Positions 1 through 33,368 of a DNA stretch of 33,368 nt are shown piece after piece. Source of the stretch: a virus; the IMG/VR virus record IMGVR_UViG_3300025138_000174, positions 1 to 33,368 of that record; one strand, written 5' to 3'. The notes below the pieces were generated by a model. That model was given only the letters and a program-made list of their open reading frames with translations. It did not search any database and had not been told where the DNA came from. Positions within the stretch are counted from its first letter, which is position 1. Each line of letters begins with the position of its first letter. The position numbers and the translations under genes are program-made.

Positions 1-1
1 C

Positions 2-544
2 AATGCGGCCTATGTAGCAGTTGAAGAAACATATGGTGACCATAGTTACAATGGTCATGCTAAAAAAGATGAGAAGTTTAGAAACGATATGACCAATTTT
101 GGTATATTAATGGAAGTACAAGGTATATCAAAACCATTTGAATGGGCCAGAGACGTAGTTAAAAAATTACAAATTGATGGTACAGGATTATATTATAGTC
201 CAACACGTAAACCATCTACAACATCAGAAGGTGAAAATGTATCAGCTATTCAAGTAGATAGATTACATGAAATTTCAAAAGCAATGCAACCTTATTTTCC
301 TTATGTATATGATTTTATCAATGACATGAAAAAAGTATTTCCAACATTAAAAGACGATTGGGGTATTTATGTACCTGAAGTAAAATATCTATCACCTGAG
401 CCACTTGTCGATTATACCAATTTAGCACTCACCAAGTATCCTAACGTACACTTTGTAGGCGATGCTTTATCAGCTAGAGGTATAACGGTAAGTGGTGCAC
501 AAGGGACATACGTTGCTGAAAGTATATTAGGAGAATTAAATTAA
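2..544 (+). CDS. FAD-dependent oxidoreductase, C-terminal part (5' truncated by window edge)
   Basis: The reading frame is open from base 2, so the gene begins before the window; the first internal ATG at 89 is not a believable start because the upstream codons (NAAYVAVEETYGDHSYNG) read as ordinary protein. The C-terminus carries VHFVGDALSARGI followed by SGAQGTYVAESIL. This is the usual last FAD-binding segment of two-dinucleotide-binding-domain flavoproteins: a Gly-Asp contacting FAD, then a Gly/Ala-rich helix. It most resembles the uncharacterised FAD-dependent dehydrogenase group (COG2509-like). The substrate cannot be told because the N-terminal GxGxxG motif lies outside the window. In a phage this would be an accessory metabolic gene. 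It is followed after 18 nt by a small gene with its own possible promoter. Confidence 0.6.
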   Translation, partial: NAAYVAVEETYGDHSYNGHAKKDEKFRNDMTNFGILMEVQGISKPFEWARDVVKKLQIDGTGLYYSPTRKPSTTSEGENVSAIQVDRLHEISKAMQPYFPYVYDFINDMKKVFPTLKDDWGIYVPEVKYLSPEPLVDYTNLALTKYPNVHFVGDALSARGITVSGAQGTYVAESILGELN

Positions 545-546
545 AT

Positions 547-557
547 TTCGTATATTA
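547..557 (+). promoter_or_regulatory. Putative promoter element TTCGTATATTA
   Basis: An 11-base sequence directly before the ATG at 563. The identical 11-mer recurs at 32403-32413 before the gp32-like gene, and close variants lie at 19453 and 30638, all in the short gaps before genes. It partly resembles the Bacteroidota -7 element (TAnnTTTG). A promoter role is inferred from recurrence and position only. Confidence 0.35.
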
Positions 558-562
558 TAGAC

Positions 563-820
563 ATGAAAAAACAATCAACAGATTGGCCTAAAAGCCAAAA
601 ATTAAAAAAAGTAGATGGTACCATTGCCTATATTTGGGATGGTAAGTTACATAATTGGGAAGGTCCTGCTTTAATACCTGAAGGAATTAATAGAAAGGGA
701 GAATATTATCTATATGGTATTCCAATGTCAAAAGATGATTGGAAAGAAGCAATATCACAACAATCAGGACTGCCTTGGTATAAAAAACCTGCAGCAAAAG
801 GACAAAATCATAGAAACTAA
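563..820 (+). CDS. Small protein with a MORN-like WDGKLHN...GPA segment
   Basis: An 85-residue protein of unknown function. Residues about 18-35 read DGTIAYIWDGKLHNWEGP, which matches the core of the variant MORN-type repeat (W-x-[ND]-G-x-L-H-x-x-x-G-P-A) seen in many phage and bacterial proteins, where such units form short beta-hairpins. A second half (EYYLYGIPMSKDDW) resembles the start of the next such unit. No signal peptide or membrane segment is seen. It starts 18 nt after the flavoprotein gene and ends 5 nt before the NadR-like kinase, so these genes are probably co-transcribed. The repeat resemblance is fairly clear; no function is proposed. Confidence 0.6.
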   Translation: MKKQSTDWPKSQKLKKVDGTIAYIWDGKLHNWEGPALIPEGINRKGEYYLYGIPMSKDDWKEAISQQSGLPWYKKPAAKGQNHRN

Positions 821-825
821 AAGAT

Positions 826-1356
826 ATGAAAATAGGGTTATGTGGAACAATGAGTGTAGGTAAAACTACATTAGTAAATGCTTTAAAAGAATTAGAGCAA
901 TTTAAAGGTTATAAATTTGCAACAGAACGCAGCCAACATTTAATGTCATTAGGTATTCCATTGAATACTGATTCTACATTAAAGGGACAAACAGTATTTT
1001 TAGCTGAACGATGTGGGGAATTAATGTATGATGATATTATTACAGATAGAACAATATTAGATGTTATAGCGTTTACTTTAAATGCTAAGTCAATACCCCA
1101 CCAAGATAAAGATGCGTTTGAAATATATGCTAGCGAATTTATTAGAGAATATGATTACATATTTTATATATCTCCTCATGGGTTAGAAATTGAAGATAAT
1201 GGGGTACGTGAAACAGATGAACATTATAGAGATTTAATTGATTTTACAATTACTACACTTATTAAAAGACATGGTCATAAAGCGGGCAAAATAGAAAAGA
1301 TATCCGGATCTACAGAGGAGCGAATTCAACAAATATTGAATATTACTAGTCTTTAA
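826..1356 (+). CDS. NadR/AAA_28-like P-loop kinase
   Basis: A 176-residue P-loop NTPase. The Walker A motif GTMSVGKTT is at residues 7-15, immediately after the first beta strand (MKIGLC), as in nucleoside and nucleotide kinases. ITDRTILDV at about residues 72-80 supplies the DR...D signature of this superfamily, and FYISPHG at about 118-124 is a later beta strand. The overall pattern is that of the NadR ribosylnicotinamide-kinase-like AAA_28 family. Phage members have been linked to NAD salvage or nucleotide phosphorylation, but this sequence does not reveal the substrate. It starts 5 nt after the preceding gene and is followed by a late-promoter-like motif, so it probably closes the accessory unit. 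The P-loop kinase call is firm; the exact reaction is not. Confidence 0.75.
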   Translation: MKIGLCGTMSVGKTTLVNALKELEQFKGYKFATERSQHLMSLGIPLNTDSTLKGQTVFLAERCGELMYDDIITDRTILDVIAFTLNAKSIPHQDKDAFEIYASEFIREYDYIFYISPHGLEIEDNGVRETDEHYRDLIDFTITTLIKRHGHKAGKIEKISGSTEERIQQILNITSL

Positions 1357-1357
1357 C

Positions 1358-1372
1358 ATATTTATAATAAAA
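1358..1372 (+). promoter_or_regulatory. Late-promoter-like motif ATATTTATAATAAAA
   Basis: Lies in the 38-nt gap after the kinase gene, 22 nt before the ATG at 1395. It is one of nine near-identical 15-mers in this window, always between genes. The core TTTATAA recalls the AT-rich -10 of T4-type late promoters (TATAAATA). Function is inferred from recurrence. Confidence 0.6.
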
Positions 1373-1394
1373 TCTAATAATAATATTAAATCTA

Positions 1395-1985
1395 ATGAAA
1401 AGATCTGAATTAAAAGAGTTTATAAAGGGAGAAATAGTAACAACATTATCAGAAGCATCTGCTGAAGACGTTAGTAACCAAAAAGACTTGAATAAAGAAC
1501 TTGAAAAAACTGCTAAGTTAAGTAAAGATATAGGTCTAGAAGAAGGGGCAATAGATCCTGCAGAATATGGGGATATAGGAGCAGCATATCTTAAGGGATT
1601 TGGAAAAGAACATACTCTATCTTTAGACCAATTAGAAGAACTAGGTCGTAAAATTGTAAAGCAAATATATAAAGGAGATTTTGAAGCAGCTAAAGCAAAA
1701 CACCTTAGTGAGACGAATGAAGTTAATGAAGAGACGGGTGATGATGATGATGTAGATGCAAAAGCAATCAAAGCAGCTAAAGGGGCTAGAGGTAAACATA
1801 AAAAACTAGACCTAGCAGTTAAAGCATTAAAAAATATTACTACTGAGATGAAATCATTAGCTCGTGACTATAGTAAAGCAGATGGTGTTGAAAAAGAAAA
1901 AATTAAGGACAAATTAAAATTAAAAACTCCTAAAAAGAAAGAGCTAGAAGCTTTAGTTGCTAAATTAGAAAAAGATGTCGTCTAA
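1395..1985 (+). CDS. Lysine/glutamate-rich helical protein, function unknown
   Basis: A 196-residue, highly charged protein. The N-terminus MKRSELKEFIKGEI is a short amphipathic helix of a kind seen at the start of several virion-associated proteins in marine T4-like phages. Acidic runs (EETGDDDDVDAKAIKAAKG, about 113-131) are followed by a predicted coiled coil from about 140 to the end. There are no cysteines, signal peptide or membrane segment. It is preceded by the late-type motif at 1358, so it is probably expressed with virion or lysis genes. Its last 11 nt overlap the start of the next gene. I do not recognise a family. A virion or assembly role would fit its expression class, but this is only inference. 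Confidence 0.65.
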   Translation: MKRSELKEFIKGEIVTTLSEASAEDVSNQKDLNKELEKTAKLSKDIGLEEGAIDPAEYGDIGAAYLKGFGKEHTLSLDQLEELGRKIVKQIYKGDFEAAKAKHLSETNEVNEETGDDDDVDAKAIKAAKGARGKHKKLDLAVKALKNITTEMKSLARDYSKADGVEKEKIKDKLKLKTPKKKELEALVAKLEKDVV

Positions 1986-2358
1986 AGAAAGATTTTTATA
2001 TATTGCTGTAGTATTTTTTGGTGTTTATTATTTAATTAATATGTATTCTTCAAATGAAAAAGAATATATTAACGAGTATAATAATAAAATAAAAGCACTA
2101 GAACAAAAAGTTGATTCATTACATTATGTAAATGATGGTTTAGTATATAAAATTGATACCCTAAACCAAGAAATAATAAAATTAGATAGTGCAATTTATC
2201 TACAGAATAATAAGATTATTACATTAAAAAATCAAACAAATGAAAAAATTAATGCTGTTGATTCTTTTGACGATGACGAGCTTACTAGGTTTTTCACAGA
2301 GCGCTACGGACAGTACCTCGATTCAATTAAAAAAACCAATAGTAAAACTCGTAATTAA
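1975..2358 (+). CDS. Membrane-anchored coiled-coil protein, candidate inner-membrane spanin (Rz-like)
   Basis: A 127-residue protein with one N-terminal membrane segment at about residues 7-25 (FLYIAVVFFGVYYLINMY), then a long heptad-patterned helix (about 30-95) and a hydrophilic tail containing DDELTRFFTERYG. A short cytoplasmic N-terminus, one TM helix and a periplasmic coiled coil is the layout of Rz-type inner-membrane spanins. Tails of the form DELxRFFxxRY are common, to my knowledge, in comparable small proteins of Bacteroidota phages. It overlaps the preceding gene by 11 nt, and its last 119 nt are also read in another frame by the next gene, recalling Rz/Rz1 overlap. No endolysin is adjacent, so the lysis role is inferred from topology and overlap. 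Confidence 0.6.
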   Translation: MSSKERFLYIAVVFFGVYYLINMYSSNEKEYINEYNNKIKALEQKVDSLHYVNDGLVYKIDTLNQEIIKLDSAIYLQNNKIITLKNQTNEKINAVDSFDDDELTRFFTERYGQYLDSIKKTNSKTRN

Positions 2359-2644
2359 AGATTTAATACAGGGTGACGGATTTAAAAAAGAACTATCCCT
2401 TATATCAACTAAAGTTTTTTTATTAGAAAACAAAATTGTTATAAAAGATAGTGTTATTAATAACCTCAATTCTCAAATAAATAATTTTAATTCTATATTG
2501 TTCACTAGTAAAGAACAATTTGGATTAGCAGAGGATTTGAATGCAAAATTAAAGTTATCATTGAAAAAACAAAGACTTAAAACTAAATTAACAGGAGGCG
2601 TAGGCATTGTAGCAGTTGTTGGTGTAATTCTTTTACTAAAATAA
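2240..2644 (+). CDS. Secreted coiled-coil protein with C-terminal membrane segment, overlapping partner of the Rz-like gene
   Basis: A 134-residue protein whose first 119 nt lie inside the preceding gene in the +1 frame. It begins MKKLMLLILLTMTSLLGFSQ, a good Sec signal peptide with the Phe-Ser-Gln ending frequent in flavobacterial secreted proteins. There is no lipobox cysteine, so it is not a classical Rz1 lipoprotein. A conserved-looking block (KPIVKLVIKDLIQGDG) follows, then a coiled coil at about 45-110 and a C-terminal hydrophobic stretch (GGVGIVAVVGVILLLK). The start at 2240 gives a complete signal peptide with a basic N-region; the ATG at 2252 would lose it. It ends 2 nt before the terminase gene. 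With its neighbour it may form a lysis (spanin-like) pair. A periplasmic or virion-linked role remains possible. Confidence 0.65.
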   Translation: MKKLMLLILLTMTSLLGFSQSATDSTSIQLKKPIVKLVIKDLIQGDGFKKELSLISTKVFLLENKIVIKDSVINNLNSQINNFNSILFTSKEQFGLAEDLNAKLKLSLKKQRLKTKLTGGVGIVAVVGVILLLK

Positions 2645-2646
2645 CA

Positions 2647-4227
2647 ATGGCAGATATAAAAAAAGTAATACGTCAAGAATATTTAAAATGTGCTACAGAC
2701 CCAGTACATTTTATGCGTAAATACTGTTATATACAGCACCCACAACGTGGTCGCATACAGTTTAATCTGTATCCCTTTCAAGAAAAAGTATTAACGTTAT
2801 TTCAAAACAACGATTATAGTGCTATATTAAAATCTAGACAGTTAGGTATATCCACACTAGCATCAGGTTATTCTCTTTGGTTAATGACATTCCATAAAGA
2901 CCGAAATGTGTTAGCATTAGCAACTACACAAGCAACAGCAAGAAACTTAGTAACAAAGGTACAATTCATGTGGGAAAATTTACCCTCATGGTTAAAGGTA
3001 GATGCTGCTGAAAATAACAAATTATCATTAAGATTTACTAATGGTTCAAAAATACAAGCAAAATCATCTAATGCTGATGCCGCACGTTCGGAAGCAGTAT
3101 CCTTATTGATAATTGATGAAGCAGCTTTTATTGATAATATTGCTGAGACATGGGCATCTGCACAGCAAACCCTAGCAACAGGGGGTGGTGCAATTGTATT
3201 ATCAACTCCTTATGGTACAGGTAATTGGTTTCACCAAACATGGGTTAAAGCTGAAGCGGGAGAAAATGACTTTTTACCTATTAAATTACCTTGGTATGTT
3301 CATCCCGAAAGAGATCAGGCATGGAGAGATGCACAAGATGCTTTATTAGGTGATCCTAGACTAGCAGCACAAGAATGTGATTGTGATTTTAGTACATCTG
3401 GTGATATAGTATTTTATAATGAACATTTAGAATTTTACGAAAAATCCTTTATTAAAGACCCATTAGAACGTAGAGGAGCAGATCAAAACCTATGGGTTTG
3501 GGAAAATGCTGATTATTCCAGATCATATATGGTTTTAGCAGATGTTGCTAGAGGTGATGGAAAAGATTTTTCTACTTGTCACGTAATGGATATTGAAACT
3601 AATGTTCAAGTTGCAGAATATAAAGGACAAATAGGTACAAAAGAATTTGGTCATTTATTAGTAGGTCTAGCTACAGAATATAATGAAGCTTTACTTGTAA
3701 TAGAGAATGCTAATATAGGTTGGGCTACAATACAAGTAGCTATAGATAGAAATTATTCTAACCTTTACTATTCACAAAAGAGTGGAGAAGCCAATGCTAA
3801 TTCGTATTTTGACCAATATGAAGATAATTCCAAAAAAGTAGCAGGCTTTACTATGTCATCTAAAACAAGACCTATGATTATAGGTAAGTTCCAAGAATAC
3901 ATTAGTGATAAAGGAGTGACAATTCAATCTAGAAGATTAATTGAAGAAATGAAAGTTTTTATTTGGAAAAATGGGAGAGCAGAGGCACAAACTGGGTATA
4001 ATGATGATTTAGTAATGGCTTTTGGAATGGGGATGTATGTTAGAGATACAGCATTAAAATTTAAACAAAGAGGAATTGATTTAACAAAACAATCATTAAG
4101 TAATATGACGGTTAATAGAACACCTTATCAAGGTGGCTATGGTGGTGGTTATAATCAACAAGTAAAAAACCCTTATAGTATAGATAATGACAAGGGTGGC
4201 AAAGAAGATATTAGTTGGTTATTATAA
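2647..4227 (+). CDS. Terminase large subunit (T4 gp17-like)
   Basis: A 526-residue packaging motor and nuclease that translocates DNA through the portal and cuts the concatemer. ATPase domain: Walker A-type SRQLGIST at residues 63-70, Walker B LLIIDE at 153-158, and coupling motif STPYG at 186-190. The usual Walker A lysine is replaced by Ile69. Lys62, just before the motif, may take its place, as described for lambda-type terminases. The RNase H-like nuclease domain shows Asp299 (LADVARGDG), Glu353 (VIENANIG) and Asp453/454 (GYNDDLVMAFG), the acidic triad expected for two-metal catalysis. Length is close to that of T4-like homologues. A Gly/Tyr/Gln-rich linker (about 495-515) precedes the C-terminus. 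It starts 2 nt after the previous stop. No small terminase is recognisable in the window. Confidence 0.95.
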   Translation: MADIKKVIRQEYLKCATDPVHFMRKYCYIQHPQRGRIQFNLYPFQEKVLTLFQNNDYSAILKSRQLGISTLASGYSLWLMTFHKDRNVLALATTQATARNLVTKVQFMWENLPSWLKVDAAENNKLSLRFTNGSKIQAKSSNADAARSEAVSLLIIDEAAFIDNIAETWASAQQTLATGGGAIVLSTPYGTGNWFHQTWVKAEAGENDFLPIKLPWYVHPERDQAWRDAQDALLGDPRLAAQECDCDFSTSGDIVFYNEHLEFYEKSFIKDPLERRGADQNLWVWENADYSRSYMVLADVARGDGKDFSTCHVMDIETNVQVAEYKGQIGTKEFGHLLVGLATEYNEALLVIENANIGWATIQVAIDRNYSNLYYSQKSGEANANSYFDQYEDNSKKVAGFTMSSKTRPMIIGKFQEYISDKGVTIQSRRLIEEMKVFIWKNGRAEAQTGYNDDLVMAFGMGMYVRDTALKFKQRGIDLTKQSLSNMTVNRTPYQGGYGGGYNQQVKNPYSIDNDKGGKEDISWLL

Positions 4228-4229
4228 CC

Positions 4230-4244
4230 ATATTTATAAACAAT
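4230..4244 (+). promoter_or_regulatory. Late-promoter-like motif ATATTTATAAACAAT
   Basis: In the 30-nt gap between terminase and portal, 13 nt before the portal ATG. Same family as the motif at 1358, with A instead of T or C after the TATAA core. Confidence 0.6.
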
Positions 4245-4257
4245 AATTATATATTAA

Positions 4258-6156
4258 ATGGCGGATAAAAGTGTATTTACAAGATTAAGGAGATTATTTT
4301 CTACTGACGTAGTAATACGAAACATTGGAGGTGATCAAATTAAAACCATAGATTCGGGTCACATCCAATCTAGTGGAGAGTATGAAACAAATGCTCTAGT
4401 AGACAGATTTAACAAAGTCTACTCCTCAGCTCCAACCTCGTTGTATGGAGCACAATTTAACTTAAATTATCAATATTTAAGAACCCAATTGTATTCTGAA
4501 TATGATGTAATGGATACAGATGCTATTATAGCTTCTTCCCTTGATATCATAGCAGATGAGTCTACACTTAAAAATGACATGGGGGAAGTGCTTCAAATTA
4601 GAAGCTCTAATGAGGATATACAGAAAATTCTATATAACTTATTCTATGATGTACTAAATGTAGAATTTAATCTATGGATGTGGGTTAGACAAATGTGTAA
4701 ATATGGAGACTTTTTCTTAAAATTAGAAATTGCCGAAAAATTTGGTGTTTACAATGTTATACCTTATACAGCATATCATATTGAAAGAATCGAAGGACAA
4801 AACCCTGAAAACCCATCTGAAGTAAAGTTTAAATGGAATCCTGAAGGTTTTTCTGGTGGTTCTTCTAGTGGTTATTATAATGTAGCAGGAGCTAACGGTC
4901 TTAATGATGATAGGAGTGGTATTGTATATGATAATTATGAAATGGCCCATTTTAGAATGGTGGGTGATGTAAATTATCTTCCCTATGGTAGATCTTATGT
5001 TGAACCCGCTAGAAAAATATTTAAACAATACACGTTAATGGAAGACGCGATGTTAATTCATAGAATTGCTCGTGCTCCTGAAAAAAGGGTATTTTATGTA
5101 AATGTTGGGGCTATTCCTCCAAACGAAGTAGAAGCATTTATGCAAAAAACTATCAATAATATGAAACGTACTCCAATGATGGATGAAAAAACGGGAGAGT
5201 ATAACTTGAAGTATAATATGCAAAACATGCTTGAAGATTTTTATATTCCTGTTCGTGGTAATGATAGTGCTACAAAAATTGATACTACACCAGGTTTACA
5301 GTATGACGGTATTGCCGATGTTGAATATTTAAGAGAAAAATTATTTGCTGCCTTAAAAGTACCTAAAGCATTTATGGGGTATGGAGAAGCAGAAGCAGGA
5401 AAAGCTACATTAGCACAGCAAGACATTAGATTTGCACGTACTATTGATAGAATACAAAGAATTTTACTTTCAGAGTTACAAAAAATTGCATTAGTTCATT
5501 TATATACCCAAGGATATAAAGATGAAACTTTAACAAATTTTGAACTATCAATGACAACCCCTTCTATCATTTATGATCAAGAAAGAATTGAGTTGATGAA
5601 ATCAAAATCTGAATTAGCTGGAACTTTATTAGAACAAGGTTTAGTACCATCTGACTGGATTTACCATAATGTATATCATTTCAGTGAAGATCAATATGAT
5701 GAGTATAGAGATTTAGTTCGTGAAGATTCTAAACGTAAATTTAGAAATGATCAAATACTAGCTGAAGGTAATGACCCAGTAGAAAGTGGTCAATCATATG
5801 GAACACCTCATGATTTGGCATCATTATATGGTAAAGGTAGAACAATGTCTGATCCTGCTAATGTACCTGATGGGTATGCTGAAGACGATTCAGAATTAGG
5901 TCGTCCTAAAGACGGGATTACTAATAGAGGAAAACAAGATAATAATTTTGGTAAAGATCCTTTAGGAGTTAAAAGTATGAAAGGCACAGATAAAAACGAT
6001 GGAGATCCTAAACCAAGACTATCAGAATTTGAAAACCCTAAAATTACTTACTTAAAAAATAAGGATATCTTTAAGGGTCTAGACAAAAAACAACTAATAT
6101 TTGAACAAGATAAATCAGATTCTTCATTACTTGATGAATCTCGACTAAAATCTTAA
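4258..6156 (+). CDS. Portal protein (T4 gp20-like)
   Basis: A 632-residue protein, the dodecameric ring at the head vertex through which DNA passes. Typical T4-type portal features are visible: an N-terminal region with DTDAIIASSLDIIADEST (about 88-105), a mid-region segment RMVGDVNYLPYGRSYVEPAR (about 232-251) and EDAMLIHRIARAPEKRVFY (about 261-279). The segment VPKAFMGYGEAEAGKATLA (about 368-386) follows, then a long helical stretch. It is longer than T4 gp20 (about 520 residues) because of a hydrophilic, Gly/Asp/Lys-rich C-terminal tail from about residue 500. It lies directly after terminase and is preceded by its own late-type motif. The family call is firm; the role of the tail is unknown. 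Confidence 0.9.
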   Translation: MADKSVFTRLRRLFSTDVVIRNIGGDQIKTIDSGHIQSSGEYETNALVDRFNKVYSSAPTSLYGAQFNLNYQYLRTQLYSEYDVMDTDAIIASSLDIIADESTLKNDMGEVLQIRSSNEDIQKILYNLFYDVLNVEFNLWMWVRQMCKYGDFFLKLEIAEKFGVYNVIPYTAYHIERIEGQNPENPSEVKFKWNPEGFSGGSSSGYYNVAGANGLNDDRSGIVYDNYEMAHFRMVGDVNYLPYGRSYVEPARKIFKQYTLMEDAMLIHRIARAPEKRVFYVNVGAIPPNEVEAFMQKTINNMKRTPMMDEKTGEYNLKYNMQNMLEDFYIPVRGNDSATKIDTTPGLQYDGIADVEYLREKLFAALKVPKAFMGYGEAEAGKATLAQQDIRFARTIDRIQRILLSELQKIALVHLYTQGYKDETLTNFELSMTTPSIIYDQERIELMKSKSELAGTLLEQGLVPSDWIYHNVYHFSEDQYDEYRDLVREDSKRKFRNDQILAEGNDPVESGQSYGTPHDLASLYGKGRTMSDPANVPDGYAEDDSELGRPKDGITNRGKQDNNFGKDPLGVKSMKGTDKNDGDPKPRLSEFENPKITYLKNKDIFKGLDKKQLIFEQDKSDSSLLDESRLKS

Positions 6157-6170
6157 TATTTATAAATAAA
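6156..6170 (+). promoter_or_regulatory. Late-promoter-like motif ATATTTATAAATAAA
   Basis: Begins on the last base of the portal stop codon and ends 10 nt before the ATG at 6181. This copy also contains TATAAATA, the exact T4 late-promoter core, at 6161-6168. Confidence 0.6.
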
Positions 6171-6180
6171 TATATTTTTG

Positions 6181-7044
6181 ATGAAAATTAAACACTCAAA
6201 GTATAAAAATACGGGTATACTATTTGAATTACTTGTTAGACAAATAACTGCGGATACCCTATCGGGAAAAGAATCTAAGGCTATTGACTTACTAAAGACT
6301 TACTTTGTAAAAACAGAATTAGGTCGTGAATATAAGTTGTATGAAACAATTACAAAGTCTAAAGTATTAAACGAATCTAGAGCATCCTTATATTTAAATA
6401 CTACCCTAGATAATTCTAAAATATTTAATAGAGGCGCCTTAAGAAAGCAAAAGTACAATTTAATTAATGAAATTAAAAATCATTATGATTTAAATACTTT
6501 CTTCGGTTCACAAATTAAAAACTACAAAGAAACAGCAGCCTTATATACATTAATTGAAGGTGTTAATTCTAAAAGTGTAGTTGACAATGACCAGTTAATT
6601 GCTAGTAAAATTACAATATTAGAATTTTTAACTAAGACTGAAATAAAAAAGACTAAAAAGGATGAAGTACTAGCAGAATTTACTACTTACGATAAAGATG
6701 TAAGATCCTTAACTTATAGAATATTATTAGAAAAATTTAATGAAAAGTATGATGGTTTAAGTCATGATCAAAAACAGGTACTTAAAGAATTTATTAATTC
6801 CGTAGACTCAACACCTGGATTAAGAACTTTCTATAATTCTAAAATAAAAGAATTAAAAACTTCTTTAGTTGAAACAACTAAAAATATAAAAGACCAAGCT
6901 ACAAAAGTTAAAATCACAGAAGTTACTAAGTTTTTAACAGAATTAAGTAAAACTGATAAGGTAGATAATGATAAATTAGTTGATTTATTACAATATTATG
7001 AACTAGTAAGTGAAATTAAAACAGCAAATGGGGTACAAGTATAA
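6181..7044 (+). CDS. Head-module protein, function unknown
   Basis: About 287 residues, starting at the ATG at 6181; the codon before it, TTG at 6178, is in frame but an unlikely start. It is mostly helical, Lys/Glu/Thr-rich and soluble. The N-terminus reads KIKHSKYKNTGILFELLVRQ, and I recall similar openings in uncharacterised genes downstream of the portal in marine T4-like phages. There is no catalytic motif, signal peptide or membrane segment. It is preceded by its own late-type motif and followed, with a 17-nt overlap, by the next gene. Its place between portal and protease suggests a capsid-assembly or internal head component. That is inference from position. Confidence 0.7.
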   Translation: MKIKHSKYKNTGILFELLVRQITADTLSGKESKAIDLLKTYFVKTELGREYKLYETITKSKVLNESRASLYLNTTLDNSKIFNRGALRKQKYNLINEIKNHYDLNTFFGSQIKNYKETAALYTLIEGVNSKSVVDNDQLIASKITILEFLTKTEIKKTKKDEVLAEFTTYDKDVRSLTYRILLEKFNEKYDGLSHDQKQVLKEFINSVDSTPGLRTFYNSKIKELKTSLVETTKNIKDQATKVKITEVTKFLTELSKTDKVDNDKLVDLLQYYELVSEIKTANGVQV

Positions 7045-7627
7045 GATTAAGGAAATAGAAGTAGGAGATACAAAAATAGATAATGGGGTTAAATCTGTAG
7101 TTACAGATAAAGACCCTAATACAGGTGCTATATCCTGGTCTATAGATTATGTTCCTAATTTAACTAAATTAGTTGAAGATTCTATGGAGTTAGCTAATAC
7201 TGCTAAAGGTGTATATCAAAAAGCTAAAGATGATAAAAAGTTTTTAGACATATATGAACAAGCTAAACAATTAAGAAATATAATTCGGACTCATGTTAGA
7301 AATAACTACCCAGAAGATTATAAAAAAGCTATTTTTGAAGAAGATGTAGATGAAATGTCTATGTCGGGTGCAGCAGGTAGTTATTTAACACCATATGCTT
7401 TTAGAAAAAAAGGACAAAAACCTAATGATAAAGCATATACTGCATTAGGGTATACTTTAGCAAAAGAAGATGTAGGCGCAACATTAGGTCCAGGACCTAA
7501 AGCAACAGAAGATGGAGTTAAAGATAATGCATACATAAAACAATTTAAATATAAGCTAGTTCCAAAAAATTCAGATGGTACTTATGTGCAAAAGGGATCA
7601 GGACTTGAAGTAAAGAAATTATATTAA
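7028..7627 (+). CDS. Head-module protein, function unknown
   Basis: About 199 residues if started at the ATG at 7028. A GTG at 7010 is in frame and would add six residues, but it overlaps the upstream gene further. The N-terminal half contains a helical region (about 40-100). The middle has a Gly/Ser-rich segment (MSMSGAAGSYLTPYAFRKKG), which I recall from uncharacterised structural proteins of marine T4-like phages. The C-terminal part looks beta-rich and ends GSGLEVKKLY. It overlaps the preceding gene by 17 nt and the next begins 1 nt after its stop, so translation is probably coupled. No enzymatic motif is seen. Confidence 0.65.
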   Translation: MGYKYKIKEIEVGDTKIDNGVKSVVTDKDPNTGAISWSIDYVPNLTKLVEDSMELANTAKGVYQKAKDDKKFLDIYEQAKQLRNIIRTHVRNNYPEDYKKAIFEEDVDEMSMSGAAGSYLTPYAFRKKGQKPNDKAYTALGYTLAKEDVGATLGPGPKATEDGVKDNAYIKQFKYKLVPKNSDGTYVQKGSGLEVKKLY

Positions 7628-7628
7628 T

Positions 7629-7871
7629 ATGTATAATTATAAGTTGATAAAAGAAGATGAGGATAAGGCTAAACTAAAGTTCCAAGAGGAAAGAGTTAAT
7701 GCCTTTAGAGAAATAGAAGAAGAATTACAGTCTTTAATAAAACCATTAAGACAAGCAAAAATAGAAACTATAAAATATTATAGGGAAAACCCTAATAGCT
7801 ACTCAGTAGTAACGGGCACAGATTTAATTAAAGATTTTATTAAAGACATCAAAACATTACTAGAAAAATAA
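7629..7871 (+). CDS. Small helical protein in the head operon
   Basis: An 80-residue, strongly charged, almost entirely helical protein. Its core is KLKFQEERVNAFREIEEELQ and a second helix ends in LIKDFIKDIKTLLEK. It lies 1 nt after one head gene and 4 nt before the next, so it is clearly part of the operon. It could be a small scaffold or prohead-core component, the role of T4 gp67/gp68-type proteins at this place in the T4 genome. There is no sequence evidence beyond size, charge and position. Confidence 0.6.
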   Translation: MYNYKLIKEDEDKAKLKFQEERVNAFREIEEELQSLIKPLRQAKIETIKYYRENPNSYSVVTGTDLIKDFIKDIKTLLEK

Positions 7872-7875
7872 TAAT

Positions 7876-9261
7876 ATGAAAACACTACAAGAACAATACA
7901 ATTTAATTCAAGAAGGTAAGGGCCGTAAGGATTTATTTTTAAAGGAGGCTAAAAAAACATATCCTAATTTATTATCAAATCTTACTTCTTACAAAGATGC
8001 TACAAATATCCTGAAAAGCAAAAGCAAAATTAATGAAAATTTAGGTGGTGTTGTTACTTTAAAACCTTTAGTACAATTAACATCTGAAGACTTTAACCCA
8101 AACAAACAAGCTTGGGAAAGTAAATATGAAGCTTTTGTTAATGAAGAAAGAGCTAAATCATTAAAACCCATCATTGATAAAGATATTGATGAAAAAATCA
8201 ATACTGAAAAGGAAGATGAAAAGGTTAAAGCTGAAGAAAAAAAAGTATCTAAAGGTGTAGAAAATATTGATAAACGTAACTACGATTATTCACCAAAAGA
8301 AGATAACATTAACAACGTTAATGCTCAGGAAATGATGAATGGTGTATATTTTGAACTTAAAGAAGACCCATCTTTAACATTAGAAAAAGCACAAGAAAAA
8401 GTAATTAAAAACCTAGCTAAAGACGAATTACATTACGTTAAAAATGGTCAATTTGGTGTAGGTATAGGATACACAGAACCAGAAGTACAAGAAAATTCAG
8501 GTAAAACATATGGTGGAAGCGGATATAGCGATAAACTTAAAAAATCAGATACAAAAATGAAACCAATTAAAGAAGAATTATTTAAAAAGTTAATAAAAGA
8601 AGGATTAGGTGGCGTAGTAACATCAGGAAACCCAGATTCATTGGCAGCCCAATCAGGAAATATGATTAGACAAATGATGTCTGAAGATGGATTCCAAGCT
8701 GACCAAGCAGGATCTCAATATCATTCATCACTGTATGCTGAATCAAATAAAGAAGATAAATTACCAATGGATGAAGCTCCAAAACCAGATTTTATGGATA
8801 TCGATGGTGACGGAGATAAAGAAGAATCTATGAAAAAAGCAGGTAAAGATAAAAAAGCAAGAAAACCTAAAAAAGAATCGATTGATACTAAATTAGCAGA
8901 AATAGGAAAAGAAGCTGAAAAAGTAAAAATGGAAGCTCAATTAGATTTCTTACATGATCATATTCAAGAAAAAGTAGATAGAGTTAGTTCAATTCAAGAA
9001 GATGAAAATCTTAGCGAATTAATTGACAAGACGAAAATGAAACAAATGCAGAGAGAAATCAAAGATTTGGAAAGAAAGAAAATGAAAATGGAAAGAATCT
9101 ATGAAAAATCTTGTGGTTCAAAATATGCCAAAAAAGAAATGGTAGACGAAATGGATGCCGTAAGTTGGAATGAAAAAAATAACCCAACTCAAGGACCAGC
9201 AGGTGAACGTGATCCTAAAAAAGTAGGACAATCAACATCAGCATACGGTTTAAATAAATAA
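7876..9261 (+). CDS. Large charged head-module protein with a calcium-loop-like motif
   Basis: A 461-residue, Lys/Glu-rich protein that ends 2 nt before the prohead protease gene. The N-terminus (MKTLQEQYNLIQEGKGRKDL, then KKTYPNLLSNLTSYKDAT) is a type I recall from marine T4-like phage structural proteins. An Asp-rich loop DIDGDGDKEESM at residues 308-319 resembles an EF-hand or dockerin calcium loop, but its 12th position is Met rather than Glu. Two short segments are alike (NLGGVVT near residue 55 and GLGGVVT near 243), suggesting internal duplication. The C-terminal third is a long charged helix (about 340-420) followed by a hydrophilic tail. It may be an internal or core head protein cleaved by the adjacent protease. 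That is inferred from position and composition. Confidence 0.65.
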   Translation: MKTLQEQYNLIQEGKGRKDLFLKEAKKTYPNLLSNLTSYKDATNILKSKSKINENLGGVVTLKPLVQLTSEDFNPNKQAWESKYEAFVNEERAKSLKPIIDKDIDEKINTEKEDEKVKAEEKKVSKGVENIDKRNYDYSPKEDNINNVNAQEMMNGVYFELKEDPSLTLEKAQEKVIKNLAKDELHYVKNGQFGVGIGYTEPEVQENSGKTYGGSGYSDKLKKSDTKMKPIKEELFKKLIKEGLGGVVTSGNPDSLAAQSGNMIRQMMSEDGFQADQAGSQYHSSLYAESNKEDKLPMDEAPKPDFMDIDGDGDKEESMKKAGKDKKARKPKKESIDTKLAEIGKEAEKVKMEAQLDFLHDHIQEKVDRVSSIQEDENLSELIDKTKMKQMQREIKDLERKKMKMERIYEKSCGSKYAKKEMVDEMDAVSWNEKNNPTQGPAGERDPKKVGQSTSAYGLNK

Positions 9262-9263
9262 AC

Positions 9264-9869
9264 ATGAGAAAGCTATTAATAGAAACTCATACAATTAATT
9301 ATACCCCAACTGTATTAACCGAAAGTGTTAATGCGGAAAACGGGAATATGATTGTTGAGGGGATATTAGCTACTTGTGAAGTTAAAAACGGTAACGGTAG
9401 ATATTATTCTAAGGAATTATGGGAAAGAGAAATGGATAAGTATAATGAACTAATTGAACAAAGACGTTCAATGGGGGAATTAGACCACCCAGAATCTCAA
9501 ATAATTAATCTACAAAATGTATCACATATTATTAGTGGTTATGAATGGGATGGAAATAACATTATAGGTAAAATAGAAGTTTTACCAACCCCAGCAGGTA
9601 ATATATTAAAGGCACTTGTAGGTAATGGTGTAACAGTAGGTGTATCATCTCGTGGTATGGGTTCATTAGAGGAAAATAGAGAAGGTGTAATGGAAGTTCA
9701 AGATGACTTCGAATTACTATGTTGGGATTTTGTTTCAACCCCTTCCAACCCTGGTTCTTACATGCATATGATTAAAGAAGGTATGGAGGCACCAAAACAT
9801 AACTACACAAAAGTAAATAGTATAATACATGAAATCCTTTGTTCAAAAGGATCATGTCCTATAACTTAA
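9264..9869 (+). CDS. Prohead maturation protease (T4 gp21-like)
   Basis: A 201-residue serine protease of the T4 gp21 / herpesvirus assemblin-like type, which cleaves scaffold, core and capsid proteins during head maturation. Motifs: MIVEGILATCEVKNGNGRYY (29-48) as the first strands, GELDHP (71-76) carrying the catalytic histidine His75, and VGVSSRG (125-131) carrying the catalytic serine (Ser128 or Ser129). CWDFVSTPSNPG (about 153-164) is the conserved substrate-cleft segment. Length matches T4 gp21 (about 212). It is the last gene before a strong terminator and sits just upstream of its presumed substrates, scaffold and major capsid protein. Confidence 0.92.
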   Translation: MRKLLIETHTINYTPTVLTESVNAENGNMIVEGILATCEVKNGNGRYYSKELWEREMDKYNELIEQRRSMGELDHPESQIINLQNVSHIISGYEWDGNNIIGKIEVLPTPAGNILKALVGNGVTVGVSSRGMGSLEENREGVMEVQDDFELLCWDFVSTPSNPGSYMHMIKEGMEAPKHNYTKVNSIIHEILCSKGSCPIT

Positions 9870-9906
9870 TAACTTTTTCTTCGGACGCTACCGACGGATT
9901 AAACAT

Positions 9907-9938
9907 TAGACGCTCATTTGAGCGTCTTTTGTGTTTTT
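9907..9938 (+). terminator. Rho-independent terminator after the protease gene
   Basis: Stem GACGCTC (9909-9915), loop ATTT, stem GAGCGTC (9920-9926), extended by one A-T pair, then TTTT and a further T-rich stretch. It ends the 6181-9869 operon. An upstream copy of GACGCT at 9884-9889 could compete for the right arm. Confidence 0.85.
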
Positions 9939-9948
9939 AATAAGAGGT

Positions 9949-9964
9949 CACATACGTATAACTG
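9949..9964 (+). promoter_or_regulatory. Promoter-like motif CACATACGTATAACTG
   Basis: Lies just downstream of the terminator, 96 nt before the scaffold ATG. It belongs to the CATAYGTATAAY variant found after all three terminators here (also 13099 and 19464). It shares the ATAnnTATAA core with the more common late motif. It probably drives scaffold and major capsid protein. Confidence 0.5.
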
Positions 9965-9968
9965 CAAT

Positions 9969-9994
9969 ACATCATGATTATTCTTATATGATGT
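9969..9994 (+). promoter_or_regulatory. Inverted repeat ACATCAT / ATGATGT in the scaffold-gene leader
   Basis: Perfect 7-bp arms at 9969-9975 and 9988-9994 around a 12-nt loop, just downstream of the promoter-like motif. It could be an operator, or a weak hairpin in the 5' leader of the scaffold-capsid transcript. The arms are AT-rich, so the RNA fold would be modest. Confidence 0.3.
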
Positions 9995-10014
9995 CGACAA
10001 TTATTATTTCTATT

Positions 10015-10032
10015 ACGGTTCTTAATAACCGT
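10015..10032 (+). promoter_or_regulatory. Leader hairpin ACGGTT / AACCGT
   Basis: Perfect 6-bp arms (10015-10020 and 10027-10032) with a 6-nt loop, 28 nt before the scaffold ATG. It may shape or stabilise the 5' leader of the capsid mRNA. There is no T-run after it, so it is not a terminator. Confidence 0.35.
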
Positions 10033-10060
10033 ATTTCACAAACTAAATTTTGGGATTATT

Positions 10061-11302
10061 ATGGCAAACAACAGAGATTTGTTAAAAGAAGCAATCGCCG
10101 ATGCTAAATCAGTTAAAGAAACTGCCATCGCGAATGCAAAACTTGCTTTAGAAGAAGCTTTTACCCCTTATCTACAAGATCAACTATCTGCTAAATTACA
10201 GGAGATGGACGATGAAGACGATAAAGATGTAAAAGAAGAAAAAAAGGAAGAAGTAAAAGAAATGGAAGCTAAAAAAGAAAAAGTTGATGAAATCAACCTT
10301 GACGAATTATTAGCTGAACTTGAGTTAGATGAAAATGCTAGAACAGACGCAGAAGAAGAAGGCTACAAAGATGGCATGAAAGACGAGAAAGAAGATCTTG
10401 AAGAAGATGCTCGTACTGACGCAGAAGAAGAAGGCTACAAAGACGGAGAAAAGGACGAAAAAGAAGACATGGACGACGAGGAAATTGACCTTGAAGATAT
10501 GTCAGAAGACGACCTTAAAGGATTCATCGAAGATGTCATTAAAGACATGGTTGCTGATGGTTCAATTGAACCAGGTGACGAATTTGAAGAAGTTGAAGTT
10601 GAAGACGTAGATGTTGAAGACGTAGATGTTGAAGACGTAGATGTTGAAATTGAACTAGACGAAGAAATGTCGGATCCAGATCAACGTAAAAAGTACAAAG
10701 ACGAATCAAAACCAGAAGAAGAAACTGAATCAGATCGTTTAAAAGAAGAAATGAATGTAGATGTTGAGGTAGATGAATCATTAGCAGTAGCAGCAGGAGT
10801 TGCTTCAGTTTTTGGTGGTGCCGTAGCATTAGATAAAGCAATGGATGCTTTAGAAGCAGGTAAATTAGGTGAAAAAGGTAAAGCATTTGCTGAATTCCTA
10901 AGATCACAAGGTAAAGCTGCTGCAGGTAGATATTCTGAAGGTGTAGAAGAAGATTTAGGTGAAATAGAAGAACTTAAACAAGAACTTCAAGAAGTTAATC
11001 TTTTAAATGCTAAGTTACTTTATACTAATAAAATCTTCAAAGCAAAAAACTTATCAGAAGGTAAGAAAGTAAAAGTTTTAAAAGCATTTGACAAAGCAAC
11101 GGATGTTAAACAAGCAAAAGCTATTTATGAAACATTAAACGAAGGAATTGTAAATACAATTACAAATTCTAGAATTAATGAATCAGTTAAAAAAGGTGCT
11201 GCTTCAAAAGCTAGTGGTTTAGAACCAAAAGCAACAAAACAACCAATTCTTGAATCAAATGAGGTATATGACCGTATGCGTAAGCTAGCGGGATTAATCT
11301 AA
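10061..11302 (+). CDS. Prohead core scaffold protein (gp22-like)
   Basis: A 413-residue, extremely acidic, helical protein between the prohead protease and the major capsid protein, the position of T4 gp22. The N-terminal half is Glu/Asp/Lys-rich and carries two tandem 24-residue repeats (residues 93-116 and 117-140, each opening with an AR-TDAEEEGYKDG block) and a VDVED triplet repeat near 181-195. A central Ala/Gly-rich segment (about 242-290) precedes a coiled coil at about 300-360. The C-terminus ends RMRKLAGLI, typical in my recollection of scaffold proteins in marine T4-like phages. It would form the inner core around which gp23-like protein assembles and would then be degraded by the protease. 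Family assignment rests mainly on position and composition. Confidence 0.75.
   Translation: MANNRDLLKEAIADAKSVKETAIANAKLALEEAFTPYLQDQLSAKLQEMDDEDDKDVKEEKKEEVKEMEAKKEKVDEINLDELLAELELDENARTDAEEEGYKDGMKDEKEDLEEDARTDAEEEGYKDGEKDEKEDMDDEEIDLEDMSEDDLKGFIEDVIKDMVADGSIEPGDEFEEVEVEDVDVEDVDVEDVDVEIELDEEMSDPDQRKKYKDESKPEEETESDRLKEEMNVDVEVDESLAVAAGVASVFGGAVALDKAMDALEAGKLGEKGKAFAEFLRSQGKAAAGRYSEGVEEDLGEIEELKQELQEVNLLNAKLLYTNKIFKAKNLSEGKKVKVLKAFDKATDVKQAKAIYETLNEGIVNTITNSRINESVKKGAASKASGLEPKATKQPILESNEVYDRMRKLAGLI
10337..10480 (+). repeat. Tandem 72-bp repeat in the scaffold gene (two units)
   Basis: Units at 10337-10408 and 10409-10480 encode two similar 24-residue acidic blocks, both containing TDAEEEGYKDG. 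The units differ mostly at synonymous positions (for example AGA/CGT for Arg), so the duplication is not recent or is maintained by protein-level selection. Confidence 0.8.
10601..10645 (+). repeat. Perfect triple 15-bp repeat in the scaffold gene
   Basis: Three exact copies of GAAGACGTAGATGTT at 10601, 10616 and 10631, encoding EDVDV three times. Exact identity suggests a recent slippage expansion in the acidic stretch. Confidence 0.9.
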
Positions 11303-11333
11303 AAACAATTATTAAAATTTAAAATTAAAAAAC

Positions 11334-13028
11334 ATGAGCTTAAATTCATTATTAGAAAGCGCAAACCCATATCAGTCTATGCAGTCTGATGCGGCCAGAT
11401 TATCTGGAAAATGGGCAAAAACAGGTCTACTAGAAGGTCTAGAAGGACAAAACAAAAACAATATGGGTCTTATCTTGGAAAACCAAGCTAAGCAATTAGT
11501 TGTAGAATCATCTCAAACAGGTGGTGGTGCTGCATCTTCAGGAACATTCCAATCACAAACAGCTGTTAACACAGGTGGTCAGTGGGCAGGAGTTGCTTTA
11601 CCATTGGTAAGAAAAGTATTTGGACAAATCGCAGCGAAAGAATTCGTTAGTGTACAGCCAATGAACTTACCTTCAGGTCTAGTATTTTTCCTAGATTTCC
11701 AATACGGAAGTGATAAAACACCTTTCGCAAAAGGAAGTTCTTTATACGGAAACCAAACGGCGGATGGTATAGACAAACCATTTGGAAACACTAACACAGG
11801 TGGATTATACGGAGCGGGTCGTTTCGGGTATTCAATTAACAATTCAGCTTCAATCGCTGCTGATGCATCTGCTCCTTTAGCAGCTGCAATCTGGTCAGAT
11901 TTTGACTTTGATTCTGATTACTCAGCATCAGCTGCTGCTGCAGATTACTGGAAAGTATTAGTACCAACTGCATCTTTAGATTTCGTAGATGTTGCAGGTG
12001 TTTCTGCATTCCAATTATTCTCAGGTTCTCAACAATATGATGCTGTTTCAGCTTCAGCTGGAGAACAAGTATCAGCTTTTACAAAACTAGAAGGTGAAAA
12101 TGTTGCTTTTGTAGTAGCAAAAGCACAATTAGTAAACGGAGCAACTGCATTCGCAGCAGGTGATAACGTTTCTGTTGTTTACCAATTACAACCAACTGAT
12201 AGATACAGAGGTGATTTTGAAGACAATAACCCAGAACCAAATGGTTTAAATGCACCAGCAATCAAAATTCCAGAAATCAATGTACAGATGAAATCATCTG
12301 CAATCGTTGCTAAAACTAGAAAATTGAAAGCAGTATGGACTCCAGAATTCGCACAAGATTTAAATGCATACCACGCATTAGATGCTGAAGCTGAATTGAC
12401 TTCAATCTTAAGTGAGTACATTTCATTAGAAATTGACTTAGAGATCTTAAGTATGTTGATCGAAAACGCAGCTGCAGGAAACGAAGTATGGTCTGCTGTA
12501 AATAATAGATCTATTGTTGCTGATGGTACTAAAATGGGTGCTATTTCAGATTTAGGATTTTACAATTCTCAAGGACAATGGTTCCAAACATTAGGAACTA
12601 AAATCCAAAAGTTAAGTAACATTATTCACCAGAAAACATTAAGAGGTGGTGCAAACTTCCTAGTATGTTCTCCAGCTGTAGGAACGATCATGGAATCAAT
12701 TCCAGGATTTGCTGCTGATACTGATGGTGATGCTGCAAAAGCAACTTACGCATTTGGTGTACAAAAAGTAGGTTCATTAAATGGACGTTACAAAGTATAC
12801 AAAAACCCTTACATGACTGAAAACCAAATCCTATTAGGATTTAGAGGTGCTCAGTTCTTGGAAACAGGTGCTGTATTTGCTCCATACATTCCATTAATCA
12901 TGACTCCGTTAATTTACGATCCAGAAACTTTCACACCACGTAAAGGTTTATTGACTCGTTATGCGAAGAAAATGGTTAGACCAGAATTTTATGGAACTAT
13001 CCAAGTAAATGGTTTAAACTCTCTATAA
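11334..13028 (+). CDS. Major capsid protein (T4 gp23-like)
   Basis: A 564-residue HK97-fold capsid subunit. Diagnostic gp23 segments are ILENQAKQLVVESS (47-60), WAGVALPLVRKVFGQIAAKE (about 83-102) and FVSVQPMNLPSGLVFFLDFQ (about 103-122). Near the C-terminus are FLVCSPAVG and LIMTPLIYDPETFTPRKGL. The N-terminal 50-60 residues are probably the delta domain removed by the gp21-like protease; Ile-Leu-Glu49 and Val-Val-Glu58 are candidate sites for its (I/L)xE-type specificity. An Ala/Ser-rich region (about 175-300) is the likely insertion domain. The gene follows the scaffold by 31 nt with no promoter-like motif of its own, and a strong terminator follows it. Confidence 0.95.
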   Translation: MSLNSLLESANPYQSMQSDAARLSGKWAKTGLLEGLEGQNKNNMGLILENQAKQLVVESSQTGGGAASSGTFQSQTAVNTGGQWAGVALPLVRKVFGQIAAKEFVSVQPMNLPSGLVFFLDFQYGSDKTPFAKGSSLYGNQTADGIDKPFGNTNTGGLYGAGRFGYSINNSASIAADASAPLAAAIWSDFDFDSDYSASAAAADYWKVLVPTASLDFVDVAGVSAFQLFSGSQQYDAVSASAGEQVSAFTKLEGENVAFVVAKAQLVNGATAFAAGDNVSVVYQLQPTDRYRGDFEDNNPEPNGLNAPAIKIPEINVQMKSSAIVAKTRKLKAVWTPEFAQDLNAYHALDAEAELTSILSEYISLEIDLEILSMLIENAAAGNEVWSAVNNRSIVADGTKMGAISDLGFYNSQGQWFQTLGTKIQKLSNIIHQKTLRGGANFLVCSPAVGTIMESIPGFAADTDGDAAKATYAFGVQKVGSLNGRYKVYKNPYMTENQILLGFRGAQFLETGAVFAPYIPLIMTPLIYDPETFTPRKGLLTRYAKKMVRPEFYGTIQVNGLNSL

Positions 13029-13062
13029 TTTTAGAGATGTAAAATCAAATACATATTTAATT

Positions 13063-13088
13063 AAACCCGGCTTAGGCCGGGTTTTTTT
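13063..13088 (+). terminator. Rho-independent terminator after the major capsid gene
   Basis: A 9-bp stem AAACCCGGC / GCCGGGTTT (13063-13071 and 13076-13084) with loop TTAG and a continuing T run. The GC-rich stem stands out in this AT-rich sequence. It closes the scaffold-capsid unit. Confidence 0.92.
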
Positions 13089-13098
13089 ATCCTTTTTT

Positions 13099-13112
13099 CA
13101 TATGTATAATAA
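13099..13112 (+). promoter_or_regulatory. Promoter-like motif CATATGTATAATAA before phoH
   Basis: Eleven bases after the capsid terminator and 15 nt before the PhoH ATG. It combines the CATATGTATAA variant with the TAATAA end of the common late motif, and so links the two classes. Confidence 0.5.
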
Positions 13113-13127
13113 ACAAAAAGTTATTAT

Positions 13128-13814
13128 ATGGCTGCAAACCACCACACTGACGATGTATTCGTTCAAAAAAGAAGACCTAAAAAACCCATCAAATTTAATG
13201 TACAGCTTAACGATGAACAAAAGATAGCTAAAGCAAAAATTATTCAATCACCCATAACGGTGCTTAGAGGAATGGCAGGATCAGGTAAAACTTTAGTAGC
13301 AACACAAGTAGCACTTGATATGTTATTTACTAAACAAGTAGAAAGAATTATAATTACAAGACCAACTGTATCAAAAGAAGATATTGGTTTCTTACCTGGG
13401 GATATTCGAGAAAAAATGGACCCTTGGTTAGCACCTATATACCATAATTTACATATGTTATATAATAAAGATAAAATAGCAAAAGAATTAGATAATGGAA
13501 ATATAGAAATAGTACCTTTTGCATTTATGAGAGGTAGAACATTTTTAAAAGCCTTTGTTATAGTAGATGAGGCACAAAATGTTACACATAACCAAATGGA
13601 GACCGTAATTGGAAGATTAGGAAAAGGCTCTAAAATGGTAATATGTGGTGATATGGCTCAAATTGATTTAAAAGACAAAAGAGAAACAGGCTTTTCCTTT
13701 TTATCTAGAATAGAAGAAAGTGTAGGAGGATTTAGTGTTTCTACTTTATTACAAAACCATAGACATGAAATAGTATCACCAATACTTAAGGTTTATCAAA
13801 CCTTTAGAGATTAA
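13128..13814 (+). CDS. phoH: PhoH-like P-loop ATPase
   Basis: A 228-residue PhoH-family ATPase. Walker A GMAGSGKT is at residues 48-55 and Walker B FVIVDEAQN at 143-151. Family-specific segments include RPTVSKEDIGFLPGD (78-92), FAFMRGRTFL (131-140) and a sensor-like ICGDMAQIDL. PhoH proteins are common in marine phages, where they are often called phosphate-stress or RNA-metabolism genes; their role in infection is not established. It has its own promoter-like motif and sits between the head and neck modules, separated by a terminator on one side and a late motif on the other, so it appears to be a single-gene unit. Confidence 0.93.
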   Translation: MAANHHTDDVFVQKRRPKKPIKFNVQLNDEQKIAKAKIIQSPITVLRGMAGSGKTLVATQVALDMLFTKQVERIIITRPTVSKEDIGFLPGDIREKMDPWLAPIYHNLHMLYNKDKIAKELDNGNIEIVPFAFMRGRTFLKAFVIVDEAQNVTHNQMETVIGRLGKGSKMVICGDMAQIDLKDKRETGFSFLSRIEESVGGFSVSTLLQNHRHEIVSPILKVYQTFRD

Positions 13815-13826
13815 CATATCTTTACC

Positions 13827-13841
13827 ATATTTATAAACATA
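13827..13841 (+). promoter_or_regulatory. Late-promoter-like motif ATATTTATAAACATA
   Basis: In the gap after phoH, 31 nt before the ATG at 13873. The core is identical to the copies before terminase-downstream and sheath genes; this one has the longest spacing to its start codon. Confidence 0.6.
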
Positions 13842-13872
13842 TAATATATCCCAATAAGTTAAAAAATAAATT

Positions 13873-15048
13873 ATGAATATACCTATTTGGTCAGGAACTA
13901 GCACTTTTGCTCCAGGACAAACACCTTTTGGATTTTACGACAATGATCCCGATTTTGTAATAGATGCAAATAAAGTTGCTGATTTTTGTGCCCAAAGAAT
14001 GGGGTATCCTTTAGTAGATGTAGAATTACAATCTGGATCATTCTTTACAGCATTTGAAGAAGCTGTAACTACATATGGTAACGAGATTTATGCGTATAAA
14101 ATACGAGATAATCAATTATCTATTGATGGGTTACCAACGGCATCACTTTTAAATAATGCACTTATAACACCAAGTTTTGAGCCAATAGTTAGACTATCAG
14201 AACAATATGGAGAAGAAGCAGGTAGTGGGGGAAATGTAAATTACTACTCGGGGTCATTTGATTTAACCTCTAGTATTCAAGACTATTCTTTTGAAACTTT
14301 TATGACATCAAGTGGTCTTACAGGATCTGAGTATATGCATGGTATAGAAGTAAAAAGAGTATTTTATGAAAACCCTTACCCCGCAGGTGCCAGATTTTTA
14401 GGAGCAAACAATGGGTTTGGTTTTGGAGGTGTAATGGCATCAGGAATAATGGGTTTAGGAGGATTTGGAGCTGAAGGAGGATATTTAATGGCACCTTTAA
14501 ATTACGATATAGCTGTTATACAGCAAATCGAAATGAGTGAAACCATTCGAAGAAACCAATATTCATTTGAAATAAGAAATAATAATTTAAGAATATTTCC
14601 AATTCCTAATTTTTCATTTAGTGCATATAGTGAAGGTAAAGTTTGGTTTGAATACATTCTTAGGGATGAAAGAATCTCTAGTGCAGTAATGCAAACACCT
14701 GGAAATGTTACTAATGTATCAAATGCCCCTTATGGTAATCCTAATTACGATCAAATTAATAGTGTAGGACGTCAGTGGATATTTGAATATACCTTAGCAT
14801 TATCAAAAGAAATGTTAGGATATGTTAGAGGAAAATATGGTAGTATACCAATCCCAAATGCCGATGTTACATTAAACCAATCAGATTTAATAGCAGCTGG
14901 TACAGCAGAAAAAACTGCATTAGTAGAAAGATTAAGAACATATTTAGATGAAACTTCAAGAATGGCTTCATTAGAAAGAAGAGCAAAAGAAGGAGATTCA
15001 AAAATGCTGGAATTACAAAAGGTTCCATATACAATTTTTATAGGATAA
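13873..15048 (+). CDS. Probable neck protein (gp13-like)
   Basis: A 391-residue virion protein. The N-terminal block contains TPFGFYDNDPDFVIDANKVA followed by DFCAQRMGYPLVDVELQSGS (about 17-57), then FFTAFEEAVTTYGNEIY. These match a conserved family of T4-like marine phages that I associate with the gp13 neck position. The middle has Gly-rich loops (about 173-205) and predicted beta strands, and the C-terminal part is helical (ALVERLRTYLDETSRMASLE). Neck proteins close the filled head and receive the tail. It is followed after 1 nt by a gp14-like gene and then a gp15-like gene, the T4 order 13-14-15. The family is clear in outline; the gp13 identity is inferred partly from order. Confidence 0.6.
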   Translation: MNIPIWSGTSTFAPGQTPFGFYDNDPDFVIDANKVADFCAQRMGYPLVDVELQSGSFFTAFEEAVTTYGNEIYAYKIRDNQLSIDGLPTASLLNNALITPSFEPIVRLSEQYGEEAGSGGNVNYYSGSFDLTSSIQDYSFETFMTSSGLTGSEYMHGIEVKRVFYENPYPAGARFLGANNGFGFGGVMASGIMGLGGFGAEGGYLMAPLNYDIAVIQQIEMSETIRRNQYSFEIRNNNLRIFPIPNFSFSAYSEGKVWFEYILRDERISSAVMQTPGNVTNVSNAPYGNPNYDQINSVGRQWIFEYTLALSKEMLGYVRGKYGSIPIPNADVTLNQSDLIAAGTAEKTALVERLRTYLDETSRMASLERRAKEGDSKMLELQKVPYTIFIG

Positions 15049-15049
15049 T

Positions 15050-15580
15050 ATGGCAATGTACACCAGACAAAGGGATGTTTCTCTTATGCGAAAGTTTAAT
15101 AGAGAATTGATGGGTAATATTATTACTCAACAATGTGCCTTATACCAATTTAAATTAGAAGAAACTAAAGTTAATATCTATGGCGAAGCCGCTGAAGAAA
15201 AGTATTATAATGGTCCCTTTCTATTTAATGTTTTAATAGATAGAGGAGATGAACAATACCCAGAAGCAGGAGAAGGAGTATTATTCGAACAAGGTATTAA
15301 TTTTTATTTCTTTAGAGATGATTTAGTAGATGCTGATGTTGTCCCTCAAGTAGGAGATATTGTTTTATATGAAGAAAAATATTATGGAGTACAAAGCACA
15401 ATTGCTAACCAATATTGGGGAGGTAAAAATCCACAATACCCTAATAATGATTCCGATGGAACACCAAACCCATTAAATCCTAATTTAGATCAATTTGGTA
15501 ACGTAATATCTATATTAGTATCAACATATTACATACCAGCAGATAAAGTAGCAATTTCACCTCATATAGAAAGAATGTAA
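15050..15580 (+). CDS. Probable neck protein (gp14-like)
   Basis: A 176-residue protein starting 1 nt after the gp13-like gene. TRQRDVSLMRKFNRELMGNI forms an N-terminal helix. Then comes YQFKLEETKVNIYGEAAEEK followed by YYNGPFLFNVLIDRG, a pattern of mixed beta structure with a conserved NIYGEA motif that I recall from gp14-type neck proteins of T4-like cyanophages. DIVLYEEKYYGVQSTIANQYW suggests a beta-barrel. An alternative ATG lies two codons downstream (15056). Its stop overlaps the next start (TAATG), so translation is coupled to the tail terminator gene. Assignment depends largely on gene order. Confidence 0.55.
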   Translation: MAMYTRQRDVSLMRKFNRELMGNIITQQCALYQFKLEETKVNIYGEAAEEKYYNGPFLFNVLIDRGDEQYPEAGEGVLFEQGINFYFFRDDLVDADVVPQVGDIVLYEEKYYGVQSTIANQYWGGKNPQYPNNDSDGTPNPLNPNLDQFGNVISILVSTYYIPADKVAISPHIERM

Positions 15581-16488
15581 TGGCAAAACCTAGAAAACCT
15601 ATACCAAAAAGTCAATTAACTCTAAGCACTAGTAAAAATACTGCTTTTAGAGGGATAGAAGATAGAGGAGAATCAGGTAACCCTAATAATTCTATTACAC
15701 CACCAAACCCAAATTATACGGAAACAGGTATTGATTTTAACAGATCAAACCAAATGAGTTTTAAAGAAGATAAAACAAAACAATACTCCGTTGGTATTAA
15801 AGATATTGATGAAGCAGTATTTTATTATTTTCAAAATATAATTAGACCCTTTGTTTATCAAAATGGTGAGCGAAGAGAAGTACCTGTAATATATGGTGCA
15901 CCTGAAAGATGGAAATCATTTCAACGTGATGGGTACTACAGAGATAAAAGTGGAGCAATTATGCTTCCTATTTTAGTAATAAAAAGGGATACATTAACTA
16001 AAGATAGAACAGTAGCTAATAAACTAGATGCTAATATGCCTAATTTATATGGTCAATGGTCAAAAGAATTTAGTTCAAAAAACTTTTATAGTAACTTTGG
16101 TACTTTAAACAATAGAAAACCAGTTGAAAAATTTCATATAGTAGCACAACCCGATTACGTTACAATGGAATATAGCTGTATTATCCAAACTTACTATATG
16201 GAGCAGTTAAATAAAATAATAGAATCATGTGAGTACGCTTCAGATGCTTATTGGGGTAATCCTGAAAGATTTCAATTTAGAGCTTTTATAGATACCTTTA
16301 CTACCGCAACCGAATTAACTCAAGGTAAAGATAGGTTAGTAACAGGTACTTTTAATATTAGATTAAGAGGGTATATATTACCTGATACTATACAAAAAGA
16401 ACTAAACGCAACTAAAGTATATAATTCTAAGGCTAAAATTATTATTACAACAGAAACAACAAATAATATCGAAGATATCGACTTTTAA
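15580..16488 (+). CDS. Tail terminator / sheath stabiliser (gp15-like)
   Basis: A 302-residue protein resembling T4 gp15, which caps the finished tail and joins it to the neck. Corresponding segments are IIRPFVYQNGERREVPVIYG with a following RWKSF (compare RVPITYASKEHF in gp15), IMLPILVIKRD, and MEYSCIIQTYYMEQLNKIIE (compare the MIYELSIFTRYEDDMFQIVE region of gp15). The C-terminal LVTGTFNIRLRGYILPD matches the WSLTFEVNGWMYP end of the gp15 core. The N-terminal 60 residues are low-complexity and Pro/Asn-rich. The ATG overlaps the preceding stop by one base. It precedes the sheath and tube genes, as in T4. Confidence 0.7.
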   Translation: MAKPRKPIPKSQLTLSTSKNTAFRGIEDRGESGNPNNSITPPNPNYTETGIDFNRSNQMSFKEDKTKQYSVGIKDIDEAVFYYFQNIIRPFVYQNGERREVPVIYGAPERWKSFQRDGYYRDKSGAIMLPILVIKRDTLTKDRTVANKLDANMPNLYGQWSKEFSSKNFYSNFGTLNNRKPVEKFHIVAQPDYVTMEYSCIIQTYYMEQLNKIIESCEYASDAYWGNPERFQFRAFIDTFTTATELTQGKDRLVTGTFNIRLRGYILPDTIQKELNATKVYNSKAKIIITTETTNNIEDIDF

Positions 16489-16499
16489 ATAACCTTTAC

Positions 16500-16514
16500 A
16501 TATTTATCAACAAA
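16500..16514 (+). promoter_or_regulatory. Late-promoter-like motif ATATTTATCAACAAA
   Basis: In the gap before the small gene at 16526, 11 nt upstream of its ATG. One base differs from the consensus core (TATCAA instead of TATAA). Confidence 0.5.
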
Positions 16515-16525
16515 ACAATTTATAT

Positions 16526-16777
16526 ATGAAAAATCAAAAGTTATCAAAAAAAGAGTTACAAGTATTACAAGAATATCAAAATAAAACAAATGAGGTTATT
16601 GCCGCATTAGGAGGTGTAGAACTACAAATTAGTGCGTTAAAAACCCAAAAAGAAGAAATATTAAAAGATTTTAAAGTCCTTCAAGATAACCAAGTAAAAA
16701 CTGGTAAAGAATTACAAGATAAATACGGTGAAGGTAATATAAATTTAGAAAACGGAGAATTTACTCCAAAGGAATAA
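16526..16777 (+). CDS. Small coiled-coil protein upstream of the sheath gene
   Basis: An 83-residue, highly charged protein whose residues about 8-65 show clear heptad spacing (KKELQVLQEYQNKTNEVIAA continuing to KTQKEEILKDFKVLQ), followed by a short Gly/Asn-rich tail. It has no membrane segment. It has its own late-type motif and another one follows it, so it appears to be transcribed independently. I recall small coiled-coil genes in this position in other marine T4-like phages, without known function. A structural or assembly-factor role is guesswork. Confidence 0.65.
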   Translation: MKNQKLSKKELQVLQEYQNKTNEVIAALGGVELQISALKTQKEEILKDFKVLQDNQVKTGKELQDKYGEGNINLENGEFTPKE

Positions 16778-16796
16778 ATTTTTGAAATATTTTTCA

Positions 16797-16811
16797 ATAT
16801 TTATAATAAAA
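16797..16811 (+). promoter_or_regulatory. Late-promoter-like motif ATATTTATAATAAAA (sheath gene)
   Basis: Exact consensus copy, 23 nt before the sheath ATG at 16835. Confidence 0.65.
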
Positions 16812-16834
16812 TAAAAATAAATAAACTATAGACA

Positions 16835-18874
16835 ATGGCAGAGACAACATTAATATCTCCCGGTGTATTAACAAGAGAAAATGATTCATCCTTTATTGGG
16901 GCTAGACCTGTTACCTTTGGTGCAGCTGTTATAGGACCAGCAATAATGGGACCTGTTGGTATTCCAACGGGAGTTTCTACTTTCTCTCAATATGAAGCCA
17001 TATTTGGAGGATCAATAGAAAGTGGATCACAACAATACACCTATTTAAATTCAATTTCAGCAAGAAATTATTTTGCTCAAGGAGGACAATCATTATTAGT
17101 AACACGTGTTGTTACAGGTTCTTTCTCTGAAGCATCAAGCTCTATAGGTAGTACTTTAACTTCAGGTGCTTTAGTTAGCGGTGCTAATCAATTACTTAAT
17201 TCACAACTATCTGGAAGTTTTTTAAACATTTCAGGTAGTACTGGTGGAGTTGTAGTACCAAATGTCCCTGTTGGTGGTGGACTTGGATCAGGCGCAATAG
17301 CTAGTATAACTCTTGCAACTCAAGTAGAATCAGCTCAAACTTCATCTGTAACAAATATTACAATCACAACCCCAGGAACAGGATATCAAGTAGGAGATAC
17401 AATTAATTTCCCATCAGAATCTATAGGTGCTACAGTAGCTGGAGGTACTAATTTAGAATATCTTTTAATAGAAGATGATTTACAAACAACAGCCTCTTTC
17501 GAGATTAAAACAATATCTGAAGGTGAGATGATGAATAATTATCAATCAATAGACTCAGCAAATGGTACATTAGATAGTGGTTCAGCAAATAATCTTAGGT
17601 GGGAAATAGCTTCTGTAAACACATCTTCAGGACAGTTTTCATTGTTAGTAAGAAGAGGAAATGATACTTCAACACAAAAGGCTATATTAGAAACATATAA
17701 CAATGTATCTTTAGACCCACAAGCATCTAATTATATTTCAAAGGTAATAGGTGACACATACGAAACTGTAGAGCAAGATGGTACCGACTTTTTTGTTAAA
17801 ACAAATGGTAATTACCCACGAAGAAGTGCTTACATTTATGTTTCAGAAGTAGGTTTAGCAACTCCTTCTTATTTTGATAATAATGGAGCAGCAAAAAGCG
17901 AATTTACTGGTAGTTTACCAAAAGTTCAATCTGGATCTTTCCAAGGTGCTGAAGGTAAAAACTTTGAAAATGGAGATGCATTATTTAATGAAAATATAAG
18001 TGCAACCAATATACAAGGTATTGCACCAAATGATTATACACAATCAATTAATTTATTAAGTAATTCAGATGATTACCAATTTAACGTAATTACAGCTCCT
18101 GGATTAAATGCATCCCAACACTCATCACAAACAACAGGTTTAGTAACACTTGCACAAGGTAGAACTGATTGTATAGCAGTAATTGATATTGTAGCGTATA
18201 ACGCGTCAATCAACACAGTTACAACACAAGCAAGTGCTTATGATAGCTCATATGCTGCTACTTATTGGCCGTGGTTACAAACGATAGATGCCGGAACAGG
18301 ACAAACAGTTTGGGCACCCGCTTCAACATACATTCCTGCAGTTTATGCATTTACAGATGCTTCATCAGACCCATGGTTTGCACCAGCAGGTTTACTTAGA
18401 GGAGCTTTAGGAAGTGTAGTAAGAGCAGAAAGAAAATTAACATCAGGTAATAGAGATACTTTATACGAAGCAAATGTAAACCCAATTGCAACATTCCCAG
18501 GAAGTGGAGTTGTAGTATTTGGACAGAAAACTTTACAGAAAAGAGCAAGTGCTTTAGATAGAGTAAATGTACGTAGATTATTAATTGCACTTAAAGGATA
18601 TATCACACAAGTATCAGATAACTTAGTATTTGAACAAAATACAAATGCAACAAGAAATAACTTCTTAGCAAATGTAAACCCATACTTAGAATCAGTACAA
18701 CAAAGACAAGGATTATATGCTTTTAAAGTAGTAATGGATGCTACAAATAATACACCAGATGTAATTGATAGAAATGAGCTAGTAGGTCAGATTTATTTAC
18801 AACCAACTAAAACAGCTGAATTTATTATTCTAGATTTCAATGTTTTACCAACTGGAGCAACATTTCCTGAATAA
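16835..18874 (+). CDS. Contractile tail sheath protein (T4 gp18-like)
   Basis: A 679-residue sheath subunit, about the size of T4 gp18 (659). The N-terminus SPGVLTRENDSSFIGARPVT with GAAVIGPAIMGPVGIPTGVS after it is the classic sheath opening that includes the inter-subunit strand. The C-terminal domain contains RADCIAVID-like RTDCIAVIDIV (about 446-456), SYAATYWPWLQTIDAG and PWFAPAGLLRGALG. It then has the final conserved block VRRLLIALKGYITQVSDNLV and AEFIILDFNVLPTG. A segment with ITTPGTGYQVGDTINF (about residues 180-195) looks like a surface-exposed beta insertion. Its own late-type promoter motif precedes it, and the tube gene follows with another. Confidence 0.95.
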   Translation: MAETTLISPGVLTRENDSSFIGARPVTFGAAVIGPAIMGPVGIPTGVSTFSQYEAIFGGSIESGSQQYTYLNSISARNYFAQGGQSLLVTRVVTGSFSEASSSIGSTLTSGALVSGANQLLNSQLSGSFLNISGSTGGVVVPNVPVGGGLGSGAIASITLATQVESAQTSSVTNITITTPGTGYQVGDTINFPSESIGATVAGGTNLEYLLIEDDLQTTASFEIKTISEGEMMNNYQSIDSANGTLDSGSANNLRWEIASVNTSSGQFSLLVRRGNDTSTQKAILETYNNVSLDPQASNYISKVIGDTYETVEQDGTDFFVKTNGNYPRRSAYIYVSEVGLATPSYFDNNGAAKSEFTGSLPKVQSGSFQGAEGKNFENGDALFNENISATNIQGIAPNDYTQSINLLSNSDDYQFNVITAPGLNASQHSSQTTGLVTLAQGRTDCIAVIDIVAYNASINTVTTQASAYDSSYAATYWPWLQTIDAGTGQTVWAPASTYIPAVYAFTDASSDPWFAPAGLLRGALGSVVRAERKLTSGNRDTLYEANVNPIATFPGSGVVVFGQKTLQKRASALDRVNVRRLLIALKGYITQVSDNLVFEQNTNATRNNFLANVNPYLESVQQRQGLYAFKVVMDATNNTPDVIDRNELVGQIYLQPTKTAEFIILDFNVLPTGATFPE

Positions 18875-18889
18875 AAACAATAATTATAA

Positions 18890-18904
18890 ATATTTATAAT
18901 AAAA
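18890..18904 (+). promoter_or_regulatory. Late-promoter-like motif ATATTTATAATAAAA (tube gene)
   Basis: Exact consensus copy only 10 nt before the tube ATG at 18915. If it is a -10 element the leader would be almost absent, fitting leaderless or near-leaderless translation. Confidence 0.6.
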
Positions 18905-18914
18905 TTATATAACA

Positions 18915-19403
18915 ATGGCAGTATTAGACCCAAACGAAATATTTTATACAGCATTTGAACCGAAACAACAAAACAGGTTTATATTGTATGTAGATGGAAT
19001 CCCTTCATACCAAATTAAAGGTATGGGAGCTGTTTCATTAACTCAAGGTACAGTTCAGTTGAACCATATTAACGTTGCAAGATACGTTAAAGGTAAAACA
19101 CTTTGGAACACAATTCAAATGACGTTATTTGATCCAATTACACCATCAGGTGCTCAAGCATGTATGGAATGGGTTAGATTACACCATGAGTCAGTAACGG
19201 GTAGAGATGGTTATAGTGATTTCTATAAAAAAGATTTAACTATGAACGTATTAGGACCTGTAGGAGATATCGTTTCAGAATGGATTATCAAAGGGGCTAT
19301 GATTACCGAAGCAAATTTCGGAGATTACAACTGGGATAATGAAAGTGCTGCTGTAGAACTACAATTAACAGTACAACCAGATTACTGTATCTTAAATTTC
19401 TAA
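18915..19403 (+). CDS. Tail tube protein (T4 gp19-like)
   Basis: A 162-residue protein, almost exactly the length of T4 gp19 (163). PKQQNRFILYVDGIPSYQIK (about 16-35) opens the tube beta-barrel. HINVARYVKGKTLWNTIQMT and LFDPITPSGAQACMEWVRLH are conserved tube segments. The end NWDNESAAVELQLTVQPDYC is the usual closing strand of gp19-type tubes. It polymerises into the inner tube beneath the sheath. The gene follows sheath by 40 nt and ends before a strong terminator, as expected for a highly expressed late gene. Confidence 0.93.
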   Translation: MAVLDPNEIFYTAFEPKQQNRFILYVDGIPSYQIKGMGAVSLTQGTVQLNHINVARYVKGKTLWNTIQMTLFDPITPSGAQACMEWVRLHHESVTGRDGYSDFYKKDLTMNVLGPVGDIVSEWIIKGAMITEANFGDYNWDNESAAVELQLTVQPDYCILNF

Positions 19404-19431
19404 GAAACAATTACATAACTTATCAAAAATT

Positions 19432-19455
19432 GCTTGGCTTACGCCAAGCTTTTTT
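19432..19455 (+). terminator. Rho-independent terminator after the tube gene
   Basis: Stem GCTTGGC (19432-19438), loop TTAC, stem GCCAAGC (19443-19449), then six T. It shares a TTAS tetraloop pattern with the capsid terminator. Confidence 0.92.
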
Positions 19456-19463
19456 GTATATTA
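19453..19463 (+). promoter_or_regulatory. Possible promoter element TTTGTATATTA
   Basis: Overlaps the T-run of the tube terminator and closely matches the TTCGTATATTA element at 547 and 32403. It is immediately followed by the CATATGTATAACTG motif, so two promoter-like signals adjoin upstream of the gp26-like gene. Confidence 0.3.
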
Positions 19464-19477
19464 CATATGTATAACTG
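19464..19477 (+). promoter_or_regulatory. Promoter-like motif CATATGTATAACTG
   Basis: Follows the tube terminator and lies 28 nt before the ATG at 19506. It is nearly identical to the motif after the protease terminator (CATACGTATAACTG at 9951), supporting a shared promoter class. Confidence 0.5.
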
Positions 19478-19505
19478 ATAAAAACGTTTTAACCAAATAA
19501 AGACT

Positions 19506-20234
19506 ATGAGTGAATTTAAATTCCCAACCGAAGAAGTAGAATTACCATCAAAAGGTTTAATCTATTCTAAAGACAATCCCCTATCAAGTGGTAAAGTAGA
19601 AATGAAATACATGACTGCTCGAGAAGAAGATATTTTGTCTAACCAATCTTACATCCAAAAGGGTACAGTATTAGATAAATTATTAGATTCTTTAATTATA
19701 GATAAAAACATTAATGCCGACGATTTAATAGTAGGAGATAAAAATGCCTTATTAATAGCTTCTCGTATTTTAGGATATGGTAAAGATTATGAAGTAAAAA
19801 TAAAAGGTGAATCTCATACTATAGATTGCTCTACTTTAGAAAATAAAGAATTTGATGAATCTAAATTTGAAGCAGGTAAAAATGAATTTTCATATACTTT
19901 ACCTTCAACCGACAACGTAATTACCTATAAACTTATTACGGGTCATGATGAAAAAGCAATAAATAGAGAAATAGCAGGTTTAAAAAGACTCCAAAAAGAT
20001 GCCTCTCCTGAATTATCTACTAGATTAAAACATATAATATTATCAGTAGACGGAAAAGAGGAAAAAAAAGATATTAGAGACTTCGTTGATAATTATTTTT
20101 TAGCTAGAGATTCCCGTGCTTTTAGGGATCACATTAAAAACACCCAACCAGATGTAAATTTATCCTATATTTTGGATAATGGAGAGGAGGCAGAGGTCCC
20201 TATTGGCCTAAACTTTTTTTGGCCTGACTATTAA
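19506..20234 (+). CDS. gp26-like baseplate hub / tail-assembly chaperone (possible frameshift donor)
   Basis: A 242-residue protein of the T4 gp26-type baseplate family. The N-terminal block VELPSKGLIYSKDNPLSSGK, followed by VEMKYMTAREEDILSNQSYI and TVLDKLLDSLIID, is diagnostic. It lies between the tube and tape-measure genes, the place of tail-assembly chaperone G in other tailed phages. Read to its own stop, the C-terminus is LNFFWPDY. The stop codon is only 12 nt past a run of seven T (20214-20220). A downstream frame without an ATG in its first 117 bases continues in the +1 (equivalently -2) frame, so a longer product of about 337 residues is likely made by frameshifting. It is preceded by a terminator and a promoter-like motif. 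Family confident; frameshift inferred. Confidence 0.8.
   Translation: MSEFKFPTEEVELPSKGLIYSKDNPLSSGKVEMKYMTAREEDILSNQSYIQKGTVLDKLLDSLIIDKNINADDLIVGDKNALLIASRILGYGKDYEVKIKGESHTIDCSTLENKEFDESKFEAGKNEFSYTLPSTDNVITYKLITGHDEKAINREIAGLKRLQKDASPELSTRLKHIILSVDGKEEKKDIRDFVDNYFLARDSRAFRDHIKNTQPDVNLSYILDNGEEAEVPIGLNFFWPDY
20211..20221 (+). other. Putative programmed ribosomal frameshift site (AAC-TTT-TTT-TGG)
   Basis: The gp26-like frame reads AAC TTT TTT TGG here. Skipping one base, or slipping back two, on the T run moves ribosomes into the frame GGC CTG ACT ATT AAA, which stays open to the TAG at 20518. An AGGAGG lies at 20185-20190, 23 nt upstream, farther than known stimulatory Shine-Dalgarno elements. 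No convincing downstream pseudoknot was seen by eye. Confidence 0.6.
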
Positions 20235-20520
20235 AGTAGCCCCTTTATTTAGGAAAAACTTATTTTCCCAAATACATCAAATATTATTTCATGGTAAAGG
20301 AGGATATGATTATCCTTCTGTCTACAATATGCCTATATGGTTACGTAAATTTACATACAGTGAAATGTTATCCCATTATAAGGAAGAGAAAAAAGCAAAT
20401 GAAAAGGCTTCTAATGGGGGTAAAGGTGCTAAAAACCTAGTTAACCCTGACGGTAAAGTTAATACCCCAGCATTTGCCGAAGCAAGTAAAGCATATAAAG
20501 GTAAAACAAGTTATAATTAG
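20212..20520 (+). CDS. Downstream frame of the tail-assembly chaperone pair (G-T-like extension, no start codon)
   Basis: The frame is open from just after a TAA at 20209-20211 to the TAG at 20518. Its first ATG is at 20329, yet the region before it is plainly coding: APLFRKNLFSQIHQILFHGK then GGYDYPSVYN run straight into MPIWLRKFTYSEM. This Tyr-x-x-Pro-x-Trp-Leu-Arg pattern recurs in small proteins at this position in other T4-like phages, to my recollection. Only CTG (20224) or ATT (20230) could serve as unusual starts. The natural reading is a frameshift extension of about 99 residues onto the gp26-like protein. The C-terminal part is Lys/Ala-rich and helical. A 63-residue protein from the ATG at 20329 would discard the conserved portion. 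Confidence 0.65.
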   Translation, partial: TFFGLTIKVAPLFRKNLFSQIHQILFHGKGGYDYPSVYNMPIWLRKFTYSEMLSHYKEEKKANEKASNGGKGAKNLVNPDGKVNTPAFAEASKAYKGKTSYN

Positions 20521-20522
20521 TA

Positions 20523-20537
20523 ATATTTATAACAAAA
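20523..20537 (+). promoter_or_regulatory. Late-promoter-like motif ATATTTATAACAAAA (tape measure)
   Basis: Two nt after the TAG that closes the frameshift extension and 12 nt before the tape-measure ATG at 20550. It differs from the consensus at one position (C). Confidence 0.6.
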
Positions 20538-20549
20538 CCAACTATATCA

Positions 20550-23066
20550 ATGGCAGCTCAAGACCAAATAAAAAAACTTAATGACCAAATCCAAGAAATC
20601 AACAAACAATTGGGTGGTAAGCAAATTAAGATATTTGATGTTAAGGAACTTAATGAGGCTGAAAGAGTTGTCAAGTCCTTAAGAACAGAACTTCAAGATG
20701 CCACTAGTGATATTTCTGGTCTTGCATCTGGTTTTAAAAATGTAGTTCAAGAAATGCAAAATACTAGTAAACCACTAGCGGATGCAAAAAAATCTTTTAA
20801 TGTACTGTCGGGTTTAGCCCAAAAACTACAAAATGATCAAGTAGGTATTAATAAACTTAGTAAAAAAGAATTAATATCTATTCAAGATAAAATTAAGGCT
20901 GAAAAAGAAAACCAAAAAACACTTTATACAAATCTTAAACAAAAATATGATGCTAATTCAATAACTGATAGAGAATTAGCAGCTTTAGTTGAAATTGAAG
21001 GAACTTTAGCAAATGAAAATGTTTTATATAATGATTTATTAACTACTGCTAGAAAAAGACTTGCTGAAGAAACTAAAATTAATGATGCTATGGGTCTTGG
21101 GGGTGCCTTAATTGGTGGTCTTAAAAAAGGTTTAGATAAATTAGGTTTAGGAGGTTTAGTTGATCAATTAGGAATTGATGATGCTAAAACTGCTATGGAA
21201 AAGGTAGCAGATGAAGTTACTAAAGGAGGAACAGAAACTACAAACTTTGGGGGTAAAGTAAAAGTTTTAAAGGCGGGTATGAGTTCATTAGGTAAATCTA
21301 TGCTGAAGAACCTTAAAGACCCCCTATCAATAGCTAAATTCTTATTTGATGAAATTATAGCTGCAATCCAGGCATCTGATAAGGCAACAGGTGAATTAGC
21401 TAAGGGTATGAATATGTCATACAATGAAGCAAGTTCAATGCGTAATGAACTTCAGTTAGTTTCTAATCTTCAAACGGATATATTCATAACTACAAAAGGA
21501 TTACAAGAATCTCTTATGGCTGTAAATGCTGAATTAGGTACCAATGTAATGCTTAATTCTGAAAATTTAAAGACTTATACTAAATTAAGAGAAGCAGCAG
21601 GTCTTACAATGGACGACCAAAAGGGTATTGTTGCCTTAACTAATGCTACTAAAGGTAATGCTGAAGATATTACAAAAGAATTTTTAGGTGCAGCAAGAGC
21701 ATCTGCTACTAAAAATAAATCAGTTTTAAACGAAAAAACTTTATTAAAAGACATTTCAAACATATCAGCAGCTACAACTTTATCATTCGGTAAAGATGCA
21801 GGTTTAATAGGACAAACTGTAGCTACGGTAAAGGCTTTAGGTTTAGAAATGGGTAAAGTAGAAGGTATAGCAGATAGTTTACTTGAATTTGAATCATCTA
21901 TTGAAAATGAATTACAAGCTGAATTATTATTAAATAAAGATTTAAATTTAGAAAAAGCAAGACAAGCTGCTTTAAATAATGATTTAGCAACAGTAGCTAC
22001 AGAAATAGCTAAACAAGCAGGTTCATCAGCGGAATTTGGTGAAATGAATAGAATACAACAGGAGGCGTTAGCTAAAGCTGTTGGTATGAATAGGGAAGAA
22101 TTAGCAAAAACATTATTTGTCCAAGAACAAATAGGAAATGTATCTGAAGAAGAAGCAAATTTAAGAGAACAAAGAATAAATAAATTACAAGCTGAAGGCT
22201 TATCTAATGAACAAATTAAAAAGAAACTTGGTGAAGAATCTTTTGATTCCTTAAAAAACCAAGCATCTGTTCAAGAAAGAATAAATAAATCTGTTGAAAA
22301 ATTAAGAGAAGTATTTATATCTTTAGCAGGTCCTGTAATGCAAATAGTTTCCCCAATAGTAGATCTTCTTATCCCTGCAGTAGCAGTATTAGGAGGAGCT
22401 TTTAGTATGGTAGGTAGTAGTTTAGGGTATATTATAGATTCTGTAACGGGAATGTATGATATGTTAACAGGAGCTAATACTGAATTAAGCATTATGCAGT
22501 CAATAGTAGGTGCTATTGCTATAACATATGGAGTTTTAGTTGCTCGGAACGCCGCAATAGCAACATTTGCAGCTATAAAGGCAGCAGCAGATAAAAACTC
22601 AGAAAAATCTTTAATTAAACAAGGTTACTTACAAATAAAAAACTTAGCAATTTCAATAGCTGATGCCGTTGCTAAAATTGCGGGGATGTCTGCTCAGACT
22701 TTAGGAATAGCTTCAGTAATAGCTTTAGCAGCAGGTGCTGCAGCATACTCCTTTTTAAGTAGTAAAAGCGTAGGGGATTTATCAATAGATCCTAATGGTG
22801 GTCCCGCAGTGTTCTCTCCTCAAGAAGGGGGATTATATCAAGGGACTAAAAATGATTCTGTAAGATTAGGACTAAAGAAGGATTTAGACGCAGCTGCACT
22901 AAGTAGTGGAAATGCACCTATTATGGTTCAACAAAATACCTCTACACCACCACCACCACAAAATAATGAACAAGTAGATAAAACAAACTCTTTATTAGAG
23001 GAGCTACTTAATTTTCAAGTAAAACAACCTCAATTATCAGCAGTAGGGTTATACGAAGTACAATAA
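20550..23066 (+). CDS. Tail tape measure protein
   Basis: An 838-residue protein that follows the tube and chaperone genes, the standard place for the tape measure. The first 170 residues are a coiled coil (KKLNDQIQEINKQLGGKQIK onward) and most of the remainder is helical. Hydrophobic segments occur at about 590-630 (VFISLAGPVMQIVSPIVDLL and on), about 648-680 (SIVGAIAITYGVLVARNAAI) and about 693-735, as in tape measures that insert in the host membrane. The C-terminus has a Pro-rich linker (TSTPPPPQNNEQ) before a short helix that may bind the hub. It is longer than T4 gp29 (590), implying a longer tail if length scales as in other phages. No peptidase motif is seen. Confidence 0.85.
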   Translation: MAAQDQIKKLNDQIQEINKQLGGKQIKIFDVKELNEAERVVKSLRTELQDATSDISGLASGFKNVVQEMQNTSKPLADAKKSFNVLSGLAQKLQNDQVGINKLSKKELISIQDKIKAEKENQKTLYTNLKQKYDANSITDRELAALVEIEGTLANENVLYNDLLTTARKRLAEETKINDAMGLGGALIGGLKKGLDKLGLGGLVDQLGIDDAKTAMEKVADEVTKGGTETTNFGGKVKVLKAGMSSLGKSMLKNLKDPLSIAKFLFDEIIAAIQASDKATGELAKGMNMSYNEASSMRNELQLVSNLQTDIFITTKGLQESLMAVNAELGTNVMLNSENLKTYTKLREAAGLTMDDQKGIVALTNATKGNAEDITKEFLGAARASATKNKSVLNEKTLLKDISNISAATTLSFGKDAGLIGQTVATVKALGLEMGKVEGIADSLLEFESSIENELQAELLLNKDLNLEKARQAALNNDLATVATEIAKQAGSSAEFGEMNRIQQEALAKAVGMNREELAKTLFVQEQIGNVSEEEANLREQRINKLQAEGLSNEQIKKKLGEESFDSLKNQASVQERINKSVEKLREVFISLAGPVMQIVSPIVDLLIPAVAVLGGAFSMVGSSLGYIIDSVTGMYDMLTGANTELSIMQSIVGAIAITYGVLVARNAAIATFAAIKAAADKNSEKSLIKQGYLQIKNLAISIADAVAKIAGMSAQTLGIASVIALAAGAAAYSFLSSKSVGDLSIDPNGGPAVFSPQEGGLYQGTKNDSVRLGLKKDLDAAALSSGNAPIMVQQNTSTPPPPQNNEQVDKTNSLLEELLNFQVKQPQLSAVGLYEVQ

Positions 23067-23070
23067 TTTA

Positions 23071-23085
23071 ATATTTATAATAAAA
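23071..23085 (+). promoter_or_regulatory. Late-promoter-like motif ATATTTATAATAAAA (baseplate unit)
   Basis: Exact consensus copy 9 nt before the ATG at 23095. No further copy appears until after 30612, so it probably drives the whole baseplate operon of five or six genes. Confidence 0.65.
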
Positions 23086-23094
23086 CAAACAATT

Positions 23095-23322
23095 ATGAGT
23101 TTATTAAACAAATTAACATCAGGTCAAGCTTCAGCTACAAGTCTGAACGGGTCAACGCCTAGTACACCAGAATTTGCAACGTCTACTTTACATAGACAAT
23201 ATTCTACAATAGGAAACCCAGATGCAGCAAATGTATCTCCAGTAAATGGAGTTTTACCTCCACCATCAACATTAGAGTCTCCAGCAGCACCTACAAGATA
23301 TTTGGATAATCTTCCAACTTAA
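23095..23322 (+). CDS. Small proline/serine-rich baseplate-operon protein
   Basis: A 75-residue protein rich in Ser, Thr and Pro. The second half, VSPVNGVLPPPSTLESPAAP then TRYLDNLP, contains a Pro-rich motif I recall from small genes next to the tape measure in other marine T4-like phages. It is probably extended or disordered. It has no signal peptide or hydrophobic helix. As first gene of the baseplate unit, 9 nt before the next ORF, it may be a small baseplate or hub-assembly component. No function can be assigned. Confidence 0.65.
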   Translation: MSLLNKLTSGQASATSLNGSTPSTPEFATSTLHRQYSTIGNPDAANVSPVNGVLPPPSTLESPAAPTRYLDNLPT

Positions 23323-23331
23323 AAGTAGGAT

Positions 23332-25542
23332 ATGGCATTAGTTAACTTAACAACCAATCTTAAATCTTTAAGATATGGTAAGGATACAGTTGGAGGAGGT
23401 AATAGTAACCAACCCTATGTAAAAACATCAATTCCGGAAGACCTTTCTGATGTAGGAAGAACAGGTGGTCCAGATTTTTTACTAAGAGGAGGTACACTAT
23501 TACCTAAGATTGTAGTTAACGATGTCTCAAGGATGACTAAAATGTTTTTCGATTTTAAATCTCCTAGAGGACCTTTATTCATAGCAAAACAAAATTTATT
23601 ATCTTTAACTAACGTTAGTTCTCAAGTAGGATACGTAGTTGCAAAAGAGGATGCGGTAGTAACCCCATTGGGTGAAGGTACAGCTATTGGTAATCTTTTA
23701 CGTAGTTTAGTACCACCCTTAAATCAGGGTATATATACACCTTTATCTACAATAGGTCAAGCAGCAGGTAATGCTATAGGACTTCATTTAGATAAACAAG
23801 GTTTAGGATTTAATTTTAAAACTACAGTTGGATCTCCGGATGGGAATTCTCTTTTAGGTTTACCTACGTATTTAAATACTATTCACACTAATTCAACTGA
23901 TGGTCCTAAAAGTAGATTATATGGTTTTCTTGGTTTACAAAATAATGTACCTTTAGCTACCTTTGGTAACAGTCCTACCGACTTATATTCATATTCAGGA
24001 GGGCCAGGTGCTACTTTAGGTGTTGGTAAAACTAACATTAGGATGCCATTAGACCAAAGAACGGGTGTTAATAATCCTTTGACTAGAAAAATAATAGAAT
24101 CCAATATAGCAGGTCCTAAATATAGAATAGGCTCGGCATTTAGGCAAGTTCCTAATTTTGAAGCTATAGTATTTAATGCTCGTAACCCTGATAATCCTTT
24201 TCCTCTTAGTGAAACACGTATACAAGGTGGACAAGCTATAACTTATACAAGCCCAAATAGAAATTTTTCACCAACAGTTAATGATGAAAACCTATCAGAT
24301 AAAATTAATAATGATAAAGTATATAGAATAGGAGCTTCTGCTGCCTTTTTTAGTAATGGTTATAATGGATCATCTACCTTTTTAAATCATTTTAATTCTA
24401 GTGGAACATCTGTACATAATAGCATTTATAATAACTCCCTTAATCCTTATAACTTAGAAACAAAACTTGATAATGTAGGGTTTAAGAGTGGTGTTGGTAA
24501 GGATGGTGGAACTGTACCTAGACAAGTTTGGACACAAGGGGATATAGAATCTGCAACACCCTTTTCTACAACAGGAAACCAAAACGATATTGTAGATTTT
24601 ACTAAAGAAGTAGCACCCAAAGGGAGCCAATATATTCCTAAAACAATAGATTACACTCAAGCTGGAAGAATAGAACAAAGAGTTAGCTTAGGAGACCCAG
24701 GTAAAAGAGCAAATAGAAGTAGTTATACAATAGGTAGAAGAGATATTGGTTCTTCAATTGATTCTGTAGAAGGTAATTCTGGTTATAAAAAAGCATTAGA
24801 CCAAATAAATGCTTTCCCTATTTACCAATCAGGTATAGTAACAGACAACAACATTAAAAACGATTTAGTTAAATTTAGAATAGGAGTAATATCTAACACA
24901 GATCCTTCCTTAAAAACCTATATTCATTTTAGAGCTTTTATAAATAGCTTTGAAGATAACTTTACAGCAGAGTGGAAAGGTACCAATTATATGGGTAGGG
25001 GTGAAAAATTTTATAAATATGGGGGATTTGATAGAAAAATATCTATGGGTTGGACGGTAGCTGCTCAATCTAAACAAGAACTTATCCCAATGTGGCAAAA
25101 ATTAAACTACCTAGCATCAGTTACCGCTCCTGACTATTCTAGTACGGGGTATATGAGTGGTAATTTAATCACCTTAACAGTAGGTGGGTATTTATATGAA
25201 CAAGTAGGTATTATGACAGGACTTAATTTATCTGTACCTGATGAATCACCTTGGGATATAGCAATATCAGATACTGATACAGCTACAAGAGATGCATCTG
25301 TAAAAGAAATGCCTATGATATGTAATGTGTCAGGGTTTAGTTTTATACCAATACATAACTTTGTACCAAAAGTACAAAGTAATGACTATGATGGTGCTAA
25401 GGTTGGCACTAGAGGTGGAAAATTTGTTAGTAAATATGGACAAGAACAATATATTGCCTTATCACAAACCTCTACAGATGGGGAATCATTAGTCAATAAT
25501 TATGGAGGTGATGAAAATAATATAAACTATATACCAAAATAA
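23332..25542 (+). CDS. Large baseplate protein, possible tube initiator (gp48/gp54-like)
   Basis: A 736-residue virion protein. The N-terminal two thirds are rich in Gly, Asn and Ser, with loop-like segments. The C-terminal region (about 515-690) is beta-rich and looks like a tube-type barrel: RIGVISNTDPSLKTYIHFRA, FEDNFTAEWKGTNYMGRGEK, FDRKISMGWTVAAQSKQELI, GNLITLTVGGYLYEQVGIMT, PMICNVSGFSFIPIHNFVPK. Its place between the tape measure and a LysM-type wedge/hub gene suits a tube-initiator or central baseplate role like T4 gp48/gp54. I cannot confirm that by motif alone. The stop overlaps the next start by one base (TAATG). It is much larger than T4 gp48 (364) or gp54 (320), so an added domain is likely. 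Confidence 0.6.
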   Translation: MALVNLTTNLKSLRYGKDTVGGGNSNQPYVKTSIPEDLSDVGRTGGPDFLLRGGTLLPKIVVNDVSRMTKMFFDFKSPRGPLFIAKQNLLSLTNVSSQVGYVVAKEDAVVTPLGEGTAIGNLLRSLVPPLNQGIYTPLSTIGQAAGNAIGLHLDKQGLGFNFKTTVGSPDGNSLLGLPTYLNTIHTNSTDGPKSRLYGFLGLQNNVPLATFGNSPTDLYSYSGGPGATLGVGKTNIRMPLDQRTGVNNPLTRKIIESNIAGPKYRIGSAFRQVPNFEAIVFNARNPDNPFPLSETRIQGGQAITYTSPNRNFSPTVNDENLSDKINNDKVYRIGASAAFFSNGYNGSSTFLNHFNSSGTSVHNSIYNNSLNPYNLETKLDNVGFKSGVGKDGGTVPRQVWTQGDIESATPFSTTGNQNDIVDFTKEVAPKGSQYIPKTIDYTQAGRIEQRVSLGDPGKRANRSSYTIGRRDIGSSIDSVEGNSGYKKALDQINAFPIYQSGIVTDNNIKNDLVKFRIGVISNTDPSLKTYIHFRAFINSFEDNFTAEWKGTNYMGRGEKFYKYGGFDRKISMGWTVAAQSKQELIPMWQKLNYLASVTAPDYSSTGYMSGNLITLTVGGYLYEQVGIMTGLNLSVPDESPWDIAISDTDTATRDASVKEMPMICNVSGFSFIPIHNFVPKVQSNDYDGAKVGTRGGKFVSKYGQEQYIALSQTSTDGESLVNNYGGDENNINYIPK

Positions 25543-25862
25543 TGTCTAGATATACTAAAATAGAAATAATAAAAAACCAAAACCAACTTGGATCCCCAAC
25601 TCCTAGGCATTATCGTGGAGTAAAATATCCTCAAATCCCATTGAATTTTAGTGATATTTATTTATATTCAGAAGCAGGAGATAGGTTTGATATATTAGCA
25701 CAACAATATTATAGTGATTTTAATTTATGGTGGATAATTTCAGCAGCAAATAATTTTTTAAATCAAGACTCATATTATCTCCCACTAGGGATTCAATTTC
25801 GAGTTCCCACTAATATAGGGTTAATACAAGCCAATTATGATAGGTTAAATCAAAGAAATTAA
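25542..25862 (+). CDS. LysM-like baseplate protein (gp53-like)
   Basis: A 106-residue protein. Residues about 46-90 read AGDRFDILAQQYYSDFNLWW then IISAANNFL...YLPLGIQFRVP, a LysM-type fold: D-R-[FW]-D-x-[LI]-A-x-x-[FY]-Y, then L-W-W-x-I-A-x-A-N, then a short loop and a P-x-G-x-x-[IFL]-x-[IV]-P strand. This pattern is shared by T4 gp53 and small tail proteins such as P2 gpX, which join hub, tube initiator and wedge. It is shorter than T4 gp53 (196), closer to gpX. It starts in a TAATG overlap and ends 6 nt before the hub gene. Confidence 0.75.
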   Translation: MSRYTKIEIIKNQNQLGSPTPRHYRGVKYPQIPLNFSDIYLYSEAGDRFDILAQQYYSDFNLWWIISAANNFLNQDSYYLPLGIQFRVPTNIGLIQANYDRLNQRN

Positions 25863-25868
25863 AAAGTT

Positions 25869-28800
25869 ATGGCAAGGTTAGTAGGTGAAGGAATAGAAAA
25901 ATATACAACAGATCAAATTAAAATCCGCCAACAAATAGCGGGTAGTGGTTTTGGTGATAGCACTAGGTCTGTAGATTTCCTTCAAATCCAAAATAATAGA
26001 AATGCCTGGTTAAAATTAGGTTCTTCAGTTAGGGTATTAACCGCTAAAGAGATGTTAGACGAACTTCAAAAACAAGAAGAATACAAAAACTTAACCCTAA
26101 AAGAGGTTGAAGATAGTAGAACAACTGGTGTTGATAGATTAAAAGATATTGGTCTAGACTTTAAAGGAAGATTTATGGGTAAGGGTTTAGCAACTGAAGC
26201 CGTATTATTTAATTCTTTATCTAAAGTAACATCTTCTACATATGGTGAAGATGAAAAGAAAACTACAAATGGTTCATATATTTCTAGATCAGGTGTAACA
26301 AACACCATTTCTGTTTGGAATACTAATAGTGCTTATGGTTTAGGTGGAAATAATCAAGGTTTAGTTCCTCCCCCGGGATTAATAGATGCTAAAATTGATG
26401 CTTTAAATAGGGGTTCTATTAGAAAGGCTACAGTTAATATAAAAGCACATAATAAATTCCAATTTGAATTAATAGAATTATTATATATAAGGTTAGGTTA
26501 CACTATGTTATTAGAATGGGGTTGGGATAAATACATAGGTGGTCAATCTAAAGAAATTAAAAAAATGGGTAATACCCTAATGGAAGATGTTTGGTTTCAA
26601 GATAATGAAGGAACCAATTTTCAAGATTTAATTCAAAAAGTAGAGTCTTATAGAAAACTATATAGTGGTAACTATGATGGTTTTATTGGTAGGGTTTCTA
26701 ATTTTTCGTGGGATTTTGATACCGATGGAACTTATAATATTACTTTAAATCTAATTACAGTAGGAGATGTTATAGAATCATTAAAAGTAAACCTTCCTAA
26801 ATTTTCAGTTAGTAAAGAACAAATTAAAACTGATCTTGAACGATATAACAATGATGACCTTAGAGAAAGAGATAAGGAAGAACAACGACTCACCGAGGAG
26901 TCTACAATAGTTACAAATGCAGGTAACTCAACTCTAGCTTATAGCCTATTTTTAGATATAATAAATCCTGGGAGTATAGGAGTAACAAAATGGAAGGGCG
27001 GAATAGAATCTAACTATTTTAATTTGTTTACTGGAGAAGAAACAACTCTTCAAACTAGGAAAACATATAATGCTGATACAAATCTAATAAAATCCACAAA
27101 ACCTACAGAAGAAGATTTTCTTGATAGGGATAAATATAGTTATTTTTTAACTTTAGGGGAATTACTTTCAAAAATAAAACAGTTATGTATTCATAGTACT
27201 AATGATACCCCTATAATAGAATTAGATAATGATATTGAGTCAAACATTATGTCCGCCTACCCTAATCAGATATCATTAGATCCTAGAATTTGTTTTGTAA
27301 AACCTACATTTTCAGATAATATTTCTGCTACAACAGAAACAGGCACAAATATAGCTACATACATTAATGTAGGATACCCTTCCCAAAAAGATTTAAAAAA
27401 ATGGTTTAATGTTGATGAGTGTAATACTGATTGTGTTTATGGTAAAACTATGAACATATATGTAAATTATGATTTTATTTCTACCTGCTTATCAAAATCT
27501 ACTAAAAAAGGAGAAGTATTTTTATATAAGTTTTTACAAAATTTATGTGATGGTATTAATTCTGCTTTAGGAGACATTAGTAATTTAGAACCTATAATCG
27601 AAGATGACTTTAAAGTAGTAATTCAAGATCAAAATAAAATTAGGGGTATTGAGACCTCACAATACTCAGGTAGATTTAAAGAGGATGAGGATGTTGATTT
27701 TGAGCTATTTGGATATAATATATCAAATTCAACTTCAAATATTCTTAGAAAATTTAATTTTGAAACAAAAATAACCCCAGAATTATCATCTATGATATCT
27801 ATAGGGGCGACGGCTAATGGTACTTCAACTAAAAATTATGATGCTACTGCTTTTTCAAGTTGGAATTCAGGTTTAAAGGATCAATACCAATTGAATTTAG
27901 TTGACCCAAAAGAAACATCTACCGATGAAATCCTTACTAAGGATGATGTATTAATGTTATCTAAATCCTTTGCAGAAGCAGATATAGATTCTAATGTTGG
28001 GCCAGATTGGATTGAGAGTTTAACTGGATATAAAACAACACAGGAAAGTAGTTTACAATTTAGGTCCGCTAAAGGTTTCACATTTAGGGGTGAAAGAGCC
28101 CCATGGGGTAATGATTTAGTTACTTTTAATGTTGGTGGTGAAAATAGTTATAGATATTGGGATCAGTATGTACAAGTAGCTGAAAAAAACAAAATTGCTA
28201 AAATTGCCAAAATTGATAAAGAAAAAGCAGAGGATAAAAAATATACTGATAAATACAATTCCTTTAGTGCAGACTATGTTAGATATTTAATCCAAGGTTT
28301 TGGAGGGAAGGCAAACACAATCCTAGAAACCAGACATATGTATTACGATTTAAACCCCGATTTTATTAAAGCAGGTAAAAAATCCTTTAAAGCATATGTA
28401 GATAAGATTGATAATGAAATATATAGTAGATATGGTGATGCTTCTACTAAAATAGGATTTATACCCTTAGATTTTAGTTTAGAGAGTGATGGAATAAGTG
28501 GGATAAAACTTTATAATAGATTAAATATAAGACAAAAACTTTTACCTAGACAATATCCAAGATCTGTAGAATTTTTAATTAAAAACGTAAACCATACAAT
28601 ATCCGATAATGATTGGTCAACGGAATTAAAAACACTTTCAACACCTAAAACATCAGCACACTCATTAAAAAAATTTAACTTTTTTGATATTATTAATGAT
28701 TCTCTTTCAAAAGATTCTAAACTTTTTGTAAATCCAGCACTAGCTAAATCTTTAACAACGGGGATAAATTTATTAAATAAAAATTCACGAACAGGTTTAA

Positions 28801-29762
28801 TATATGATACTGAAGAAACAACCAAAACTCAAATAGTACTACACCATACCGCGGGAAATTCAACTCCCAAGAAATATATTAAAGGTTGGCGAAAGAAATC
28901 ATTTCCACTAGCTACCCATTACATTATTCCTAGAGAAGGCCAAACAGAACAATTATATGAAGACAAATATTGGTCAAATCATTTAGGTACGGATTTATCT
29001 AATAACGCCTTTCTTCAAAAACATTCATTAGCCGTTGAAATATCAAGTTATGGGTACTTAGATTTAAAACAAAAAGGGGATAACTTAGGAAAAGATGCAG
29101 GAAATAAAACAGCAAAGGAAATAGGGTGGTATTCATGGTCTGGTCAAAAAATACCAGATGATCAAGTTGCTGAACCATATCGAATTTCAGGTAATGGTAC
29201 TATAGAAAGTTTTGTTGATAAAGTACCAAGTGGTTATAGAGGTTATTATGCATTCCAAAAATATACCGATGGTCAAATAAAATCACTTGAAAAAATACTA
29301 AGAGGATGGAAAAATAGTTATCCTTCAATCCCCTTAAAGTTAACTCCTGAAAACTATAAAGAAATGTTCCCAAATACAAAAACAAATGGAGAATATGACA
29401 TTTCTAAAAACGCATCAGGACAAGTACCAGGTTTATATACTCATAACTCATACAGACCAGATAAAGTTGATGTTTTCCCACAAAAAGAACTATTAGAAAT
29501 GTTAATGGGCTTAGATGGAGAATCAACTACCACAACATCATCATCATCTACCTTTACTTACTATCAGCAATTTGCAAAAGTGACCGAAGAGGTCAATGAT
29601 AAGGAAGTAAAGGTAACAATTGAATATGATGATGGAACAAATATAGGGACAGCAGTAGGTGAAGCTGTAGCAAAAAGTAGAGATTATAGAAAAATAGATC
29701 TCGCAGAAGCAGAAGCAACCCTAAAAGCAAAAGGTGAATTAGCAAACATATTCAACAATTAA
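25869..29762 (+). CDS. Giant baseplate hub protein fused to an N-acetylmuramoyl-L-alanine amidase domain
   Basis: A 1297-residue protein, the largest gene here. Residues 1 to about 970 form a hub-like region with segments such as FELIELLYIRLGYTMLLEWG (about 199-218). Residues about 985-1205 are an Amidase_2 / T7-lysozyme-like domain. IVLHHTAGNS (zinc ligand His992) is followed by ATHYIIPREGQTEQLYED (His1017), NHLGTD (His1038), HSLAVEIS (Glu1057) and YTHNSYRPDKVDVFP, with zinc ligands His1192 and Asp1201 and Lys1199. This is the expected H...H-x6-K-x-D pattern. It should cut cell-wall peptidoglycan during DNA injection, the task done in T4 by the gp5 lysozyme domain on the gp27 hub. A short Ser/Thr-rich linker (about 1220-1230) precedes a small C-terminal domain. 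gp27 similarity is inferred from position. Confidence 0.8.
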   Translation: MARLVGEGIEKYTTDQIKIRQQIAGSGFGDSTRSVDFLQIQNNRNAWLKLGSSVRVLTAKEMLDELQKQEEYKNLTLKEVEDSRTTGVDRLKDIGLDFKGRFMGKGLATEAVLFNSLSKVTSSTYGEDEKKTTNGSYISRSGVTNTISVWNTNSAYGLGGNNQGLVPPPGLIDAKIDALNRGSIRKATVNIKAHNKFQFELIELLYIRLGYTMLLEWGWDKYIGGQSKEIKKMGNTLMEDVWFQDNEGTNFQDLIQKVESYRKLYSGNYDGFIGRVSNFSWDFDTDGTYNITLNLITVGDVIESLKVNLPKFSVSKEQIKTDLERYNNDDLRERDKEEQRLTEESTIVTNAGNSTLAYSLFLDIINPGSIGVTKWKGGIESNYFNLFTGEETTLQTRKTYNADTNLIKSTKPTEEDFLDRDKYSYFLTLGELLSKIKQLCIHSTNDTPIIELDNDIESNIMSAYPNQISLDPRICFVKPTFSDNISATTETGTNIATYINVGYPSQKDLKKWFNVDECNTDCVYGKTMNIYVNYDFISTCLSKSTKKGEVFLYKFLQNLCDGINSALGDISNLEPIIEDDFKVVIQDQNKIRGIETSQYSGRFKEDEDVDFELFGYNISNSTSNILRKFNFETKITPELSSMISIGATANGTSTKNYDATAFSSWNSGLKDQYQLNLVDPKETSTDEILTKDDVLMLSKSFAEADIDSNVGPDWIESLTGYKTTQESSLQFRSAKGFTFRGERAPWGNDLVTFNVGGENSYRYWDQYVQVAEKNKIAKIAKIDKEKAEDKKYTDKYNSFSADYVRYLIQGFGGKANTILETRHMYYDLNPDFIKAGKKSFKAYVDKIDNEIYSRYGDASTKIGFIPLDFSLESDGISGIKLYNRLNIRQKLLPRQYPRSVEFLIKNVNHTISDNDWSTELKTLSTPKTSAHSLKKFNFFDIINDSLSKDSKLFVNPALAKSLTTGINLLNKNSRTGLIYDTEETTKTQIVLHHTAGNSTPKKYIKGWRKKSFPLATHYIIPREGQTEQLYEDKYWSNHLGTDLSNNAFLQKHSLAVEISSYGYLDLKQKGDNLGKDAGNKTAKEIGWYSWSGQKIPDDQVAEPYRISGNGTIESFVDKVPSGYRGYYAFQKYTDGQIKSLEKILRGWKNSYPSIPLKLTPENYKEMFPNTKTNGEYDISKNASGQVPGLYTHNSYRPDKVDVFPQKELLEMLMGLDGESTTTTSSSSTFTYYQQFAKVTEEVNDKEVKVTIEYDDGTNIGTAVGEAVAKSRDYRKIDLAEAEATLKAKGELANIFNN

Positions 29763-29763
29763 A

Positions 29764-30612
29764 ATGTATTATCCACTATCACAAATAACCACAGATTTAT
29801 ATACCTCTCAAGAGGAATTTCTAGTTCAAGCTACAAATTTACCTTATAAAGGAAAATATTATTCAACTTCTGATGGTAAGTTTTTTTCTGGAGCTTCTCC
29901 ACAAGATGGAGAAAATATTCCTTTAATAAGAAATACCCAAAATGATTCCTCTAAAGATGTAGAAGTAGGAGTTGAAGGAACATTTAATAAAACAAATACT
30001 TCTTTATTAATAACACCCCTTTCATATCAAAATGCTTCTACCAAACCCTCACGTTTGGCACCCTCCCCTACCTCCAAAGTTGTTTTTCCAACACAAGAAG
30101 AGTATACCATAGGAGAGTTTACAAGATACTTTTTAAAAAAAATAAATCAAAACGTTTACCTGGAAACGGATAAACCTACCTTTACCAATTATCAAAATAG
30201 AAACAATAACACTCAACACGAACTATATTCTTCAGTATCTTTACCTTGGGACTTAACAGGTAATCCTATTGATGCATATGTTACTAATAGAAATATAGTT
30301 TTATTAAATGAAAATCAAATAAAATGGTTTGGGTTTTCAATGTGGTTTAATTCTAGATATCTTAAACACTTTAAACCTACCTCTCAAAATTTCTTTAATA
30401 CTAAGGGTGGGGAATTAAAAATAGAAACTAATAATGAAAATTATGCTGGTTTTTATCACGTTAATCCTAATCTTGGAAAAATAATGGAAGGTAAATTTCA
30501 CAAACCTACATTCCATAATATTTTACTCCCCTTTAAAGGAGATGAAATAAAAGGAAATATAAAAGTAAGGGTTGATAGTGAAGTAGGAACATCAAGAAGA
30601 AAAAACTACTAA
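29764..30612 (+). CDS. Baseplate-operon protein, function unknown
   Basis: A 282-residue protein beginning 1 nt after the hub gene's stop. The N-terminal region YPLSQITTDLYTSQEEFLVQ, with LPYKGKYYSTSDGKFFSGAS after it (about 3-52), is a motif I recall from uncharacterised T4-like marine phage proteins beside the hub gene. A middle region (PWDLTGNPIDAYVTNRNIVL and WFGFSMWFNSRYLKHFKP) is rich in aromatic residues. No enzyme motif, signal peptide or membrane helix is seen. Operon position suggests a baseplate or tail-fibre attachment component. It ends the late operon; the next gene belongs to replication. Confidence 0.65.
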   Translation: MYYPLSQITTDLYTSQEEFLVQATNLPYKGKYYSTSDGKFFSGASPQDGENIPLIRNTQNDSSKDVEVGVEGTFNKTNTSLLITPLSYQNASTKPSRLAPSPTSKVVFPTQEEYTIGEFTRYFLKKINQNVYLETDKPTFTNYQNRNNNTQHELYSSVSLPWDLTGNPIDAYVTNRNIVLLNENQIKWFGFSMWFNSRYLKHFKPTSQNFFNTKGGELKIETNNENYAGFYHVNPNLGKIMEGKFHKPTFHNILLPFKGDEIKGNIKVRVDSEVGTSRRKNY

Positions 30613-30637
30613 AAAACTAGGCTACCGCATAAATTAA

Positions 30638-30646
30638 TCGTATATT
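30638..30646 (+). promoter_or_regulatory. Possible promoter element TCGTATATT
   Basis: Close match to the TTCGTATATTA element at 547 and 32403, located 19 nt before the polymerase-like start at 30666. It lies directly upstream of a TATAAATA sequence. Confidence 0.35.
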
Positions 30647-30650
30647 TACC

Positions 30651-30658
30651 TATAAATA
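30651..30658 (+). promoter_or_regulatory. TATAAATA, exact T4 late-promoter core, before the polymerase-like gene
   Basis: An 8-base exact match to the T4 late-promoter core, 7 nt before the ATG at 30666. In AT-rich DNA this can be chance, and a replication gene would not usually be late, so it may instead be leader sequence downstream of the element at 30638. Confidence 0.25.
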
Positions 30659-30665
30659 AAGGTAT

Positions 30666-31934
30666 ATGTACTGGTTGATAGAAAATGAGGAGCAATTAAA
30701 GGTTTTATTAAATAGTGGTTTTAAAGAGGCATTTGTCGAAATAATCCCCTATAATGATACAATCCACCCAACTTTAAACAAGGTTAGCCTTGTGTATATT
30801 AGACCAATACACGCACATAAAGGATTTATGGTATGCGTTACGCACAACGAGAGTTTAAATGCGTTAGATACGGATGTATACACGTTATTGAGCAAATTTG
30901 ATGTGTTGTATTGCCGTGATAAGAAAGAGATACTACATTATTACTCTCTAAAAACTCTTTATGACATAACCGCACCACCTCATACGTATATACGACCAAC
31001 TACCAAAGCACATGAGATATTTTACAACCAACATAAGGATGAAATTTGCGTAAACGCGATTATCCCGATTGTTAAACATTATGAATTGTGCGAACACATT
31101 TTTGAAGATCTAAAAGCGAATATTAACAGAGAAAAAACTAAATATGATGAATTCTTTAATACTAAAGTATCCTTGGTGTTCAACTACCTCGAACGAAATG
31201 GAATACAAATACACAAACCAACCTTCGAAGAACACTTCCATAAAATTGATGGTGAACGAGCATACACTCAGTACAACCTTCGGACAACCACAACACGACC
31301 CTCAAATAAATTTAAAAACGTAAATTATGCCGCACTTTCCCACAAAAATGGATGTAGAAAAAGTTTTATCCCGAGCAATGGGGTATTTGTTGACATTGAT
31401 ATTAGTGCTTATCATCCTAGCCTGTCTTGTCGCCTCATTGATTATGATTTCCCCTCTGTTGATATTCATAGCCATTTACAAGCTTTATATAAGGTTGATT
31501 ACGCCAAATCTAAAGAATTAACATTTAAGCAACTATACGGAGGAGTATTCAAAGAATACAAACACCTAGAATTTTTTAAGAAAATTGATATATACGTAAA
31601 AGAACTCTGGAGTAAATTTGAAAGCGAAGGGGAGATAACGTGTCCGATTTCTAATTTTGTATATAAAAAGGAAAATTTGGAGGATATGAATCCACAAAAA
31701 CTTTTTAATTACTTGCTACAAAATTTGGAGACGTCAATGAACGTTTGTATATTATGGGATATGATAAAGATATTGAGAAATAAGAAGTCTCAATTGGTAT
31801 TATATACTTACGATTCGTTCTTAATTGACTGGGATGAAAGTGAAAAAGAAGTAATAGAAGATATAAAAAATATATTTACTAAATATAAACTGAATACAAA
31901 AACAAAAGAAGGTTATGACTACGATTTTAAATAA
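30666..31934 (+). CDS. Divergent family A DNA polymerase-like protein (palm/fingers)
   Basis: A 422-residue protein with weakened but ordered family A polymerase motifs. TTRPSNKFKNVNYA (209-222) matches the TGRLSS..PNLQNIP motif. CRKSFIPSNGVFVDIDIS (230-247) leads into motif A with Asp245, followed by VDIHSHL. KELTFKQLYGG (283-293) matches motif B, with Lys283, Phe287, Tyr291 and Gly292 at canonical spacing. VLYTYDSFLID (378-388) matches motif C, with Asp383 in place of the VHDE context. The usual Arg four residues before Lys283 is absent. Residues 1-150 may be a degenerate 3'-5' exonuclease-like domain; I see no DEDD metal ligands. It is shorter than Klenow-type enzymes (about 600). Its codon choice looks less A/T-biased than the structural genes (more CGN, ACG and GCG). 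It overlaps the next gene by 20 nt. Confidence 0.7.
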   Translation: MYWLIENEEQLKVLLNSGFKEAFVEIIPYNDTIHPTLNKVSLVYIRPIHAHKGFMVCVTHNESLNALDTDVYTLLSKFDVLYCRDKKEILHYYSLKTLYDITAPPHTYIRPTTKAHEIFYNQHKDEICVNAIIPIVKHYELCEHIFEDLKANINREKTKYDEFFNTKVSLVFNYLERNGIQIHKPTFEEHFHKIDGERAYTQYNLRTTTTRPSNKFKNVNYAALSHKNGCRKSFIPSNGVFVDIDISAYHPSLSCRLIDYDFPSVDIHSHLQALYKVDYAKSKELTFKQLYGGVFKEYKHLEFFKKIDIYVKELWSKFESEGEITCPISNFVYKKENLEDMNPQKLFNYLLQNLETSMNVCILWDMIKILRNKKSQLVLYTYDSFLIDWDESEKEVIEDIKNIFTKYKLNTKTKEGYDYDFK

Positions 31935-32382
31935 TTCTCCAAATACGTATAACACGAACTATGATGTTATAACGTCATTCCAAAACATAGGAGATTTGAA
32001 CAATAAGTTATTTTGTACCTTCACAAATTTAGAGAATTTAGATTCTTTATTAGAAGAGATTACAAGCAGATACACCATTATATACAATAAAATGTTTGTC
32101 CTCGAGATCGTGGGCAAAGATGAATACGTTGTAACTTATAATGTAGACCAAGGAAATGTACAAACCATTCCAGAAAACACTATATTGGTACATAGGAAGA
32201 AAGAATCTAATACTTTATACACTATTAATGCCCTTAACGAGCTTATCAAAAAGTTAAATGGGGGTGTTGTAGATACTAAATATCAAGTAGATTGGCAACA
32301 TTATAGAAATTGTGTTTTACTTACACAACATAATGATTTAAACCAATTAAATACAAAAATATATAAAATAATCGAAGTATAA
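31915..32382 (+). CDS. Conserved replication-block protein, function unknown
   Basis: A 155-residue protein overlapping the polymerase-like gene by 20 nt and ending 70 nt before the gp32-like gene. The central part reads FTNLENLDSLLEEITSRYTI then IYNKMFVLEIVGKDEYVVTY. The C-terminal part reads NTILVHRKKESNTLYTINAL, NELIKKLNGG and DWQHYRNCVLLTQH. I recall this arrangement, especially the NTLYTINALNELI block, from small proteins near gp32 in marine T4-like phages, without a known activity. It has no membrane segment or nuclease motif. In T4 the equivalent neighbourhood holds gp33, gp59 and other replication/transcription factors, so a helicase-loader-like or late-transcription role is possible but unsupported. 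Confidence 0.65.
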   Translation: MTTILNNSPNTYNTNYDVITSFQNIGDLNNKLFCTFTNLENLDSLLEEITSRYTIIYNKMFVLEIVGKDEYVVTYNVDQGNVQTIPENTILVHRKKESNTLYTINALNELIKKLNGGVVDTKYQVDWQHYRNCVLLTQHNDLNQLNTKIYKIIEV

Positions 32383-32402
32383 TTTGGTTCCCCAAAATAT
32401 AG

Positions 32403-32413
32403 TTCGTATATTA
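32403..32413 (+). promoter_or_regulatory. Putative promoter element TTCGTATATTA before the gp32-like gene
   Basis: Identical to the 11-mer at 547-557, 39 nt before the ATG at 32453. A second AT-rich element, ACATATAAACAG at 32417-32428, follows. Both could contribute to strong expression of the ssDNA-binding protein. Confidence 0.4.
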
Positions 32414-32452
32414 GTTACATATAAACAGTTATAATTAAAAATAAGTTACATT

Positions 32453-33292
32453 ATGGATTTAAATGCCTTAAAAGCAAAATTGGATACACTCCAATCGAAA
32501 CCACAAGCTGGTGGAAAAATTGATTACACAACCATTTTTTGGAGACCTACAGTAGGTAAACAACAAATTAGAATCGTACCATCTGTGTATGATACCTCAA
32601 ACCCATTTACAGAATTAAAGTTCTATTATGGTATTACCAATAAGGTAATGATTTCTCCAACTAATTTTGGGGATAAAGACCCAATTGCTCTCTTCGCAGA
32701 AAAACTTAGAGAAGAGTATACTAAAGAAAATTATGTACTAGCTAAAAAGTTAGATGCTAAAAACCGTATTTTCGTTCCTGTAATAGTTAGAGGTGAAGAA
32801 GATAAAGGTACTAGATTATGGCAATTTGGTAAACAAGTATATGAAGAATTATTAGCACTAGCGGTTGATGATGAAATTGGAGATTACACCGATATAGTAG
32901 GTGGTAGAGACCTTACAGTAGAAACAGTAGGACCAGAATCAACTGGTACTCCTTATAACAAATCATCAGTACGTGTTAGATTAAAAACATCACCTTTAAG
33001 TGAAGATGCTACTCAAGTAGAAACTTGGACAAATGAGCAACCAAACCCTAAAGAAGGATTATTTAAAATTTATTCATTTGATGAAATGAAATCTGCTCTA
33101 GAAAAATGGTTAGCTCCAGAAGAAACAGAATCAGATAATGTAAGTGAAAATTCTGTCCCTACAAAATCAGAACCAGCAAAACCTAGTAATTTTAGTTTAG
33201 ATACTAGTAATGTTAAGAAAAACAAAGCAGACCAATTTGATGCTTTATTTCCTGAAGATTCAACAACTGCAAAAGATGATCTTCCTTTCTAA
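32453..33292 (+). CDS. Single-stranded DNA-binding protein (gp32-like)
   Basis: A 279-residue protein resembling T4 gp32 (301), which coats ssDNA in replication and recombination and recruits partner proteins. The N-terminus MDLNALKAKLDTLQSK is a basic cooperativity-type segment. KQQIRIVPSVYDTSNPFTEL followed by KFYYGI (about 39-64) is the hallmark gp32 strand pattern, and RLWQFGKQVYEELLALAVDD (about 123-142) continues the OB-fold core. The C-terminus is a long Ser/Pro/Asp-rich linker ending KKNKADQFDALFPEDSTTAK and DDLPF, an acidic tail like that of bacterial SSB and gp32. There are no cysteines, so the zinc site of T4 gp32 is absent. A promoter-like element precedes it and the next gene starts 2 nt after its stop. 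Confidence 0.85.
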   Translation: MDLNALKAKLDTLQSKPQAGGKIDYTTIFWRPTVGKQQIRIVPSVYDTSNPFTELKFYYGITNKVMISPTNFGDKDPIALFAEKLREEYTKENYVLAKKLDAKNRIFVPVIVRGEEDKGTRLWQFGKQVYEELLALAVDDEIGDYTDIVGGRDLTVETVGPESTGTPYNKSSVRVRLKTSPLSEDATQVETWTNEQPNPKEGLFKIYSFDEMKSALEKWLAPEETESDNVSENSVPTKSEPAKPSNFSLDTSNVKKNKADQFDALFPEDSTTAKDDLPF

Positions 33293-33294
33293 AT

Positions 33295-33368
33295 ATGGCG
33301 AAAAAAATATCAAAGTCTCTCTCGGCAGCAGTGTCTGCCGAGATTAAGAGCAAATTTGATTTAAATAA
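33295..33368 (+). CDS. Start of a gene downstream of gp32, possibly the UvsX recombinase (3' truncated)
   Basis: An ATG at 33295, 2 nt after the gp32-like stop, opens a frame that runs to the end of the window (24 codons: MAKKISKSLSAAVSAEIKSK, then FDLN). The short basic helix followed by KFDLN resembles the N-terminus of UvsX-type recombinases in marine T4-like phages, and such a gene often lies beside gp32 there. No catalytic motif is within the window, so this stays tentative. Confidence 0.4.
   Translation, partial: MAKKISKSLSAAVSAEIKSKFDLN
33320..33343 (+). other. GC-rich hairpin inside the start of the last gene
   Basis: Perfect 9-bp inverted repeat TCTCGGCAG / CTGCCGAGA (33320-33328 and 33335-33343) with a 6-nt loop, beginning 25 nt after the ATG. 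No T-run follows, so it is not a simple terminator. It is unusually GC-rich for this genome. Confidence 0.6.

Follow-up and report, generated by a model that had tools for sequence, protein, structure and literature searches.

The window, by which we mean the whole stretch of 33,368 nucleotides analyzed here (IMG/VR record IMGVR_UViG_3300025138_000174, positions 1 to 33,368), contains a T4-type structural module with terminase, gp20 portal, gp23 capsid, sheath, tube, a gene pair and a large gene, and derives from a T4-like phage, probably a marine one. The pair, a gp26-like gene and a start-less reading frame called T, sits between the tail tube gene and the probable tape measure gene (Table 1). 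Profile searches with the latter gave no family match; its positional counterpart in Flavobacterium phage immuto carries the annotation tail tape measure protein.

Table 1. Coordinates of features in the tail region of the window
Feature	Position	Strand	Basis or remark
Sheath	16835-18874		In T4-type structural module
Tail tube gene	18915-19403	+	phrog_4542 2e-22, PF06841 2e-4; upstream of chaperone gene
Terminator-like hairpin	19432-19449	+	Separates the tube and chaperone genes
Short tail-assembly chaperone (TAC-N, "G"), gp26-like, 242 aa	19506-20234	+	phrog_150, PF12322, fold model
TAA closing +1 frame upstream	20209-20211	+	Direct reading
Shift site TTT TTT TGG	20214-20222	+	Proposed +1 slip of P-site UUU 20217-20219, GGC 20221-20223 next
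Start-less C-terminal domain ("T"), 99 aa, +1 frame	20221-20520	+	Coding selection, homology; proposed to be accessible through the shift alone
TGA ending -1 frame	20225-20227	+	Direct reading
Probable tape measure gene, 838 aa	20550-23066	+	Position, size, immuto counterpart

The hairpin between the tube and chaperone genes is strong (GCTTGGC-TTAC-GCCAAGC with a T-run), scores on both strands and could keep the chaperone level low relative to tube. Elsewhere in the window, a PhoH-like gene (13128-13814; PF02562, 4e-61) is placed between the capsid and neck genes. The 1297-aa baseplate-region protein encoded at 25869-29762 contains an Amidase_2 stretch (988-1069, below cut-off), which perhaps replaces the hub lysozyme of T4. 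A 422-aa protein (30666-31934) had no Pfam match and, by eye only, carries stretches resembling family A DNA polymerase motifs (DIDISAYHPSL, ELTFKQLYGG and LYTYDSFLID).

Reading frames and domains of the gene pair

In frame 0, the gp26-like gene ends CTA AAC TTT TTT TGG CCT GAC TAT TAA, with seven T at 20214-20220 and the stop at 20232-20234. The +1 frame is open from 20212 to the stop at 20518-20520; its first ATG is at 20329, and neither GTG nor TTG occurs earlier. Since this frame is closed by the TAA just upstream, any shift must fall between there and 20232. The -1 frame meets a TGA at once, so that a -1 slip would yield no long product; the downstream domain lies in the +1 frame, not in the frame reached by the -1 heptamers of lambda and the jumbo T4-like phages. 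When the sequence was re-read, the coordinates, T-run, stop, frame offset and first ATG of the original prediction were all exact. Two other uses of these bases were considered and rejected. An ATG at 20306, following AAAGGAGG, belongs to the third frame, and the purine run is accounted for as the codons of the conserved KGGYDY. As for the T-run acting as a terminator, the terminator scan gave a score to a weak hairpin at 20194-20209, but no such stem is visible by eye in relatives, for example L049.

The short form of the window matched phrog_150 (2e-9) and PF12322 (7e-5, just below the cut-off of that family). All 36 of the 36 relatives searched matched phrog_150 (best 9.8e-26), and PF12322 reached 3.9e-22 among relatives, placing the protein in the T4 gp26 family. 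The short form and the T domain were modeled apart rather than as a fused 337-residue protein. With the short-form model (pLDDT 89.6), Foldseek found gp26-like viral models, and E-values for solved structures were above 1; a sequence search of solved structures with the short form gave no match. In a second alignment of residues 1-96 to solved chains, the top two of 839, both with middling Z, were 3klu (YqbN; Z 5.5, 89 residues, 4.2 Å) and the HK97 chaperone 2ob9 (Z 5.0, 82 residues, 4.2 Å), and the next chain had Z 3.7. We take YqbN to be a phage tail chaperone, as 2ob9 is named by its title; that the two best solved matches to the model would thus both be tail chaperones is suggestive at most, given the middling Z. 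The T-domain model is small and helical (pLDDT 74.5) and gave no informative structural match. The phrog_1854 family of P1 PmgB, a suspected tape measure chaperone (PMC9024508), was matched weakly by seven relatives (best 0.013). Zinc-ribbon-like CxxC pairs are present in the short form of L104-L118 and in T4 gp26 and gp51 and are lost in the window's group.

Conservation and coding selection in relatives

An IMG/VR search found 594 relatives, of which 80 were kept and 79 were readable beyond the gene; the frame relation was identical in all 79. Across the 59 distinct loci, the start-less segment had no stops in the +1 frame and 103 and 263 in the other two, and dN/dS was 0.23 in the +1 frame compared with 1.15 and 1.35 in the others. 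Across the stop, the triplet periodicity of substitutions is displaced by one base, and entropy minima fall on codon positions 1 and 2, those of frame 0 ahead of the site and those of the +1 frame beyond it. Of the 59 loci, 34 lack any ATG, GTG or TTG from the site up to the inner Met; in the rest, such codons are at scattered positions. The gene thus has a C-terminal extension with no start of its own, in a shifted frame and under protein selection, and the protein-like character first noticed in this stretch is borne out by the dN/dS and by the open frame in 59 loci. In one relative (L080, 2216-2310), the T domain ends after 28 residues and is full length in near neighbors, reflecting a contig error or a real truncation.

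The 16 bases around the site, CTTTTTTTGGCCTGAC, showed zero variation in 49 loci. The invariance of GGCCTGAC is partly due to coding in two frames (FWPD and GLT). Two-frame coding does not explain the UUU before UGG, since TTC makes up 113 of the 569 Phe codons (20%) elsewhere in these genes and never precedes TGG at the site. The original prediction had looked to homologous loci for a conserved T-run, frame relation and missing start; the frame relation is kept in all 79 close relatives, no start is conserved, and the seven-T run is broken in some relatives.

The site was also sought independently of protein, by scanning the 17-mer ACTTTTTTTGGCCTGAC through IMG/VR viral contigs as DNA only, which gave at least 92 readable loci. 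All 92 readable matches listed fell, in frame, at the 3' end of a gene identified as gp26-like by HMM (worst E 1.6e-14), and 91 of them run into a T-domain homologue in the +1 frame, the remaining one being cut by the contig end. Many of the T domains among these listed matches are distant from that of the window.

Direction of the proposed slip and competing readings

Re-pairing of every overlap codon was tabulated for each relative. A +1 slip with full re-pairing is available at the shift site in every locus, as UUU to UUU in most, UUU to UUC in GXN1, SP-15 and LR756508, and CUU to UUU in L062, L064 and L082; in L104-L113 (TTC TTT TGG) it is the sole possible slip. The bases preceding the site, CTAAAC in the window, are variable in relatives. 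No Shine-Dalgarno-like element was found at a +1-type distance from the site. For 25 relatives, folding gave no sign of a conserved stimulatory RNA structure, with a mean z of -0.04 downstream of the site and near 0 both upstream of it and spanning it; folding to a consensus gave nothing and Rfam nothing credible.

The +1 and -2 slips enter the same frame, with products that differ by one residue (337 vs 338). A -2 slip as in Mu, in which the Phe tRNA on UUU 20217-20219 would move back two bases to give 338 residues, has that phage as precedent (PMC5009743), and UUU to UUU re-pairing is perfect in the window and in all relatives with the T7 run, so that in the window considered alone -2 re-pairs as well as +1. 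Mu-type re-pairing throughout the group is not seen, however: -2 has no re-pairing anywhere in the overlap of L104-L113 or GXN1 (TTC TTT CGT), which keep the same arrangement, and fails at the UUU of LR756508, though weak re-pairing is possible at other codons there. Because +1 re-pairs in all relatives and -2 fails in several lineages without the T-run, +1 is favored and a -2 slip appears unlikely. The original prediction, which cited the -2 of Mu and left +1 and -2 open, was right about the downstream frame, and the comparison favors +1. The same broken runs argue against transcriptional slippage, in which RNA polymerase would drop one T or add two in the T7 run so that some mRNAs are read through. 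Runs of seven T are possible slippage sites in general, yet the arrangement is kept where the run is broken, in L062, L064 and L082 (TTTCTTTGG), L104-L118 (TTCTTTTGG), GXN1 and LR756508, leaving this route very improbable.

Separate translation of the T domain, from a non-standard start or by re-initiation past the stop at 20232, would be in keeping with relatives L114, L119 and Cygsa01, where an ATG coincides with the gp26 stop or closely follows it; the domain can exist alone. In the +1 clade, however, no ATG, GTG or TTG is conserved, the conserved GLT motif precedes the stop and comes right behind the shift site, the ATT at 20230 is not kept in relatives, and the relatives with an own start have lost the shift site; we consider separate translation in the window highly improbable. 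Homopolymers are prone to error, and the original prediction named an assembly or sequencing error in the T-run as a possible refutation. The same seven T recur, however, across many contigs and samples that are independent of each other, complete genomes of isolates (for example Microcystis phage Mel-JY01) have them too, and purifying selection on the T segment speaks against a decayed gene. With the frame relation kept in 79 of 79 relatives, error and decay are refuted and their probability is negligible.

The reading that agrees best with the frames, the selection and the conserved site is that the gp26-like gene very probably encodes a tail-assembly chaperone in two sizes, of 242 and 337 residues, through a +1 programmed frameshift. 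The G and G-T type product of about 337 residues first proposed at this position between tube and tape measure genes is thereby supported. Most ribosomes would stop at 20232 and release the short form. In a minority, the ribosome would slip forward by one base when UUU 20217-20219 occupies the P site and the A-site codon UGG is still unread, the Phe tRNA would re-pair with UUU 20218-20220 and GGC would be read next, with translation then continuing to 20518 to give the long form with its extra helical domain. By analogy with lambda gpG and gpGT, the short part may coat the tape measure protein and the extra domain may recruit tube subunits. The sequences themselves display the pair of frames, selection for coding, a conserved site and homology between the domains; occurrence of the shift, its +1 direction, its rate and the assembly roles are what we infer here.

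Distribution of the arrangement and comparison with known systems

The +1 arrangement also occurs in Flavobacterium phage immuto, Mel-JY01, LR756508, GXN1, SP-15, LIS04 and RM378. Jumbo T4-like phages and Vibrio phage Bakedbeans have a homologous domain in the -1 frame, with U UUU UUC or U UUU UUU as the site. Profile comparison of the +1 and -1 phages gave 1.7e-14 for the short parts and 4.5e-8 for the T parts (these and the following are single-pair E-values, uncorrected for a library). Direct profile links between the window group and T4 were not significant, and the chain passes through intermediates, from the window group to the jumbo group (1.7e-14), the Vibrio/cyano group (3.8e-12) and T4 gp26 (2.9e-18). 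T4 gp26 matched the N-terminal part of gp51 (1.1e-7), and the C-terminal part of gp51 matched the T domain of Bakedbeans, Cygsa01 and S-SCSM1 (1.2e-7), so that T4 gp51 resembles, by sequence comparison, a gp26-like part with a T domain attached behind it. The prediction that gp26 is the T4-lineage counterpart of chaperone G is supported by this chain. In S-SCSM1 (L124, 2685-2874), the 54-aa cyanophage "gp51" is a T domain that lies in the +1 frame and has an ATG of its own; its frame is open back to TCT TTT TTC GCT TAG, and it may be expressed by a shift, its own start or both. The AM101 record labels gp26 and gp51 both as tape measure assembly chaperones.

Three relatives, L114, L119 and Cygsa01, have an own ATG for the T domain. 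In L114 and L119 the domain is in another frame, the ATG is just after the gp26 stop, and the dual-coded site is gone or out of use, from which it follows that a separate T product can work; the two constitute a natural control for loss of the shift site. Own-start relatives had been named as a possible refutation and were found, but in the tree these two are nested in the +1 clade beside immuto, which fits loss of the shift device there and not its absence in the window. The tree contains five kinds of arrangement with at least 7 label changes; its deep branches are long and some are unsure. Because four routes to the same domain pair (+1 shift, -1 shift, own start, fusion) occur among the relatives, one tree suffices to follow the change from one mechanism to another. 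Novelty appears to lie in the +1 variant, with its deep conservation, and in how it relates to the -1, own-start and duplicated relatives. A +1 variant with a conserved site was not found in the literature searched, to which the 2022 paper discussed below contributes through citations and may itself mention +1; the search likewise gave nothing on tail-chaperone frameshifting in Flavobacterium phages, Bacteroidetes phages or SP-15.

Across scores of contigs the +1 site hardly varies, and it would provide a simple forward-slip signal. More tentatively, UUU_UGG (also CUU_UGG) might be a distinct +1 signal for which a sense codon suffices and no stop, Shine-Dalgarno element or RNA structure is needed, in phages whose hosts may be Bacteroidota, with a rate perhaps set by slow UGG decoding or the nascent peptide, and one chaperone family might have moved between +1 shift, -1 shift, separate start and duplication with in-frame fusion. 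The comparison also corrects annotation, since the records of immuto, SP-15, LIS04, GXN1 and Mel-JY01 either lack the long form or give it truncated.

Release factor 2 (prfB) is made by a +1 frameshift at CUU_UGA. The window resembles prfB in that a P-site YUU with U behind it would slip forward onto UUU, and L062, L064 and L082 carry the same CUU before U; it differs in that the A site holds the sense codon UGG instead of the stop UGA and that no Shine-Dalgarno-like sequence lies 3 nt upstream. Tail-chaperone frameshifting was described in a 2016 review as conserved, with T4 the exception (PMC5009743). The present proposal was at first thought not to be described for gp26 families, but Vladimirov, Gautam and Davidson (2022, Virology 566:9, as cited in PMC10885494 and PMC12846349) had already identified the tail-assembly chaperones of T4-like phages as gp26 and gp51, so that the gp26/gp51 homology reported here confirms known work. 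That paper is also cited for a short copy plus a fused long copy, with gp51 of T4 itself as the long form encoded by a separate fused gene (PMC10885494), and for poly-T -1 sites (PMC12846349). The homology chain places T4 gp26 and gp51 in the same family as the window pair; T4 has a pair of genes, of which one is already an in-frame fusion, and uses no shift, whereas in the window both products would come from one gene by a +1 shift. Like the window, the jumbo T4-like phages 121Q, RaK2, CBB, GAP32, Munch-like L099, Cassandra, Phosso, Atu_ph07, SCTP-2, XacN1 and CM1, together with Bakedbeans, have gp26 followed by a homologous, mostly start-less domain (121Q, Atu_ph07 and Phosso additionally carry an overlapping ATG), but there a classic slippery heptamer of the -1 type is present and the domain is in the -1 frame.

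Lambda gpG/gpGT and most long-tailed phages likewise have a chaperone of two sizes between tube and tape measure (Xu 2004; PMC5009743); the lambda shift is -1, and no sequence match was found between these chaperones and the window. In the Vandenendeviridae and Andersonviridae, a poly-T site at the end of the short chaperone (GTTTTT) and a start-less extension are as in the window, and the direction is -1 (PMC12846349, 2025). The long form of Mu is in the +1 frame like that of the window, but is reached by a backward slip of two (PMC5009743). In HSTV-2, a halophilic archaeal myovirus, the tail chaperone shift is very likely +1 (PMC5009743), with the long form in the +1 frame as in the window.
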